Assembly: GCF_003610195.1 (NCBI RefSeq)
Contig: NZ_RAPO01000002.1
Coordinates: 682,001 to 746,000, forward strand
Direction: 5' to 3'
Source: Halopiger aswanensis
GTDB lineage: Archaea > Halobacteriota > Halobacteria > Halobacteriales > Natrialbaceae
DNA length: 64,000 nt
Below are positions 1-64,000 of the stretch, in pieces. How positions within the stretch are numbered: the first letter of the stretch is position 1; each line of letters opens with the position of its first letter. Under the pieces are notes generated by a model. The model was not told the origin of the DNA, ran no database searches, and was given only the letters and a program-made list of their open reading frames with translations. Both the position numbers and the translations under genes were made by a program.

Positions 1-345
1 TTCGTCGCGACTCGTGGCGACGGGCGAGTCGGGTGCTGGCCGTCGAACGCGGCTTTTCTCGCCGACCTCGCGGCCGCGGAGACGCTGGACGAGCGTCGAC
101 CCGACTGGCAGTCCCTCGAGCCGGACGAACAGGGGATCGTACTGACCGCGCTCCGACTGTTTCTCGACCGCTGTCCGAACTGTGACGGCGCGCTCGTCGG
201 GGCCGACGCGGGAACGGGGACGGCAACGGCGGCGGAACTCGAACGGCCGTCCGCGACGGGAACCGCCCGAACGGGTGCGGATCGGGGCGTTTCCCTCGAG
301 TGTGCGTACTGCGGCGTGATGGTGATCCGGGCGCCGTACGAGTGA
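1..345 (+). CDS. Zinc-ribbon-like hypothetical protein, C-terminal part (5' end outside window)
   Basis: Frame 1 is open from the first base to a TGA at 343-345 and gives 114 residues with no in-window start. The tail has two Cys pairs, CPNC and about 40 residues later CAYC, the pattern of a four-cysteine zinc ribbon. A low-complexity Thr/Ala/Gly stretch lies between the pairs. The part before the ribbon (DLAAAETLDERRPDW and on) looks helical. I do not recognise the family and cannot say what the missing N-terminus holds. Confidence 0.6.
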   Translation, partial: FVATRGDGRVGCWPSNAAFLADLAAAETLDERRPDWQSLEPDEQGIVLTALRLFLDRCPNCDGALVGADAGTGTATAAELERPSATGTARTGADRGVSLECAYCGVMVIRAPYE

Positions 346-460
346 CGGCCGTGACCGTCCCGGGACGCGATTTGCAGACGACGGCGGGGGACGAACGGAT
401 TCGAGAAGGCGTCATCTCGGAATCGGAATGTTAACCAGTCGGCTGGCCTAGTGTCCGACC

Positions 461-895
461 ATGACATGGTTTCGTGCGCTCCTCGCCGGGGCCCTCTCGA
501 TCCTCTTTCCCGGCGCAGGACACGCGTTCCTGCGGGACTGGCTCCGTGCAGTCGTCTTCGCGGGGCTGTATCTCTCGGCGATCGCGATCTTCCTCCCGAT
601 GGACCAGCTCGCCGCGGCGGAAACGATGACCGATGCGGTAACGATCGTCAGCGAGGATATGGACTCGATGGGACAGTTCGCGCTCTCGTTTATCGGCCTG
701 TTCGCGGCGATCGACGCGACGTTCCGCTCGCTCGGCTTCCCGCCGACCGCGTCAGGCTCCGGCGCAGGCTCGAGCGACGGGCCGACCTGTCCCGAATGCG
801 GCAAGGAACTCGACGAAGACCTCGAGTTCTGTCACTGGTGTACGACCCGCCTCGAGCCGGCCGAGCCCGAAGAGGCGGAACCGAGCGAAGCCTGA
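461..895 (+). CDS. Small membrane protein with C-terminal zinc ribbon
   Basis: The 144-residue product starts with a hydrophobic half of about 65 residues with two likely membrane helices (LLAGALSILFPGAGHAFL and AVVFAGLYLSAIAIFLPM). A third hydrophobic stretch around FALSFIGLFAAIDATF follows, then a Ser/Gly linker and a zinc ribbon (CPECGKELDEDLEFCHWC). Helices plus a cytoplasmic ribbon are common in haloarchaeal proteins of unknown role. It stands alone and converges on the 3-dehydroquinate synthase gene. A weak TATA-like GTTAAC lies about 30 bases upstream, which suggests a leaderless transcript. Function unknown. Confidence 0.75.
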   Translation: MTWFRALLAGALSILFPGAGHAFLRDWLRAVVFAGLYLSAIAIFLPMDQLAAAETMTDAVTIVSEDMDSMGQFALSFIGLFAAIDATFRSLGFPPTASGSGAGSSDGPTCPECGKELDEDLEFCHWCTTRLEPAEPEEAEPSEA

Positions 896-930
896 TCGAG
901 CCGCGAAAAACAGCGCTCCAGTCGGCGACG

Positions 931-2163
931 CTACTTCTCGATGATGCTCTCCTCGACGGCCTCGCCGAAGTGACGCGCCGTGTCCTCGTAGTACAGCAGG
1001 AGTTCGTCGCCGGCCTCGAGGTCGGTCACCGCCTTGCGGCCCTCGCCGGTGGCGACCTTGATCGTTTCGGCGTTCTGGAGTAGCGTCTCGACCCGGTCGC
1101 CAGCCTGCGTCTCGAGTGCGACCCGGAACATCGGGCGCTGCTCGATCTTGACGCGACCGACGATGGCCTCGCGGGTGTTACCGTTAGTGTCGACGACCTG
1201 CACCTCGTCGCCGCTTTGCAGTTCCGAGAGGTACTTCGTGCCGCCGTCGGGCGTCCGAACGTAGGCGTGAACCGCGCCCGCGTTGACTCTAAAGGGCCGC
1301 GAGGCGACGTAGGGCGACTCGGCCGTCTCGGCGTGGACGAAGACCAGTCCGCGGGCCATCGAACCGACGAGCATCCCCTCGTCGTGCTCGAGCAGGCTCC
1401 CCGTATCGATACAGACCCGATCGGCGCTGCCGACGCGCTCGACGTCGAGCACCTCGGCGTACTCCAGATCGAGGGTCTCGCGCTCGGCCTCGTCGCGGAC
1501 CTCGACGGTCTTGCGGATCTCGTCGGGGTCGCTCGAGTCCAGCAGGACGGAGTCGGCACCGATCTCGAGCGTTTCGAACGCTGTCCGCGCTTCCTCGGCG
1601 GTGGTGACCCCCGCCACGAGGTCGGTCTCGTCGCCGATTCGGGCGATCAGGTTCTCGAGCGGAATGATCGTCCAGTCCTCGCCGATGATGATCGTGTGGT
1701 CGGCCTCCTGGGCCGCGGTCTCGGCGAATTTCTCGTACTCGGTGTCGAGGATCCGGACGTACGCCCCGCGCTCGAGGTCGGCGTCCTCGTCACGGCGCAG
1801 CGTCGAGAGGTCGGCCGAGCCGGAGAAGTCCTCGGGCATGTCGATCGTCGCGTCGCCCTCGCCGTCCTTGCCGACGATGACGGCGTCGGGTTTCGCGGCG
1901 GCTTCGTCGCCCGTGTCGCCGACGTCCTCGATGACGTCCTCGGCGTCGTCGCTTTCCGCGTCGTCGACGAGCGTCACGTCGCCGTTCGTTCGGAACGCCG
2001 CGACGTTGATGTCGCCGAGTTCGCGCACGCGCTCGACGTCGGCTTCGTCGACCAGTACCCAGTCGGCGCCCGCCTCGAGCGCGGCGGTGATCCGCTCGCG
2101 GCGCTCGTCCCAGTCGCCGACGGTGTCGTCGGCCTTGATCCAGACGGATCGTGTCCGTGTCAT
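931..2163 (-). CDS. aroB': 3-dehydroquinate synthase II
   Basis: This is the archaeal enzyme that makes 3-dehydroquinate from 2-amino-3,7-dideoxy-D-threo-hept-6-ulosonate, at the head of the alternative shikimate route. The N-terminus (TRSVWIKADDTVGDWDERR) and the central block with IGEDWTIIPLENLIARIG are typical of the MJ1249 family. The C-terminal half carries the conserved GSLLEHDEGMLVGSMARGL segment. The product of 410 residues is longer than the methanogen enzyme, partly because of an Asp/Glu-rich insert near residues 65-105, a usual haloarchaeal salt adaptation. aroE lies 32 kb away at 34125, so the pathway genes are not clustered. Confidence 0.93.
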   Translation of the reverse strand: MTRTRSVWIKADDTVGDWDERRERITAALEAGADWVLVDEADVERVRELGDINVAAFRTNGDVTLVDDAESDDAEDVIEDVGDTGDEAAAKPDAVIVGKDGEGDATIDMPEDFSGSADLSTLRRDEDADLERGAYVRILDTEYEKFAETAAQEADHTIIIGEDWTIIPLENLIARIGDETDLVAGVTTAEEARTAFETLEIGADSVLLDSSDPDEIRKTVEVRDEAERETLDLEYAEVLDVERVGSADRVCIDTGSLLEHDEGMLVGSMARGLVFVHAETAESPYVASRPFRVNAGAVHAYVRTPDGGTKYLSELQSGDEVQVVDTNGNTREAIVGRVKIEQRPMFRVALETQAGDRVETLLQNAETIKVATGEGRKAVTDLEAGDELLLYYEDTARHFGEAVEESIIEK

Positions 2164-2300
2164 GCATCGACGGTCGAAGGGAACCGGCTTGAACGTGGCG
2201 AATCGTGCAGGCCGGTCCCGCGGCCCGTCCGCCGACCGCGTTGGGTCCGGAATTGCGGCCGTCGAAACGTTAAGAACGCGCTCGCACCAACTAGGGATAG

Positions 2301-2981
2301 ATGTCCGGCTACGACGCGATCTGTTTCGATCTCGACCACACCCTCTGCGAGCCGACCCGCGACCCCGCGGCGCTGCTCGAGGCGGCCTTTACCCGCGCAG
2401 ACTGCGAGCGGTTCTGTACCCCGGCCGACCTGCGCGCCGCGATTCCCGATCTGCCGACGGCGGAGTCGGATCTGGAATTCTACGAGCACCTGTTTACCGA
2501 GGTCGCGCGCCGCGCCGAGCGCGATATCGACTCCGAAATTCCGTCGCGACTCGCCCGCGCGTACCTCGCGGAAACGGACCCGACCGCCGTCCAGTTTCGG
2601 CCGGGCGCCGAGCGCGCCCTCGAGTACGCCCGCGACCGCGGGCAGGTCGCGCTGATCACCAACGGCGGACGCGAGACCCAGACGCAGAAGTTGCAGGCGC
2701 TCGGCATCGAGGACGCCTTCGACGTCCGCGTCTTCACCGAGCCGAGCGCGGGGATCCACCCGAAGCCCGACGCGGCGCCGTTCGAACACGCGCTCTCGAC
2801 GCTCGAGGCGACGCCCGACGGCGCGATTCACATCGGCGACTCGCTGCACGCCGACGTTGCGGGGGCGAACGCGATGGGCCTCGATTCGGCGTGGATCGCG
2901 ACCGACGGCGGAACCGACCTCGGTGAACACCGACCGACCTACGAACTCCCGTCGCTCGAGGCCTTCGAGACGATCGTCTGA
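2301..2981 (+). CDS. HAD superfamily hydrolase
   Basis: The 226-residue protein has the HAD signatures in order: motif I FDLDHTLCE near residue 9 with the nucleophile Asp pair, motif II LITNGG, the conserved Lys in GIHPKPDAAPF, and motif IV HIGDSLHADVAGA. A helical cap sits between motifs I and II, as in phosphoglycolate-phosphatase-like members. It should be a small-molecule phosphatase in the cytoplasm, but the substrate cannot be read from sequence. A TATA-like ACGTTAAGA about 30 bases before the ATG suggests a leaderless transcript divergent from the 3-dehydroquinate synthase gene. Confidence 0.9.
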   Translation: MSGYDAICFDLDHTLCEPTRDPAALLEAAFTRADCERFCTPADLRAAIPDLPTAESDLEFYEHLFTEVARRAERDIDSEIPSRLARAYLAETDPTAVQFRPGAERALEYARDRGQVALITNGGRETQTQKLQALGIEDAFDVRVFTEPSAGIHPKPDAAPFEHALSTLEATPDGAIHIGDSLHADVAGANAMGLDSAWIATDGGTDLGEHRPTYELPSLEAFETIV

Positions 2982-3002
2982 TCGCGTCGGCGTCGGTTCT
3001 AC

Positions 3003-3542
3003 TTACGAGTCGTCGTCCGGCAACAGATCGCTGTGGACGACCGCGCGGTACTGGTCGTCCGTCGCCGCCTCGAGGCGAGTCAACAGGGCCGCCGCCTCGG
3101 GGAAGTCGTCGGGCAGTTCGAAGGGGTCGTCGGCGTCCTCGTCGCGCCGCCGACACACCGTGATGAACGACGCCAGCGTCGAGTACGTTCCCGGACGGGC
3201 GTAGACGACGCCGACGTCGTCGGGCACCTGCTCGCGCCAGTACTCGATCACCGGCTCGGCCTCGAGTCGCGGCCGGCGATTCTGCTCGGCGAGTTCCGCC
3301 GCGTCGATCTCCGCGTCGCCGAGTACGTCGTCGAAGACGGCCTGCAGCTCCTCCGTGTTCTCTTCGATGTAGGGGGCGTCCGCCTCGGCCTGAATCAGTT
3401 GCTGAAAGGCGTCGAGCTCCGCCGATCGGGCCGCGACGGGATAGACGAAGTCGTGGTTCTCCTTCGGCAGCTTGTAGGACTTGCCCTCGACGCCCTGTTC
3501 GCCGGGACCCGACTGACCGAGCATCAACTCGAGGATTCCCAT
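3003..3542 (-). CDS. Haloarchaeal conserved-type protein of unknown function
   Basis: This 179-residue acidic, soluble protein starts MGILELMLGQSGPG. It has no signal peptide, membrane helix or metal motif that I can recognise. It looks mostly helical (SAELDAFQQLIQAEADAPYIEENTEEL) with a small possible beta part around VVYARPGTYSTLASFITV. The strong acidic bias and good third-position GC support real coding on this strand. It converges on the HAD gene with a gap of about 20 bases. No function is proposed. Confidence 0.75.
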   Translation of the reverse strand: MGILELMLGQSGPGEQGVEGKSYKLPKENHDFVYPVAARSAELDAFQQLIQAEADAPYIEENTEELQAVFDDVLGDAEIDAAELAEQNRRPRLEAEPVIEYWREQVPDDVGVVYARPGTYSTLASFITVCRRRDEDADDPFELPDDFPEAAALLTRLEAATDDQYRAVVHSDLLPDDDS

Positions 3543-3652
3543 AGCTAGTACAGGTTCTGTGAGGCGAATAAGTGTTCCGCGGTCAGGGTATCGATACGCG
3601 CCGTCGGCTGCCGATCCGCGACCGCCTACGGGACACAGAGTGTTCCGATCGC

Positions 3653-4249
3653 CTACCAGTCGTCGCCGAGCGCTGCCTTCACGCCGCCGTACTCACTAGC
3701 CGTCGCCCACGTCCGCCCGCTCTCGACGTGTTCGACCGCGTAGGCGCCGCCGCAACTCCCACAGCGGTACTGCTCGGGCGCCTTCACCGGTTGCGAGGCG
3801 CGATGTCGCGTCGCTCGCCAGTCACAATCCTCGTCGCGACAGCGAAGGACGTACCGCGGCTCCGCGAACGCCCGACAGTGACGCGGCGCCTCGAGGTCGG
3901 CCGCCCGCTCGCGGAATCGCCGTCCGTGCCCGGACTCGCCGAACTGTTGGAACTCCCAGGCGTGGACGAGTTCGTGGCGGACGACCGCGGCGAACTCCGG
4001 CCACTCGTACTGCTCGTAGGCGCGCCGCGCGAGGACGATCGTCGCGACCTCCCGAGTCCGGTCCCAGCGACACGCCCCCGCGCGGCGGCGGGCCCGAGCC
4101 GAGACGTCCCACTCGAGGGCCTCGAGATCGACGGGCAATTCGTACTCGCCGTCACCACCCTCGCCGGCAACCTCGCGGGCGTGAATCCGCGCTCGGGCGA
4201 CGATCTCGTCGTCGATCGTAAGCGACTCTCCGTCGGACGCGTCGGACAC
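3653..4249 (-). CDS. SprT-like zinc metalloprotease
   Basis: The product has the HExxH zincin motif in VVRHELVHAWEFQQFG. It is followed by GHGRRFRERAADL, which can give the third ligand, and by a C-terminal zinc ribbon (CRDEDC, then YRCGSCGGAYAVEH). That order is the SprT/Spartan SprT-like domain. Eukaryotic relatives act on DNA-protein crosslinks, but the archaeal substrate is not established. I chose the GTG at 4249 (198 residues). A GTG eight codons upstream at 4273 is also open, and no ATG is available. The gene is divergent from the PadR gene. Confidence 0.88.
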   Translation of the reverse strand: MSDASDGESLTIDDEIVARARIHAREVAGEGGDGEYELPVDLEALEWDVSARARRRAGACRWDRTREVATIVLARRAYEQYEWPEFAAVVRHELVHAWEFQQFGESGHGRRFRERAADLEAPRHCRAFAEPRYVLRCRDEDCDWRATRHRASQPVKAPEQYRCGSCGGAYAVEHVESGRTWATASEYGGVKAALGDDW

Positions 4250-4308
4250 GGGCCGACGATGGACTGGCCACACCGAATTTCTTCCGATCGCAACCCGGTG
4301 TCGACCGG

Positions 4309-4316
4309 TTTATTTA
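4309..4316 (+). promoter_or_regulatory. TATA-like box of the PadR gene
   Basis: TTTATTTA is centred about 30 bases before the ATG at 4343 in the divergent SprT-PadR gap. The spacing predicts a transcript that starts at or next to the start codon, and so supports that start over longer open frames. The sequence ACAACAACGTT lies between box and start and resembles the half-sites seen before the efflux gene. Confidence 0.55.
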
Positions 4317-4342
4317 TGTTCCTGACACAACAACGTTCAAAT

Positions 4343-4633
4343 ATGTACGATTTAACGGGCTTCCAGCGGGACCTCCTGTACGTCATCGCCGGACAAGACG
4401 AGCCACACGGCCTCGCAATCAAGGAGGAACTCGAGGACTACTACGAATCGGAGATCCACCACGGTCGCCTGTATCCGAATCTCGACACGATCGTTGACAA
4501 GGGCCTCGTCGAGAAGGGGCAGGCGGACCGGCGAACGAACTTCTACACCCTCACCCGGCGCGGCCGGCGCGAGCTGGAAGCGCGACGCGACTGGGAACAG
4601 CAGTACGTCGCCGACCTCTTCGAAGACGACTGA
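4343..4633 (+). CDS. PadR family transcriptional regulator
   Basis: The 96-residue protein is one winged-helix domain of the PadR family: FQRDLLYVIAG, then HGLAIKEELEDYYESEIHHG, then the recognition and wing part GRLYPNLDTIVDKGLVEKG and FYTLTRRGRREL. PadR proteins are usually dimeric repressors released by small molecules or stress. The next gene downstream is a cation-efflux pump whose promoter has a strong inverted repeat, so this regulator is a candidate for its control. That link is inferred from position only. The ATG at 4343 is chosen because a TATA box sits 30 bases upstream. Confidence 0.92.
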   Translation: MYDLTGFQRDLLYVIAGQDEPHGLAIKEELEDYYESEIHHGRLYPNLDTIVDKGLVEKGQADRRTNFYTLTRRGRRELEARRDWEQQYVADLFEDD

Positions 4634-4797
4634 TCGCGGTCTCGAGTGGTCGACGAACGCGTTTGCATCTCGTCACCGTCAGTATCGACTGATCTACCAG
4701 CGTCTGCGATCGGTCACCGACTCCGACGCGCCGATTTCCGATGGGGTTCCGCTATCTACCGCAGTTCGGAAGCCTGTCGTCCCAGTCTCCGACTTTG

Positions 4798-4826
4798 TTA
4801 ACAACTACTCGGCATTCAGTTGTTAA
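4798..4826 (+). promoter_or_regulatory. Inverted-repeat operator upstream of the cation efflux gene
   Basis: TTAACAACT at 4798-4806 and AGTTGTTAA at 4818-4826 form a perfect 9-bp inverted repeat with an 11-bp spacer. The right arm runs into a TATA-like AATCTATAG at about 4825-4833, so a bound dimer would compete with TBP. This is the position expected of a repressor site. Confidence 0.6.
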
Positions 4827-4851
4827 TCTATAGCGAAGTACGGCGCGTTTA

Positions 4852-4865
4852 CAACAGCGATGTTG
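4852..4865 (+). promoter_or_regulatory. Second, shorter inverted repeat near the predicted start of transcription
   Basis: CAACA at 4852-4856 and TGTTG at 4861-4865 are separated by GCGA. The half-site shares its CAAC core with the larger repeat about 35 bases upstream and falls where transcription should begin if the box near 4829 is used. It may be an auxiliary site for the same factor. Confidence 0.4.
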
Positions 4866-4895
4866 ATAAGATTCGGATCCTAAGCGACGCCAACG

Positions 4896-5879
4896 ATGAC
4901 CGATCACGAGTCGGCTCGAGCCCATCACGAGGACCACGCTCACGGGCACGGAGACGAGCACGCTGGCCACGACCACAGCCACGGCCACGGTCACGATCAC
5001 GGCGCCTCGTCGACGAGCAGCCGCAAACTCGCCGTCGTCTCCGCGATCAACCTCCTCGGGTTCGTCGCGGAACTCGCGGGCGGGCTCCTGTTCGGGTCGG
5101 TCGCGCTCATCAGCGACGCGTTCCACATGCTGTTCGACGCGCTCGCGTACGTGATGGCCTTCGCTGCCGCCTACATCGCCGAATCCTACGGCGACGAGGG
5201 GCGTTGGTCGTACGGCCTCCACCGCCTCGAGCCGTTCGCCGCCTTCCTCAACGGCGTTCTCCTCCTCCCGATGGTCGGATTCATCCTCTGGGAGTCCTAC
5301 CACCGTTTCCTCGAGCCCGTCGCGATCGGAACCGGACCGACGCTCCTCATCGCCACGGGCGGGCTCGCGGTCAACGTCGGTTCGATCTACGTGTTACACG
5401 GCGGCGAGATGAGCCTCAACGAGCGCGGCGCGTTCTACCACCTGCTGGGCGACGCCGGCGGGTCGGTCGCCGTCATCGTCTCGACGGTCGTCATCGAACT
5501 GACCGGGTTTCACCTCGTCGACCCGCTCACCGCCGGCCTCATCGCGGTCGTCGTGACGTGGTCCGCCGTGAACGTACTTCGTGGCAGCAGTGCGATCTTC
5601 CTCCATCGAACGCCGTTCGATCGAACAGCCGTTCGCGACGTGCTCGAGGGACTCGAGGGTGTAACCGCGGTCGACGACCTCCACGCCTGGCAGGTCTGCA
5701 GCCAGATCACGGTCGCGACCGTCCACCTCGAAACGGACGCCGAGACGATGGCGGATGCTGAGGCAGTGACCCGACGCGTACACGCGGAACTCGAGGCTCA
5801 CGATGTCGATCACGCGACCGTCGAACTGTGTCCGTCGTACGCTGCTCGCGACGTCCACCTCAACGCGCACTGCCACTGA
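4896..5879 (+). CDS. CDF-family cation efflux transporter
   Basis: This 327-residue member of the cation diffusion facilitator family would export divalent metals such as zinc in exchange for protons. Residues 9-36 are very rich in His, a typical metal-binding tail of CzcD/ZitB-like members. Six hydrophobic segments follow, with the metal-site motif SDAFHMLFDA in helix 2 and VDPLTAG in helix 5. A cytoplasmic C-terminal domain of about 90 residues ends with several His. It sits alone behind a promoter with two inverted repeats and downstream of a PadR gene. Exact metal not determinable. Confidence 0.92.
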   Translation: MTDHESARAHHEDHAHGHGDEHAGHDHSHGHGHDHGASSTSSRKLAVVSAINLLGFVAELAGGLLFGSVALISDAFHMLFDALAYVMAFAAAYIAESYGDEGRWSYGLHRLEPFAAFLNGVLLLPMVGFILWESYHRFLEPVAIGTGPTLLIATGGLAVNVGSIYVLHGGEMSLNERGAFYHLLGDAGGSVAVIVSTVVIELTGFHLVDPLTAGLIAVVVTWSAVNVLRGSSAIFLHRTPFDRTAVRDVLEGLEGVTAVDDLHAWQVCSQITVATVHLETDAETMADAEAVTRRVHAELEAHDVDHATVELCPSYAARDVHLNAHCH

Positions 5880-6611
5880 CCGAGCTACAGTTTTTCGGAC
5901 GGTCAGCCGCTGTCCCGGAGAATTGAACGACTACGTCGGTGGCAACCCGCTGCCGAAAAGCGAGGGAGGGTGCATGGTGAAGGCGGCGTGCTGATGATAA
6001 CGCCGAACGGGTTCCTCACCTCGCTGGTCCAACATTTCTCCGATGACAGAATAAACGTGATGGCCGGTTCTCCGTTCTGTCAGCCCAAAATCGTATTCGC
6101 GGTACAGTGACTACTATATATGAATCCGGAGAGAAAACGGATCCATCTAGATTCGATATATGTCTTATTCCCGGCGGCTACTGAATCCGCTTCCGTTCAC
6201 ATACAAATACTCTTTCAAACGTAGATCTGACTTCGAGCGACCGTATATCGAGGACGCGAGGAGGATTATACGGCGTTATACCCGTAGCCGACGGAGAACA
6301 TGACCAGATACCGCAAATGGACTCGACGACCGTAAAACGGTCAAACACAGCGAAGAGAGTGGTTCGATCGCTTCACGAGTCACTCGACCGACCGTTCTCT
6401 ACGCGGAATCGAATATTGTCTGTATCTATAGTAGTATTGGAAACCGATAAAATCTGGAAAGGCCGTGTTGCGTGACGTCACTAGCGCGGTCACTCACACC
6501 AGTAGCGACAGTTCGTACTGGAATGACGATCCCTCTCCCTCGAGTCCCGATCACTCCCAGAAATCGGGAATGCGGGATGCCCTTAGGAGCGTGTGGCAAC
6601 TACCTTCGCGT
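5880..6611. other. Long AT-richer intergenic stretch without a convincing gene
   Basis: These 732 bases are poorer in GC than the flanks (for example CTACTATATATGAATCC near 6112) and have several TATA-like strings but no recognisable product. A 52-codon open frame (6317-6475, starting MDSTTVKRSNTAKRV) is basic, unlike the acidic proteins around it, and could be a remnant of a mobile element. I found no inverted repeats of insertion-sequence type. It may be a decayed gene or a regulatory region. Confidence 0.4.
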
Positions 6612-7112
6612 ATGGCCGCCGCCCAACGGACGTCGCTTCCCCGCCCGCCGAAAACGTTCACGGACCGCGAGGAGCGGCGAATCTCGATCCACGAGTACGA
6701 CGGTGAGCTGGGGCCGCTGCAGGAGATGTACGCGCATTTCGGCGACGACTCGCGGACACAGGGATTACCGCCCAGAAGCGAGGACCGAACTGTTGAGTGG
6801 CTTTCCGAGTTGCTCGAGGAGGGACTGAACGTCGTGGCCCGCCACGAGGGCGACGTCGTCGGACACGCCGTCCTGATTCCGTACGATTCGACGTCCGAAC
6901 TCGCGATTTTCGTTCGGCCGGCGTACCAGTCCGCCGGAATCGGGACGCACCTCATCGGCTGTTTGCTCGGCCACGGGCAGGCCAACGGGCTGACGCACGT
7001 GTGGCTCACCGTCGCTCGGACGAACCGGATTGCGATGAACCTCTATCGCTCGGCGGGATTCGAGATCACCGAGCGAGACCGTGGCGAGTACGAAATGGAG
7101 CGGGAGTTATAG
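6612..7112 (+). CDS. GNAT family N-acetyltransferase
   Basis: The 166-residue protein has a GNAT core. The acetyl-CoA loop is PAYQSAGIGTHLI (Q-x-x-G-x-G), preceded by the beta strand AIFVRP and followed by THVWLTVARTNRIAMNLYRSAGF, the usual motif B region. It transfers an acetyl group from acetyl-CoA to an unknown amine. The ATG at 6612 (MAAAQRTSLPRPP) is preferred. The frame stays open upstream to 6465, but that part is not acidic and does not look like protein. A TATA-like CCCTTAGG about 30 bases upstream fits a leaderless transcript. Confidence 0.85.
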   Translation: MAAAQRTSLPRPPKTFTDREERRISIHEYDGELGPLQEMYAHFGDDSRTQGLPPRSEDRTVEWLSELLEEGLNVVARHEGDVVGHAVLIPYDSTSELAIFVRPAYQSAGIGTHLIGCLLGHGQANGLTHVWLTVARTNRIAMNLYRSAGFEITERDRGEYEMEREL

Positions 7113-7340
7113 ACCGTCGTCGGATTCGTGTCGACCCTCTCTCTTCAGCGACTGTAGACTTGTGTTTCGTTCTCGACAATTCTCGTCACCTGTCTCCGAT
7201 CCGTTCTATTTGCCGTGTAACGGCCCAGCAGAGAATCGTTTGCGAGGAAGGGGCCGCCCTCGAGTCTCGAGCGGGGCCGGGTCGAGATCGAACTGGATCT
7301 ACAGTAATCGCGAGTAATCCGCGGCGTCGCCGCCGCCCGA

Positions 7341-8414
7341 TTAGATGTCGACGGGTTCGTCCCGCTCGGCGGCCTCGTGGATCGCCTCGATCGTTCGGAG
7401 ATCCTCGAGCCCGTGGCGGCCGTCCGGAAGGATCGGTTCGTCGCCGAGGACGCGGTCGGCGAAGTAGTCGAACTCCTCGCGCATCTCCTCGACTTCCGTG
7501 AAGTCGGTATCCTCGATGGTCGCCTCGACGCTGCCCGAGGAAAGGTGCAGCGTGGCCTCGCCGTGGAACGCGGGCGAGAGCTCGATAAGACCGTCGGTGC
7601 CGATGATCTTGAGTTCGGTGTCCTCCTGGGCGTGCTGGCTCGTCGTACAGACCAGCGGAACGTCGTCCTCGAGGGTGAGCGTAATCGTGGCGAACTGGTC
7701 CGGAACGTCGTCGAACGCCTCGTGGGTGGAGGACATGTGGGCCTCGGCCTGTACCGGATCCCGCTCGAGGAGGAAGCGCGCGGTGTTGATCGGGTAGATC
7801 CCGAGGTCCATCACGGAGGTACCGTAGCCCGTAACGTCCGAGTCGAGGCGCCACTGGTCGGGGTCGGGGATCATCTCGAGGAGCGGCTGGGTGTTGTTGC
7901 CGTAGACCTGCGTCGGCTCGCCGATGAAGCCGTCCTCGATGAGTTCCTTGGCGCGGCGGACGGCGGGTTCGGTGTGCATCCGGTAAGCCGTCATCAGCGG
8001 GATATCGCCGTCCTCGGCGGCGTCGACCAACTGCTCGGCGCGCTCGACGGTCGCCTCGAGGGGCTTCTCGCAGAGGACGGCCTTGCCGAGTTCGGCCGCG
8101 GTTTCGACGTACTCGAGGTGGTAGGCGTTGGGCGTGCCGATGTAGACGGCGTCGTAGGCGTCGGTCGCAGCGCCGTCGTGGTACTCGTCGTACGTGATCC
8201 CGCGGTCGACGTCGTGTCGGTCGGCGAGCCGCTGGGCCTTCTCCGTGGACGAACTGACCAGTACCGCCGTCTCGCAGTAGTCCGTCTGTTCGATCGCCGG
8301 GATGACGACGTCGACCGTCCACCAGCCGAGGCCGAGCAGGGCGAACCGAACCGTCCCGTCGCCCGCCGTCTCCCAGTCCCGCGTTGCGAAGTCCGTGACC
8401 ATCGTAGCGTCCAT
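7341..8414 (-). CDS. gfo6: Gfo/Idh/MocA family sugar dehydrogenase (D-xylose 1-dehydrogenase-like)
   Basis: The 357-residue NAD(P)-dependent oxidoreductase opens with the Rossmann segment FALLGLGWWTVDVVIPAI. It has the family EKP motif (VLCEKPLEATVERA), with its catalytic Lys, and the substrate-side motif GTSVMDLGIYPINTARFL. Haloarchaeal proteins of this shape, annotated gfo6, include D-xylose 1-dehydrogenase of the oxidative pentose pathway, so aldose oxidation to a lactone is the best guess. Specificity is not proven. It is divergent from an SDR dehydrogenase and near a sugar ABC importer. The ATG at 8414 fits a TATA box 26 bases upstream. The frame continues far past it but is not coding there. 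Confidence 0.85.
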   Translation of the reverse strand: MDATMVTDFATRDWETAGDGTVRFALLGLGWWTVDVVIPAIEQTDYCETAVLVSSSTEKAQRLADRHDVDRGITYDEYHDGAATDAYDAVYIGTPNAYHLEYVETAAELGKAVLCEKPLEATVERAEQLVDAAEDGDIPLMTAYRMHTEPAVRRAKELIEDGFIGEPTQVYGNNTQPLLEMIPDPDQWRLDSDVTGYGTSVMDLGIYPINTARFLLERDPVQAEAHMSSTHEAFDDVPDQFATITLTLEDDVPLVCTTSQHAQEDTELKIIGTDGLIELSPAFHGEATLHLSSGSVEATIEDTDFTEVEEMREEFDYFADRVLGDEPILPDGRHGLEDLRTIEAIHEAAERDEPVDI

Positions 8415-8435
8415 GTGCGACGTTTCGGACCGGGT

Positions 8436-8443
8436 GAATAAAA
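8436..8443 (-). promoter_or_regulatory. TATA-like box of the sugar dehydrogenase gene
   Basis: Read on the minus strand, TTTTATTC is centred 26 bases before the ATG at 8414. This predicts a leaderless transcript and fixes the start. Confidence 0.55.
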
Positions 8444-8691
8444 CCGTTCGGTGCTGCGCGAACGGCGGCGCGGTCGGGCGACCGAGACGGCTCCTGCGAC
8501 CCCGAACCGATCGAGAGCCGAGACACGAGTCGCTACGGCGTATTTCTTGATTAGAAACAAAGTCGCTGCTAGCTCGAGATTTACAATCGTATTTTTGTAA
8601 CCCGAACACTCGGTGTGAATTGATACCATGGGGGACGACGGATCTATCCGGCGAATCGACTCGTTCCCTAATACGAAACGTGGCTCGAGGT

Positions 8692-8712
8692 CGTTCATGA
8701 AAACGTTCATGA
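8692..8712 (+). promoter_or_regulatory. Direct repeats upstream of the SDR gene, candidate operator
   Basis: CGTTCATGA occurs at 8692-8700 and again at 8704-8712, a 12-bp period close to one helical turn. Each copy contains the palindromic core TCATGA. The pair ends 23 bases before the SDR start codon and overlaps the place where transcription should begin. It is a good candidate site for a regulator such as the IclR protein encoded at 18411. Confidence 0.45.
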
Positions 8713-8735
8713 TGGTCGCTGTGTTCGCGTGACAC

Positions 8736-9509
8736 ATGGACGAGTATACGCATACCCCGGTCACCGTCGCTGACAAGCGTGCCGTCGTCGTCGGCGGCAC
8801 GAGCGGGCTCGGGCAAGCGATCGCCGTCGGGCTCGCGGCCGACGGCGCGGACGTCATCGCGACGAGTCGCTCGGAAGACGCGGTCGACGAAACGGCCGCC
8901 CTCCTCGAGGAACGGGGCGCGACGACGGCCCGAGTCACCTGCGACGTCACCGACCCCGAGTCGCTCGAGGATCTCCGGGAGGTCGCCGAGGAAACCCTGG
9001 GCGGGATCGACGTCGTCGTCTCGTCGGCGGGGGCGATTTCGCGCGACACCGTCGTCGGAATCAGCGACGACGAGTGGGATTTCGTCACCGACGTTCAACT
9101 CGACGGCGTGCGACGCATCACGCAAACGTTCGCGCCCGCGATGGACGAGGGCGGGAGCATCATCAACATCTCCTCGCTCGCGGCGCGGCTCTCGATGGCG
9201 AATCTGCCGGCGTACTCGGCGGCGAAGGGCGGCGTCGAGGCCTTTACGCGGGCATCGGCGAAGGAACTCGCGCCGGAGATTCGGGTCAACGCTATCGCGC
9301 CCGGCTTCTTCATTACGCCGCAAAACGAGGAGACCTACGCCGACGGAACCGAGAAGCGCGAGCGCATCGACGAGCGGACGCCGCTGGGGCGGGTCGGCGA
9401 GCGCGAGGAACTCATCGGCGCAGCGATCTACCTCGCGAGCGACGCGTCCTCGTTCGTCACCGGCGAAGTACTGACGGTCGACGGCGGATTCGCCGACAGC
9501 GCGTTCTGA
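8736..9509 (+). CDS. SDR family NAD(P)-dependent oxidoreductase
   Basis: The 257-residue classical short-chain dehydrogenase has a glycine-rich cofactor loop GGTSGLGQA near residue 20, DVTDPES for the adenine side, the active-site Ser in IINISSLAAR and the catalytic YSAAK. It ends with VTGEVLTVDGGFADS. This layout fits FabG- and glucose/ribitol-dehydrogenase-type members. The neighbouring sugar dehydrogenase and ABC importer suggest it oxidises or reduces a sugar or sugar acid, which is inference. Its promoter carries two direct repeats. Confidence 0.88.
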   Translation: MDEYTHTPVTVADKRAVVVGGTSGLGQAIAVGLAADGADVIATSRSEDAVDETAALLEERGATTARVTCDVTDPESLEDLREVAEETLGGIDVVVSSAGAISRDTVVGISDDEWDFVTDVQLDGVRRITQTFAPAMDEGGSIINISSLAARLSMANLPAYSAAKGGVEAFTRASAKELAPEIRVNAIAPGFFITPQNEETYADGTEKRERIDERTPLGRVGEREELIGAAIYLASDASSFVTGEVLTVDGGFADSAF

Positions 9510-9668
9510 CGGGGTCGAACCGATACCCGTGATAACGGCAAACCGGGGAGTCGCTCCGTCGCAGTTGTCCTGCGAATCGCCGACGATTGTACTGCCGGAA
9601 ACACCCACCTTATTCCGGTTTTGACGCCCCTGACGACGATTATTCTAGGCGTACTGACCGGAAGATAC

Positions 9669-9676
9669 ATATATTA
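9669..9676 (+). promoter_or_regulatory. TATA-like box of the sugar-import operon
   Basis: ATATATTA lies about 60 bases before the ATG at 9730. Transcription would start near 9698 and give a leader of about 30 bases with a Shine-Dalgarno (AGGGGTGAG, 9718-9726) four bases before that ATG. An upstream in-frame ATG at 9676 sits on the box itself and so cannot be the start. Confidence 0.6.
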
Positions 9677-9729
9677 TGTTTAATTCATACACTTGTGTGC
9701 CAATGCGCAACATCAACAGGGGTGAGACT

Positions 9730-11013
9730 ATGTCACGCCCACCCGACAGCGGCTCGTCGCGACAGGTGAGCCGTCGCCGCGTACTGCAAGCGACGGGCGC
9801 TGCCGGATTGACCGGTATCGCCGGCTGTACCGGATACGTCGGTAGTTCGCGGGACGGCGTCGAGTACTGGACCCTCTTCGGCGGCGGCGACGGGGCCGTC
9901 ATGGAGGCGATGGTCGACGAGATCAACGCGGGCGACGAGTACGACCTCCAGATCAACCGCCAGCGGGTCCCGTGGGACGAACACTACGGTCGGCTCTACA
10001 CCTCGATGGTCGGCGGGAACCCGCCCGACGTCGCGGTGATGCACTCGCGGATGATGCGGGACTACGAGGACAGCATCGTCCCGGTTACCGACGAAATCGG
10101 CCTCGAGCCGTACCTCGAGGAGGTCGCCCAGGGCGGCGTCGTCGACGGTGAACAGCTCGCCGTTCCGCTGGATACGCACCCGTTCGGGCTCTACTACAAC
10201 AAGGAAGTGTTCGAGGAAGCGGGGCTCGATCCGGAGGACCCGCCGAACACGGCCGACCGGTTCTACGAGTGCGCCAACGCGATCGTCGAGAACACGGACT
10301 ACTACGCCTTCGACTACTTCGAGGGCCAGTTTCACGCCGAAGTCATGCGGATGCTGTTGCACGGCCGCGGCGGGCAGATCCTCACCGAGGACTACGAGCC
10401 CGCCTTCGACACCGACGACGGCCACGCGGTCGTCCAGGAGATGCACGACTGGGTGCACGAACACGAGTGGGCCCCCGTCGACCCAGGGACCGGCTGGGAC
10501 GCGTGGAACCGCGGCGAGGTCGGCATGAAGATCGAAGGGACGTGGCACATCAGTATCGTCCGCGAGGCGGGCTTCGAGTTCGGCCTGACGGAACCGTTCA
10601 TCATGCCCGAGGCGGACAGCCCCGTCACGGTCGGCGACAGTCACATGCTGATCATCCCGCAAAGCGACGAGCGCGACCAGGCGCGACTCGAGGACGCGAT
10701 CGAGACCGTTCGCCTGCTCACACAGGAGTTCAACGCCCGGTGGGGATCCGAGGCCGGTCACCTCCCCGCCAGCAAGGAGGCGATCGAGAGCGACGACCTT
10801 CGGGAGTCCGACACGTGGGACCAGACGCTCGAGACGTTCTACGGGATGGTCGAGAACGACCAGTTCATCCGGCCGCCCGCGACGCCGAACGTCGAGGAGT
10901 ACACGGAACAGATCTACCAGCCGCTCGACGACATGCGCGCCGGCAACATGGCGCCCGAAGCAGTGATCGAAACCGCCACCGAGGGCGTCAGACAAACGTT
11001 CAACAGGAGATAA
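9730..11013 (+). CDS. Carbohydrate ABC transporter substrate-binding lipoprotein
   Basis: The 427-residue protein has a Tat signal (SRRRVLQATGAAG) followed by a lipobox (GIAGCTG), so it is exported folded and anchored by lipid at the outer membrane face. The mature part is an extracellular solute-binding protein of family 1 (FGLYYNKEVFEEAGLDPEDP, then ALIVENTDY-like and GEVGMKIEGTWH segments), the type that binds oligosaccharides. It is the first gene of an importer operon with a clear Shine-Dalgarno. The permease follows after one base. The ligand is not readable, but the GH2 gene downstream points to a glycoside. Confidence 0.92.
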   Translation: MSRPPDSGSSRQVSRRRVLQATGAAGLTGIAGCTGYVGSSRDGVEYWTLFGGGDGAVMEAMVDEINAGDEYDLQINRQRVPWDEHYGRLYTSMVGGNPPDVAVMHSRMMRDYEDSIVPVTDEIGLEPYLEEVAQGGVVDGEQLAVPLDTHPFGLYYNKEVFEEAGLDPEDPPNTADRFYECANAIVENTDYYAFDYFEGQFHAEVMRMLLHGRGGQILTEDYEPAFDTDDGHAVVQEMHDWVHEHEWAPVDPGTGWDAWNRGEVGMKIEGTWHISIVREAGFEFGLTEPFIMPEADSPVTVGDSHMLIIPQSDERDQARLEDAIETVRLLTQEFNARWGSEAGHLPASKEAIESDDLRESDTWDQTLETFYGMVENDQFIRPPATPNVEEYTEQIYQPLDDMRAGNMAPEAVIETATEGVRQTFNRR

Positions 11014-11014
11014 C

Positions 11015-11932
11015 ATGGCACAAGCAACCCAACAAACCGACGCGAACGCGGACGAATCGGGACCCGTCGACCTCTCGGAGTCGTCGGTCCGTGAGCTACT
11101 CGCGGGAGGTACCTTCGCACTTCCCTATCTCCTGATCGCCGGGACGTTCCTGTTCGGACCGCTGCTGCTCGCGCTGTACATGAGCTTCCACGACTGGAAC
11201 GCACTCGATCCGGCTCAGTCGCAGTTCATCGGCCTCGAGAACTACCGGGTCCTGCTGTCGGATCCGGACTTCTGGAACGCGCTGCGAAACACCGTCTACT
11301 TCGTCGTCCTCACGGTGCCGCCGATCGTTATCGGCTCGCTGTTTCTGGCGCTCGGCGTCAACCGCGACGTGAAGGGCAAGTGGCTGTTGCGGACGATTTT
11401 CTTCAGTCCGTACGTGCTGACCGTCGCGGTCGTCGGACTGCTGTGGACCGAGATTTTCAGCGCCTCGGGACTGGTGCCCTACTACGTCGGCGGCGGCAAC
11501 TGGCTGACCGACCATCAACTCGCGATGCCGGCGATCGCCATCGCGACGATCTGGTGGCAACTCGCGTTCAACTTCATCATCCTGCTGGCCGCGCGCCAGA
11601 ACGTGTCGGATCGCCTCTACGAGGCGGCGAAACTGGACGGTGCGAGCACCTGGCGGATGATGCGCGATATCACGATTCCGCAGATGCAGAATCCGCTGAT
11701 ATTCGTCGTCATCGTGACGTTCGTCGGCTCCTTCCAGGTGTTCGGACAGCCCTTTATTATGACCGACGGCGGCCCGTCGTTCTCGACGACGACGATCGTC
11801 CTGTACCTCTACGACACGGCCTTTACGGGCCGGCAGTTCGGGTACGCCGCCGCGGTCGGTTACGTCCTCTTTATGATCCTGATCGCCGTGTCAGCAACCA
11901 GCTACTACTTCCTCGGAGGTGATAACCGATGA
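11015..11932 (+). CDS. Sugar ABC transporter permease (MalF/UgpA type)
   Basis: The 305-residue inner-membrane permease has six likely helices. The EAA loop that docks with the ATPase reads YEAAKLDGASTWRMMRDITI. It has a strong ribosome site (CAGGAGATAAC) and starts right after the binding-protein stop. Its own stop overlaps the next ATG by four bases, so the two permeases are probably translationally coupled and form the heterodimeric channel. Confidence 0.93.
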   Translation: MAQATQQTDANADESGPVDLSESSVRELLAGGTFALPYLLIAGTFLFGPLLLALYMSFHDWNALDPAQSQFIGLENYRVLLSDPDFWNALRNTVYFVVLTVPPIVIGSLFLALGVNRDVKGKWLLRTIFFSPYVLTVAVVGLLWTEIFSASGLVPYYVGGGNWLTDHQLAMPAIAIATIWWQLAFNFIILLAARQNVSDRLYEAAKLDGASTWRMMRDITIPQMQNPLIFVVIVTFVGSFQVFGQPFIMTDGGPSFSTTTIVLYLYDTAFTGRQFGYAAAVGYVLFMILIAVSATSYYFLGGDNR

Positions 11933-12795
11933 GCGTCGAATCGCGCGGCCTCTTCGACGAGGTCTCGCTGTCGAACACCCGTCTGCGGACGATCGCCCTG
12001 TACGTGGGGCTCTACGGGACGGCGGCGCTGTTCCTGATCCCGTACTGGTACATGTTCGCGACGTCGTTCATGACGCGCGATCTGGTCTACGCGGAGGTGC
12101 CGTACCTGATCCCGTGGGACCTGACGCTGTACTGGTACGAGTACCTCCTGACGAACTCGCTGATCGTCCAGTGGACCGTCAATACGGTCATCCTGGCCGG
12201 AATCACGACGGCGGTCGTGATCCTGGTCGACGCGATGATCGCGTACTCGCTGACCCGACTCGAGTGGCCCGGCCGCCGCGCTATCTTCGCGGTCATCGTG
12301 GCGAGTTTCATGGTGCCGGGCATCGTCAACCTCGTCCCGGTCTACATCATCGTCAGCGAACTCGGCCTCGTCAACTCCGTCTGGGGCGTCGTACTCCCCA
12401 GCGCGGCCAATCCGCTCGGCGTGTTCATGCTCGTCCAGTTCTTCAAGGACATTCCCGAGGAGTTGGAGGAGGCGGCCCGCCTCGACGGGTTCTCGCGCCT
12501 GCGGATCTTCACCCACATCGTGTTACCGCTGATGCGGTCGGCGCTGGCCGCACTGGGGCTGTTCATCTTCATCTGGACGTGGAACGCCTTCGTCTGGCCG
12601 CTGCTGATCTTCCAGAGCGACGCGATGTACACGCTGCCGATCGGGCTGGTGACGCTGCAGGACAACCTCGGCGTCACCGAACCGGGCGTCATCATGACCT
12701 CGGCGGTCGTCGCCTCGGTGCCGCTCCTGTTGGTGTTCCTGGTCATGCAGCGCCACCTCGTCCGCGCGGTCGAAATGCAGGGGACCACGAAGTGA
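11929..12795 (+). CDS. Sugar ABC transporter permease (MalG/UgpE type)
   Basis: The 288-residue second permease of the importer has six hydrophobic helices and the EAA motif EEAARLDGFSRLRIFTHIVL. Its ATG overlaps the stop of the first permease (ATGA) and is preceded by a strong Shine-Dalgarno (GGAGGTGA). The short cytoplasmic N-terminus (MSVESRGLFDEVSLSN) before helix 1 is usual for MalG-type subunits. Confidence 0.93.
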   Translation: MSVESRGLFDEVSLSNTRLRTIALYVGLYGTAALFLIPYWYMFATSFMTRDLVYAEVPYLIPWDLTLYWYEYLLTNSLIVQWTVNTVILAGITTAVVILVDAMIAYSLTRLEWPGRRAIFAVIVASFMVPGIVNLVPVYIIVSELGLVNSVWGVVLPSAANPLGVFMLVQFFKDIPEELEEAARLDGFSRLRIFTHIVLPLMRSALAALGLFIFIWTWNAFVWPLLIFQSDAMYTLPIGLVTLQDNLGVTEPGVIMTSAVVASVPLLLVFLVMQRHLVRAVEMQGTTK

Positions 12796-12801
12796 TCCAC
12801 G

Positions 12802-13482
12802 ATGCGCCAACAACAGATCCAACCGCAATCGAGCGACCTCGACCCGATGTACGCCTCGCTCCGGCGAACGACGCGGTTCGTCTGGGACAACCTCGTCGAG
12901 GTAGTCCAGATCAGCCTCGCGTGGTTCCTCGCGGCGCTGCCGATCGTCACGATCGGGCCGGCGACGGTCGGGGCCTACCGCGCCGTGCTCTCGCTTCGCG
13001 AAGGCGACGGCGAGTCGGCAGACGGCATCGATTGGCCGGCAGTCCTCGAGACCGTCCGCGCGGGGTTCGTCCACGCGACGCTGCTGTCGTTCGTCCCGCT
13101 CGTGTTGCTCGTGAGTGCGGCCAACTACGTGCTGGCGTACCTCGCGAGTGGCTCGGTGACGGCGGGCCTGCTCGGCTTGGGCTGTCTGTACGCGGGGCTG
13201 TACGCCGGCCTCGTCTCGATGCCGACCCTGCTGGGGCTGGCGTCGGGGAAACCCGTCCTCGAGGCGTTCGCGGACGGCTACCGCTGGACGGCCCGTCACG
13301 CGGTCGGCGCGGTCGCCCTCGGCGTCGTGACGGTCGTCCTGTTCGTCGTCAGTTCGTTGCTAACCGTCGCCGTCGCGGTGTTGTTCGCCGGCGTCGCGTT
13401 TGCGCTGCACGTCGAGTTCGTCGCGAGCGTCTCGGCGCCGGCCGAGGCGAGCCCGGTCGCCACGGAGGTGACCGACGCGTGA
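12802..13482 (+). CDS. DUF624 (YesL-like) membrane protein
   Basis: The 226-residue integral membrane protein belongs to the DUF624/YesL family, which is found beside bacterial and haloarchaeal oligosaccharide importers. Four to five hydrophobic segments are visible (VEVVQISLAWFLAALPIVTI, LLSFVPLVLLVSAANYVLAY, GLGCLYAGLYAGLVSM and VALGVVTVVLFVVSSLL). The typical N-terminal GPATVGAYRAV segment lies after helix 1. Its role is not known; assistance to the transporter is a guess from genomic context. It starts six bases after the permease stop and overlaps a small downstream frame by GTGA. Confidence 0.85.
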   Translation: MRQQQIQPQSSDLDPMYASLRRTTRFVWDNLVEVVQISLAWFLAALPIVTIGPATVGAYRAVLSLREGDGESADGIDWPAVLETVRAGFVHATLLSFVPLVLLVSAANYVLAYLASGSVTAGLLGLGCLYAGLYAGLVSMPTLLGLASGKPVLEAFADGYRWTARHAVGAVALGVVTVVLFVVSSLLTVAVAVLFAGVAFALHVEFVASVSAPAEASPVATEVTDA

Positions 13483-13616
13483 GCGGGATCGACGACCGAA
13501 CGCGGATCGGCACCCCGGAGACGGGCGAAGCAGGTGCAATCGCGGCCAGCGCAGTTGCATCGACGGCAACGATCGAAAACGACGCGCACGACGCGCGAAC
13601 GGTGCTACGACAATGA
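13479..13616 (+). CDS. Possible 45-residue microprotein between YesL-like gene and ATPase
   Basis: A GTG at 13479 overlaps the stop of the DUF624 gene (GTGA), and the frame ends in a TGA that overlaps the ATG of the ATPase (ATGA). So both junctions have the 4-base overlaps typical of coupled genes. The product (MSGIDDRTRIGTPETGEAGA onward) is hydrophilic with an Ala-rich middle and has no known motif. Without it the ATPase would follow a 130-base gap with no visible Shine-Dalgarno. It may be a true small protein or only a translation bridge. Confidence 0.45.
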   Translation: MSGIDDRTRIGTPETGEAGAIAASAVASTATIENDAHDARTVLRQ

Positions 13617-14830
13617 GCGACGCAAACGAACTCAGCGACACGAACATCGAAGCGGCATCGACGGCGGAGACAACTACGGACGGGGAATCGGCCTCCGTCA
13701 CGTTCGACGACGTCCGGAAGGTCTACCTCGACGACTTCGTCGCGATCGAGCAGTTCAACGCCCACATCGAGGACGGCGAGTTCATCACTATCGTCGGCCC
13801 CTCCGGTTCGGGCAAGTCGACGCTGCTGCGGATGATCGCCGGCTTAGAGGAGATTACGGACGGCGACATCAGAATCGGCGACGAGAGCATCAAGGGCGTC
13901 GAACCGCAGGATCGTGGCATCGCGATGGTGTTCCAGAACTACGCGCTGTACCCGCACATGTCCGTCCGGAAGAACATGTCCTACGGGCTGAAGCTGACGA
14001 CGGACATGTCCGACGAGGAGATCGAGCAGCGGGTCGAGGAGACGGCCGAGATGATGGGGATCGGCGACCAACTCGACGCCAAACCCAGCGAACTCTCGGG
14101 CGGCCAGCAACAGCGCGTCGCGACCGGCCGTGCCATCGTCCGAGACCCGAAGATCTTCCTGATGGACGAGCCGCTGTCGAACTTAGACGCGAAGCTCAAG
14201 GTCCACATGCGGACCGAACTCCAGCGACTGCAGGAGGATCTGGGAACGACGACGATCTACGTCACCCACGACCAGCACGAGGCGCTGACGATGAGCGACC
14301 GGATCATCGTCCTCGACGGCGGCGAGCTCCAGCAGTTCGCGACGCCCGAAGAAGTCTACAACAACCCGGCCAACCGGTTCGTCGCGGACTTCATCGGCAG
14401 CCCGGCCATGAACTTCTTCGACGTTTCCCTTTCCGGCTCGACGCTCGTCGGCGACGGGTTCACCTACGAGGTCCCGCCGTCGATCGTCGACGAAATCCGG
14501 GAGTCGAACGCCGGCGACGACCTCGAGCTCGGCATCCGCCCGGAGGACATCGAGTACGGCGGCAACGGCGACACGATCGCCGCGACCGTCGACGTCGTGG
14601 AGGTCGCGGGCAGCGACAACTTCGTCTACCTCGACATCGAGGGCTCGGAGTGTCGCGTCCGCGTGCCCGGTGACGTAAAGCCGGACGTCGGCGACCGGGT
14701 CGAGATCGCGTTCGACCCCGCGGATATCCACCTCTTCGACGAGCGGACGGGCGACAATCTGCTGGCCGACATGCGACGAGATTCGCGGGCCGAGACCGAA
14801 GCCGAGACTGAAACGGAAGAGGCCGCCTAA
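13613..14830 (+). CDS. Sugar ABC transporter ATP-binding protein (MsmX/UgpC type)
   Basis: The 405-residue ATPase has Walker A GPSGSGKST, the Q-loop in MVFQNYALYPHMSV, the signature LSGGQQQRV and Walker B IFLMDEPLSNLD, then the switch His in YVTHDQHEA. The C-terminal 130 residues form the MOBE/TOBE-type regulatory domain usual in sugar importers. The first 25 residues are a polar extension, and the tail ends in repeated Glu-Ala-Thr. It energises import by the two permeases upstream. Confidence 0.93.
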   Translation: MSDANELSDTNIEAASTAETTTDGESASVTFDDVRKVYLDDFVAIEQFNAHIEDGEFITIVGPSGSGKSTLLRMIAGLEEITDGDIRIGDESIKGVEPQDRGIAMVFQNYALYPHMSVRKNMSYGLKLTTDMSDEEIEQRVEETAEMMGIGDQLDAKPSELSGGQQQRVATGRAIVRDPKIFLMDEPLSNLDAKLKVHMRTELQRLQEDLGTTTIYVTHDQHEALTMSDRIIVLDGGELQQFATPEEVYNNPANRFVADFIGSPAMNFFDVSLSGSTLVGDGFTYEVPPSIVDEIRESNAGDDLELGIRPEDIEYGGNGDTIAATVDVVEVAGSDNFVYLDIEGSECRVRVPGDVKPDVGDRVEIAFDPADIHLFDERTGDNLLADMRRDSRAETEAETETEEAA

Positions 14831-14861
14831 CGGCCGCGGAGAGCGATTTTCGATTGTATTC

Positions 14862-17654
14862 ATGAGTTCAGAGACACACTCGAGCGCGACCGCGAGCAGC
14901 GACCGGCGGCGGATCGACCTGACCGGCCCGTGGCAGTTCGTTACGGACCCCGACGAACGCGGCTGCGAGCGCGACTGGGCGGCCCCGGAGGGCTCGCTGC
15001 CCGACCGGGTGCGGACGGTCGAGGTCCCCCACGTCTGGCAGGAGCACGACGAGTTCCGCGAGTACACCGGCACCGCGTGGTACCGGCGGACGATCGACCT
15101 CGAGGCGCCGCCCGTGGGAGACGGCGACGACGGGCGCCGCGCCCTCCTCCGGTTCGGCGCCGTCGACTACGAGGCCGTCGTCCGGGTCAACGGGGACCGC
15201 GTCGGCTCGAACCGGGGCGGCTACCTCCCGTTCGCGGTCGACGTCACCGACGCGCTGGTCGCCGGTGAGAACGCGATCGCCGTCGAAGTCACCGATCCGG
15301 ACGACATCTCGGAGATTCCCCACGGGAAGCAGGGCGAACCGTGGTACCAGCGCGTCAGCGGGATCTGGCAGGACGTCACTCTCGAGTACGCCCCAGCCTG
15401 TCGCGTCGAACGACTCCGCGCGACGCCGAACCTCGCGGACGACAGCGTCCGGATCGAACTCGAGACGACGGCCGACGCCGTCGCCGCCGTCGAGGGCGAG
15501 AATCCGTCGGCGGTCGACGCAACGATCGCCGTCGAACGCGACGGCGACGCAGTTGCATCCGCGACGACCGCCCTCGAGGCCGACGGCGCGGCCGAGGTCA
15601 CGCTCTCGATTCCCGACCCCGACTACTGGACGCCCGAGACGCCAGCGCTCTACGACGTGCGGGTCGCCCTCGAGCGCGACGAGACCGTCGTCGACCGCTA
15701 CGAGGACTACTTCGGGATGCGAAGCGTCGAGGCCCGCGACGGCCGGATCTACCTGAACGGCGAGCCCTATCCGATCCGCGGCGCGCTCGAACAGGGCTAC
15801 TACCCGAAGACGCTGTACCGGCCGTCCGAGGACGGCTGGTTCGAAGAGGAGGTGCGGACCGCCAAGGACCTCGGCTTCAACCTCCTGCGCAAGCACATCA
15901 AGCCGGCCCATCCCGACTTCCTCGAGTGGGCCGACCGGCTCGGACTTCTGGTCTGGGAAGAGCCGGCGAACCCCGCAGTGTGCACGGAGCGCTCCAAGAC
16001 GGAACTGGCCGACCAGCTCCGGGGGCTGCTCGAGCGCGATTACAACCGGCCGAGCGTCGTGATCTGGAGCATCTACAACGAGGAGTGGGGGATCGGCAAC
16101 CCGCAGGGGCTCGACGTCGAGACGTCGCTGTGGGACGACGAGTCGAAGCAGGCCGATCTGGCAGACCTGTACGAGGAAACCAAAGCGGCCGATCCGACGC
16201 GGCTCGTCTGTGACAACTCGGGGTGGGCCCACGTCGCGACCGATATCAACGACTACCATCGCTACTTCGTCAGCCCCGACCGCGCCGACGCGTGGGCGGC
16301 CGATCTGGACGGGATGATCGACACTCCCGAAGCGAACTACGCGGCGACCGAAACCGATCCCGACGACGCGCCGATCGTCGTCTCGGAGTTCGGGACGTGG
16401 GGCCTGGGCGATATCCGGGCCGTCGAAGCCGCGTACGACGGCGAGCCGCCCTGGTTCGACTACGAGTTCCTCCCCGAGGGGCTGAAACGGCCCGCCGGCT
16501 ACCGCGAGCGGTTCGCCGACTCGACGCTGTCCGACGCCTTCGAGGACCTCGAGACGCTGGCCGAGGCGTGGCAGCGCCGCCAACTCCGCTCGAACAAGGA
16601 CGTCATCGAGCAGATGCGCGACCGCGACGAGGTCGCGGGGTACGTCCTGACCGAGTTCTCCGACATCGAGTGGGAGTTCAACGGCCTGCTCGACTACCGG
16701 CGCGAGCCGAAGGGGACCGTCGAGGCGTTCGCGCAGGTCAACGCTCCGGTCGCCGTTCAACTCGATCTCGAGGAGCGAGCCGTCTGGGACGACGGACGGA
16801 TCGCGGCGGACGCGGTCGTCGTCAACGACACCGCCGAGGAGGTCGAAGCGGCTCTCTCCTGGGCCGTCGGGAAAGAATCGGGGCGGCAAACGGTCGCAGT
16901 CGATTCCGTCTCGAGGGTCCGGATCGCGGATCTCATCGACGTCCCCGCGTCGACTGTGACGGCTGACGCCGATACGGTGGCGACAGAGACGATCACCCTC
17001 GAGTTCGGCGACGCGCGAACCGCGGAACCCGTCACTGCCTGCCCGCGCTCCCGGCCGCGGTTGCACGCCGGGCAAGACGATCGGTCAGCCGATGCTACGG
17101 TCTACGTCGACGACGACGCGCTGCGAACCGTCCTCGAGGGCCGCAACTCCAACTGGACGGTCGGCGACCGGCTCGAGGGCGACGTCGACGTCGCGCTCGT
17201 CACTGCGATGACCGACGACGTGCTCGCGTACGTCCGGGACGGCGGCGACGTGCTGGCGGTCGCGGACGCTGACGGCTCGGTCGCGGACAGCGATAGCGCA
17301 GCGGCGTTCGACTACCGCGACCTGCCCGAAGACGAAAGCTGGAACCTCGTCGCCTCGCTGCTGTACACCGTCGACGAGCGCCTCGAGCGACTGTTCGGAA
17401 CCGTTCCGGGCTGGGAACTCGACGGGCTGTACCCCTACGCGGTCGCGGATGTCGACTCGGCCGACGACGTGGCCGTCGGTTACGTCGAAGGATGGCTGGC
17501 GAACCCCTCGGCCGCAATCGCGACCCGCACCTACGGCGACGGAACGGTGCAGACGTGCACGTTCCGGGTCGCCGACGCCTACGGCGAGCACCCGACTGCG
17601 ACCGTCCTCGTCGACGACCTACTCTCGAGACGCCTCGAGTCGGCCGCCCGGTGA
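14862..17654 (+). CDS. Glycoside hydrolase family 2 protein (beta-galactosidase/beta-glucuronidase type)
   Basis: The 930-residue cytoplasmic enzyme has the GH2 order: an N-terminal sugar-binding jelly roll (GPWQFVTDPDERG, PHVWQEHDEF, TAWYRRTIDL), an immunoglobulin-like domain ending ALYDVRVALE, and a TIM barrel. The acid/base is E407 in WSIYNEEWG and the nucleophile is E509 in VVSEFGTWG, a spacing close to that of bacterial beta-glucuronidases. After about residue 640 there is a further part with a glutamine-amidotransferase-like look (LAYVRDGGDVLAVADADG). No signal peptide is present, so it acts on imported glycoside. It follows the importer genes closely. Which sugar is cleaved is unknown. 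Confidence 0.9.
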   Translation: MSSETHSSATASSDRRRIDLTGPWQFVTDPDERGCERDWAAPEGSLPDRVRTVEVPHVWQEHDEFREYTGTAWYRRTIDLEAPPVGDGDDGRRALLRFGAVDYEAVVRVNGDRVGSNRGGYLPFAVDVTDALVAGENAIAVEVTDPDDISEIPHGKQGEPWYQRVSGIWQDVTLEYAPACRVERLRATPNLADDSVRIELETTADAVAAVEGENPSAVDATIAVERDGDAVASATTALEADGAAEVTLSIPDPDYWTPETPALYDVRVALERDETVVDRYEDYFGMRSVEARDGRIYLNGEPYPIRGALEQGYYPKTLYRPSEDGWFEEEVRTAKDLGFNLLRKHIKPAHPDFLEWADRLGLLVWEEPANPAVCTERSKTELADQLRGLLERDYNRPSVVIWSIYNEEWGIGNPQGLDVETSLWDDESKQADLADLYEETKAADPTRLVCDNSGWAHVATDINDYHRYFVSPDRADAWAADLDGMIDTPEANYAATETDPDDAPIVVSEFGTWGLGDIRAVEAAYDGEPPWFDYEFLPEGLKRPAGYRERFADSTLSDAFEDLETLAEAWQRRQLRSNKDVIEQMRDRDEVAGYVLTEFSDIEWEFNGLLDYRREPKGTVEAFAQVNAPVAVQLDLEERAVWDDGRIAADAVVVNDTAEEVEAALSWAVGKESGRQTVAVDSVSRVRIADLIDVPASTVTADADTVATETITLEFGDARTAEPVTACPRSRPRLHAGQDDRSADATVYVDDDALRTVLEGRNSNWTVGDRLEGDVDVALVTAMTDDVLAYVRDGGDVLAVADADGSVADSDSAAAFDYRDLPEDESWNLVASLLYTVDERLERLFGTVPGWELDGLYPYAVADVDSADDVAVGYVEGWLANPSAAIATRTYGDGTVQTCTFRVADAYGEHPTATVLVDDLLSRRLESAAR

Positions 17655-17683
17655 CCCGCGGGTGAGGCGCTCGAACCCGCCGC

Positions 17684-18121
17684 CTACCCACGCTCCCGCT
17701 CGTCCATAACCGCAAGCACCGGACACGACGCGTCCAGCAACACGGACTGGGTGACGCTACCGAACAGCGCCTTTCCGACCGGCGACCGCGAGCGGCCCCC
17801 GACGACGATGTAGCGCGCGTCGACCTTCTCGGCGTACTCGAGGATCTCCGCGGGCGCCTCGCCGGTCCGGCCGACTGCCTCGTACTCGTCGGTTACTCCC
17901 TCGGCGACGTCGGCGAGGACCGACTCGGCGATCTCCTGCGCCCGCTCCGGCGTCACCGAATCCTCGATGTTTAACGATTTGGTGATGAGTTCGCGGTGGG
18001 ACGGGCCCTCGTAGACGAGGACGGCGTGCAACGGTTCGTCGAACCGGTTCGCCAGCGTCCACGCTTCGCTGAGCACCCGACTCGAGCCCTCTTCGCCGTC
18101 GATCGCTGTTACGACGACCAT
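17684..18121 (-). CDS. Universal stress protein, UspA family
   Basis: The 145-residue single-domain Usp has the ATP-binding motif near its end (VVGGRSRSPVGKALFGSVTQ), that is G-x2-G-x9-G-S/T, after VDARYIVV. The ATG at 18121 is preferred over an upstream frame, because a TATA-like TTTATTTAC lies 26-28 bases before it and gives a leaderless transcript. It converges on the GH2 gene. The role may be nucleotide-dependent stress response, but no target is known. Confidence 0.88.
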   Translation of the reverse strand: MVVVTAIDGEEGSSRVLSEAWTLANRFDEPLHAVLVYEGPSHRELITKSLNIEDSVTPERAQEIAESVLADVAEGVTDEYEAVGRTGEAPAEILEYAEKVDARYIVVGGRSRSPVGKALFGSVTQSVLLDASCPVLAVMDERERG

Positions 18122-18410
18122 GGCCGCACACTCCACGACGGGACGTAAATAAATTCCCTCGCGCCTCGGTCGCAGTAGCCGTTCGACCCGTCGGTTCGAT
18201 CGATGACGGAGTCGGTCAACGGGCCCGAAACGCCGCCGATCACCGCGTCCGATAGGGGCGGACACAGATTGTCAGCCGGCGACGACCGAACCGGTCGAAC
18301 CGACGTGTAATGTTACAATCATACGGGTGTAATGAAACGGACGAGTCAGCCCGAGTACGGCGTCGTTCGTGGCAAAAAGCGGATTTCAGTGTCCGACGGA
18401 GCCGGACGAC

Positions 18411-19175
18411 TTACGAATACGTCATGTTGACTTCGATCACGTTCGCGGTGCTCAGGACGTGCTTCGGAATCTCCTCGTCGAAGCGGTCGTCGGTGAACCG
18501 GTTCGTCGGGCCGGAGACGCTGATCGCACCGAGAGGTTCGTCGTTCTCGTCGCAGATCGGCGCTGCGATACAGCGCATGCCGAGCACGCGTTCCTCGTCG
18601 TCGATCGCGTAGCCGCGGTCGCGGATCGCCTCGAGTTGAGCCTTTAGTTCCGTCTCGTCGGTGATCGTCCGCTCGGTCACGCCCGGCAGTCCGTGGCGGT
18701 CGATGATCTCGTCGACCGTCGATTCCGACCGGTGGGCGAGGATCGCTTTACCGAGCGCCGTCGTGTGGAGGTGGACTCGCTTCCCGATGTGGGTGTCGAG
18801 CGTGACCGCGTCGTCGCCCTTGAACTTGTTGAGGAAGATTCCCTTCCCGTGTTCCTCGATCATCAGATTGGCGTGCTCGCCGGTCTCCTCCGCGAGCTTT
18901 TTGATCTCCGGCGAGGCGACCTGATACAGTTTCATCCGGCTCCGGGCGAACCCGCCGAGTTCCAGAAACCGCGCGCCGACGTGGTAGGTCCCGCCCTCGT
19001 TGACCAGGTACTCGGCTTCGGTCAACGTCCGGAGATGGTCGTGAACGGTACTCTTGGGCATCTCGAGTTCGTCGGCGAGTTCGGCGACCCCCGCCCCCTC
19101 GAGTTCGTGAAGGGTTTCGACGATCTGGAAGGTCGTCGCGGCGGCCTGCACCGGGTATTTGGGTCGTTGTGACAT
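18411..19175 (-). CDS. IclR family transcriptional regulator
   Basis: The 254-residue protein has an N-terminal winged helix (VAELADELEMPKSTVHDHLRTL) and a C-terminal IclR effector-binding domain with GKAILAHRS and RGYAIDDEERVLGMRCIAAP. In haloarchaea IclR proteins such as XacR control sugar oxidation, so control of the neighbouring dehydrogenase and importer genes is likely but inferred. I chose the ATG at 19175 (MSQRPKYPVQAA), because a TATA box lies 28 bases upstream. A frame start six codons earlier has no such support. Confidence 0.92.
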   Translation of the reverse strand: MSQRPKYPVQAAATTFQIVETLHELEGAGVAELADELEMPKSTVHDHLRTLTEAEYLVNEGGTYHVGARFLELGGFARSRMKLYQVASPEIKKLAEETGEHANLMIEEHGKGIFLNKFKGDDAVTLDTHIGKRVHLHTTALGKAILAHRSESTVDEIIDRHGLPGVTERTITDETELKAQLEAIRDRGYAIDDEERVLGMRCIAAPICDENDEPLGAISVSGPTNRFTDDRFDEEIPKHVLSTANVIEVNMTYS

Positions 19176-19197
19176 TGTGACGTAGTTGCGCACCGAT

Positions 19198-19209
19198 CTA
19201 TTTAATAGT
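19198..19209 (-). promoter_or_regulatory. TATA-like box of the IclR gene
   Basis: On the minus strand the sequence reads AACTATTAAATA, centred about 28 bases before the ATG at 19175. It supports leaderless transcription from that ATG. Confidence 0.55.
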
Positions 19210-19390
19210 TATCCGGTGTGACCGGATCGAACGCGATTCGTTGCGGAACGCTTCGATTCGAACGGTAGTCCGCGGATTTCGGCTGCTGGCTGTTAGACGT
19301 ACCGAATTCGGGCGGGCCGAGCTGGACGTGTCCGTCCCTCGCAAGTAATGATAAGACCCAAATCACCGGGCTTCGTTACCTATCCTCAAG

Positions 19391-19945
19391 ATGGCAACGC
19401 AACTCGAGACGTTCGAATCGAATCTCGGGACCGTTCGGACCGACGTGACCCGAGCGACCCCCTCGACGTTCGAGGCGGCGATCGCCGACGCGATCGTCGA
19501 GCCGGCCGTCGGCACCTCGCTCCCCTTCGAAGAAGTCTCACTCGCGAATACGGACGTCGTCTGCGACCCGACATCAACCCAACTCCGCGAGGCCGCCTGC
19601 GGCGTCACCGCCGCGGCGATCGGCGTCGCCGACTACGGCTCGGTCGTCCTCGAGGCGACGCCGGACGGCGCCGAGTTCGCGGGACTGTTTCCGGATCGCC
19701 ACGTCGTCGTGCTTCGTAAGCGCGATATCGTCCCCGACATGGCCGCGGCGTTCGAGCGCCTCGGCGACCGGTTCCGCGACGGGCGAGACGACGCCGTGAT
19801 CGCGACCGGCCCGAGCGCGACGGCCGACATGGGCGAACTCGTCCACGGCGTCCACGGGCCGCGGGAAACGCACGCGATCATCCTCGAGAGCGAGGAACAG
19901 AGCGAACGCGACGGCGAGACCCGAGGCGAGAACGATGTCCAGTGA
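19391..19945 (+). CDS. LUD domain protein (LutC-like)
   Basis: The 184-residue protein is a stand-alone LUD domain, as in LutC/YkgG of lactate utilisation. The recognisable part is AACGVTAAAIGVADYGSVVLEATPDG followed by PDRHVVVLRKRDIV and the C-terminal TGPSATADMGELVHGVHGP, which ends the LUD fold. It overlaps the next gene by 11 bases, so the two are one unit. The pair probably forms an iron-sulfur complex that oxidises lactate or a related hydroxy acid to a keto acid. Confidence 0.85.
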   Translation: MATQLETFESNLGTVRTDVTRATPSTFEAAIADAIVEPAVGTSLPFEEVSLANTDVVCDPTSTQLREAACGVTAAAIGVADYGSVVLEATPDGAEFAGLFPDRHVVVLRKRDIVPDMAAAFERLGDRFRDGRDDAVIATGPSATADMGELVHGVHGPRETHAIILESEEQSERDGETRGENDVQ

Positions 19946-22193
19946 GCGAGCGGCGAAGGCCGACCGGATTCGCCACCTCCTGGCCACCGAGGGCGACAGC
20001 GTCGGGGAGAACGCCCGCGGATTCAACGCCGGCCGCTACGATTCCGTCGAACGGCTCGAGGACTACGAGGCCTACAAGGACCGGGCGCGAGCGATCAAGG
20101 AGGAGGCGATCGAGCGCCTGCCCGACCTGATCGAGCAGGTACGGGAAACCGTCGAGGAAAACGGCGGTACCGTCTACGTCGCCGACGACGCCGCCGACGC
20201 GAACCGCTACGTCCGGGAGGTCGTCCGCGACAACGACGCCGAAACGGTCGTCAAGTCCAAATCGATGACGACCGAGGAGATCGAGCTCAACGAGGCCCTC
20301 GAGGCCGCGGGCAGCGAGGTATGGGAGACCGACCTCGGCGAGTTCGTCCTGCAGGTCGCCGACGAGGCGCCCAGCCACATCGTCGCGCCGGCGATCCACC
20401 GCTCGCGCGAGGACATCGCCCGCCTCTTTAACGAGCAGTTCGACTTAGAGGAGGACCTCGAGACGGCCCAGGAACTCACCGAGTTCGCCCGGGAGTACCT
20501 CGGCGAGCGCATCGACGAGGCGGACGTCGGGATCACCGGCGCGAACTTCGTTACTGCGGACACGGGGACGATGGCGCTGGTCACCAGCGAGGGCAACGCC
20601 CGCAAGAGCGTCGCCGTGCCGGACACCCACGTCGCGGTCGCCGGCGTCGAGAAAATAATCCCGACGTTCGAGGATCTCCAGCCGTTCGTCGAACTCATCG
20701 GGCGCTCGGGGACGGGCCAGGACATCACCTCCTACGTCTCGCTGTTCTCGCCGCCGGTCGGAACGCCGACGATCGATTTCGACTCGGACGAGCCGATCGC
20801 CGACGCCGGCAGCGAGGACCGGGAGTTCCACCTCGTCCTGCTGGACAACGGCCGGATGGAGATGCGCGAGGACGACCAACTCCGGGAGACGCTGTACTGC
20901 ATCCGGTGTTCGGCCTGCGCGAACTCGTGTGCGAACTTCCAGTCGGTCGGCGGTCACGCCTTCGGCGGCGAGACCTACTCGGGCGGCATCGCGACCGGCT
21001 GGGAGGCCGGCGTCCACGGGCAGGACTCGGCCGCCGAGTTCAACGACCTCTGTACCGGCTGCTCGCGCTGCGTCAACCAGTGTCCGGTGAAGATCGACAT
21101 TCCGTGGATCAACACCGTCGTCCGCGACCGCATCAATCGCGACGCCGAGGACGGCCAGTTCGACTTCCTCGTCGAGGGATTGACGCCCGACGAGGAACCG
21201 GCCGGCCTCGACCTCCAGAAGCGGTTCTTCGGCAACTTCGCGACGCTCGCGAAACTCGGGTCGGCAACCGCACCCGTCTCGAACTGGCTCGCCGACCTGC
21301 CGCCCTCGAGGCTGCTCATGGAACGGACCCTCGGCATCGACCGCCGCCGCGAACTCCCCGCGTTCGAACGCGAGACGTTCGTCGAGTGGTTCCGCAACCG
21401 CGACGTGTCTCGGCCCGTCGATGCGGAGTACCACGCCGTCGTCTACCCCGACCTCTACACGAACCACGTTCGAACCGACCGGGGGAAGGCGGCCGTCCGG
21501 ACGCTCGAGGCGCTGGGCGTCGCGGTCGAAGTGCCCGACGTCGCTCCCTCGGGGCGAGCCCCGCTCTCGCAGGGGATGGTCGCCACCGCCGAGGATCACG
21601 CCCGGGACGTGGCCGCCGATCTGGAGCCCTACCTGGAGGCGGGCTACGACGTGGTCGTCGTCGAACCCAGCGACCTCGCGATGTTCCAGCGCGAGTACGA
21701 GAAGCTGCTCGACGCGGACCGATACGAATCGCTCGCGGACCGCAGCTACGAGGTCTTCGAGTACGTCTACGGCCTGCTCGAGAACGGCGCCGATCCGGCG
21801 CCGTTGGGCAGCGCCCATAGCGGGGCTGACGACGCGACGGCTGGCACCGGGACCGAGACCGGGGCCGCCGATATCGCCTACCACTCCCACTGCCAGCAGC
21901 GAACCCTCGAGCTCGAGCCGTACACGATCGACGTCCTCGAGCGCCTGAGCTACGACGTCGTCACCTCCGACGTCGAGTGTTGCGGGATGGCCGGCAGCTT
22001 CGGTTACAAACAGGAATACTACGACCTGAGCATGGACGTGGGCGACCGCCTCCGCGAGCAGTTCGAGGCGCCCGACGCCGCGGACCGAACGGTCGTCGCC
22101 AGCGGCACGTCCTGTCTCGAGCAACTGGATTCGCTGTTGACCCGCCGCCCGCGCCATCCGATCTCGCTCGTCGATCCGGGACGGGTGGATTAA
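19935..22193 (+). CDS. LutB-type iron-sulfur protein fused to a CCG-domain tail
   Basis: The 752-residue protein starts with a LUD domain (VVKSKSMTTEEIELNEAL; GITGANFVTADTGTMALVTS). Two 4Fe-4S sites follow (CIRCSACANSC and CTGCSRCVNQC). The tail resembles the CCG domains of LutA/GlpC: the second one keeps HSHCQQR and ECCGMAGSFGY, while the first has GRAPLSQGM with no Cys pair. Thus LutB and LutA functions look fused, with one CCG site lost. It likely passes electrons from hydroxy-acid oxidation to the membrane pool. Substrate not proven. Confidence 0.88.
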   Translation: MSSERAAKADRIRHLLATEGDSVGENARGFNAGRYDSVERLEDYEAYKDRARAIKEEAIERLPDLIEQVRETVEENGGTVYVADDAADANRYVREVVRDNDAETVVKSKSMTTEEIELNEALEAAGSEVWETDLGEFVLQVADEAPSHIVAPAIHRSREDIARLFNEQFDLEEDLETAQELTEFAREYLGERIDEADVGITGANFVTADTGTMALVTSEGNARKSVAVPDTHVAVAGVEKIIPTFEDLQPFVELIGRSGTGQDITSYVSLFSPPVGTPTIDFDSDEPIADAGSEDREFHLVLLDNGRMEMREDDQLRETLYCIRCSACANSCANFQSVGGHAFGGETYSGGIATGWEAGVHGQDSAAEFNDLCTGCSRCVNQCPVKIDIPWINTVVRDRINRDAEDGQFDFLVEGLTPDEEPAGLDLQKRFFGNFATLAKLGSATAPVSNWLADLPPSRLLMERTLGIDRRRELPAFERETFVEWFRNRDVSRPVDAEYHAVVYPDLYTNHVRTDRGKAAVRTLEALGVAVEVPDVAPSGRAPLSQGMVATAEDHARDVAADLEPYLEAGYDVVVVEPSDLAMFQREYEKLLDADRYESLADRSYEVFEYVYGLLENGADPAPLGSAHSGADDATAGTGTETGAADIAYHSHCQQRTLELEPYTIDVLERLSYDVVTSDVECCGMAGSFGYKQEYYDLSMDVGDRLREQFEAPDAADRTVVASGTSCLEQLDSLLTRRPRHPISLVDPGRVD

Positions 22194-22571
22194 TCTCGGG
22201 CCGACGACGGCGCGTCGGGCGTTCGAGGGTACTCGACACGCGTCGGGCGTGAGCGGTGTTACCAGACACAACAGCTTTTACCGATGACGACGTAGGTTCA
22301 GTTGCCAGCGCACTCCACGGACCTGCACCCACCCACCGATCCACGTCGGATGCCTGGCGCGACGTACTGCGATCGGTTCGGCGATCCTGCACCCCGTCGA
22401 GCCGTCGCGCGCGGACGTGCGTCACCGGGACCCGATCGCGAACCACGACGCCCATCGTCTGCTGACAGCAGCACGGCGTCGGGTCGCGATTCACTCCCAT
22501 CTCGTGAATCGTGTGATTCCTGTCCCCAGCAACTGCTTTCAAGCGGCTCGCCGTCGTACCACTAGGTACCG
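22194..22571. other. Intergenic stretch with no clear gene
   Basis: These 378 bases have short open frames on both strands, but their Arg/Ser/Thr-rich products do not look like haloarchaeal protein. A TATA-like TTTTACC followed by ATG-ACG-ACG-TAG near 22284 looks like a gene start broken by an early stop. I found no motif or repeat that explains it. Confidence 0.4.
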
Positions 22572-22850
22572 ATGCGCGTCACGTGCGAACTCTACGGCCC
22601 CTTTCGCGACCCCGTCGGGACAAAGTCGCTCGAGCGGGAGGTTCCTGCCGACGCGACCGTCCGTGACGTATTCGCCGGCCTCGCGGACGACTATCCCGGT
22701 CTTCGGAATCGGCTCTTCGACGGCGGCGAGTTCGCCGATTCAGTCATCGTTCTGCGAAACGGCCGGAACGTGACCCACCAGCGCGGTGCCGAAACGCCCG
22801 TCGTGGACGGCGACGTGTTGAGCGTGGCGCCGGCAGTCGACGGCGGCTGA
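22572..22850 (+). CDS. Ubiquitin-like small modifier protein (SAMP/MoaD family)
   Basis: The 92-residue beta-grasp protein ends in Gly-Gly, needed for adenylation by an E1-like enzyme. The segments RVTCELYGPFRDPVGTKS, DATVRDVFAGLADDYPGL and DGDVLSVAPAVDGG fit MoaD/SAMP. Such proteins act as covalent tags on lysines, in molybdopterin synthesis or in tRNA thiolation. Which of these applies cannot be told. It is a single-gene unit. Confidence 0.9.
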   Translation: MRVTCELYGPFRDPVGTKSLEREVPADATVRDVFAGLADDYPGLRNRLFDGGEFADSVIVLRNGRNVTHQRGAETPVVDGDVLSVAPAVDGG

Positions 22851-22981
22851 CGCGTTGGCCGTTCCTTCCGTCAGTGACACTTACTTGATGGATGCGGGCT
22901 GCTCGATATCGCGGCTTCAACCGCCTTCGTTACCATCACCGATAGTGTTGAATAGCATATACAATTCAAAATATCTCGGAG

Positions 22982-22989
22982 TTTAAATA
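22982..22989 (+). promoter_or_regulatory. TATA-like box before candidate RNA
   Basis: TTTAAATA stands in an AT-rich stretch. A start about 26 bases downstream would be near 23011, the 5' end of the structured segment. Confidence 0.4.
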
Positions 22990-23010
22990 CGTTGGATAAC
23001 TATTCAGAAC

Positions 23011-23114
23011 AGAGCGGTTGCCCTTCCTCGAATCGAGGTTACAATGATGTAAGCCCCGACAGAATCACCAATATGCGGCTATTAAGCGCCAAGAGGCGCT
23101 ATCTGTCGGTTTTT
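23011..23114 (+). ncRNA. Candidate structured small RNA
   Basis: The segment begins at the expected distance from a TATA-like box. It can fold into a first hairpin (CCTCG-AAT-CGAGG, 23026-23038) and a larger branched stem. The outer arms CCGACAGA (23056-23063) and TCTGTCGG (23102-23109) match perfectly, and AGCGCC-AAGA-GGCGCT (23085-23100) is nested inside. A run of five T follows at once, as in archaeal terminators. I do not match it to a known RNA family. A relic of a transposon end is the main alternative. Confidence 0.45.
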
Positions 23115-23164
23115 GTCCTTCGATTCAGTCCGTCAGATTCCTGCCGATCAAATGAGCGGCGGTC

Positions 23165-23184
23165 AACTCTCGAAGCGGAGAGTT
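23165..23184 (+). terminator. Hairpin followed by T-rich tract
   Basis: AACTCTC (23165-23171) pairs perfectly with GAGAGTT (23178-23184) across a GAAGCG loop, and TTATTTT follows within about ten bases. It may be a second terminator behind the candidate RNA. Confidence 0.35.
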
Positions 23185-23433
23185 TCACCCCTTATTTTGA
23201 CTAAGTTCGCACTTTAGCAGTGACGGGCCATCAATCGCCATCGATTCACGTTCGGTTTTACACAGTCGTCCGGAACGGTTCAATTCTCGATCTACCAGAA
23301 TTCATAGTAGCACTGCATTCCGATAATTATTCGGAAAATGCTGTGGGATTCGACTAGTAGTTCCTGTACTCCACTGGGCCACAACAGCGAGTCGCCGTCC
23401 GCACCGACGACCGAAACGAGCGTCCCAACCGCG

Positions 23434-25809
23434 TTACTCGGCAACCGTGAGACCGGTGATCTCGAACCGGGTACCGCCGTCGGCACCGTCGGTCACCGTG
23501 ATCTCCCAGTCGTGGGCCGCGACGATCTCGTGGACGATGGACAGGCCGAAGCCGGTGCCATCCGCGGACGTCGAGTAGCCGCTCTCGAAGATCTGCGACC
23601 GTTCGTCGCCGGGAATTCCAGGCCCGTCGTCCGCGACGTAAAAGCCGGCTCGGTCCTCGAGATCGCCGACCGTTACCGTCACGCCGTCGCCGCCGTGTTC
23701 GACCGCGTTGCGAAAGAGGTTCTCCAGCAGTTGCTCGAGTCGCGACCGATCCGCGCGAATCCGTCGGTCGACGCGCGTGACGAGCGTCGCCTCGGCCGTT
23801 GCAACGCTTCGCCAGCAGGTCTCGCTGAGCGCCGCGAGGTCGACCGATTCGAGGTCGTCGATCCGGTCGCCGTCGCGTGCGAGGGTCAGAAGTTCCTCGA
23901 TCAGCCCGTCCATCCGATCGAGCGCCCAGCGCACGTTGTCGAGGTGGTCGTCGACGGTAGTGTCGCCGTCGGCACCCTCGTCGTCCCCCTCACACGCCAG
24001 TTCCAGGCTGCCCTCGGCGACCTGCAACGGATTTCGGAGGTCGTGCGAAACGATGCTCGCGAACCGCTCGAGGCGCTCGTTTTGGGCCTCGAGTTCGGCC
24101 GTCCGTTCCCGAAGCAGTGATTCCCGGTCGACGCGCTCGAGGGCGGCCCTCAGCGTCGAGGCCAGAATGTCGGTGAGTTTCGTATCCGTCTCGCTGAACG
24201 CTCCCGGCGTCGTCGAGGTCACGACGAACACGCCGCGGTCGGCAATCGGATACAGGATCGCGCTCCTCGCGGGGGTTGTATCGACGAATTCCGGGTACTC
24301 GTTCGTGTCGTGGATAGAGACCGGTTCGCCGTCGTCGAAGACCTCCCAGACGAGCGCCGTCACCGGATCCGCCGTCTCCGATCGAACGTACTCGGGTGTC
24401 GAGTCGAGGACTTCGTCGACGGTGTCGGTCGTCGCAACCGGCTCGAGGCGCTGTTGGCCGTCGCGCTCGACGAACCCGTGAAACGTCGAGAGATCCGCGC
24501 CCAAAATCTCGTGGGCGGCGGTGACCGCAATGTCGGCCGTCGCGTCGACGCTCGAGGTGTTCATCAGCGTCTGCGTCCGCTCCTGCAGGAGCTCGAGTTT
24601 CCGAGCGTGGGCTGTCCGGTCGAGAGCGCTCGTGACGTTCGCCGCCAGCAGTTTCGCGAACGTGACGTCGGCGTCGTCGAAGGCGTCGCGCTCGGTCGAG
24701 GACGCGATGAAGATGCCGTGATCGTCGAGCGGGAGCAGGATCTCGCTCCGGACTGGCGTGTCGGGGTTGAGCACGCCCTCCGCCTCGCGAACGTCGGCGT
24801 AGACCTGTGGTTCGCCGCGCTCGAACGTTTCCCAGGCGAGTCCGTCGGTGAGTACGGGCGGCTCCCCGAGTAGCTCGCGACTCGAGTCGGAGACGCTGAC
24901 CGGTACTAGGCCGTCGACGGCCTCGTCGTAGCGATGGATGCCATTAAGCGGGAAATCGAGGATGTCGTCCGCCGCGTCGGTGGCGAGCGTCGCGATCTCC
25001 TCGACGGTCGTCGCCTCGATCAGATCCCGCGTCGCGGCGTGCAGCCGCGTGAGTTTCTGTTCGCGGGCCTCGCGACCGGAGATGTTACGAACCGTACAGA
25101 TGAGTTCGCTGTTTTCGGTCGTCGAGACGACGTGGTCCTCGAGAAACGTGGTGCCGTCAGCGCGGCGGCCGGTGGTGCGCCCGTGCCAGTAGCCCTCGGC
25201 CTCGACGGCGGGGATGAGTTCCGAGCGCACGAACTCGACCTCCGAGTCGGGGTACAGCAGTTCCCAGTCTTCGCCGAGTAATTCGTCCGGATCATACCCG
25301 TACAGCTCGGCGTAGGCGTCGTTGACGTACTGGAACCGCCCGTCGGCCCCGACGATGCTGATTCCCTCCTGTGCGGTTTCGATCGCGGTGTGGTGTCGGC
25401 GGCGCTGTCGCCGGGTCCGAGACGCCTCGACCGCGTCGACGATTCGGTCCGCCAACGCGGCGTACTGTTCAGTACCAGTGTCCCTCTGCAGATAATCGGT
25501 CACGCCAGCCGAGATCGCGTCGCTGGCGACCGCTTCGGAGCCGCCGGCCGTAAATAGGATAAACGGCAGGTCCGGATACTCCTCGCGAACGGCCTCGAGA
25601 AACTCGATCCCGTCCCTTCCGGGCAGTTCGTAGTCGCTGACGATGCAGTCGACATCGGCGGTGAGCCGATCCAGCGCCGCGTCGGCGCTGGCGGCGGTCG
25701 CGACCGACAATCGGTCGTGCCGCTCGAGAGACGTCGCGACGCGCGATCCGCCGTCCGCGTCGCCGTCGACGTAGAAGACCGATAGTTCGTCCCCACCCCT
25801 GATCGGCAT
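23434..25809 (-). CDS. Hybrid sensor histidine kinase (receiver-PAS-GAF-GAF-HisKA-HATPase)
   Basis: The 791-residue soluble kinase starts with a receiver domain (phospho-acceptor D59 in IVSDYELPG). A PAS domain follows (AIETAQEGISIVGADGRFQYVNDAY), then two GAF domains (EEIATLATDAADDILDF and ADIAVTAAHEILGADLSTF). The HisKA has phospho-His H589 in SIVSHDLRNPLQVAEG, and the ATPase has the N box LENLFRNAVEHGG and G boxes ADDGPGIPG and GTGFGLSI. No membrane helix is seen, so it senses an internal cue. No output regulator is adjacent, as is usual for haloarchaeal kinases. Confidence 0.92.
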   Translation of the reverse strand: MPIRGGDELSVFYVDGDADGGSRVATSLERHDRLSVATAASADAALDRLTADVDCIVSDYELPGRDGIEFLEAVREEYPDLPFILFTAGGSEAVASDAISAGVTDYLQRDTGTEQYAALADRIVDAVEASRTRRQRRRHHTAIETAQEGISIVGADGRFQYVNDAYAELYGYDPDELLGEDWELLYPDSEVEFVRSELIPAVEAEGYWHGRTTGRRADGTTFLEDHVVSTTENSELICTVRNISGREAREQKLTRLHAATRDLIEATTVEEIATLATDAADDILDFPLNGIHRYDEAVDGLVPVSVSDSSRELLGEPPVLTDGLAWETFERGEPQVYADVREAEGVLNPDTPVRSEILLPLDDHGIFIASSTERDAFDDADVTFAKLLAANVTSALDRTAHARKLELLQERTQTLMNTSSVDATADIAVTAAHEILGADLSTFHGFVERDGQQRLEPVATTDTVDEVLDSTPEYVRSETADPVTALVWEVFDDGEPVSIHDTNEYPEFVDTTPARSAILYPIADRGVFVVTSTTPGAFSETDTKLTDILASTLRAALERVDRESLLRERTAELEAQNERLERFASIVSHDLRNPLQVAEGSLELACEGDDEGADGDTTVDDHLDNVRWALDRMDGLIEELLTLARDGDRIDDLESVDLAALSETCWRSVATAEATLVTRVDRRIRADRSRLEQLLENLFRNAVEHGGDGVTVTVGDLEDRAGFYVADDGPGIPGDERSQIFESGYSTSADGTGFGLSIVHEIVAAHDWEITVTDGADGGTRFEITGLTVAE

Positions 25810-25926
25810 ACCTCCGATATACGAGTCCGTACCCGTGGCTCTTTCGAATGCAGCGACTCTCGGCAGTTGTCAGTTCACGGGGTGACGCGGGAGATTGCGT
25901 GAGAACGGCGGTGAGCGGGACGCGGC

Positions 25927-26901
25927 TTACTCCGACGATCCGTTCGTAATCGTCGTGTGAGCGCCGATGAGTGCCCCTGCCAGATCCAGTTCCTCGATGT
26001 GGGTCCCCTCGTCGATGATCGACCGGCGAATGTCGCCGTTTCGAACCGTCGCCCCGGGGAAGATGACCGCGTGATCGAGGTTCGTCTCCTCGAGCGTGGC
26101 GTCGGCCATCACGTGGACGTTGTCGCCGATCGTCGCGTTCTCGAGGGTCGCCGAGTCGGCGACCAGCGAGTTGCCGTCGAGATGCCAGGAAACGGCGTCG
26201 AGGTAGCTCTCGGGTGTACCGATGTCGAACCACGCGCCCTCGAAGGTAAAGGCGTACGTGGGCTCGCGGTTCTGGAGCCACTGGACGAACCAGCCGGGCT
26301 CGTCGGGGTTGTTCCCCTCCTCGAGGTAGGTCGGCAGGAGGTCGAGCGACTCGCCGGGGAACGCGTAGCAGGCGATCGAGACCAGCGTGCTGTTCGGATC
26401 CTCGGGTTTCTCCTGGAAGTCGACGACGCGGTCGCCCTCGAGGTCGACGAGGCCGTAGGACTTGGCCTTCTCGCGGGAGCCGACGTCGTAGGCGGCCAGC
26501 GTCGGGGCGTCTTTCTCCTGGAAGTAGTCGAGGAAATCGGCGACGTCGAAGCTGATGAGGTTGTCGCCGGCGATGACGAGCAGGTCGTCGTCGACGTTCT
26601 CGCGGTCGATCAGTTGTGCGAGCGCACCGACGACGCCGAACTTCTCGTCCTCGTCAGTCGTGTCTTCGACGGAGAGCTGGGGCTTGTCGAACTCGCTGTC
26701 AGCGAGGTGGGCCTCGAAATCAGCGGCGAACCGCTCGTTGGTGCTGACGTAGACCTCGTCGATTCGCTCGTCCGCCTCGAGTTCGGCGAAGATGCGATCG
26801 ATGACGGTCGACTCACCGATCGGGAGGAACATCTTGGGCCGATGTTTGGTAATCGGCCACATCCGAGTCGCGTATCCGCCAGCAAGGACGACGGCCTTCA
26901 T
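25927..26901 (-). CDS. Sugar-phosphate nucleotidyltransferase
   Basis: The 324-residue enzyme has the nucleotide-binding loop VLAGGYATRMWPITKHRPK at its start, LLVIAGDNLISFD for metal and sugar-phosphate binding, and FQEKPEDP. It ends in a short left-handed beta-helix of hexapeptide type (ATIGDNVHVMADATLE). It would activate a sugar 1-phosphate with NTP for glycan or S-layer glycoprotein synthesis; the exact sugar and nucleotide are not clear. A TATA-like AACTTATC about 30 bases before the ATG fits a leaderless message. Confidence 0.88.
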   Translation of the reverse strand: MKAVVLAGGYATRMWPITKHRPKMFLPIGESTVIDRIFAELEADERIDEVYVSTNERFAADFEAHLADSEFDKPQLSVEDTTDEDEKFGVVGALAQLIDRENVDDDLLVIAGDNLISFDVADFLDYFQEKDAPTLAAYDVGSREKAKSYGLVDLEGDRVVDFQEKPEDPNSTLVSIACYAFPGESLDLLPTYLEEGNNPDEPGWFVQWLQNREPTYAFTFEGAWFDIGTPESYLDAVSWHLDGNSLVADSATLENATIGDNVHVMADATLEETNLDHAVIFPGATVRNGDIRRSIIDEGTHIEELDLAGALIGAHTTITNGSSE

Positions 26902-27094
26902 GCGAGACCGTTCAGCGGGTGACGATAAGTTACTTGCCCTTTACTGAGAGCAGGGTGAACCACTCCCGGTGTGAGCCCGGAACGACGACTGTACGCACCG
27001 GCGTTTGCGATGGCCACTCGATTGATGCCGGGTGTGGGGGAAAGGGGAGACCGGGGAGCGAAACCGTAAAAGACCGCGGCCGATCAGTCACCGT

Positions 27095-27391
27095 ATGCGC
27101 GAGGCCGACGAAACGACACGACAGCGGCTCGCCGATGCGCTCCGGTCCGAGCCGGCGACGCCGAGCGAACTCGCGGCGGCGTTCGATCTGACGCCGAACG
27201 CGGTACTCCGTCACGTCGAACACGTCTCCCGGACGATCGACGGCCGGGACGACGAGCAGTTCCTCGTCGCCCCACCGGAGTGTCAGGACTGCGGCTTCGC
27301 CGACTTCGACGACCTGCTTAACCGCCCCTCGCGGTGTCCCTCCTGTAAGAGCGAATCGATCGCCGAGCCGACGTTTACCATCGACGACTGA
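27095..27391 (+). CDS. Predicted transcriptional regulator with HTH and zinc ribbon
   Basis: The 98-residue protein has an N-terminal helix-turn-helix (ATPSELAAAFDLTPNAVLRHVEHVS) and a C-terminal four-Cys zinc ribbon (CQDCGF, then RCPSCKSE). That combination is the archaeal HTH-ribbon regulator type. The ATG at 27095 is chosen because a TATA-like GTAAAAG lies about 26 bases upstream. Target genes unknown. Confidence 0.85.
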   Translation: MREADETTRQRLADALRSEPATPSELAAAFDLTPNAVLRHVEHVSRTIDGRDDEQFLVAPPECQDCGFADFDDLLNRPSRCPSCKSESIAEPTFTIDD

Positions 27392-27563
27392 CAGTCACGA
27401 TCACCGGACAGCGGCCGCCGATTCGACACGCCTATTTACCGGCGAAGCGAGGAACCGACACGTACCCTCGAGCGAACGACGATCGACGGCCCTTCGCTCG
27501 GCGTCCCCGCTTGCCACCGGCCGTCGACACGCGGCCCCTTAGACTCGAGGGCTCAGGATACGT

Positions 27564-27926
27564 ATGACAGCTACATCCAATTCAGCGCTCGACCGGCCGG
27601 AGTTCGTGCTCGCGGTACTCGAGTGGCTCGACGGCCGCGAGGTTCCCGCTGCCGTGATCGACGACGCGTTCACCTTACTCGCCAGCGAGCGGCGGCGGCT
27701 GCTCCTCGCGGTCATGACGAGCTACGGCGAGGCGATCACGCTCCCGGACGCTGCGGAGGAAGTCGCCGTCCGCGAAACCGGGCAGGCAGTCACGGAGCTG
27801 TCGGGCGAACAGGTAGCGAACGTCTACCTCTCGCTGTATCACGATCACCTCCCGCGACTGGTCGACGCCGGCCTCCTCGAGTACGATCAGGAGCGGGATC
27901 TGGTCTCGCCGGCGCCGCTCCAGTAG
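27564..27926 (+). CDS. DUF7344-type winged-helix protein
   Basis: The 120-residue protein matches the haloarchaeal DUF7344 type. It has AFTLLASERRRLLLAVM, a middle AAEEVAVRETG segment and the end HDHLPRLVDAGLLEYDQERDLV, the usual winged-helix close. These proteins are thought to bind DNA, but their targets are unknown. A larger protein with two such domains is encoded at 36060. Confidence 0.8.
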   Translation: MTATSNSALDRPEFVLAVLEWLDGREVPAAVIDDAFTLLASERRRLLLAVMTSYGEAITLPDAAEEVAVRETGQAVTELSGEQVANVYLSLYHDHLPRLVDAGLLEYDQERDLVSPAPLQ

Positions 27927-27944
27927 GCAGTCATCGCTGGTCGC

Positions 27945-28436
27945 TCAGAACTCGACGTTCGATGTCGAGGTCAGATCGTCGTCGTCCTCGATCGGCCCCG
28001 CACCGACGAACCTGTATTCCTCGTCCGCTAGGTAGACGTCTCCGTCGGCGACGGTCACCTCGAGTTCGGTTAGCGTCGCGCCCTCGCAGGGGCCGTACGT
28101 ACAGTAGCCCGAGTCGGCCTCGAAGTAGGCGCCGTGGTTCTCGCAGACGAGTTCGCCGTTTCGCATCGCCGCGCCCGAGCCCTTGTCGAGTTTGATGTGG
28201 GTGAAGTGCTGGCAGTAGTTGAGCCAACAGGAGACGCTCCCGGCGCTGGCATCGCCGTCCGCCGTCTCATCGCTCGCCCCACTCTCGGCCGGTTCGTCGG
28301 TCTCGCCGGTTTCGGCGGTCTCGCTGGCGACCAGAATCGCCTCCTTCCGATCGCCGTCCTCGTCGGCGACCCGGAACAGGTAACTCGAGTCCGTCGGCAC
28401 GTCCGCGAGGGCCACGATTCGGGATTCGGCGTCCAT
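27945..28436 (-). CDS. Rieske-type 2Fe-2S protein
   Basis: The 163-residue soluble protein has both ligand boxes of a Rieske cluster, C-x-H in NYCQHFTHIKL and C-x2-H in LVCENHGAYFEADSGYC. The CTYGPCEGATL loop follows. The N-terminal part (VALADVPTDSSYLFRV) is the usual beta start, with an acidic Thr/Glu/Ser insert near residues 45-65. The spacing between the boxes is longer than in ferredoxin-like Rieske proteins (C-x-H-x20-C-x2-H). A partner oxygenase or reductase is not next to it. Confidence 0.85.
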   Translation of the reverse strand: MDAESRIVALADVPTDSSYLFRVADEDGDRKEAILVASETAETGETDEPAESGASDETADGDASAGSVSCWLNYCQHFTHIKLDKGSGAAMRNGELVCENHGAYFEADSGYCTYGPCEGATLTELEVTVADGDVYLADEEYRFVGAGPIEDDDDLTSTSNVEF

Positions 28437-28533
28437 CAGTATCGATGCCGTCTTGCCGTTCGTGAGTCGTGAACGTTACGACTGCAGCGAACGTCTGACG
28501 CAGTTTTAACACCCCGAGCGGTCAACGGAGCCC

Positions 28534-29682
28534 ATGGATTCCCTTCTCATCTACGGCGCATACGGCGACACGGGACGGCTAATCGCCCGCGAGGCCGTCG
28601 CCCGAGGAGGGTCACCGACCGTCGCCGGCCGGGACCGCCGCGCCGTTGCGCGGCTGGCTGACGGACTCGGCGTCGACGGCCGCGCGTTCGACCTCGAAAA
28701 CGGCTCGCTGGCCGCCCGCCTCGAAGGGTTCGACGCCGTCTTAAACTGCGCGGGCCCGTTCGTCGAGACGGTCGACCCGCTGCTCGAGGCTTGCCTCGAG
28801 TCGGGGACGGACTACCTCGACATCACCGGCGAGGTCGCGGTTTTCGAACGCCTGCGCCAGCGCGATGCGGCCGCGCGCGAGGCGGGGATCACGCTGTTGC
28901 CGGGCGTCGGCTTCGACGTCGTTCCCTCGGACTGTCTGGCCGCGTTTCTCCACGCACAGCTCCCGTCGGCCGACGAACTCGCGCTCGGGATCAAGGGCTC
29001 CGGCTCGCTCTCGCGGGGGACCGCGCGGACGATGGTCGAGCAACTCGGGAGCGGCGGCATCGTCCGTCGAAACGGGCGGCTCGTGAAGGTCCCCACGGCG
29101 TTTCGCAGCCGCGAGATCGACTTCGGTTCGGGACCGGAACACGCCGTCACGATCCCGTGGGGCGACGTCGTCACTGCGGCCCACACCACCGGCATCGGGA
29201 CGATCGAAGTCTACGCCGCCGCGCCGCCGTGGGCCGACCGGCTCCTGTCGGCCGTCGACTCCATCGGCTGGTTACTCGAGCGTCGGGCCGTCGAACGCGG
29301 GTTGAAGCGGCTGGTCGACGCTCGCGTCGACGGCCCCGAGAACCCGCAGTCGGCCGGCGGCCACGCCGTCGTCTGGGGTGAGGTCACCGACGACGCGGGG
29401 CGGCGCGCCCGCGCCAGACTGCGGACGCCCGATCCGTACGCGCTGACCGCCGAGTCCGCGGTGATCGCAGCCCAGCGCGTGCTCGAGAATCGGGACCGAA
29501 CGGGCGGCGGCTCGGTTCCGAACGGGTTCCAGACGCCGGCGTCGGCGTTCGGCCCCGACTTCGCGCTGGAACTGACGGATACCGACCGCGAACTGCTGGC
29601 GGCGCCGGCGGAGTCCGCCGTCGCAAACGAGGCAAACAGTGCTGGCGGATCGGCGCAGTCGACGCTCGAGTCGGACGATTAG
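28534..29682 (+). CDS. Saccharopine dehydrogenase-like oxidoreductase
   Basis: The 382-residue protein begins with a Rossmann loop (LLIYGAYGDTGRLIAREAV) and continues as in the saccharopine dehydrogenase-like/trans-acting enoyl reductase group (VLNCAGPFVETVDPLLEACLESG; YLDITGEVAVFERL; LPGVGFDVVPSD). Members reduce or rearrange varied substrates, and lysine metabolism is not implied. A TATA-like TTTTAAC lies about 28 bases before the ATG. Substrate unknown. Confidence 0.85.
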   Translation: MDSLLIYGAYGDTGRLIAREAVARGGSPTVAGRDRRAVARLADGLGVDGRAFDLENGSLAARLEGFDAVLNCAGPFVETVDPLLEACLESGTDYLDITGEVAVFERLRQRDAAAREAGITLLPGVGFDVVPSDCLAAFLHAQLPSADELALGIKGSGSLSRGTARTMVEQLGSGGIVRRNGRLVKVPTAFRSREIDFGSGPEHAVTIPWGDVVTAAHTTGIGTIEVYAAAPPWADRLLSAVDSIGWLLERRAVERGLKRLVDARVDGPENPQSAGGHAVVWGEVTDDAGRRARARLRTPDPYALTAESAVIAAQRVLENRDRTGGGSVPNGFQTPASAFGPDFALELTDTDRELLAAPAESAVANEANSAGGSAQSTLESDD

Positions 29683-29827
29683 CGGCTGTTTCGGATCGAA
29701 GTGCGGGTTCGCAATCCAACTCGGCGTCTTCGGCCCCACTCGTCGCCGCCGCTCCCCGTCCGTCCATCATCGCTCAAGTTCGCTCGACCTGCGTCCGTCG
29801 CTTGAACCTGTTGGACGGCGGAGGGAA

Positions 29828-30721
29828 CTACTGGTAACAGGCTTGCTCGATCCGCTCGTCGTACAGCCTCGAGAGCCGGTCGGTCACCGGGCCGCCGCCG
29901 ATCTCGTCGCCGTCCAGCGTCGCGACCGGGCGCAGTTCCCACGTCCGGTTCGTCAGAAACGCCTCGTCGGCCGCGAGCACGTCCTCGAGATCGTACCGTT
30001 CTTCCCGAACTGGAATGCCGGCTTCTTTAGCTAACCCGAGGACGATTTCGCGCGTGATTCCTGGCAGTACCGGCCCGTCGGTCGTCGGGGTGTGAAGTGT
30101 CCCGTGGCGAACGAAACACAGGTTGCTCGTGGCACCTTCGGCGACGTGGCCATCGCAGTCGAACATGAGCGCCTCGTCGGCCGATTCGGCCCCGTCAGAA
30201 GCGAGGTTCCGAAGCTCCGCCCGGGCGAGGATTCCGTTCAGGTAGTTGTGCGTCTTCGCACCGGCCGGAATCGCGTCGTCTGGCACCCGTCGCGTCTCGA
30301 CCGTCTGTACTGTCGCGGGCTCGTCCCAGACGGGGTCGCCCTCGAGGCCGCCGCGGGGCAGCGGTTTGACGTAGACGACGACCGTCGGATCGACTTCGGG
30401 CTGGGGCGTGAGCTTTCCCGGCTGGACCCCGCGAGTGATCGACAGTCGAACGTAGGCGTCCGCGAGGTCGTTCGCCGCGAGCGTCTCGTCGATCCGCTCG
30501 CGGAGGTCGGCGGCCGAGAGCCCGTGCTCGAGGGAAATCGACTCGCAGGTGCGCTCGAGGCGGTCGACGTGGCGGTCCCAGGCGGAGATCGTCCCGCCGT
30601 AGGCCCGCAGCGTCTCGAAGGCGGCGTCGCCGTAGCGGAAGCCGCGATCGTCGACGCTGACGGTCGCCTCGCCGGCGGGCACGAGATCGCCGTCGACGTG
30701 GTATAGGAGGTCGTCGGTCAT
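29828..30721 (-). CDS. pabC: Class IV aminotransferase, probably aminodeoxychorismate lyase
   Basis: The 297-residue PLP enzyme of fold type IV starts YHVDGDLVPAGEATVSVDDRG. It has the PLP Lys in AGAKTHNYLNGILA and the cofactor-binding stretch EGATSNLCFV. As last gene of a unit with pabB and pabA (its ATG overlaps the pabA stop by four bases), it most likely removes pyruvate from aminodeoxychorismate to yield 4-aminobenzoate. Branched-chain aminotransferases have the same fold, so context decides the name. Confidence 0.85.
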   Translation of the reverse strand: MTDDLLYHVDGDLVPAGEATVSVDDRGFRYGDAAFETLRAYGGTISAWDRHVDRLERTCESISLEHGLSAADLRERIDETLAANDLADAYVRLSITRGVQPGKLTPQPEVDPTVVVYVKPLPRGGLEGDPVWDEPATVQTVETRRVPDDAIPAGAKTHNYLNGILARAELRNLASDGAESADEALMFDCDGHVAEGATSNLCFVRHGTLHTPTTDGPVLPGITREIVLGLAKEAGIPVREERYDLEDVLAADEAFLTNRTWELRPVATLDGDEIGGGPVTDRLSRLYDERIEQACYQ

Positions 30722-31389
30722 GCTTCGCTTCGCTCCGCGGCGGCGAGCCGACAGAAGTTCTCGATCATCCGCTTGCCGACCCGCAGCGAGATGCCGTCTC
30801 CGGTCGCGGCGTCGTCGTGGCCCCGCGTGAGGATGCTCTCGGGGTGGAACTGGACGCCGACGTGGGGCTTCTCGCGGTGGCGAACCGCCATCAACACGCC
30901 GCGCTCGTCGGTCGTTCGGGCCGTCTCCTCGAGCGCATCCGGCAGGTCCGTCCGTTCGACCGCCAGCGAGTGGTAGCGCCCGACCTGGAAGTCCGCGGGA
31001 AGCCCCTCGAAGATGCCGTCCCCATCGTGGGTGACGGTCGAGGGCTTCCCGTGGACGACGTCGGGCGCGTGGACGACCGGCGCGCCGTTTGCGGCACACA
31101 GCGCCTGATGGCCGAGACAGACCCCGAGGATCGGATACGCGGTTTCGGCGAACAGCGGGATCGAGACGCCGGCCTCCTCGGGCGTCCCGGGACCGGGCGA
31201 GACGACGATCCCCGTGGGATCGAGGTCGCGGACGCCCTCGAGGTCGACCTCGTCGTTGCGGCGCACCACGACCGTATCGGCGACTTCACCTACGTACTGC
31301 ACGAGGTTGTACGCGAAGGAGTCGTAGTTGTCGACGACGAGGATTCGCGTTTCCCCGCTCGTCGCGGCGCCGCCGTCACGGTCACGCAT
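30718..31389 (-). CDS. pabA: Aminodeoxychorismate/anthranilate synthase glutamine amidotransferase
   Basis: The 223-residue class I amidotransferase starts with [17 protein letters not shown]. It has the nucleophile Cys in GVCLGHQAL and the His-Glu pair in [10 protein letters not shown]. It supplies ammonia to the component I subunit. The ATG at 31389 lies inside the end of pabB (8-base overlap), and its stop overlaps pabC. TrpG has the same motifs; the pabC neighbour favours pabA. Confidence 0.9.
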
Positions 31390-33067
31390 CGGAATCACCG
31401 CCGCCGCGGCCGTCGAGCGAGGTTTCCGTGGGTTCGTCTTCGACCGTCGGTTCGTCCTCGGTCCCGTCGTCGGCCTCGAGCGCCAGCCCGGCCCGCTCGC
31501 CGAGCGCCTCGTCGACGGCGGTGATGAGCGCTCGCGCCTTGGCCAGCGTTTCGTCGTACTCACGTTCCGGGTCGGAGTCGTGGACGATTCCCGCCCCCAC
31601 GCGGAGGTGGTACTCGTCGGCGTGTCGAACCAGGGTCCGGATGACGATGTTCAGCGTCGCGCGGCCGTCGAAGCCGAAGATTCCGACGCTGCCGGTGTAG
31701 GGGCCGCGCCGCGTCGCCTCGAGAACGTCTACGATCTCCATCGTCCGCGGTTTGGGTGCCCCGGTGATCGTTCCGCCGGGGAAGACGGCCGCGACGGCGT
31801 CGGACAGCGTCGCGTCCGAGCGCAACCGACCGGTCACGTTCGACACGAGGTGCATCACCTCGGAGTAGCGGTCGATCCGCCGGTACTCGTCGACCTCGAC
31901 GGTGCCGTACGCACAGACCCTCCCGAGGTCGTTGCGCTCTAAGTCGACCAGCATCGCGTGTTCGGCTCGTTCCTTCTCGTCGCTCAGGAGGTCGGCCTCG
32001 AGCGCGTCGTCTTCCTCGGGCGTCTCGCCGCGGGGTCGGGTCCCGGCGATGGGCTCCGTGCGGACGAAGTCGCCGTCGCGCTCGAGTAACAGTTCGGGAC
32101 TCGCGCTCACCAGATCGGCCGCCCGGAACTCGAGCAGACACGAGTACGGCGCCGGGTTCACCCGCCGCAGGGCGTCGTAGGCCGCGACCGGGTGGACCGC
32201 CGCGGGAGCGACGAGCCGCTGAGAGATGTTCGCCTGAAAGGTGTCGCCGTCGCGAATGTACTCCTTAGTCCGTCGAACGCGATCGGCGAACGCCTCGCGA
32301 CCGCAATCGCTCTCGAAGGTCGCGTCCGGTCGGTCGACCGGCGGCTCGCCGACGCTCGGATCGCCCTCGCGGACGGCTCGAGCGAGTTCGAGCGCGCGGT
32401 TGCGACCGCGTTCGTACGCGGCTTCGATCGCGTCGGCTGTCGGTTCGGTCGTCCCCCGTTCGATGGTGAGCCGCGGACAGGCCGTGATGCGGAGGGTGAC
32501 GGACGCGTCCTCCCTCTCATCGCCGCCGTCGACCGGCGCCTCCCACGCCGCCAACCGGTCGTAGACGCCGACCTCGAGTCTCGGCAGGCCGCGGTCGTCG
32601 ACGGCCGACTCGGGTAACTCCTCGAGTTCCCGGGCGACGTCGTAGGAGAGCCAGCCGACGGCGCCGCACGGGTAGGGCACGTCGCAGTCGCCGCGGACGA
32701 GACGGTCCCCCGCCAAGAGCCCCTCGAGCGCGGCGAGCGTCGGCGACTGCCCGTCTCGAGATCGGGCAACCGCGTCCGCAGCGCAGGTGAGCCGGTCGAC
32801 CGGATCGACGCCGAAGTAGCCCCACCCGGGCTGCCCGCCGGTCGTCTCGAGGAAGGCGCCGCCGTCCGAATCCTCGCGCACCCGGCGGTAGGCGAGAAAC
32901 GGATCGGCGGCGTCGACGCGAACTTCGACGGGAATCCGCAGTTGGGTGGGCGTTCCGGTGCGCGTCGTCGGTTCGGGCCCGTCATCGCCGGACCGCACTC
33001 GGTCCAGCCCCTCGCGAGCGGCCGCCCGAAACGAGTCGAGCGTCGTGACGACGCGCGGATCGCTCAT
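31382..33067 (-). CDS. pabB: Aminodeoxychorismate synthase component I
   Basis: The 561-residue chorismate-binding enzyme has the family core [47 protein letters not shown] and [17 protein letters not shown]. It converts chorismate with ammonia from PabA, ahead of PabC, for folate-type precursors. The first 60 residues and the last 45 are acidic or polar extensions. TrpE is the closest alternative. It is the first gene of the three-gene overlapping unit. Confidence 0.9.
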
Positions 33068-33235
33068 ATCCCTCGAGAGCAGCCGCGCGACTAATCTTCT
33101 TTCGGTCCCGCGGGACGCGTTGGCGTCGGGAATGCCGGCCGATCGGCCGGTCGGTCGCGAGCGAAAGTGGCGCTCGTGGGACTCGAGTCGAGCGCACGGA
33201 GAAGCAAAAGAGAACGAGCCCGCCCGCGAACGGCT

Positions 33236-34045
33236 CTATCTGACTTCGGCGCGGTCGATCCAGCCCTGAATTCGCTTCTCGGAGATGTCGGTCTGTTCGG
33301 CCAGGTCGGCCGCGTCGGCGACCGCGAGTTCGTCGACGGTCTCGACGCCGGCGTCGGCGAGCCGGTCGGCGTACGCGGGACCGATACCCTTGATGACGTC
33401 GACGGGTTCGGAGTCGGTCGCATCGTCGGCTTCCGACTCCGGTTCGGGTTCCGGTTCCGGCTCGTCCTCGCTCTCGGTTCCGGTCTCGGTCTCCGCCGAC
33501 TCGTCGGTCGGCTCGGATTCCGATTCGGCTTCAGCTTCGGCTTCGGTGGCGGCCTCGGTCTCGGCCTCGGTCTCGAGATCGGTTTCCGCCTCCGGTTCGG
33601 TGGCCCCGTCGTCCTCGCCCGCGTCGCGGTCCGGTTCCGCGTCTTCGATCGCGACTTCGGCCTCGTCGATCTCCGTCGTTTCGGGTTCGGTGTCGGTCTC
33701 GGCGGTCTCTGCTGCCGTCGCTGCTTCGGCGTCGGCCGTCTCCGCTTCGGTCGACGCCGTGTCCGTATCCGCGTCCGTTTCTTTCGGGCCCGGCGATCCG
33801 GGCGGCTCGGGCGCCTCCTCGGACGTTTCCGTCGGTTCCGTCGGGGAGTCCGTCGACGCCGCGGCGTCGGTTCCGGAGGCAGCGGCCTCGTCCGCGGCCG
33901 CCTGGTCCGCCGGCGTCGATTCGGACCGGTCGCTCCCGCGCGATCCTTCGCGTTCGACCGTAACCCCGACCTCGCGGGAGCTTCGCGGCTCCGAGCCGGA
34001 CTCGTCGAGTCCCAACAATGACTTCAGCTTTTCGAGGATTGCCAT
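33236..34045 (-). CDS. Acidic protein with C-terminal helix-hairpin-helix domain
   Basis: The 269-residue product has a short N-terminal helix (MAILEKLKSLLGL) and then about 180 residues of Glu/Thr/Ala/Asp-rich low-complexity sequence. The C-terminal HhH domain reads DVIKGIGPAYADRLADAG, followed by a second helix pair and KRIQGWIDRAEVR. HhH pairs bind DNA backbone or proteins, and here the long linker would act as a flexible tether. The ATG at 34045 is backed by a TATA-like AATTTAAGT 27 bases upstream; a longer frame reading is not needed. Confidence 0.85.
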   Translation of the reverse strand: MAILEKLKSLLGLDESGSEPRSSREVGVTVEREGSRGSDRSESTPADQAAADEAAASGTDAAASTDSPTEPTETSEEAPEPPGSPGPKETDADTDTASTEAETADAEAATAAETAETDTEPETTEIDEAEVAIEDAEPDRDAGEDDGATEPEAETDLETEAETEAATEAEAEAESESEPTDESAETETGTESEDEPEPEPEPESEADDATDSEPVDVIKGIGPAYADRLADAGVETVDELAVADAADLAEQTDISEKRIQGWIDRAEVR

Positions 34046-34124
34046 TAGCCGGATATAGTCGTCTCTTTCACTTAAATTCGGCTGATACGATACAGGAACT
34101 GCCAAGACGGCCGACCGAACGGCC

Positions 34125-34940
34125 TCAGAGCCGCGATCGCAGCGCCTCGTTCATCGCGTCGACCGGCGCGTCCCGTCCCGTCCAGCGCTCGAAGGCCTCG
34201 ACGCCCTGGTAGAGCAGCATCCAGGCGCCGTCGACCGTCGTCGCGCCGACGTCGGCCGCGTCCCGAAGGAGCCTAGTCTCGAGTGGCCGATATACAGCGT
34301 CCATCACGGTCAGGTCGCCGTGGAGCGCGTCGGCGGGCACCGGCGTCGCGTCCTCCTCCATGCCGACGCTCGTGGCGTTGACCAGTACGTCGGCGTCCGC
34401 GAGGAGTTCCTCGAGCGCGTCGAGGCCGTGACCCGTCGCGTTCGGTACCTCGTCGGCGAGGTCGTGGGCCTTCGACTCGGTCCGGTTCGCGATGTCGACC
34501 GTCGCGTCGGCGTCCGCGAGTCCGAACGCGATCGCTCGCCCCGCACCGCCGGCGCCGACGACGACCGCGCGGGCGCCCTCGAGCGAGAGGGACGCGTCCG
34601 ATTGCTCTCGCAGCGCCCGCAGGGCGCCGCCGGCGTCGGTGTTGTGGCCCGTGGGGCGGTCCCCGGTGAAGTCGATCGTGTTCACCGCGCCGATTCGGTC
34701 GGCCAGGTCGTCGGGTTCGACGACCGCGAGCGCGTCCCGTTTGAACGGAATCGTCACGTTCAGTCCCGTCACGCCGAGGGCTGCGGCGCCCTCGACCGCG
34801 GCCTCGAGGTCGTCGGGATCGGGTTCGAAGGTCACGTAGCGCGCGTCGATGTCCAGTTCCTCGTAGGCCGCCTCGTGCATCGGCGGCGACAGTGAGTGGC
34901 CGACGGGGTTGCCGAGTAAACCGAAGACGTCCATCGCCAT
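34125..34940 (-). CDS. aroE: Shikimate 5-dehydrogenase
   Basis: The 271-residue enzyme reduces 3-dehydroshikimate with NADPH. It has the shikimate-binding [16 protein letters not shown] and the catalytic Lys in [10 protein letters not shown]. The NTDAGGAL Asp and the cofactor loop [16 protein letters not shown] follow. The start is one of two ATGs six bases apart (34940 and 34934). A TATA box centred 26 bases before 34940 favours the first. Shares the pathway with the synthase at 931, 33 kb away. Confidence 0.93.
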
Positions 34941-34962
34941 GGGTGGGGATCGGTGCGGCGGG

Positions 34963-34970
34963 GATATAAT
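34963..34970 (-). promoter_or_regulatory. TATA-like box of aroE
   Basis: On the minus strand the sequence is ATTATATC, 26 bases from the ATG at 34940. It indicates a leaderless aroE transcript and settles the choice between two close start codons. Confidence 0.55.
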
Positions 34971-35091
34971 GGGTGGGACTTCGACGCCGCGCTGTCTGCC
35001 ACGGTAGAGGGATCTCGCCGCCTCGAGCGCATCGCCTCGAGCGCACCGCAGTTTCGGGTCGCTTATACCGCGTTCACTACAACTCGCCGCC

Positions 35092-36036
35092 ATGCTCTCC
35101 GGGATCGCGCTCGACGTCGTGCTACTGGCTGCCGGCATCGTCGCGCTGTACGGCGGTGCGGAACTGCTCGTCGCCGGCGCTGGCCGGCTCGCGATCGGCA
35201 TCGGCCTCCGCGCGGCGACCGTCGGCGTCACCGTCATCGCGTTCGCGACGACCGCGCCCGAACTCTTCGTCTCGACCATCGGCGCGCTGAACGTCTCGAC
35301 CGACATCGGGCTCGGCACGATCGTCGGCTCGAACATCGCGAACATCGGGCTCGTACTGGGCGTCTCGGCGCTCATCAAACCGCTTTCGGTCACCGAAATC
35401 GTCGTCCGTCGGCACGTCCCCTTCATGATCCTCGCGGCGATCCTGCTCGTCGCGCTCGGCGCGAACGGCACGATCGGTCGGCTCGAAGGTGCGATCTTCC
35501 TGCTCGTGCTCGCCGGATTCACCGCCTATCTGCTCTACTACGTCAACGCGGATCCCGCGCCGATGGTGGACGAGCCGGACGCGGGCGAGGGGATCTCGAT
35601 CAAAGACGTCGCGCTCGTCCTCGGCGGGTTACTGGTGCTCGTCGTCGGTTCGCGATGGCTCATCTCCGGCGGCACCGGCCTGCTGTCCGCGCTCGGCGTC
35701 TCGGAACTGGTGATCGGGCTGACGGTGCTCGCGCTCGGCACCTCGCTGCCGGAACTGGCGGCGTCGGCCGTCGGCGCCGTCCGCGGCGAGACCGAGTTCG
35801 CCATCGGCAACGTCGTCGGTTCGAACATCTACAACATCCTCGCGGTTTTGGGGATCGTCGCGCTCATCACGCCGATCGACGTCGCCGCGAGTACACTCCG
35901 ATTCGAACTCCCGATCATGGTCGCGTTCACCGTCGTCCTGGTCGGGATGATGGGCTACGGCAGGCGGCTCACGCGACTCGACGGCGCCGCGCTGGTCGTC
36001 GGGTACGCCGGCTTCATCTATCTCCTCGCAACCTGA
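35092..36036 (+). CDS. Sodium/calcium exchanger family membrane protein (YrbG type)
   Basis: The 314-residue antiporter has ten predicted helices in two inverted halves. Each half has one alpha repeat, with the motif [14 protein letters not shown] plus [14 protein letters not shown] in the first and [14 protein letters not shown] plus [14 protein letters not shown] in the second. It moves Na+ against Ca2+ or another cation. A short acidic loop ([10 protein letters not shown]) separates the halves. A TATA-like CTTATAC lies 27 bases before the ATG. Confidence 0.92.
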
Positions 36037-36059
36037 CTCACGGACGGCAGCGTCCGCGA

Positions 36060-37508
36060 TCACATCGGCAGCGGCGACGGCGTCCCGTCCGTTTCTTCGC
36101 TCTCGCGGCCCTCCCGCGTCGACTCGAGGCGGTCCAACCGCGGCCCGAGATGTTCGCGTACGAGTGCGACCAGCGCGTTGTCCGGGCCTTCGCCGGTGAC
36201 CGCAGTCGCGCTCGGCGTGTCGTCAGTTGCGCTCCCGTTGGATCCGCCGTCGTCGATCGTTACGAGCATGACCCGCTCGCGGTCCGCGAAGACGACGCGG
36301 CCGTGGTGGACCCGATCGGCGGGAAAGTTGAGCCAGTCGAGTTGCGGTTCACAAACCGTTGCGTCGGGAACCGCGGCGCGGACGGTCTCCCGAACCTGCG
36401 GCGACCGCGAGCCGACGTAGACGTCGACCCCGCGGTCGGCGGCCGCGCGCCAGCGCTCGAGACACTGCTGTTGGAGGATGCCGTCGTCGGGAACCGTCAC
36501 GAACAGTTCGTCCTCGGCGCCGGCGGCGATGTTGTGGCCCCGTTCGACGATGGGTTCCGCACCGTCGATCGCCCAGCACGACGGTGTTCCGTCGGCGCCC
36601 GAGCCGTCCCGCTCATCGTCGTCCGACTCGCTCCCGGTGTCGACGTCGAACTCCCCGCGTACCCCGTCCGGCACCGACGAAGCCGCCTCGGGCCGTCTCG
36701 AGCCGCTGTTTTCTGACGGCAGTGAGGTCGACGCCGTCTCGAGCCGATCGGCGATCGGCGCGAGCGGACTCGCCGCCAGCCAGTCGGTTCGCCACTGCGG
36801 GGCGTCGGTCGCGAGCGCAGCCGTCGCCGCGTCGCGGTCGTACGTGACGAGCCCCGCGTCGGCGAGCGCGGGAAGGCGCCCGTGCTCGAGGTCCGTCGAG
36901 ACGTCCCGTACCTCCCCTTCGGTGACGTCGACAAGGCGCCGATCGTCAGCGCCCTCTCGCGCTGCGATTAGCGTCGCGAGGTCGTCGAGCGGAACGGCCC
37001 CGCGGTGGCGAGCGAGCACCCGACAAGCGGTTCGACAGCGGGCCGATCGGAACACTTCGCAGGTCCGATCCAGCAAATCGTCGTCGCCAATGTCGCCGTC
37101 GACCGGCGACTCGAGTAGGGTGCGAACCCAGTCGGCCTCCAGAAGCGGATGGGCGGCGAGCGAAACCGTCGTCTCGTCGCCGTCGGTCTCGCGCTCGACG
37201 AGGCCGACGTCCGCGAGCTTCGGGACGTGGGCGTGCACTAACGAGACGTGGACGTGCGAACAGTGGTCGTTGGAGACGATCGGCTGGCCGGCCTCGAGGG
37301 CGGCGACTTCGGTGGCGAGCGTCGCGAGCGACAGGGGATCGGTCGCCGATTCAGCGTCGGCCCCCGTTTCGGTCGGGGCCGACGATTCGGATGCAACCGA
37401 TCGGTCGCGCCGTTCGAGGAGCACGGCGAGCAAACAGCGTCGGCGAACGGTAGCGAGAGCGTCGAACGCGACGGCGGGAGTCGGTTCGTCGACGGGGGGA
37501 GAACTCAT
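36060..37508 (-). CDS. Regulator with two DUF7344 winged-helix domains and a C-terminal sensor-like domain
   Basis: The 482-residue protein has two related winged-helix domains. The first starts FDALATVRRRCLLAVLLE and ends VPKLADVGLVERE. The second runs from EVFRSARCRTACRVLARH to LPALADAGLVTYDRD. After an acidic Ser/Asp linker the last 150 residues (ELFVTVPDDGILQQQCLERW, then ADRGVDVYVGSRSP) resemble the sensor part of TbsP/TrmB-like regulators. That assignment is tentative. A perfect inverted repeat lies in its promoter, so self-control is possible. The start at 37508 (MSSPPVDEP) is the best ATG. Confidence 0.8.
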   Translation of the reverse strand: MSSPPVDEPTPAVAFDALATVRRRCLLAVLLERRDRSVASESSAPTETGADAESATDPLSLATLATEVAALEAGQPIVSNDHCSHVHVSLVHAHVPKLADVGLVERETDGDETTVSLAAHPLLEADWVRTLLESPVDGDIGDDDLLDRTCEVFRSARCRTACRVLARHRGAVPLDDLATLIAAREGADDRRLVDVTEGEVRDVSTDLEHGRLPALADAGLVTYDRDAATAALATDAPQWRTDWLAASPLAPIADRLETASTSLPSENSGSRRPEAASSVPDGVRGEFDVDTGSESDDDERDGSGADGTPSCWAIDGAEPIVERGHNIAAGAEDELFVTVPDDGILQQQCLERWRAAADRGVDVYVGSRSPQVRETVRAAVPDATVCEPQLDWLNFPADRVHHGRVVFADRERVMLVTIDDGGSNGSATDDTPSATAVTGEGPDNALVALVREHLGPRLDRLESTREGRESEETDGTPSPLPM

Positions 37509-37542
37509 TGCCCGAGAGAGGCCGCGACGACGGGTAAGGAGT

Positions 37543-37562
37543 GTACCAGCGTTGTCTGGTAC
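37543..37562 (-). promoter_or_regulatory. Inverted repeat in the promoter of the double-DUF7344 gene
   Basis: GTACCAG and CTGGTAC are separated by six bases and form a perfect 7-bp inverted repeat. It lies 35-54 bases before the start codon at 37508, next to a TATA-like TCCTTACCC, in the place expected for an operator or activator site. Confidence 0.5.
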
Positions 37563-37606
37563 TACCCGGTGTTCCGACGGGGTAATAGGCTCGTGCCGGC
37601 GACGCG

Positions 37607-40105
37607 TTACAGCGCCGTTTCGAAGTAGTGCTCGAGTAGTTTCGCCTGCGCGACCCGGAGGTGCTGGTGGAACGTCTGGCGGGCGATTCCGAGCCGGTCG
37701 GCGATCGCCGTGGCGTCGCTGTTTCGCGTCGGCCACTCGAAGTAGCCGCCGTAGTAGGCCGCCTCGAGCGCGGTGCGTTGCTTGTCGGTCAGCGCCGATT
37801 CGACCCGATTTCGGAAGTCACCCGGCGTCTCGACCGAGTCCTCGACGGTGCGCTTCGAGACCAGCGTCGTGTCGGGATACGTCGCCTGGATCGTATCGAC
37901 GAGTTCGCGGACCGCCGTGTCCGGGCTGGCTTCGACGGTAACGGTCGCGCGGCCGCGATCGACGACGTTCGACCGGAGCCGGGCGCCGTAGCCCGCGAGC
38001 AGTTCCACGAACGTCGCGTTGCGGATCGTTAGCTCCCAGCGGCTCTCGTCGCCCTGCACGTCGATACGCCGCAGCCCCTCGATATCCGCTCGCTCGGCGG
38101 CGAGGTCGCGAAATCGGTCGGGCCCGATCCCGGCAACTGTGACGTAGTGGACGTACGCGTCGTCCGTGAGCGGCAGCACGTGATCAACAGAGAGCAGACA
38201 GTCGGCCCGCGCGCTGAGGTCGATGCAGGCGTCGCCTCGATCGGTCGACTCGAACTCGAGTTCGACTGCGGTGTCCCGGTAGAGGAGTCGACGGACCGTC
38301 ATCGCGTTGACCGCGTGGCCGATCGTGCCGCCGAACTCCTGGAGCACCTCGCGCTCGCGGGGGGCGAACGCGGTCGCTTCGGCGGCCGCGACGACGAGCA
38401 CGCCGAACGAGCGTCCGCCAGCGACGATCGGGACGACCGCGACCGCTCCGTAGTCGTGGTCGACGGCGTCGCGACGCCACGGCTCGAACTCGCTCTCGCG
38501 GAGGGATCGGTACCGCCGGACGGCGTCGGCCTCGAGGGAGGCGTCCGACCGGCCGGCTGCTGCGGCCGGCGGATCGACGTACGAGCCGATCACGCCGTCG
38601 ATCTCGTCCGCGTCGCGCCCCGCCCACGTTCGCGGCTCCCACTGGCGCCGCCCGGATGCCGCGCCCGCGTCGAACCGTCCGATGACGGCGAACCGGTACA
38701 TTTCCGAGTCCGCGAACGCCTCGACGATCGCGCGCTCGATCTCCTCGCGCGTCTCGGCCGCGACCATCGTCTCGTCGACCGTTCGAACGACCGCGTTGAG
38801 TCGCTCGAGCCGCTCGAGTTCGCGTTCGCGCTCCTTGCGGTCGCTGACGTCGCGGCCGATGCCGGTGAATCCGAGGACGTTGCCCTCGTCGTCGGTGATC
38901 CGGGCGCTGTTGAACTCGTACGGAATGCGCTCGCCGTCGCTCGTCAGGAACCGCCCTTCGGCGGTGATGCGCGCACCCTCGGCGAGGATTCGCCGGATGG
39001 CGTTCCCGATCGCCTCGCGGTCTTCCGGTGCGATGAACTCGAGGGGGCCCATATCGACGATTTCCTCGGGGTCGTAGCCGGATATCTGCCGAAACTCGTC
39101 GTTCCACTGAATGAGGGTTCGCTCCTCGTCGAACGCGTAGAGAGCGTCAGGTTGGGCTTCGAAGATGCTCTCCGTGAGCGCTTTCTCCTCGCGGAGTTCC
39201 CGCTCGCGGGCCTTCCGGTCGCTGATATCGCGACCGACGCCGGTGAACCCCACGACCTCGCCCTCGTCGTCGGTGATCCGTGCGCTGTTGAACTCGTAGG
39301 GGATTCGCTCGCCCGATTTGGTGAGCAGATCGGCTTCGACGGTGACGTACTCGTCCTCCTCGAGGATACGCCGGATCGCGTCGGCGACCCGATCGCGGTG
39401 TTCCGGCGGGACGAACTCGAGGGGGTCCATCTCGGTCAGTTCCGACTCGTCGTATCCCGTCACTTCCGGCACGCGGTCGTTCCAGTCGATGTAGCCGCCG
39501 CTGTCGTCGAACGCGTAGAGGACGTCGGGCTGGGCCTCGAAAATGCTCTCGAGGAACGCCGCCTCTTCGCGGCGCTCGCGTTCGCGGTCGTGCGCTTCGG
39601 TTCGATCGTGGAGGAACCAGCCGTATCCGCAGAGGGCGGCCCCGTCGCGCGGGGTTCCGAGTCGCGCGTCGTCACCGTCGTCCGGGCCTCGGGTTCCGCC
39701 TTCGTCTCCGTCTTCGTCTTCGTTCCCGCCGTCGCTCCAGATCGGCGCGATCACCTCGCGAACCCAGATCCGCTCTTCGTCGGCCCGGACGCGCCACCCC
39801 TCGTTCTCGGCCCGTCCCTCGGTGCGCGCCCGCTCGAGGAGCGCGTCGGGACGGTTAGCGGCTCGAGCCTCGTCGGGAAAGAACGCGCGGTAGTGTGTCC
39901 CCAGAGCTGCCGTCTCATCGTATCCCAGGACGGCGTTTGCGTCGTCGTTCCACGCGGCGACGCGTCCGGCGGCGTCGAGCATCGCGACGGCGAGATCGTT
40001 CACGAGCGGGGTCAGCTCCCGAACGTCGAGCGTGACGTCGGTCGGCGATGCGGTCTCGTGCCCGTCGTTCGACGGGTCGTTTTGGCAAGACGGTGGTTCG
40101 GACAT
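37607..40105 (-). CDS. Bat-type regulator: three PAS, GAF, bacterio-opsin activator and HTH_10 domains
   Basis: The 832-residue protein has a PAS domain near residues 25-130, then two very similar PAS repeats (each with IFEAQPD, a YAFD segment and IPYEFNSARITDDEG). A GAF domain (REEIERAIVEAFADSEMYRF) follows, and next the bacterio-opsin activator region. The tail HTH_10 runs from LTDKQRTALEAAYYGGYFEW to GIARQTFHQHLRVAQ. Bat-type proteins respond to light or redox and activate transcription. The target here is unknown. MSEPP at 40105 is preferred to a start 11 codons upstream. A PAS duplication seems recent. Confidence 0.9.
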   Translation of the reverse strand: MSEPPSCQNDPSNDGHETASPTDVTLDVRELTPLVNDLAVAMLDAAGRVAAWNDDANAVLGYDETAALGTHYRAFFPDEARAANRPDALLERARTEGRAENEGWRVRADEERIWVREVIAPIWSDGGNEDEDGDEGGTRGPDDGDDARLGTPRDGAALCGYGWFLHDRTEAHDRERERREEAAFLESIFEAQPDVLYAFDDSGGYIDWNDRVPEVTGYDESELTEMDPLEFVPPEHRDRVADAIRRILEEDEYVTVEADLLTKSGERIPYEFNSARITDDEGEVVGFTGVGRDISDRKARERELREEKALTESIFEAQPDALYAFDEERTLIQWNDEFRQISGYDPEEIVDMGPLEFIAPEDREAIGNAIRRILAEGARITAEGRFLTSDGERIPYEFNSARITDDEGNVLGFTGIGRDVSDRKERERELERLERLNAVVRTVDETMVAAETREEIERAIVEAFADSEMYRFAVIGRFDAGAASGRRQWEPRTWAGRDADEIDGVIGSYVDPPAAAAGRSDASLEADAVRRYRSLRESEFEPWRRDAVDHDYGAVAVVPIVAGGRSFGVLVVAAAEATAFAPREREVLQEFGGTIGHAVNAMTVRRLLYRDTAVELEFESTDRGDACIDLSARADCLLSVDHVLPLTDDAYVHYVTVAGIGPDRFRDLAAERADIEGLRRIDVQGDESRWELTIRNATFVELLAGYGARLRSNVVDRGRATVTVEASPDTAVRELVDTIQATYPDTTLVSKRTVEDSVETPGDFRNRVESALTDKQRTALEAAYYGGYFEWPTRNSDATAIADRLGIARQTFHQHLRVAQAKLLEHYFETAL

Positions 40106-40279
40106 CGTGCGTATTGGTAACTCTTCGTACGACCGCACCCAGCCGGGAAAATCCTACGGTGGCGTTCGCAACGCCCCTCTCTCCGGGCGCGGGTCGAGGG
40201 CCCTCGAGTCGACCGGAACGACGACACGGCCGCTGGCGAAAACGGGCGACTTAACGCCGTCCGGAACCGGAGCAGGGAT

Positions 40280-41641
40280 ATGAGCGACCTCGCGATCGTC
40301 GAGAGCCGCGCCGACCGCGCGTCGGTCCACATCTGCGACCACCTCCGCGACCTCGCCGACTGGACCGAACGCGAGGACGACAGCCGTCCGGCCGAGGCGG
40401 GCGGCGGCACCTACTACCGAACCGACGGCGCCGAACTCCGCACCTTCGAGGACCTCCACATCGAACTCGAGCGCCCCGCCGACGCCTTCGACTGCGACCC
40501 CGACCTGCTCGTCTTCGCCTCGCGACACTCCGGAGAGACCGGCCCGCTGCTGACGGGCCACTTCACCGGGAACTTCGGGCCGGCCGAATACGGCGGCGAT
40601 GATGACGCCGTCGCCGAGGCTGCCCCGAACGCGCTGGTCCGACTGCTCGAGGCCTTCGACGAGTACGCGCCCGAGGGGTACGACGTGGGGATGGAGTGTA
40701 CTCACCACGGCCCGACCGACGTCGGCTGCCCGTCGCTGTTCGCGGAACTGGGCAGCGGCGACGAGCAGTGGGACGACCCCGCGGGCGCCGAAGCCGTCGC
40801 CCGCGGCATCCTCGACCTTCGGGGCGTCGAACCGCACCGCAGTAGACAGGTCGTCGGCTTCGGCGGCAACCACTACGCGCCTCGGTTCGAGCGCGTCGTC
40901 CGCGAGACCCCGTGGGCGGTCGGCCACATCGCCTCGGACTGGGCCCTCGAGGCGCTGGGTCACCCGACTGCCCACCGAGACGTTCTCGAGGCCGCTTTCG
41001 AGGAAAGCGACGCGGAAATCGCCCTACTGGACGGCGAGTGGCCGGTCCTCGAGGAGACGCTCGAAGATCTGGGCTACCGAATCGTCGGCGAAACCTGGCT
41101 GCGCGAGGTCGGCGACCTGTCGCTGGATCTCGTCGACGCGATCGAGTCCGAACTGGGTCGCGTCGAGGCGGGAATCCGGTTCGGCGACCGGAGCGACGCT
41201 GATGCGGTCGACGAGCAGGGCTTTACCGTCGTCGACCTCCCCGCCGACCTCGTCGACGCTGCGGAGGGAATCGACCCCGACCGCGTCCGCGAACTCGTCG
41301 ACTCGCGGACCGTCGCCTACACGACCGACAACGGCGGGACTCGAGTCGGATCGCAGGTCGCGGTTCCCGAATCGAACGCGGAACCGGCCGCCGACGCGCG
41401 GCGAGCGCTCGTCGAGGCCCTGGCCGACGTGCTCGAGGAAAAGTACGAAACGGTTCGGCTCGAGGACGACGCGATCGTCGCCGAAGAGGAAGGGTTCGAC
41501 CCGGAACTGGCCCGCGAGGCGGGGGTTCCGGAGGGACCGAAGTTCGGCGCGCTCGCGAACGGCGAGGCGGTGACCGTCGACGGAGAAACCATCAACCCGG
41601 AGAGGGTTCGGACCGAGCGGACGCGTCGTTTCGAGATTTGA
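40280..41641 (+). CDS. dtdA: D-aminoacyl-tRNA deacylase
   Basis: The 453-residue archaeal/plant-type (GEK1) enzyme removes D-amino acids mis-attached to tRNA. The typical N-terminus AIVESRADRASVHICDHL, the ASRHSGETGPLLTGHFTGN block and the segment MECTHHGPTDVGCPSLFAELG, with its metal-binding His pair, are clear. VVGFGGNHYAPRF follows. The C-terminal 120 residues (FTVVDLPADLVDAAEGI) form the extra domain of the haloarchaeal form. A TATA-like CTTAACG lies about 29 bases before the ATG. Confidence 0.93.
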   Translation: MSDLAIVESRADRASVHICDHLRDLADWTEREDDSRPAEAGGGTYYRTDGAELRTFEDLHIELERPADAFDCDPDLLVFASRHSGETGPLLTGHFTGNFGPAEYGGDDDAVAEAAPNALVRLLEAFDEYAPEGYDVGMECTHHGPTDVGCPSLFAELGSGDEQWDDPAGAEAVARGILDLRGVEPHRSRQVVGFGGNHYAPRFERVVRETPWAVGHIASDWALEALGHPTAHRDVLEAAFEESDAEIALLDGEWPVLEETLEDLGYRIVGETWLREVGDLSLDLVDAIESELGRVEAGIRFGDRSDADAVDEQGFTVVDLPADLVDAAEGIDPDRVRELVDSRTVAYTTDNGGTRVGSQVAVPESNAEPAADARRALVEALADVLEEKYETVRLEDDAIVAEEEGFDPELAREAGVPEGPKFGALANGEAVTVDGETINPERVRTERTRRFEI

Positions 41642-41735
41642 CCTATTAGTTTCGTGATGCTAATATCACTATACTCGCTGACTGCTATCGAAACCCCTCT
41701 CGTAAGACGGAAAACAGATAATGCGCTCGTAACGT

Positions 41736-41753
41736 GTCAGACAGGCGGCTGAC
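41736..41753 (+). promoter_or_regulatory. Inverted repeat in the ftsZ1 promoter region
   Basis: GTCAG (41736-41740) and CTGAC (41749-41753) are inverted, and the hexamer ACGTGT is repeated directly on each side (41732-41737 and 41752-41757). The element ends about 10 bases before the TATA-like box of ftsZ1. It could be bound by a cell-cycle regulator; which one is unknown. Confidence 0.4.
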
Positions 41754-41766
41754 GTGTAGGGGAAAG

Positions 41767-41775
41767 GTAATTATG
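41767..41775 (+). promoter_or_regulatory. TATA-like box of ftsZ1
   Basis: GTAATTATG is centred 30 bases before the ATG at 41801 and predicts a near-leaderless transcript. Confidence 0.5.
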
Positions 41776-41800
41776 CTCCATTGTTTAGAAGGGGCCAAGA

Positions 41801-42982
41801 ATGGACTCACTCATCGACGACGCCATCGACGAGGCCGAAGACGGGGACCCGGCCGAGTCCCCCGCGGACGAGGCGCCGCAGGGCGGCCAGGGCCAGTCCC
41901 CCGAGGACGCCGGCCGACAGTCCGGCACAATGACCGACGAAGAACTCGAAGACGTTCTCCAGGACCTCCAGACCGATATCACGGTCGTCGGCTGCGGGGG
42001 CGCCGGCGGTAACACGATCAACCGGATGCACGAGGAAGGCATCCACGGCGCGAAACTCGTCGCCGCCAACACCGACGTCCAGCACCTGGTGGAGATCGAA
42101 GCCGACACCAAGATCCTCATGGGCGAGGAGAAGACCGGCGGCCGCGGCGCCGGCTCCCTGCCCCAGGTCGGCGAGGAAGCCGCCCTCGAGAGCCAGCAGG
42201 ACATCTACGACGCGATCGACGGCTCGGACATGGTCTTCGTCACGGCCGGGCTCGGCGGGGGGACCGGTACCGGCTCCGCTCCGGTCGTCGCCAAGGCCGC
42301 CCGCGAGGCCGGCGCGCTGACGATCGCGATCGTCACGACGCCCTTCACGGCTGAGGGCGAGGTCCGCCGAACCAACGCGGAGGCCGGCCTCGAGCGCCTG
42401 CGCGACGTCTCGGACACCGTCATCGTCGTCCCCAACGACCGCCTGCTCGACTCGGTCGGCAAACTCCCCGTCCGCCAGGCGTTCAAGGTCAGCGACGAGG
42501 TGCTGATGCGCTCGGTCAAGGGCATCACCGAACTCATCACCAAGCCCGGCCTCGTCAACCTCGACTTCGCCGACGTCCGGACCGTCATGGAACGGGGCGG
42601 CGTCGCGATGATCGGCCTCGGCGAGGCCGACTCCGAGGCCAAGGCCGAAGACTCCGTCAAGACCGCCCTGCGCTCGCCGCTGCTCGACGTCGACATCTCC
42701 GGCGCCAACTCCGCGCTGGTCAACGTCACCGGCGGCAACGACATGGCCATCGAGGAGGCCGAGGGCGTCGTCGAGGAGATCTACGACCGCATCGACCCCG
42801 ACGCCCGCATCATCTGGGGGACCTCGATCGACGAGAGCCTCGAGGGCAGCATGCGGACGATGATCGTCGTCACCGGCGTCGAATCGCCCCAGATCTACGG
42901 CCGCCCGGACGGCGAGTCCGTCCAGCCAGACATGAGCGGCCAGCAGGCACCCGGTCAGGACGACATCGACTTCGTCGACTGA
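41801..42982 (+). CDS. ftsZ1: Tubulin-like cell division GTPase FtsZ1
   Basis: The 393-residue FtsZ has GTP-binding motifs [15 protein letters not shown] near residue 63 and [11 protein letters not shown] near residue 151. The synergy (T7) loop NLDFADV comes later. The N-terminal 45 residues are an acidic, Gln/Gly-rich extension ([16 protein letters not shown]), as in haloarchaeal FtsZ1, and the tail ends in GQDDIDFVD, which fits the SepF/partner-binding end. In haloarchaea FtsZ1 and FtsZ2 form the mid-cell ring. An inverted repeat and a TATA box precede it and a hairpin follows. Confidence 0.97.
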
Positions 42983-42997
42983 TTCAGTCCGCTCTCG

Positions 42998-43018
42998 CTC
43001 GAGGACGATCTCCTCGAG
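42998..43018 (+). terminator. Hairpin terminator behind ftsZ1
   Basis: CTCGAGGA and TCCTCGAG form a perfect 8-bp stem with a 5-base loop, 16 bases after the stop. T-richer sequence (TTCTCTCTTTCG) follows. It likely ends transcription between the convergent ftsZ1 and ferritin-like genes. Confidence 0.45.
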
Positions 43019-43096
43019 TCGAACGTTGTCGATTCTCTCTTTCGTTCCTGTCGATGCAGCCGGTTCATCGATGCTCGCCGGCACCGGTCCCGCAAG

Positions 43097-43741
43097 CTAG
43101 CAGATCGGCTTCGGATCGAGCCCGAGATCCTCGAGTGAGTCCGCGTAGGCGTCGTACGCGGCGTCGATGACGTCCGCGGCGGCTTCGGCGGCGCGATCCC
43201 GGTCTTCGCTTCCGTCACACGTTGTCTCGAGGAGGTCGGCGGCACGCTCGCCCTGGGTTGCCGTCTCGCTGCGCAGTTCTCGGAACCGCTCGGCCCGGCG
43301 CTCGTCGCCCTCGTTGACGAAGAAGCTCACGACCTGCAGGTGCGTTCGCTCGGTGACCAGCGCGCGACCGACGAGGCCGCCCAGCCGCGGGACGGTTTCC
43401 TCGAGCGACCGGAGGCGGTCGTGCATCGGGCCGCCGGTCGTATCGGGGTCGTATTCCCCGCCGTCCTCACCCTCGAGCAGGTCGAGGACCCGCTCGCAGT
43501 GCTCTCGTTCCTGGTCGCGAAACTCGGAAAAGAGTGCCTGCGCGTCGCCGTGTGACTCGTCGTCGGCCCACGCCCCGAACGTCTCCGCGGCGGCGCATTC
43601 GCTGTCCGCGGCGATCCGGAGCACTCGCTCCGCCGTCAGGTCCGCATCGGTGAGCGCGACGAGCAGCTTCGACGACGCGAGGCGCTCGAGTTCGGTGTCC
43701 TTCGATGCCTCGAGGTCGCGCTGGAAATCGGCAGCGTCCAT
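43097..43741 (-). CDS. Ferritin-like (rubrerythrin-type) helical protein
   Basis: The 214-residue protein is almost all helix with spaced Glu and His residues in long helices (SECAAAETFGAWADDESHG; FRDQEREHCERVLDLL). That suggests a four-helix ferritin-like fold with a di-iron site. The name rests on this pattern, since the helix pairing cannot be checked here. A late Cys pair (TCDGS and PIC at the end) is not in a rubredoxin arrangement. It is divergent from the rhodanese-hydrolase gene. Function may be iron or redox handling. Confidence 0.65.
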   Translation of the reverse strand: MDAADFQRDLEASKDTELERLASSKLLVALTDADLTAERVLRIAADSECAAAETFGAWADDESHGDAQALFSEFRDQEREHCERVLDLLEGEDGGEYDPDTTGGPMHDRLRSLEETVPRLGGLVGRALVTERTHLQVVSFFVNEGDERRAERFRELRSETATQGERAADLLETTCDGSEDRDRAAEAAADVIDAAYDAYADSLEDLGLDPKPIC

Positions 43742-43876
43742 ACCCCCACGACCACGGCGTGCGTGTTGAACCTTGTCTCGGTCGCGGTTCGTACTCAGGC
43801 GGCCGAGGCCGCACTGCGACGATGACGGTGCATCCGTGGGGGCGCGCTTAACCGCCACGAGAGCGTATGCAGCGAC

Positions 43877-45073
43877 ATGTCCGAAACCGAGGCGGCCGTC
43901 GACGATCCGACGACGATCGCACCCGAGACGCTCGCCGACCGGCTGCGAGCCAGCGACGAACTGACCGTCCTCGACGTTCGCGACCGCGACGAGTTCGACC
44001 GCTGGCACATCGAGGGCGAGGGCGTCGAGGCCGTCCAGATCCCCCACATGAAGTTCATCCAAGCCCAGGCGACCGGCGACGTCGACGACCTCGCGGCCGA
44101 CCTCGAGGAACCGATCGTCGCGGTCTGCGGCCGCGGCGAGGCCAGCGACCACGCGGTCGACCTCCTCCGGGACGCCGGCATCGACGCGCAGAATCTGGCC
44201 GGCGGAATGGACGCCTGGGCCGACCTGTACGTTGCCCGCGAACTCGAGGTCGACGTCGATCTCGGCCTCGATCGCAGGGGCGATTCGTCCGCGACGGTCG
44301 TCCAGTACGACCGCCCCTCGAGCGGTTGTCTGGCCTACGCGATCTACAGCGGCGGCGAGGCGGCGGTGATCGATCCGCTTCGAGCGTTCGCCGACCGCTA
44401 CGTGGAGGATGCCGCCGATCGGGGCGCAGAACTGAAGTACGCCATCGACACGCACGTCCACGCCGACCACGTCAGCGGCGTCCGCGCCCTCGAGTCCCGA
44501 ACTGACGCGACGGCCGTCCTTCCCGAGGGTGCCCGCGATCGCGGGCTCGCATTCGACGCGATGACCCTCACAGACGGTGACGAACTTCACGTCGGCGACG
44601 CGACGCTAACCGCCGTCGCGACCCCGGGACACACCACCGAATCGCTCTCCTACCGGCTCGGCGACCTCCTGTTCACCGGCGACACGCTGTTCCTCGAGGG
44701 GGTCGGCCGGCCGGACCTGGAACGCGGCGACGAGGGCGCGCCCGCCGCGGCTCGCCAACTCTACGAGACCCTCGAGGACACGCTCTCGGAGCTGCCGGCC
44801 GAGACGACGATCGCGCCGGGTCACTACAGCGACACCGCCGACCCGCGGGACGGCGACGGGGCGTACGCGGCCACGCTCGGCGACCGGCGCGATCGACTCG
44901 AGGCGTTTTCGATGGCCGAAGACGAGTTCGTCGAACACGTCACGGGCGACCGGCCGCCGCGGCCGGCCAACCACGAGCGTATCGTGGCCGCGAACCTCGG
45001 GCGGGAGGACGTCGATTCGGAGACGGCGTTCGAACTGGAACTCGGGCTGAACAACTGCGCGGTCACCGGCTGA
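43877..45073 (+). CDS. Rhodanese and metallo-beta-lactamase fold fusion protein
   Basis: The 398-residue protein has an N-terminal rhodanese domain with the active Cys in VAVCGRGEASDHAV. The C-terminal metallo-beta-lactamase domain has HVHADHVSGV, the later His in TPGHTTES and the Asp in LLFTGDTLFLEG. The fold order is reversed compared with persulfide dioxygenase fusions, in which the hydrolase comes first. It probably handles sulfane sulfur or a glutathione-free persulfide. Neighbour genes encode a ferritin-like protein and a ferredoxin. Cys and the metal ligands are intact. Confidence 0.88.
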   Translation: MSETEAAVDDPTTIAPETLADRLRASDELTVLDVRDRDEFDRWHIEGEGVEAVQIPHMKFIQAQATGDVDDLAADLEEPIVAVCGRGEASDHAVDLLRDAGIDAQNLAGGMDAWADLYVARELEVDVDLGLDRRGDSSATVVQYDRPSSGCLAYAIYSGGEAAVIDPLRAFADRYVEDAADRGAELKYAIDTHVHADHVSGVRALESRTDATAVLPEGARDRGLAFDAMTLTDGDELHVGDATLTAVATPGHTTESLSYRLGDLLFTGDTLFLEGVGRPDLERGDEGAPAAARQLYETLEDTLSELPAETTIAPGHYSDTADPRDGDGAYAATLGDRRDRLEAFSMAEDEFVEHVTGDRPPRPANHERIVAANLGREDVDSETAFELELGLNNCAVTG

Positions 45074-45140
45074 CGAGAAGAACGACGGGAGCAGAAACGG
45101 GACGCGGATCCAGACCGTAGAAACCGCAACGCGGCGGCAG

Positions 45141-45479
45141 TTAGTCGTCCGCGACTGCCGGGTCGTCGCCGCCGCCCTCGGCGTCGATCTCGTCCTCGAT
45201 GCTCGGCGGGTACTTCCCGCGGTCGAGTTTCAGGTCCGACTGCGGACGCGCCATGCAGGTCAGCGCGTACGTTTCGGCTTCCTCCTCGGTGAGCGCGCGG
45301 GCCGCGGGCTGGGTAACCTCCCCTTCGACGATTTCCGCTGAACAGGCCAGACACATCCCGACGCGGCAGGAGTACTCCTGCGCGATCCCTTCCTCGAGAC
45401 ACCGGCTGAGGATCGTCTCGGTGTCCGAACAGGTGATCGTCTCACCCGTGCCGACGAACTCGACAGTGTACTCGGTCAT
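45141..45479 (-). CDS. 2Fe-2S ferredoxin
   Basis: The 112-residue plant-type ferredoxin has the cluster ligands CRVGMCLAC, then a fourth Cys in TYALTCMARPQ. The N-terminal beta part (TEYTVEFVGTGETITC) is usual. The C-terminal 20 residues are very acidic. It carries electrons to or from unknown partners. A TATA-like box lies in the divergent gap with the geranylgeranyl reductase gene. Confidence 0.9.
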   Translation of the reverse strand: MTEYTVEFVGTGETITCSDTETILSRCLEEGIAQEYSCRVGMCLACSAEIVEGEVTQPAARALTEEEAETYALTCMARPQSDLKLDRGKYPPSIEDEIDAEGGGDDPAVADD

Positions 45480-45682
45480 ACCCTCCGCTACGGAAGACCC
45501 GACTAAAACTCTTTATTACGGGATCCGTCCTTCAGGAGGCGACGAATCTCTCCGCACCGATCACGTTCGGCTCACGCCGGTCCGCAGTCGCTCGGTACGG
45601 CGCATTGCATCGTTCCGAAGGCGGCGGAAATCCCCGGTTGCGCGATTGTGGCCCGTAACTCGGTCGAATCGACCATAAAACG

Positions 45683-45690
45683 TTTTCTTA
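45683..45690 (+). promoter_or_regulatory. TATA-like box of the geranylgeranyl reductase gene
   Basis: TTTCTTAC is centred about 27 bases before the ATG at 45713 and marks a leaderless transcript. A second AT-rich string (CATAAAAC) sits just upstream. Confidence 0.45.
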
Positions 45691-45712
45691 CCCCAGTGTC
45701 CACACTGTTGGT

Positions 45713-47137
45713 ATGAGTACGCAGGACCAGTCGGGGGACGCTCCGACGACCGGGAGCGGAACCGGAACCCGCGAGGCGGACGTCGTCGTCGTCGGTGCCG
45801 GGACTGCAGGGTGTTACGCCGCCGCGACTATCGCGCGCGAAGGGTACGAGGTCGTCGTCCTCGAGCGCAAGTCCGAGGACGAGGCGGGCCACATCGCCTG
45901 CGGGGACGCGCTGAAGGGTGCCAGCGCCTTCCCGGACTCGATCCCGAAGTCACAGATCGAACCCGCGTTCACGAACACCGACGTCGACCACGGCCGCTTC
46001 GAGATCCCCCAGGAGGACACCGTCCTCGAGATTCCCGTGCCGGGGGAACTGGCGGTCATCGACCGCTGGGAGTACGGCAAACGCATCATCGAGGGTGCCG
46101 ACGAGGCCGGCGCGGAGATCCACTACGACACCGTCGTGAAGAACGTCGTCCAGGCCGACGACGAGAAGGGGACCGTCACGGGCGTCGAAGCGATCCGTAA
46201 GGGCGATCCCAAAACGTACGAAGCGGACGTCGTCATCGACGCCGCCGGCTCGCTGTCCGTCCTGCAGGACTACGTCGACTTCTCGAACTCCACCTTCGAC
46301 ACGAACGTCGACTACTCCCATTTCTGTTCGGCCTACCGCGAGATCGTCACCGTCGACGAGCCCGTGCCGTGGGACGACGCGCTGGTGTTCAAGCCGACCG
46401 AGCGCGCCGCCGGCTACCTCTGGTACTTCCCGCGCACCGACACCGAGATCAACGTCGGGCTGGGCTTCCAGATGACCGAGGAACCGATGAAGCTCGTCGA
46501 CGACCTCAAACGGGACCTCGAGAACCGCCGGGAGTTCCGCAACGCCGAGGTCGACGACAAGCTCGGGGCCGCGCTGCCGACGCGCCGCCCCTACGACTCC
46601 GCTGTCCATCCGGGCTACATGGCCGTCGGCGACGCCGCGGGCCACGTCAACCCCACCACCGGCGGCGGCATCGCCGGCGCCGCCTACGCGGGTAAGTACG
46701 CCGCCGAGGCCGCCATCGAGGGCCTCGAGACCGGCGACGTCAGCGAGACGACCTTCTGGGAGTACAACGAGCGCGTGATGGACCACTTCGGCGCCCGCTA
46801 CGCCGCCTTAGACGTCTACAACATCCTCTCGACGGCCGTCGACGTCGACGACCTGATGGGGCTGCTCGCCGCCATGCCCGGCGAGAAGATGGCCGAAGCG
46901 CTCTACTCGGGTAGTACCAGCATCGGTCCGAAGCTCGCCGCAGAGAGCCTCTACAAGAGCTACGGCCACTGGGGCACCATTCTGAACCTCTTCAAGACCA
47001 AGCGACGGGCCGACGACCTGCTCGAGCTCTACGAGCACTATCCGAATCATCCGGCCGCCCTCGAGCACTGGCAACAGCGCCGCGACGACCTGATGGAGCA
47101 AGTGTACGAGACGACCGGGGCGGACCCGAAGTACTAG
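45713..47137 (+). CDS. Geranylgeranyl reductase family flavoprotein
   Basis: The 474-residue FAD enzyme has the cofactor motif VVVVGAGTAGCYAAATIA near residue 25, EYGKRIIEGADEAGAEI, and the second FAD motif GYMAVGDAAGHVNPTTGGG. Members saturate the isoprenoid chains of archaeal lipids or carotenoid and quinone tails. Membrane-lipid reduction is the best guess, but haloarchaea hold several paralogues. The N-terminal 22 residues are a polar extension. Hairpins and a T-run follow the stop. Confidence 0.9.
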   Translation: MSTQDQSGDAPTTGSGTGTREADVVVVGAGTAGCYAAATIAREGYEVVVLERKSEDEAGHIACGDALKGASAFPDSIPKSQIEPAFTNTDVDHGRFEIPQEDTVLEIPVPGELAVIDRWEYGKRIIEGADEAGAEIHYDTVVKNVVQADDEKGTVTGVEAIRKGDPKTYEADVVIDAAGSLSVLQDYVDFSNSTFDTNVDYSHFCSAYREIVTVDEPVPWDDALVFKPTERAAGYLWYFPRTDTEINVGLGFQMTEEPMKLVDDLKRDLENRREFRNAEVDDKLGAALPTRRPYDSAVHPGYMAVGDAAGHVNPTTGGGIAGAAYAGKYAAEAAIEGLETGDVSETTFWEYNERVMDHFGARYAALDVYNILSTAVDVDDLMGLLAAMPGEKMAEALYSGSTSIGPKLAAESLYKSYGHWGTILNLFKTKRRADDLLELYEHYPNHPAALEHWQQRRDDLMEQVYETTGADPKY

Positions 47138-47156
47138 CAACGAACTTTTTCTCTGC

Positions 47157-47392
47157 GTGGGTCGCTTCGCGACCCCACTCGGAAAAATCTCGAGAGAGCG
47201 AAGCTCTCTCGGACCTCGCGGAATCGAAGATTCCGCTCAGCTACGATGAAAAGCACTCCTCCCTCCGTTCCGGACGCGTAGCGTCCTCCACATCGGTCGT
47301 CGGCCCGCTCACGGCTTCGCCGTTCGCGGTGAAAACGGACAGTCACCTGCCTTCCCCCGAGTCGCGAACTTCTCCCGGTGCTCGAAGTTCGC
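47157..47392. repeat. Array of six short hairpins between convergent genes
   Basis: Six stem-loops lie in 236 bases. The first five have 3-base loops: GGGTCGC-TTC-GCGACCC (47159-47175), CGAGAGAGC-GAA-GCTCTCTCG (47191-47211), GCGGAATC-GAA-GATTCCGC (47218-47236), GGACGC-GTA-GCGTCC (47272-47286) and ACGGC-TTC-GCCGT (47311-47323). The last is GCGAACTTC paired with GAAGTTCGC across 11 bases (47364-47392). A T-run at 47145-47150 precedes the array. It may stop transcription from both sides or form a DNA-protein site. I know no name for it. Confidence 0.6.
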
Positions 47393-47424
47393 TCCCGGCC
47401 AGTGGGGTCTGTGGAACGGCGAAA

Positions 47425-48651
47425 TTACGCTCGAGCGCGGAGTCGCTCGATTCGCTTCTCGGTCGACGGATGGGTACCGAAGAGCGTCCGGCTGACGAAT
47501 CGGCGTGTCCGGTCGAAGAAGCGGTGTTCCTCCCACGGCGGCGGGACGATCGAGAACGCCGCCGTCGAGCGGTGTTCGCGGAGGTCGTTCGAGGGACGGC
47601 GCTCGAGTTCGGCGTCGAGCGTCTCGAGGGCGCCGGCCAGCGCCGCGAGGTCGCCGGTGATCGCGACGGCGCTGCGGTCGGCGACGTACTCGCGGTAGCG
47701 GGTGACGACGGCGACCGACCAGCGGACGATGACGATAACGAGACCGCACGGGAGAGCGATGTACGGATTGCCGTTGTAGCGCTCGATGAGCGCAGCCGCG
47801 GATGCCGCGGGCACCGACAGCGCGGTCAATACCGCCGCGTCTCTGTTCTTGACGTGGGCGAGTTCGTGTGCGAGGACGGCGTCGAGTTCGCGATCGTCCA
47901 CGGCCTCGAGTAGCCCCTCGGAGACGACGATCGTGGAGCTTTCGGGCCGGTAGCCGACGGTGGCAGCGGTCGGCGTCGGCGAAACGCCGAGACGGACCGT
48001 CGGCGCGGGGAGGTCGGCCTGTCTGGCGAGTCGCTCGACGCGGCGCCGAACGGCTGCGCGGCGCTCCTCGAGGTCTCCGTCGGGTCGCTCGAGGACGCGG
48101 GCGGCGTCTTCGACGTCGCGGAGCGGGGCGGTATCTCTGACCCGTTCGGAGTACGCGATCCAGACGACGTGTGCGATGACGACGAGGACGCCGACCGCGG
48201 CAGCGGCGGACAGCGGATCGACGATCGACCGCCACGCGACAGCCTCCGTGAACGCGAATCCGACGAACGTCCCGAGGGCCACACCGACGAACAGAGCGAG
48301 GATTTTCGGCCAGTTCGCGATCGCCACGGCGGACAGCAGCGTCTCGCCGACGGATTCGACCGCATCGGCGACCCCGTCGTGGGCGAGCCGGTCCGAGAGC
48401 GTCCGCTCAGGATAGCACCGTCGGATCACCGTCGCGAGGACGAGCCAGCAGACGAACGCGACGGCGAGCACCAGCGAGCAAACGAACAACAGCGCGAAAA
48501 AGTCCTCGAGCGCCACGAGGACGAACAGCGCGACGAACCCGCCGACGACGAACTCGAGCGCGAGGACCGCGAACTGTGCGCTCCCGACGAGGAGGACGGC
48601 GACCGCCATCCGCAGCCACAGTCCGACCTGGAGCCGCGTCGGACGGATCAC
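47425..48651 (-). CDS. M48 family metalloprotease (HtpX-like)
   Basis: The 408-residue membrane protease has four hydrophobic segments before the zinc site (RMAVAVLLVGSAQFAVLAL is the first). HExxH is in DAVLAHELAHVKNRDA and the third ligand lies in REYVADRSAV. HtpX-type enzymes degrade damaged membrane proteins. It starts with GTG. The gene converges on the geranylgeranyl reductase gene with the hairpin array between them. A second M48 enzyme is encoded at 60311. Confidence 0.9.
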   Translation of the reverse strand: MIRPTRLQVGLWLRMAVAVLLVGSAQFAVLALEFVVGGFVALFVLVALEDFFALLFVCSLVLAVAFVCWLVLATVIRRCYPERTLSDRLAHDGVADAVESVGETLLSAVAIANWPKILALFVGVALGTFVGFAFTEAVAWRSIVDPLSAAAAVGVLVVIAHVVWIAYSERVRDTAPLRDVEDAARVLERPDGDLEERRAAVRRRVERLARQADLPAPTVRLGVSPTPTAATVGYRPESSTIVVSEGLLEAVDDRELDAVLAHELAHVKNRDAAVLTALSVPAASAAALIERYNGNPYIALPCGLVIVIVRWSVAVVTRYREYVADRSAVAITGDLAALAGALETLDAELERRPSNDLREHRSTAAFSIVPPPWEEHRFFDRTRRFVSRTLFGTHPSTEKRIERLRARA

Positions 48652-48780
48652 GGAACGACCACCTCGAGCGCGGCCGCGCGTGCTCCCGATCGAGAGCCGT
48701 CGGCGGGGTTAGTAGAACGCACCGTCAACTGTGCGTACCGGTAGGATTCCCAAGAAGATTCCGAGTCGGTTCGCGTTCCG

Positions 48781-50061
48781 TTACCGGTCGCGACCGAGCC
48801 GCTCGATCGCGCCCGCGAGCGTGTCGACGCCGTATCGAATACTGTCCTCGTCCACGTCGAACGTCGCGGTGTGGTGACCGCCGGGGTGGTCGGTTCCGAC
48901 GCCGACGTAGCAGGCCTTCCCGCCGTTGTCCTGCACCGCCTGCATCAGATAGGTCGCATCCTCGCTGCCGCCGAGTTCGTCGCGCTCGAGGACGCTGTCG
49001 ACGCCCTCTACGGTCCCGGCGACGTCTTCGACGATCGAGACCAGTTCCTGGTCGCTGGTCGCGCTCGGCGCCTCGGCGCCGATCTCGATCTCGACTTCGC
49101 AGTCGTGCATCTCGGCGGCGGACCGGAGGACGCGCCGGCTCTTCTGGGTCATGTACTCCATCAGGTCGGTCGTCTCGCCCCGTACCTCGACGACCGTCCG
49201 GGCCGACTCGGGGATGACGTTCGAGGCGCTGCCGCCCTCGACGACGCCGGCGTTGACCCGCGTCGCCCCGTCGTTGTGCCGCGGAATGGCGTAGAGGTTC
49301 TGCACGGCCGTCGCCAGCGCCTGGACGGCGTTGCGCCCCTGCTCGGGGTGGCCGCCCGCGTGGGCCGGCTCGCCGGAGAACTCGGCCTCGAGGTGCCGAA
49401 CCGCGAGGAAGCCGTCGATACCGGCGACGATCTCGCCGGTGGGGTGATCGAGGCCGATGTGGAGGGCGAGCAGGGAGTCGACGTCCTCGACGTGCTCGCT
49501 TTCGGCCATCGACTTCGCGCCGCCGATGACCTCCTCGGCGGGCTGGAAGAACACCTTCAGCGTGCCCGAAAAGTCGTCGCTGTTCGCGATCCGCTCGAGT
49601 ACCCCCACGCCGATCGTCGCGTGGGCGTCGTGGCCGCAGGCGTGCATCGCCCCCTCGTGCTCCGAGCGGAAGCCCTCCGCGGCCGGGACGTGCTCGGGGT
49701 CGTCGGACTCCGCCCGCGGGAGCCCGTCGATGTCGACCCGCAAGCCGACGGTCGGCCCCTCGCCGCGCTCTAAGACGGCGACGGCGCCGGTGTAGCCGCC
49801 CTCGAGTCGCTCGAGAGTTGCCTCGTCGACGTCGGTCTCGAGGGCCCGCTGGTAGGCGTGGGTGAGTTCGGCGTCGTCCGGGACGGCCAGTCGCTGGTCG
49901 GTCGCGATGGCGTCGGGCCCGACGTGGAGTTCGGTGAGGTCGTCGCCCAGGCGGGTCTGGAGTTCCTCGACGATCCGTGCGGTGGTGTAGAACTCGCGCC
50001 AGGCCGGTTCCGGTCTGCGGTGCAGGTCGCGACGCAGCGAGACGAGATCGTCCGCGGTCAT
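48781..50061 (-). CDS. M20 family amidohydrolase
   Basis: The 426-residue enzyme has the M20/aminoacylase motifs HRRPEPAWREF, HACGHDAHATIGVG (metal ligands), VFFQPAEEVIGGAKSM and GHHTATFDVDEDS, and a dimerisation domain between EFSGEPAHAGGHPEQGRNAV and the third part. It cleaves an N-acyl amino acid or a similar amide. No peptide export signal is visible. The ATG at 50061 is clear. Confidence 0.9.
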   Translation of the reverse strand: MTADDLVSLRRDLHRRPEPAWREFYTTARIVEELQTRLGDDLTELHVGPDAIATDQRLAVPDDAELTHAYQRALETDVDEATLERLEGGYTGAVAVLERGEGPTVGLRVDIDGLPRAESDDPEHVPAAEGFRSEHEGAMHACGHDAHATIGVGVLERIANSDDFSGTLKVFFQPAEEVIGGAKSMAESEHVEDVDSLLALHIGLDHPTGEIVAGIDGFLAVRHLEAEFSGEPAHAGGHPEQGRNAVQALATAVQNLYAIPRHNDGATRVNAGVVEGGSASNVIPESARTVVEVRGETTDLMEYMTQKSRRVLRSAAEMHDCEVEIEIGAEAPSATSDQELVSIVEDVAGTVEGVDSVLERDELGGSEDATYLMQAVQDNGGKACYVGVGTDHPGGHHTATFDVDEDSIRYGVDTLAGAIERLGRDR

Positions 50062-50165
50062 ACCTCGACCTCGTCGGGAAGCGTAAAAAGTACTCCACCT
50101 TCCGACGGCGTCCGCAGCCGTCCGTTCGGCCAGTGCGGTCGATTCTCGTTCGATCGGGCGACCGG

Positions 50166-50726
50166 CTAGCCGCCTCGAGCGACGGCCAGGGCGAGCCCCT
50201 CGAGTGCGTCGGCGATGGTCGCGATCCGATTGCGCAGTTCCTCGCCCTCGAGTCCGTGGCGGCGCGCGAGGTACTGCGGATCGTTGTAGGTCACGTAGAC
50301 GTCGCCGTCGGCTTCCCAGACGAGCAGTTTCTGCGGGAGGTCGATCGCGATCGAACGCTGCGCCTGCATCAACGGCGTCCCGACGGCGGGGTTGCCAAAC
50401 AGGAAGAGCGTCGTCGGCGGTAGCGATTCGTCGACCGACGCGGCGTTCGCCGCGTGATCGACGGTCGTTACGAGCGTCAGGTCGCGCTCTTCGAGTGCCG
50501 GTTCGACCCGGGCGACGGTCGTCTCGAAATCGTCATTACTCTCGCGTGTTACCAGTCCGGCCTCGTCGCGGTCGGTTGGACAGTCCGAATCGCCCTTCCT
50601 CGTTCCTGTCGCTGACTCGTCGCCCGCGACGGCCGCCGTCGAACCGACGGTGCCGAGTGCCGTTCCCGCGCCGAGCAACTGGACGAACCGTCGCCGCGCA
50701 GCGGTCGCAGGTCGATCGTTCGTCAT
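50166..50726 (-). CDS. DUF302 domain protein with Tat-like signal
   Basis: The 186-residue protein has a twin-Arg signal (ATAARRRFVQLLGAGTALG) and a DUF302 domain (VTRESNDDFETTVARVEPAL; LFGNPAVGTPLMQAQRSIAIDLPQKLLVWE). No lipobox Cys follows the signal, so it may be secreted or cleaved. The domain has no established function. It stands alone. Confidence 0.85.
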   Translation of the reverse strand: MTNDRPATAARRRFVQLLGAGTALGTVGSTAAVAGDESATGTRKGDSDCPTDRDEAGLVTRESNDDFETTVARVEPALEERDLTLVTTVDHAANAASVDESLPPTTLFLFGNPAVGTPLMQAQRSIAIDLPQKLLVWEADGDVYVTYNDPQYLARRHGLEGEELRNRIATIADALEGLALAVARGG

Positions 50727-50872
50727 GGGTGACGACCGGCGAGACGCCGACCCCGACCGTAGTTATGCGGCTGATTTGACACGCTAACGGACCGTTGGCC
50801 GCTGAAACGATGAACAGAGCAATTAGCGCGGCAGAATCGGGATCGAGACCGAACGACGCCGAGAGACTGTGG

Positions 50873-51208
50873 TTAGTTCGTTCGTCCCGTCCCGCGGAGC
50901 TGTTCGACCTCGGCCTCGACGTGGATCGAGTCAGGGAACTCCCGCGCGGCGACCTCGCGGGCGAACTGGTCGTGGCCGTGGATTTCGAGTTCGCGGGTGA
51001 AGACGGTGTAGTCCCACGACGAGAATCGGCGGTCGTCGTCCGCGTGGAGTCGGCACCGCTGGGGGACCGAAATCTTCTCCGGCGGATTGGAGTGGGGCCC
51101 CTTTAGTGCGGCGCCCTTCCGTTCGGCGGTGGACTTGATGTCGTCGACGATGCCCTCGAGCGCGGCGCGATCGCCGCTCTGGAGCGTGAGCCGGGTGACG
51201 AAGGTCAT
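50873..51208 (-). CDS. uS10-like ribosomal protein paralogue
   Basis: The 111-residue protein shows the uS10/mL48 fold pattern (MTFVTRLTLQSGDRAALEGI; IKSTAERKGAALKGPHSNPP; FTRELEIHGHDQF). True S10 lies in the large ribosomal operon with EF-1 alpha, which is not here, so this should be a second copy with another role. The ATG at 51208 has a TATA-like GCTTTTACG 28 bases upstream. Confidence 0.8.
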   Translation of the reverse strand: MTFVTRLTLQSGDRAALEGIVDDIKSTAERKGAALKGPHSNPPEKISVPQRCRLHADDDRRFSSWDYTVFTRELEIHGHDQFAREVAAREFPDSIHVEAEVEQLRGTGRTN

Positions 51209-51390
51209 GGATACGACATCGTCAACGGCCGGGGCGTAAAAGCCTGCTGAGATCGGGTGGAACGGTCGGTGCGTGCCGATTCGACGGTTCGCTGACGAAA
51301 CCCCGCGTCCGACAAAACCGCGAACCCGGACAGTGTCCGTTGGACGAACAGTCCGATATTCTCTTAACGTCGTACGTATTAGTCCAGTTA

Positions 51391-51822
51391 ATGGCAGTCG
51401 AAGCTACGAGCGCAGGCGCGATCCTCTTCCGCGACACGCGGGGCCGGCGCGAGTATCTTCTACTCAAGAGCCGCCCGGGCGACTGGGAGTTTCCGAAGGG
51501 CGGTGTCGAAGGAGATGAAGAGCTACAACAGACGGCGATCCGCGAAGTAAAGGAAGAGGCAGGTATCGAAGAGTTCCGGCTCCTCGACGGTTTCCGCGAG
51601 GACTACGACTACGTGTTCGAGGCGAACGGCAAGACGATCCACAAGACCGTTCACCTCTTTATCGCGAAGTCGTTCGAGGCCAGCGCGGAACTCTCAAACG
51701 AACATCGCGACCTCCAGTGGCGCGATTACGAACAGGCTGTAAACACCGTTACCCAGGACGGTCCGCGCGAGATTCTCGAGCAGGCCCACGAGTTCCTCGA
51801 CGAACGCGAGGAAGAGGTGTAG
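51391..51822 (+). CDS. Nudix hydrolase
   Basis: The 143-residue protein contains the Nudix box GGVEGDEELQQTAIREVKEE, near residues 34-56 in full with AGI. Upstream LLLKSRPGDWEFPKG fits a bis(5'-nucleosyl)-tetraphosphatase-like member. It hydrolyses nucleoside diphosphates linked to another group. The start at 51391 (MAVEATSAG) is used; a longer frame without protein character exists. A TATA-like CTCTTAACG lies about 30 bases upstream. Confidence 0.9.
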   Translation: MAVEATSAGAILFRDTRGRREYLLLKSRPGDWEFPKGGVEGDEELQQTAIREVKEEAGIEEFRLLDGFREDYDYVFEANGKTIHKTVHLFIAKSFEASAELSNEHRDLQWRDYEQAVNTVTQDGPREILEQAHEFLDEREEEV

Positions 51823-51876
51823 CCGGGCGGCGACGATCGCCGCTTCGCGCCGACGGGACGTCGCTTGCTGAACCCG

Positions 51877-52312
51877 CTATCGTTGTTCGACGACGATGGT
51901 GTCCGCAACGAAGTCACCGACGCGTTGGTTCTCGTCGGTGAGCAGAATCATCGCTATCGCGACCAGGTTGAACGTCGGTAGCGAGTCGATGACCCACAGT
52001 ATATTCCGGATTCCGGAGGATCGACGCGCCGATCGTACAGTTCGATCCGTCCGATTTGACCACGACCAGGCCCAGCAGATACTTTCCGGGGGTGTAGCCG
52101 TACAGCCCCTCGAGCAGGAAGGCGTAGACGATCGTCACCGCGAACCCGACGAGTAGTGCCAGCGCGCCGATGACATCGCCAAGGAGCGTTCCGAAGCCGA
52201 CGAATACGCCCCAGATGAGTCCGACGAGTAGGCTATCGACGAGGAACGCGAGTATGCGCTGGCCGATCACATCGCCGTTCGTTCCCAACCGTGGTGCGGG
52301 ATATTTCTCCAT
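51877..52312 (-). pseudogene. RDD family membrane protein, frameshifted by a 7-bp tandem duplication
   Basis: The N-terminal part (VIGQRILAFLVDSLLVGLIW, then LLEGLYGYTPGKYLLGLVVV) is a clear RDD protein with two or three helices. After SILRN the reading frame shifts into junk. In the strand sense CCGGAAT occurs twice in tandem here (complement at 52003-52016). Removing one copy restores an open frame through ILWVIDSLPTFNLVAIAMIL and VGDFVADTIVVEQR to a stop at 51877-51879. So the gene is intact except for one extra 7-bp unit. It could be a fixed mutation, a switchable state or an assembly error. Confidence 0.8.
52003..52016 (-). repeat. 7-bp tandem duplication inside the RDD gene
   Basis: ATTCCGG at 52003-52009 is followed at once by an identical copy at 52010-52016. 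The added seven bases shift the reading frame by one. Confidence 0.9.
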
Positions 52313-52459
52313 GCTCAACGCACTTTTATCGCGCTGAATATATGTTGATATTCCGACCGACCTGTGGTATTACTTACCGGTCCCGTCGCGATGATCCGCT
52401 AACCACCACGAGAGTCGACCGAGTAGCCTTTCGTCCCCCGGTTCCAAGGACGGAAAGAC

Positions 52460-53548
52460 GTGGCCGACGACACAGTCGATTCCGAGTTTGCCTTCGAACT
52501 CCGAACCTGTCGGTGGGCCGAGCGGGCGTGGCCCCCCGGTGGCAACGCCGGCGATAGCGACGGGCCCGCGACGATCGTCGCCCGGCAACTCGGCACCAAG
52601 CGCCGCCGCTGGGATACCATCGTTTTCGAGTGCGATCCCGGGGCCCTCCGACAGCGGGCGAAGTTCGGCGCGAAACGACTCGACGGCGACCTCCTCCATA
52701 TCGTCCGGAACGCGCCCGCCGAGTGGACCTACTACCGCGACGCCCTCCCGCATCCCGGCTACCCGTGGCGCTACGTCCGCGAGGCGATCCACCGGGCAGA
52801 CGACCGCGGGATCCTCGAGACCCGAAAGAACGGCAACCGGATCGAGATCCGGCGCAAGTGGCCCTACCCCGAGTGGGTCGAGCGCATCGTCGCGATCGAG
52901 AACAAGCCCGACCTGGACGCCAGCGCTGCGCGGACGCTGGGCCCGCAACTCGAGTACGACGTCGCAATGAGTCTCGCTGACGAGGTCTGGGTCGCGACCC
53001 AGCAGACGGGCGAACGCGTCGAACCGGTACTCCTCGAGGGCCTCCCCGTCGAAGCGGGCGTGTTGGCACTCGAGCCCGAGGCCCTCGAGGCGGAAGTCGC
53101 GTGGTACCCGCGCAGTCTCGCGGTCGAGGAGCCGGGAACGCGCATCCTCGAGCGACCGGACGACGGCGACCGCGGGGGATCGGCGGCGCGGTTCGAGTAC
53201 GTCGATCCCGAAGAAAAAGCGACGACGCGACGACTCATCGCCGAGCGGGCCTACGAGCGGGGGTGGCGTTCGTTCGCCGACACGATGCGGCCGGACTGTC
53301 GGCACTTCGAACTGCGCGCTGCGGGGCCGCAGGACGGCTCACAGCTGGTTCCCTACTGTACCGGAAAAGGGGACTGTCAGACCGCCGCCGAGTGCGCCGG
53401 TTCGTGTCCCGACTTTCAGCCGGAGCCACCCGTCTGGCGAACCAAGGGGTGGCCGATCGAGGGCGGGCCCGGAAAACGGCTCAAGCGGTTGCTCGCGGAC
53501 CGGCGCCGCCGCCGGCGACCGGGACTGGACGGCGGCGCGACGGAGTAG
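52460..53548 (+). CDS. DUF5787 family protein
   Basis: The 362-residue haloarchaeal protein begins with GTG and the text FAFELRTCRWAERAWPPGG. It matches what I know as DUF5787. The central part (DTIVFECDPGALRQRAKF; YRDALPHPGYPWRYVREAIH; IVAIENKPDLDASA) suggests a nuclease-like or DNA-handling fold, but that is uncertain. Near the C-terminus a Cys-rich stretch (PDCRHFEL, CTGKGDCQTAAECAGSCPDF) may bind zinc or an iron-sulfur cluster. Confidence 0.8.
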   Translation: MADDTVDSEFAFELRTCRWAERAWPPGGNAGDSDGPATIVARQLGTKRRRWDTIVFECDPGALRQRAKFGAKRLDGDLLHIVRNAPAEWTYYRDALPHPGYPWRYVREAIHRADDRGILETRKNGNRIEIRRKWPYPEWVERIVAIENKPDLDASAARTLGPQLEYDVAMSLADEVWVATQQTGERVEPVLLEGLPVEAGVLALEPEALEAEVAWYPRSLAVEEPGTRILERPDDGDRGGSAARFEYVDPEEKATTRRLIAERAYERGWRSFADTMRPDCRHFELRAAGPQDGSQLVPYCTGKGDCQTAAECAGSCPDFQPEPPVWRTKGWPIEGGPGKRLKRLLADRRRRRRPGLDGGATE

Positions 53549-53625
53549 CCGGCGAGCCGAGCGACGGTGCCCTCGAGCGCGCTGCACGGCGCCGACTACT
53601 AACTGCTGGCGGTGGAAGGGACCGT

Positions 53626-54084
53626 ATGAGCACGGACACGGATACGGAGTACATCAGGGAGGCGATCGAGCTGGCGCGCGAGGCCGTCGCCGACGGGAAC
53701 ACCCCGTACGGATCGCTGCTCGTCGTCGACGATACCGTCGTCAAGCGCTCGAGGAACACCACGGTAACTGAGAACGACGTCACTGCCCACCCCGAGCTCA
53801 AGCTCGCGCGGTGGGCGGCTCGCGAACTCGACGCCGCCGACCGCGAGGACTGCACGATGTACACCAGCACCGAACCGTGCGAGATGTGCGCGACTGCGAT
53901 CTACTACGCCGGGCTGGATCGGGTCGTCTACAGCGTCTCCGGGGAGTCGGTGGCGAACGTGCGGGGAAAGGCGAAAAGCGGCATCTCCTTCGAGGAGGTG
54001 ATCGACCGCAAGGGCGGCTCGACGGACGTCGACGGACCGATCCTCGAGACCGAGGGGAAACGTGTCCACGAGGAGTTCTACTGA
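53626..54084 (+). CDS. Nucleoside deaminase (CDA superfamily)
   Basis: The 152-residue zinc deaminase has the ligand motifs H-P-E in TAHPELKLARWAA and PCxxC in STEPCEMCATAIYYAG. The first residue pair is HPE rather than the usual HAE, but the Glu proton donor is in place. It resembles guanine/cytosine deaminases and the tRNA-type branch. A single-gene unit; the substrate base is not known. Confidence 0.88.
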   Translation: MSTDTDTEYIREAIELAREAVADGNTPYGSLLVVDDTVVKRSRNTTVTENDVTAHPELKLARWAARELDAADREDCTMYTSTEPCEMCATAIYYAGLDRVVYSVSGESVANVRGKAKSGISFEEVIDRKGGSTDVDGPILETEGKRVHEEFY

Positions 54085-54145
54085 GCGAGGCGCCGCCCGA
54101 TGAACCGCCGGCGTTCGCGCTGGCGCGGCCGCTAGCGTGCTCCCG

Positions 54146-54553
54146 TCAGGCGGACCGGAACGACACCACGCGCTCGCCCGTCGTCTCCGAGACCGTCACC
54201 GCGATCTCGACCTCGAGACCGCGCTCGACCGCCTCGGGATCGACCCCGGTGACCTGGCCGGTGAGCCGAACGGGGCCGAAGTCGGCGATAGCCGTGGCGT
54301 ACGGCGCGTCGTCCTCGAAGGATGGCGTCGCCACGTGCGTGACGGTGTATGTCTCGATCTCGCCGGTATCGGGGAGCGGCCGCTCATCGAGTTCCGTCGA
54401 GCCGCACTCCGGACAGATCCGCCGCGGCGGCAAGGAGCCGTGACCGTCGGCACACTCGAGGTAGTAGGCCTCGCCGTCCGCGGCGGCGTCGAGCCACTCG
54501 TCGAAGCCGGCGTCACGGACGCCCGAGGTCTCGAGTTCCGAGTCGTCGCTCAT
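54146..54553 (-). CDS. DUF35 zinc-ribbon OB-fold protein, partner of the thiolase
   Basis: The 135-residue protein has an N-terminal rubredoxin-like ribbon in which ECADGHGSLPPRRICPECGS carries the Cys residues, and a C-terminal OB fold (LPDTGEIETYTVTHVATPSF; ATAIADFGPVRLTGQVTG). Such proteins bind acyl-CoA and channel substrate to a thiolase. It overlaps the thiolase stop by four bases (ATGA), and the pair should form a complex. Confidence 0.9.
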   Translation of the reverse strand: MSDDSELETSGVRDAGFDEWLDAAADGEAYYLECADGHGSLPPRRICPECGSTELDERPLPDTGEIETYTVTHVATPSFEDDAPYATAIADFGPVRLTGQVTGVDPEAVERGLEVEIAVTVSETTGERVVSFRSA

Positions 54554-55716
54554 GCAACCACCTCCATCACGTGCACGGTCGCACTGGCGACCGTGCCACC
54601 CGCGTTGTGCGCGACGCCGGTCGTCGCGTCCTCGACGTACTTGCTGTTCGGATGCGTCCCCTCGAGCAGCGTCGCGATTTCGGCGACCTGCGATGCACCG
54701 GTCGCGCCGACCGGGTGGCCCTTCGCCTTCAGGCCGCCCGAGAGGTTGACCGGCGTCTCGCCGTCGGCGGTCGTCCGGCCGTCGCGGGCCGCGGAGATTC
54801 CCTTGCCGACGTTCGCGAGATCGAGCGCCTCGAGCGCGAGGACCTCGGCGATCGTGAAGCAGTCGTGGACCTCAGCGAAGTCGACGTCGCTCGCGTCGAC
54901 GCCGGCGTCGGCGTAGGCTTCCGCGCCGGCCGCGCGAGCCGCGGGCGAACGCGCAAGGTACTCGCGGTCGTGCAGCGCCATCCGATCGCCGCCCTGGCCG
55001 GTGCCGGTGATCGCGACCGGCGCCTCGATCCCGTGCTCGTCGGCGTACTCCTCGCTGGTGAGCACGAGCGCGGCCGCGCCGTCGGAGATCGGACACGAGT
55101 CGTAGAGGCCGAGCGGCGTCGACACCGGCGGCGCCTCGAGGACGTCCGCGACGTCGATGGGCTTCTGGTACTGGGCCTTCTCGTTGTTCAGGGCGTTCTC
55201 GTGGTTCTTGACCGCGATGTGGGCGAGATCTTCGTGCTCGCCGCCGTACCGGTCGAAGTACGCCTGGGCCATCAGCGCGTAGGCGCCGGGGAAGGTCATC
55301 CCCGCGCGGACCTCCCAGAGATCGTCGGCGGCGATGGCCAGCGCCTCGGTTGCGCCCGCGGTGCCGAGGTTGGTCATCCGCTCGGCACCGCCGACGAGGA
55401 GGACGTCGTGCTCGCCGTTTCGGAGCCGCATCACCGCGTCACGGATCGCGGCGCCGCTCGAGGCGCAGGCGGACTCGTAGCGGGTTGCGGGCGCCTGGAC
55501 CCCCGCAGCCTCGGCCATCAGCGGCCCCTGGTGGCCCTGGTGTTCGGCCAGTTCGCCCATGAAGTTGCCGTAGAGGACGGCCTCGACGTCCGTCGGCGGA
55601 ACGTCGCTGTCCGCGAAGGCTGCGGCGCTCGCTTCGGCGAAGAGGTCCCGACTCGTCCGCTCGGGGGCGTTGCCGAACGGCGTAATGCCGGTCCCTGCAA
55701 CACGTACGGTAGACAT
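54550..55716 (-). CDS. Thiolase family protein (acetoacetyl-CoA/SCP-x type)
   Basis: The 388-residue thiolase-like enzyme starts STVRVAGTGITPFGNAPER. It has the nucleophile Cys region YESACASSGAAIRDAVMRL, VHDCFTIAEVLALEALDL, and the GHPVGATGASQ motif with catalytic His. Archaeal members of this type work with a DUF35 protein to make acetoacetyl-CoA for the mevalonate route. That role is likely here, since the DUF35 gene is coupled, but paralogues in fatty-acid handling exist. Confidence 0.9.
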   Translation of the reverse strand: MSTVRVAGTGITPFGNAPERTSRDLFAEASAAAFADSDVPPTDVEAVLYGNFMGELAEHQGHQGPLMAEAAGVQAPATRYESACASSGAAIRDAVMRLRNGEHDVLLVGGAERMTNLGTAGATEALAIAADDLWEVRAGMTFPGAYALMAQAYFDRYGGEHEDLAHIAVKNHENALNNEKAQYQKPIDVADVLEAPPVSTPLGLYDSCPISDGAAALVLTSEEYADEHGIEAPVAITGTGQGGDRMALHDREYLARSPAARAAGAEAYADAGVDASDVDFAEVHDCFTIAEVLALEALDLANVGKGISAARDGRTTADGETPVNLSGGLKAKGHPVGATGASQVAEIATLLEGTHPNSKYVEDATTGVAHNAGGTVASATVHVMEVVA

Positions 55717-55815
55717 ACCCTTTCATAGCGTGCCGACGGGTTAATACTCCGCGGTCGGCGCACCGCCGTCGACTCGAGCGCTCGTTGAACTGCAGGGGAG
55801 GACCGCTTTCCGCGA

Positions 55816-55824
55816 CTTTATTTT
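55816..55824 (+). promoter_or_regulatory. TATA-like box of the M42 peptidase gene
   Basis: CTTTATTTT is centred 26 bases before the ATG at 55846 and predicts a leaderless transcript. Confidence 0.5.
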
Positions 55825-55845
55825 CTCCCTGACGAACGATCCACT

Positions 55846-56934
55846 ATGGAATCCGTTCCCTTCGATGTCGACCTCCTGACCGAACTGACCGAGACGAGCG
55901 GCGTCCCCGGCTACGAGGACCGCGTTCGCGAGCTCGTGATTGACGAACTCGAGGACACCGTCGACCGCGTCCGTACCGACGCGATGGGCAACGTCGTCGG
56001 GACGCTCGAGGGCGGTGCGGACTCGGACTCGGACTACTCCGTGGCCGTCGCGGCGCACATGGACGAAATCGGCTTCATGGTCCGCCACGTCCGCGGCAGC
56101 GAGGACGGCCCCGGGTTCGTCGAACTCGAGGCGCTCGGCGGCTGGGACGCGCGAGTGCTCAAGGCCCAGCGCGTGACGATCCACACCGAGGACGGCGACC
56201 TGCCGGGCGTCATCGGCTCGCCGCCGCCCCACACGCTGGACGACGAGGAGCGCGAGAAGACGCCCAAGGTCGAGGACGCCTTCGTCGACGTCGGCCTCCC
56301 CTACGAGGAACTCGAGGAACGGGTCTCGCCGGGCGACCTCGTGACGATGGACCAGACGACCGAACTGATGGGCGAGACGATCACCGGCAAGGCCTTAGAC
56401 GACCGGGTCTGCCTGTTCGCGATGCTCGAGGCGGCCCGCCGGCTGGCCGACGGCGACGGCCCCGAGGCGACGATCCACTTCTGCGCGACGGTCCAAGAGG
56501 AGGTCGGCCTCCGCGGTGCGAAGGCACTAGGCGTCGACGTCGATCCGGACCTCGCGATCGCGCTCGATGTCACCGTCGCCAACGACGTGCCCGGCTTCAG
56601 CGACGGCGAACACGTCACCGACCTGGGCGACGGCGCGGCGATCAAACTCAAGGACGGCAGCGTCATCACGAGCCCGAAGGTCCACCGGCGGCTGAAGGCC
56701 GTCGCCGAAGACGAGGAAATCGACTACCAACTCGAGATCCTGCCGGCCGGCGGCACCGACACGGCCGGCTTCCAGAACGTCGCGGGCGCGAAGCCGGTCG
56801 GCGCGATCTCGATTCCGACGCGGTACCTCCACACCGTCACCGAGACGGCCCACGTCGACGACGTGGCGGCGACGATCGATCTGCTCTATGCGTTCCTCGA
56901 GAGCGAGGACGGGAGCCAGGAGTACACGCTGTAA
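55846..56934 (+). CDS. M42 family aminopeptidase
   Basis: The 362-residue cytoplasmic metallopeptidase has the metal ligands in VAAHMDEIGFMV, ALDDRVCLFAM, VQEEVGLRGAKAL (with the catalytic Glu pair), DVTVANDVPGF and TRYLHTVTE. M42 enzymes form dodecameric TET complexes that trim peptides from the proteasome. A leaderless message starts it. Confidence 0.92.
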   Translation: MESVPFDVDLLTELTETSGVPGYEDRVRELVIDELEDTVDRVRTDAMGNVVGTLEGGADSDSDYSVAVAAHMDEIGFMVRHVRGSEDGPGFVELEALGGWDARVLKAQRVTIHTEDGDLPGVIGSPPPHTLDDEEREKTPKVEDAFVDVGLPYEELEERVSPGDLVTMDQTTELMGETITGKALDDRVCLFAMLEAARRLADGDGPEATIHFCATVQEEVGLRGAKALGVDVDPDLAIALDVTVANDVPGFSDGEHVTDLGDGAAIKLKDGSVITSPKVHRRLKAVAEDEEIDYQLEILPAGGTDTAGFQNVAGAKPVGAISIPTRYLHTVTETAHVDDVAATIDLLYAFLESEDGSQEYTL

Positions 56935-56959
56935 TCTGCGTCGAGAACTCCCGAAACCG

Positions 56960-58297
56960 CTACAGCGCCGACGCGACCTCGTCCAGCACGTCGGTATCGA
57001 CGAACACGACCACGTGATCGCCCCGCTCGAGGACGGTGTCCCCGCGGGGCGTGATCAACCGCCCGTCGCGGGTGATCGCACCGACGACGACGCCCTCGGG
57101 CAACTCCCGCATGACGTCGCTGATCCGGTTCTCGAGCAGCAGGCTGTCGTCGTCGATCTCGATCTCCAGGACCTCCGCGCGGTCCGACTCGAGCATCGCG
57201 ACGTTTTCCGTTCGGAACTCGCGGGTAAATCGCGTGATTTCCTCCGCGGTGACCGCACGCGGATTGATCGCGACGTCGATGCCGACGGTCTCGAAGAGGT
57301 CGACGTACTCGGCCTCCTCGACGACGGCGATCGTTCGTTCGGCGCCGACGCGCCTCGCGAGCAAGGAGACGAGTAGGTTCTTCTCGTCGTTCTCGAGCGC
57401 GGCGACGACGATATCGGCCTCGCCGACGTGTTCGCGGACGAGGAAGTCGGCGTCGGTCGCGTCGCTCTCCAAGACGACCGTACCGGGCAACCGCTCGGCC
57501 AGTTCGCGGGCCCGCTGGTGGTCGCGCTCGACCAATCGGGGCTCGAACCCCTTCTCCTCGAAGAGCCGCGCCGCCTGGTAGCCGATCTCGCTGCCGCCGA
57601 TGACGACGATCTCGTTCGCGTCCTCGAGCGTCGGTGCGGGTGTCACCACGCCGGCGAACTGGCGGACGCTCTCGGACGAGCCGATGACGACGACGCCGTC
57701 CTCGGGGCGGATAACCGTCTCTCCCTGCGGAATAATGACGTCGTCGCCGCGGATGATCGCCGCGAAGGTCAGCGATTCGAAGCGGTCGGCCTCGGAGACG
57801 GTCTCCCCCGCAACGGGGCTGTCGGCGTCGACCTCGAACTCGGCCATCTGAACGAGGCCGTCGGCGAAGGTGTCGACGTCGGCCGCACCCGGCAATCCCG
57901 CGATGTTGACGATCTCCTCCGCGGTGTGGAGGTCGGTCGAAACCATGAAATCGACGCCGAACGCACTCTGGGAGCGTTCCCACGTCCGGAGCAGGTTCGT
58001 CCGCTTGACCCGGGCGATGGTAAACGACTCCGTGATGGCCTTCGCCGCGCCGCAGATGACGATGTTCGTCTCGTCGCCGTCGGTGCTCGCGATCACCAGC
58101 TCCGCCTCCTCGATGCCGGCGTCCTCGAGTACGTCGATCGAGGTGCCGTCGCCCTCGATCGCCAGCACGTCGTGGGCGTAGGTCACCGACTCGACGCGGT
58201 CCTCGTCCCGATCGATCACGACGACCTCGTGTTCGGCCGCGAGGCTCTCGGCGATGCTCGAGCCGACCTCGCCCGCGCCGACGACGATCACGCGCAC
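56960..58297 (-). CDS. trkA: Trk potassium uptake regulator TrkA
   Basis: The product of about 445 residues has two TrkA-N/TrkA-C pairs. The first starts RVIVVGAGEVGSSIAESL. The second Rossmann loop is IVVIGGSEIGYQAARLFEEKG. Both C-terminal regulatory parts bind small ligands. It gates a TrkH-type channel by NAD(H) or nucleotides. The GTG at 58297 is chosen because a Shine-Dalgarno GGGGTGA lies six bases before it. A GTG two codons upstream is also open. No trkH gene is next to it. Confidence 0.92.
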   Translation of the reverse strand: MRVIVVGAGEVGSSIAESLAAEHEVVVIDRDEDRVESVTYAHDVLAIEGDGTSIDVLEDAGIEEAELVIASTDGDETNIVICGAAKAITESFTIARVKRTNLLRTWERSQSAFGVDFMVSTDLHTAEEIVNIAGLPGAADVDTFADGLVQMAEFEVDADSPVAGETVSEADRFESLTFAAIIRGDDVIIPQGETVIRPEDGVVVIGSSESVRQFAGVVTPAPTLEDANEIVVIGGSEIGYQAARLFEEKGFEPRLVERDHQRARELAERLPGTVVLESDATDADFLVREHVGEADIVVAALENDEKNLLVSLLARRVGAERTIAVVEEAEYVDLFETVGIDVAINPRAVTAEEITRFTREFRTENVAMLESDRAEVLEIEIDDDSLLLENRISDVMRELPEGVVVGAITRDGRLITPRGDTVLERGDHVVVFVDTDVLDEVASAL

Positions 58298-58412
58298 GGC
58301 CACTCACCCCAAACGGCAGCCATGATCTTCGGTTCACGGGCGACGTGTAAGTGGGTTGTCCCGGCAGCCTTCCCGGCCCCGTAGTTAGCGGCTCGGAAAA
58401 CACGCTCGAGGG

Positions 58413-58419
58413 TATTTAC
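58413..58419 (+). promoter_or_regulatory. TATA-like box of the cupredoxin lipoprotein gene
   Basis: TATTTAC is centred 27 bases before the ATG at 58443, so the transcript should be leaderless. Confidence 0.5.
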
Positions 58420-58442
58420 CCGACCTGTGCGTCGATCGACAC

Positions 58443-59627
58443 ATGAACACGAATCGACGGACGCTGATACTCGGCGGCGTGGCCGTCGCAAGCGCCCTCG
58501 CCGGCTGTCTGAACGATACCCGCGGGGACGAAACCCAAGCCGACGCTACCGCGGACAACGGAACGGCGACCTCGAGCGAGAGTGGCGACGACGGCACCGA
58601 CACGACTGATTCGGATACCAGCGACGGAGCCCCTGAAGCGGCACGAACGGCGGGCAGGGCGACACTCGAGGCGATCACGGACGGCGAATTCGACGAAGCG
58701 GCCGCGGACGCGCCTACTGCGTTCCTCGAGGACCGCAGCCGGGACGAACGGAGGAACGCCTACGAACGGCTCTGGCAACCGGACCGGATCCGCTCGATCG
58801 AGTTCTCGGCGAGCGATACGGACGAGTCTCTCGCAACGGCGTTCGACGAACTGGCGGCGACTGACGGGACGCAGACCTATCAACTCGAGTACGACGTCGC
58901 GTTCGAAACGCAGGGCGAGCGGTACGAACGGCCGGTCACCGTCGCCGCCGCCCAAATCGACGGGGATTGGTACACCTGGGTCGACGGCGACGGCTGGCTC
59001 ACCCTCCGCCCGCAGGCCGCAGTCGACGTGTCCAGGGAGGATCCGGGGACCGTCACGATCACACTCATGGACCGGAGCGAGCTGACGACCGTGTTCGTCC
59101 GCGGCGACGGCATCGACGAGCCGGCCGACTACCGGCTCGAGTCGGTCGGCGACAGGCTCACGATAACGGTCGCCGACGTGGGTTCCGGCCCGTTCGACGT
59201 CGTCGCGTCGATCGAGGGCCCCGACAGCGAGACCGCGACGACCCTCGAGACGGTCTCGCTGACCGATCCGAGCGCGTGGGCGGACGTCGAGGAGATTACG
59301 CTCGAGGGACGGACCGTCAGCTGGGAGGGCGTCGAACCCGCACACATCGAGGGGATCGAAAATCCGACCCTCGTGCTTCAGAAGGGACGCGCGTATACGA
59401 TCACCGTAACGAACGGGGACGGTGCCATCCACAAGTTCGAACTCCGGGACGAGGACGACGCGGTCGTCGACGACTACGAGACCGACCTTCTCGAGGGCGA
59501 AGGCGCCGAGCAGGAGTTGACAGTAACTGCGAGCGACGAACTAGCCAGTTACGCCTGTGCACCGCACGAATCGCTGATGGACGGCGATATCACCGTGGTG
59601 GACTCGTTCGACGGGAGCGATTCCTGA
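58443..59627 (+). CDS. Lipoprotein with NTF2-like and C-terminal cupredoxin domain
   Basis: The 394-residue protein has a signal with a lipobox (ASALAGCLN) and a Thr/Ser/Asp linker. An NTF2-like fold follows (residues about 65-200, EAARTAGRATLEAITDGEFDEA), then a beta-rich part. The last 100 residues look like a blue copper domain: H330 in AIHKFELRD and the C-x2-H-x3-M set C372, H375, M379 in YACAPHESLM. It would be an anchored surface protein that binds copper and passes electrons or holds copper. No known protein with this whole order comes to mind. Confidence 0.75.
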   Translation: MNTNRRTLILGGVAVASALAGCLNDTRGDETQADATADNGTATSSESGDDGTDTTDSDTSDGAPEAARTAGRATLEAITDGEFDEAAADAPTAFLEDRSRDERRNAYERLWQPDRIRSIEFSASDTDESLATAFDELAATDGTQTYQLEYDVAFETQGERYERPVTVAAAQIDGDWYTWVDGDGWLTLRPQAAVDVSREDPGTVTITLMDRSELTTVFVRGDGIDEPADYRLESVGDRLTITVADVGSGPFDVVASIEGPDSETATTLETVSLTDPSAWADVEEITLEGRTVSWEGVEPAHIEGIENPTLVLQKGRAYTITVTNGDGAIHKFELRDEDDAVVDDYETDLLEGEGAEQELTVTASDELASYACAPHESLMDGDITVVDSFDGSDS

Positions 59628-59678
59628 GCAAAGCCGCCCTCGGAAACGCCCTTCGGCGGCGCGGTCAGCGGTTAGGGA

Positions 59679-60218
59679 TCAGGGAACCTCGTGCACCGTC
59701 AGTTCCACGTCTCGAGGGGTCGACCGCTGTTCGATGTCCGCGACCAATCGTTCGACGACCTCCTCTGCCTCGCTGAGCAGTCGCGGCTCGACCTTCTCGA
59801 TCACCCAGTCCAGCGAGACGAACCGGGGGAGCGAGAGCGCGTTCTCGTTCGCGGAGTGGGGGTCGTAGACGGCCTCGAAGTAGATCCGGCTCGCGGTCTC
59901 CGCGTCCGTATCCGTATCGGCGGGGAGCGCCTCTGGTTCCGCCTCGACGCGCCACTCGCCTCGCGCGTCGATGTCGTTGATCAGTCGCCACTCGAGCGAT
60001 TCCGGCGCGGAGATGTCGGTCACCTTCGAGCGGGCGGTGTAGCTGAGCTTCCACCAGGCGAGTCGCAGGTCGTAGACGGAGTCGACGCCGCCGTCGCCGT
60101 GTACCGTCACCTCCTTTAAGTGCTCCGTATACCGGGGATAGTCGGTAAACGAGCGCACGTACGGAAAAACCTCCTCGGGCGGACGGTAGGCGACGGTACT
60201 GAGGAGAATTCGGTCCAC
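59679..60218 (-). CDS. SRPBCC/polyketide-cyclase fold protein
   Basis: The 179-residue protein shows the START-like pattern MDRILLSTVAYRPPEEVFPYVRSFTDYPRY, then YTEHLKEVTVHGDGGVDSVY and a C-terminal long helix (EEVVERLVADIEQRSTP). Members bind a hydrophobic ligand. Ligand unknown. A haloarchaeal annotation of this type is common. It shares no overlap with its neighbours. Confidence 0.8.
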   Translation of the reverse strand: MDRILLSTVAYRPPEEVFPYVRSFTDYPRYTEHLKEVTVHGDGGVDSVYDLRLAWWKLSYTARSKVTDISAPESLEWRLINDIDARGEWRVEAEPEALPADTDTDAETASRIYFEAVYDPHSANENALSLPRFVSLDWVIEKVEPRLLSEAEEVVERLVADIEQRSTPRDVELTVHEVP

Positions 60219-60310
60219 GACAGGCCCTATGAGCGGTTCGAAAGTAAGGATTGCTATCGTCTTCAGGCCGCAAAGCGAGGTCCCGATCGCCGGTCGCCGA
60301 AGCGACCGGC

Positions 60311-61555
60311 TCAGTCGCCGGTCGTCGAGCGCGAGTCCGAGTTCGAGCCCGGGTCCGAGTCGAGTTCACCGTCGGCGTCGAGATCGGAATCCGTGCGACC
60401 CTCGCCGTCGACGTTCCGAACAGAGTCGATCCGGTCCGCGATCGGCGGGTGATGGGTCGCGAGCGCGTAGAGTAACCCGGACTCCCGTCTCATGTCGTTA
60501 GCCGACGCGAGCACCTCGAGCGCGTCGGCGGTCGCCTCGACGCCAGCCCGGCGGGCGGCGTAGGCGTCCGCGCGAAACTCCTGCCAGTACGCGAGGCCAC
60601 CGAGCAGGACCACGTGATACAGCGCGTACAGTCCCATAAACGGCAGGAAAAAGCCGAGGAAGCCGAACTGCTCCTCGAGCGCACCGATTCCGATGACGTC
60701 GGCGCCGGCGATCCAGAGGCCGAAGACGGCCACCGTCAAGAGGCCGCGCTGCCAGAGGTGGCGGCCGGCAATGTGGCCGAACTCGTGGGCGAGGATCGCC
60801 TGCAGTTCGTCGTCGTCGCACTCCGAGAGGAGGTAGTCCGTGAGGAAGACGTACCGGAAGCCGGGGATCGTCCCGGCCACGAGGGCGTTTGCGGTCTTGG
60901 TCGACTCGCCCTCGAGCAGGTAGAGTTCGTGGGGCCGATAATCCAACTCCGAACAGAGCCGGTCGACGCGCTCGCGCTCCGCCCCCTCGATCGGAACCCG
61001 GTCCTGAAAGAGTGCGATCAGGTACGGCGAGAGCCCGTAGCTGGCGGCGACGATCGCCCCGAACGCGGCGAGGAGGACGGGGAGCGACGATCCGAAAGAC
61101 GAGATGACTGCGAGGATGCCGACGATCGAGATGGTGATCGAGACGCCGACGATCGCCAGCGCGGCGAGTACCCCCTTCACAACTCGCCACGACGACGCCT
61201 CGGTATCCCGGAGCGAGCGGACCGTGGGGTAGGTTCCAAGCGCCATCGAAACGAGCGGGACGGCGACGAGTCCGAACGTACCGAGCATGATCGCCGCGAA
61301 ATGGATGAGACCGAGTCCGAACGGGTCCGGTCCGGGCGGGAGAACGGCGGTTGTTCGATCGATCACCTCGAGCAGGTGGAGACCGATCATGGCGACGATC
61401 GGAAGGACAAACCCGGCGACCTGCTGAACACGCTGGAGTCGGTGGAGCCGATCTTCGACCGGAGCGTCGGTTGCCGCCACCCGACGGGCGTACGCGCGGA
61501 AGGCGGCGAACGGGCCGACGGCGAGCGCGAGAACGAACGCGACGATCGCGAACAT
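60311..61555 (-). CDS. M48 family metalloprotease (HtpX-like), second copy
   Basis: The 414-residue protease has an N-terminal helix (MFAIVAFVLALAVGPFAAF), three or more further helices, and the zinc site ILAHEFGHIAGRHLW with third ligand in FRADAYAARRAG. Its C-terminal tail is a low-complexity Asp/Ser stretch (SDLDADGELDSDPGSNSD). The ATG at 61555 is chosen because a TATA-like GGAATTTGA lies about 28 bases upstream. A GTG five codons earlier is also open. It differs well from the first M48 protease. Confidence 0.9.
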   Translation of the reverse strand: MFAIVAFVLALAVGPFAAFRAYARRVAATDAPVEDRLHRLQRVQQVAGFVLPIVAMIGLHLLEVIDRTTAVLPPGPDPFGLGLIHFAAIMLGTFGLVAVPLVSMALGTYPTVRSLRDTEASSWRVVKGVLAALAIVGVSITISIVGILAVISSFGSSLPVLLAAFGAIVAASYGLSPYLIALFQDRVPIEGAERERVDRLCSELDYRPHELYLLEGESTKTANALVAGTIPGFRYVFLTDYLLSECDDDELQAILAHEFGHIAGRHLWQRGLLTVAVFGLWIAGADVIGIGALEEQFGFLGFFLPFMGLYALYHVVLLGGLAYWQEFRADAYAARRAGVEATADALEVLASANDMRRESGLLYALATHHPPIADRIDSVRNVDGEGRTDSDLDADGELDSDPGSNSDSRSTTGD

Positions 61556-61720
61556 CGGTCGAACTATCACCGTTACGCCTCAAATTCCTGTCGTTACACT
61601 CACAGGATTGAACACGAACGGCCGCGGATGGTTGTGAACGGCCGCGAGCGGAACCGACTCGGACGGCAAATACCGGCTCAGACGGCAACCTTCTATAGCC
61701 GCGGTGGGCAACGACGCCCC

Positions 61721-62458
61721 ATGCGAGACGTCTGTATCGTCGGCGGCGGCGTCGCCGGCACGGCCGCATCGATCTTTACCGCCCGCGCGGGACTGGACAC
61801 CCTCGTCGTCGACGGGGGCGAATCCATCCTCGCGCGCAACGCCAGCCTCGAGAACTACCCCGGCTTCCCGAACGGCGTCGACGCCCGCCGGTACCTCGAG
61901 CTGACTCGCGAACAGGCGCGCAACGCCGGCGCCGAGTTCGAACTCGGGCACGTCACCAGCGCGGAGCCGGTCGACGAGGCTGACCTCGAGCAGGGGTTCG
62001 TCCTCGAAACCGAGGGCGGCGACCCGCTCGAGGCCCGGCGCGTGATCGCGGCCTCGTGGTCCGACAGCGAGTACCTCGTCCCCCTCGACGTGGGCCGGAT
62101 GCAACGGGGTAGCAAACACTTCGTCTCGGTCGACGAGGCCGGACGGACGGCGGTCGACGGCGTCTACGCGGCGGGCCGACTCGCCGACGAGCCCCACCAG
62201 GCCATCGTCGCGGCCGGCCACGGCGCGAAGGTCGGTCTCGCCGTCATCCACGATTCGGACGCCAACTTCTACCACGACTGGGTCGTCCCGGAGGGGTACT
62301 TCACCGGCCGCGGTCGCGACGTGCCGCCGGGCTGCGAGGAAATCGACGACGAGGAACGGCGAGAACGCGACGAGCAGGCGCGGCAACGACTGCTCGAGGC
62401 GTTCGAGGAACCGCTCGACGAGGAGCCGACGATGCATCCGAGCGTCGCCCAGGACTGA
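61721..62458 (+). CDS. Thioredoxin-reductase-like FAD protein lacking the NADPH domain
   Basis: The 245-residue flavoprotein has the FAD motif VCIVGGGVAGTAASIFTARAG and the NYPGFPNGV loop. The closing FAD motif is VDGVYAAGRLADEPHQAI. The central NADPH domain and the CxxC redox pair of true thioredoxin reductases are missing, since the first and last FAD parts are joined through a short stretch near LEARRVIAASWSDSEYL. The tail is an acidic helix. It may take electrons from a protein or act as a binding protein. Confidence 0.8.
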   Translation: MRDVCIVGGGVAGTAASIFTARAGLDTLVVDGGESILARNASLENYPGFPNGVDARRYLELTREQARNAGAEFELGHVTSAEPVDEADLEQGFVLETEGGDPLEARRVIAASWSDSEYLVPLDVGRMQRGSKHFVSVDEAGRTAVDGVYAAGRLADEPHQAIVAAGHGAKVGLAVIHDSDANFYHDWVVPEGYFTGRGRDVPPGCEEIDDEERRERDEQARQRLLEAFEEPLDEEPTMHPSVAQD

Positions 62459-62616
62459 GGACGCAGCGCTCGCGACCGTGATTCGGCCGGTTCTCAGGGA
62501 TTAGCAGTCAATTCAGGCACCGGCCTCGCGTCGACGCCGTCCGGTTGCGGTCCCACGCGCTGACGGACACCCCCACGAGTTAACACGGCGCACGTTGGAG
62601 GGGACCGACAGTTCCC

Positions 62617-64000
62617 ATGTCCGGGACGTCTCGCGGGAGTCGCGACGCCGACTCCCTCCGGACGGCCGCGGAGCGGGCCGCCCTCGGCGCGGCGACCCGC
62701 TACGCTCGCGTCTGCGACCTCTCGAGTCCGGCCGAAGCCGCGTACCTCGAGGCGCTCCCCGCGGCGCGCCGCGAGATCCTCCACCGCTTCGTCCGGGGCG
62801 TGATTCGCGGCGAGCCGGCCGGCCTGTCCGCCGCGGTCGTCTCGCCCGAGCCGTCCGCCGTCCCGGACGAGCCGACGCCGCTGGACGCTCTCGAGCGGGC
62901 GCACCTGCAGTCGGTCGCCGAGTCGCCGTCGGAGTCGGCGCGTCGGCGCCTCGCGCTCGTCGCGTTTCCGGGATCCGAGAGCGCGCTGATCGTCCCGGTC
63001 GCGGCGAGACACGGGTACGATCGGCTCCGCTTCGCCGGTCCGGTTCGGCGGTGGTCGAGGAGTGACGACCGCGGCGGGACCGCGGGATCGAGCGACGGCG
63101 ACTCCGCCCTCGAGCGCCTCTCGCACCCGGTCGATCTCGTCCCGCTACTCGAGTGCGAGGGCGCGTTCAGGGACGCCGAACAGGCCGAACGGATCCGGGC
63201 CGAGGTGGCCGAGAGCGTTGCGAACCTCGCGCTCGCGCGACTCGCGGCGGCCGTCCACGAGCGCCGTGCGGCGGGTCGATCGGACGCTTCCGGGCCCCTC
63301 GAGGCGATTCCGAGCGCGATTCCGGCCGCCACCGACGCCGCCGCGTTCGAGCGGCTCGTCACCGACGGCCACCCGTTCCACCCGAGCGGGAAGATCCGAC
63401 GCGGGATGACCGCCGGAGAGGGGCTCGCGTACGCGCCCGAGTTCAGCGACCGGATCGACCTCCGGTTCGTCGCCGTCGCCCGGAAGTACGCCCTCGAGAC
63501 GCGTGCGAGCGAATCGGACGACCGGCTGACCGAGCGGCTGTTCGGGACCTTCGACGGCCTCAGGGGCGCGCTCGAGCGCGCCGTCCCCGCGGAGCGGTCC
63601 CCCGACGCGTACGCCGTCGTTCCCGTTCACCCGCTGCAGTACCACCGGACGATCCCGGACCGCTACGCCGATCGGCGGGCCGACGGTCGAGTCGTGCCGA
63701 TCGGCGACTACGCCCGGCCGGTAACGCCGCAACTCAACCTTCGGACGGTGGTGCCCCACGAAAACGGGAGCGAGCGATCCGCGGGCGACGACGGCGCCCG
63801 TCCGCACCTCAAACTCGCGATCCCCGTCCAGACGACGAACGTCGTCCGAACGCTGTCGCCCCACGCCGTCTCGAACGGGCCGCAGGTGACCGCCGTCGCG
63901 CGAACGATCGCCCGGCGGGAATCGCTCGAGACCCTCGGACTGCTCGCCGAACCCGCGGCGGCGTGCTACTACCCGCCGAACGGCCCTCACCCGAGCGGCG
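62617..64000 (+). CDS. IucA/IucC family siderophore synthetase, N-terminal part (cut by window end)
   Basis: The frame opens at an ATG and stays open to the last base (461 codons). It shows the NIS-synthetase core DGHPFHPSGKIRRGM, VVPVHPLQYHRT, PQLNLRTVVP and LKLAIPVQTTNVVRTL, the ATP-grasp-like adenylation region. It joins a citrate or dicarboxylate to an amine in a siderophore. More biosynthetic genes are expected beyond the window. The first 100 residues are an Ala/Arg-rich helical extension, and an acidic linker near EPSAVPDEPTPLDALER follows. Confidence 0.9.
   Translation, partial: MSGTSRGSRDADSLRTAAERAALGAATRYARVCDLSSPAEAAYLEALPAARREILHRFVRGVIRGEPAGLSAAVVSPEPSAVPDEPTPLDALERAHLQSVAESPSESARRRLALVAFPGSESALIVPVAARHGYDRLRFAGPVRRWSRSDDRGGTAGSSDGDSALERLSHPVDLVPLLECEGAFRDAEQAERIRAEVAESVANLALARLAAAVHERRAAGRSDASGPLEAIPSAIPAATDAAAFERLVTDGHPFHPSGKIRRGMTAGEGLAYAPEFSDRIDLRFVAVARKYALETRASESDDRLTERLFGTFDGLRGALERAVPAERSPDAYAVVPVHPLQYHRTIPDRYADRRADGRVVPIGDYARPVTPQLNLRTVVPHENGSERSAGDDGARPHLKLAIPVQTTNVVRTLSPHAVSNGPQVTAVARTIARRESLETLGLLAEPAAACYYPPNGPHPSG

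Follow-up and report, generated by a model that had tools for sequence, protein, structure and literature searches.

The window analysed here, a 64,000-nucleotide stretch of the Halopiger aswanensis genome, carries an RDD-family gene whose reading frame is broken by a short tandem repeat, flanked by conserved NUDIX hydrolase and DUF5787 genes (Table 1). From an ATG at 52310-52312 on the minus strand, the RDD frame is maintained as sequenced up to codon 101 (AAT, 52010-52012), after which translation runs into an out-of-frame TGA at 51914-51916. The preliminary description held that deletion of one 7-bp unit would yield a full RDD protein, and this was borne out: without one of the 7-mers, 142 codons can be read up to a TAG at 51877-51879, with 54 bp separating this stop from the NUDIX gene, which ends at 51822. 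The match to the Pfam RDD profile (curated cut-off 24.1) rose from 58 bits over profile positions 4-99 as sequenced to 73.9 bits over positions 4-136 with one unit removed. Among the conserved residues of the family, R19 and D26 are present, whereas D131, which by analogy would be the conserved third residue near the C-terminus, is encoded but out of frame as sequenced.

Table 1 Features at the RDD locus (positions within the window)
Feature	Position	Strand	Remarks
NUDIX hydrolase gene, convergent, conserved neighbour	51340..51822	+	Listed from a mechanically assigned TTG; translation may begin further inside
RDD-family (PF06271) membrane protein gene, frameshifted	51877..52312	-	142 codons plus stop with one 7-mer removed
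RDD gene 3' portion, codons 102-142 plus stop	51877..52002	-	Out of frame; coding constraint persists
Reading frame as sequenced	51914..52312	-	RDD codons 1-101, a 31-residue out-of-frame tail and TGA
Frameshifting insertion, period-7 repeat ATTCCGGATTCCGGA	52003..52017	no strand	2.14 copies
DUF5787 gene, divergent, conserved neighbour	52460..53548	+

The tandem 7-mer pair ATTCCGGATTCCGG was located at 52003-52016, exactly where it had been described earlier, although the period-7 match proved one base longer than claimed, so that the exact repeat on the plus strand is ATTCCGGATTCCGGA and ends at 52017. Counted as an exact 14-mer with at most one mismatch, ATTCCGGATTCCGG would be expected 0.04 times per window. 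As a class, however, exact tandem 7-mers occurred 9 times in the window against 9-11 expected from first- to third-order Markov sequences, so the 7-bp repeat is in itself unremarkable. What chance does not account for is its position, within a frame that all close homologues keep intact. Other periods were noted in passing. An exact 12-bp tandem duplication beginning CGGCCTCGGTCT lies at 33550-33575, where none is expected by chance for period 12; 6-bp tandem repeats numbered 63 against 31-38 expected, and 9-bp repeats numbered 4 against about 1, an excess of the pattern that in-frame duplications in coding DNA would give.

The lesion site was compared across 59 distinct RDD sequences, the window's copy included. 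All 28 other distinct homologues of at least 50% identity were intact past the lesion site, and none of the 28 carried a tandem repeat there; the close homologues showed an unduplicated RNLLW motif preceded by L, I or V, or a similar motif. Throughout the whole set only the window's copy was interrupted at this site, the rest being intact past codon 135 except for one distant match (35% identity) that merely ends early. Since all close homologues are intact and single-copy, the additional 7 bp represent an insertion gained on the window's lineage. A pattern scan of viral contigs found no one-copy allele. The comparison covered a single genome of the species and two of the genus, the window's own and that of H. 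xanaduensis.

Removal of one tandem unit does not return the sequence of the relatives at every position. It gives LRNILWVID and thus Ile102, whereas residue 102 is Leu in 19 of 19 aligned orthologues, Val in one further homologue (L048), and Val or Ile in more distant ones. When the 7 bp were instead removed one base aside (52002-52008), LRNLLWVID resulted, the same as in H. xanaduensis. Either a substitution also struck the codon adjoining the repeat, or the insertion was an inexact copy when it formed. With either origin, repeat-mediated reversion would restore the frame without the conserved Leu102, a detail of the sequence that speaks against an established switch.

The RDD frame behind the lesion contains no stop and no further indel. 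Against H. xanaduensis, dN/dS came to 0.239 before the lesion (codons 1-101) and 0.258 behind it (codons 102-142), and the corresponding values against N. texcoconense were 0.114 and 0.110. On the window's own branch, parsimony assigned four synonymous changes and one nonsynonymous change to the part behind the lesion; with about 75% nonsynonymous sites, at most one nonsynonymous change among five would arise without constraint in about 2% of cases (binomial), a figure that rests on few sites. Such equal constraint before and behind the lesion indicates that the break is recent, or that the sequence derives from a minority or erroneous state. Judged from these substitutions, the break appears to be recent relative to the split from H. 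xanaduensis, and a gene that is broken here, intact in relatives and little decayed further has the features of a recent frameshift pseudogene. Low decay is nevertheless also expected of a switching locus or of a sequence error, and does not separate these from a fresh fixed mutation. As a separate observation, dS against H. xanaduensis was 0.24 for codons 102-142 versus 0.74 for codons 1-101 (Fisher p about 0.03, from rounded counts), which possibly reflects a small recombination patch or chance.

The frameshift removes a conserved part of the protein. Hydropathy analysis showed three hydrophobic regions, the third of which (about residues 101-124) is lacking in the product of the sequenced allele. 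Among the 19 orthologues 41 columns are invariant, and 13 of these, D107, D131 and D135 included, lie behind codon 101. The product would accordingly be truncated after residue 101, without its third hydrophobic segment or the motif QRVGDxVADTxVV at the C-terminus. Structure prediction for the H. xanaduensis orthologue, in which confidence beyond residue 90 was low (mean pLDDT 63), tentatively placed two helices (94-107 and 110-122) and one strand (136-141) within the removed part or reaching across into it. We know of no transport tests on archaeal RDD members. The one RDD protein for which an experimental study was found, that of Halobacillus andaensis, belongs to the same Pfam family and reportedly acts as an antiporter, exchanging Na+(Li+,K+)/H+, in which the C-terminal D154 and D158 were indispensable for antiport and R35 and D42 of the first segment were not (PMC5996927). 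D131 and D135 of the window's protein show the same spacing as D154 and D158 and, given motif and spacing, probably correspond to them. Unlike the H. andaensis antiporter, the window's allele is without the C-terminal part, and its protein is short (142 residues). Because D131 and D135 are lost, by analogy with their indispensable counterparts in H. andaensis, the truncated product is probably inactive.

The order of the uS10-like, NUDIX, RDD and DUF5787 genes is common to H. xanaduensis, N. texcoconense and several others. In Natronorubrum bangense, the NUDIX and DUF5787 genes adjoin with no RDD gene between them; the uS10-like/NUDIX/DUF5787 block of this species is located on an 828-kb plasmid (NZ_CP031306.1; L059). 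An RDD homologue at E<=1e-10 was detected in 30 of 125 family genomes, the window's included, and this distribution, together with the absence from the N. bangense locus, marks the RDD gene as accessory. The conserved position and close identity to orthologues hint at a useful role, in other species at least. The window's genome contains one further RDD gene elsewhere, which is distant (35% identity), and no second copy of the RDD locus was found in it. A plasmid of H. xanaduensis bears a second, closely related RDD paralogue (G001:C1:4264-4641; L023, L055), 63% identical to the window's protein, indicating that this type of gene is also found on plasmids.

Taken together, these data are most probably explained by a recent spontaneous 7-bp tandem duplication that broke an accessory RDD gene as an accidental mutation, not as an evolved switch. 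Replication slippage would be the simplest maker of such a duplication in this haloarchaeal gene, and the proposal of slipped-strand mispairing in the preliminary description finds support in the single-copy state of the close homologues and the undecayed sequence behind the lesion. The duplication causes a frameshift after codon 101 and would thereby entail loss of function in a dispensable gene, and low-rate loss of the duplicated unit by the same slippage could in principle restore the frame.

A sequencing or assembly error, with a one-copy repeat and an intact RDD gene in the real genome, would also leave the frame behind the lesion undecayed, and the assembly is a 17-contig draft. To set this against the general quality of the sequence, about 117 ORFs were surveyed for frameshifts, covering 224 kb of the window's genome versus 160 kb of H. 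xanaduensis. Nine frameshift-like cases appeared on the window's side, and only in RDD did a single clean insertion fall within conserved coding sequence. In junction alignments of the other eight, indels were scattered and the sequence had diverged, and several contained A+T stretches resembling promoters; on these grounds they were read as spurious ORFs over intergenic DNA. With RDD as the sole clean interior frameshift, a generally error-ridden assembly is unlikely, although a single error would be compatible with this result. Even so, sequencing errors do not usually take the form of an extra exact 7-mer in a repeat of 15 bp, a length below that of any read, and the change from Leu to Ile that persists after unit removal indicates that the area has mutated anyway. 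An error was therefore considered unlikely.

Slightly less probable still is a phase-variable contingency locus, in which slipped-strand mispairing would gain or lose one 7-mer and turn the RDD protein off or on. The repeat is exact, its one-copy state is open and the downstream frame is still constrained, and a precedent exists for the kind of event. In some Listeria monocytogenes, prfA carries a truncating 7-bp duplication that is able to revert (Lindback 2011, as cited in PMC8874635), and this review, in its passage on prfA, attributes the loss to slipped-strand mispairing. Truncation of a protein by a revertible 7-bp tandem duplication is thus already known, and the RDD case resembles prfA in being a single exact 7-bp tandem duplication within a frame, truncating and revertible by losing one unit. 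The two differ in that, according to that passage, loss of the prfA repeat has been observed and several strains carry the duplication, whereas the RDD case is known from one sequence; moreover, no selection is known for the RDD case, and the gene concerned is archaeal and accessory and encodes a membrane protein.

A 2025 review defines phase variation by change at a single locus, reversible in both directions without selection, with a frequency of at least about 1 in 1e5, demands a hypermutable repeat number beyond chance, and cautions that chance repeats are not to be counted as evolved loci (PMC11868660). One 7-mer less does reopen the frame at a single locus, as frame-shifting variation in that sense would have it. 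In repeat number, however, the locus falls short, as it has two copies, the minimum, at the frequency expected for the base composition (9 versus 9-11). Retention or variation of the repeat at the same site in relatives, which is usual for phase-variable loci and not strictly required, was likewise lacking, the other homologues of at least 50% identity having no repeat at the lesion site, and reversion yields Ile102 in place of the Leu found in 19 of 19 aligned orthologues. The earlier suggestion that the gene is possibly switchable hence gains nothing from these data beyond the revertibility of any exact tandem duplication. The more specific proposal that the two-copy repeat genuinely switches a membrane protein, putatively a cation transporter, on and off, with on-state and off-state genome copies perhaps coexisting in a polyploid cell, is even more doubtful.

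Two further origins were weighed. The 7 bp might be the target-site duplication left as a footprint by an excised mobile element, since an element that excised exactly but left its target duplication behind would produce just such a perfect direct repeat of 7 bp; an unsystematic look found no element or remnant, and nothing links a 7-bp-duplicating element to the window's genome, making this very improbable. Programmed +1 ribosomal frameshifting at the repeat, by which the open and constrained downstream frame would be joined through ...IRNILW to give a complete protein longer by two residues, is the least probable, since the homologues are all single-frame without a shift site, so that recoding would be new, and no Rfam family or structure was found at the RDD locus.

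The preferred reading, an accidental duplication in an accessory gene, can be placed beside what is known of haloarchaea. Phase variation of the tail-fibre proteins of phiCh1 works by gene rearrangement, not repeat slippage. This haloarchaeal example (PMC4284463) involves viral proteins, whereas the RDD repeat lies in a cellular gene. A literature search on short-duplication frameshifts in haloarchaea retrieved nothing to the point, and the spread of phase-variable loci across archaea is described as still unmapped (PMC11868660). If switching were true, the RDD locus would rank among the rare instances in which a repeat mediates phase variation of a haloarchaeal cellular gene; a short tandem repeat whose loss restores a frame is, by itself, weak evidence for switching. 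As it stands, the RDD gene cleanly illustrates how an accessory gene loses its function through a fresh duplication.
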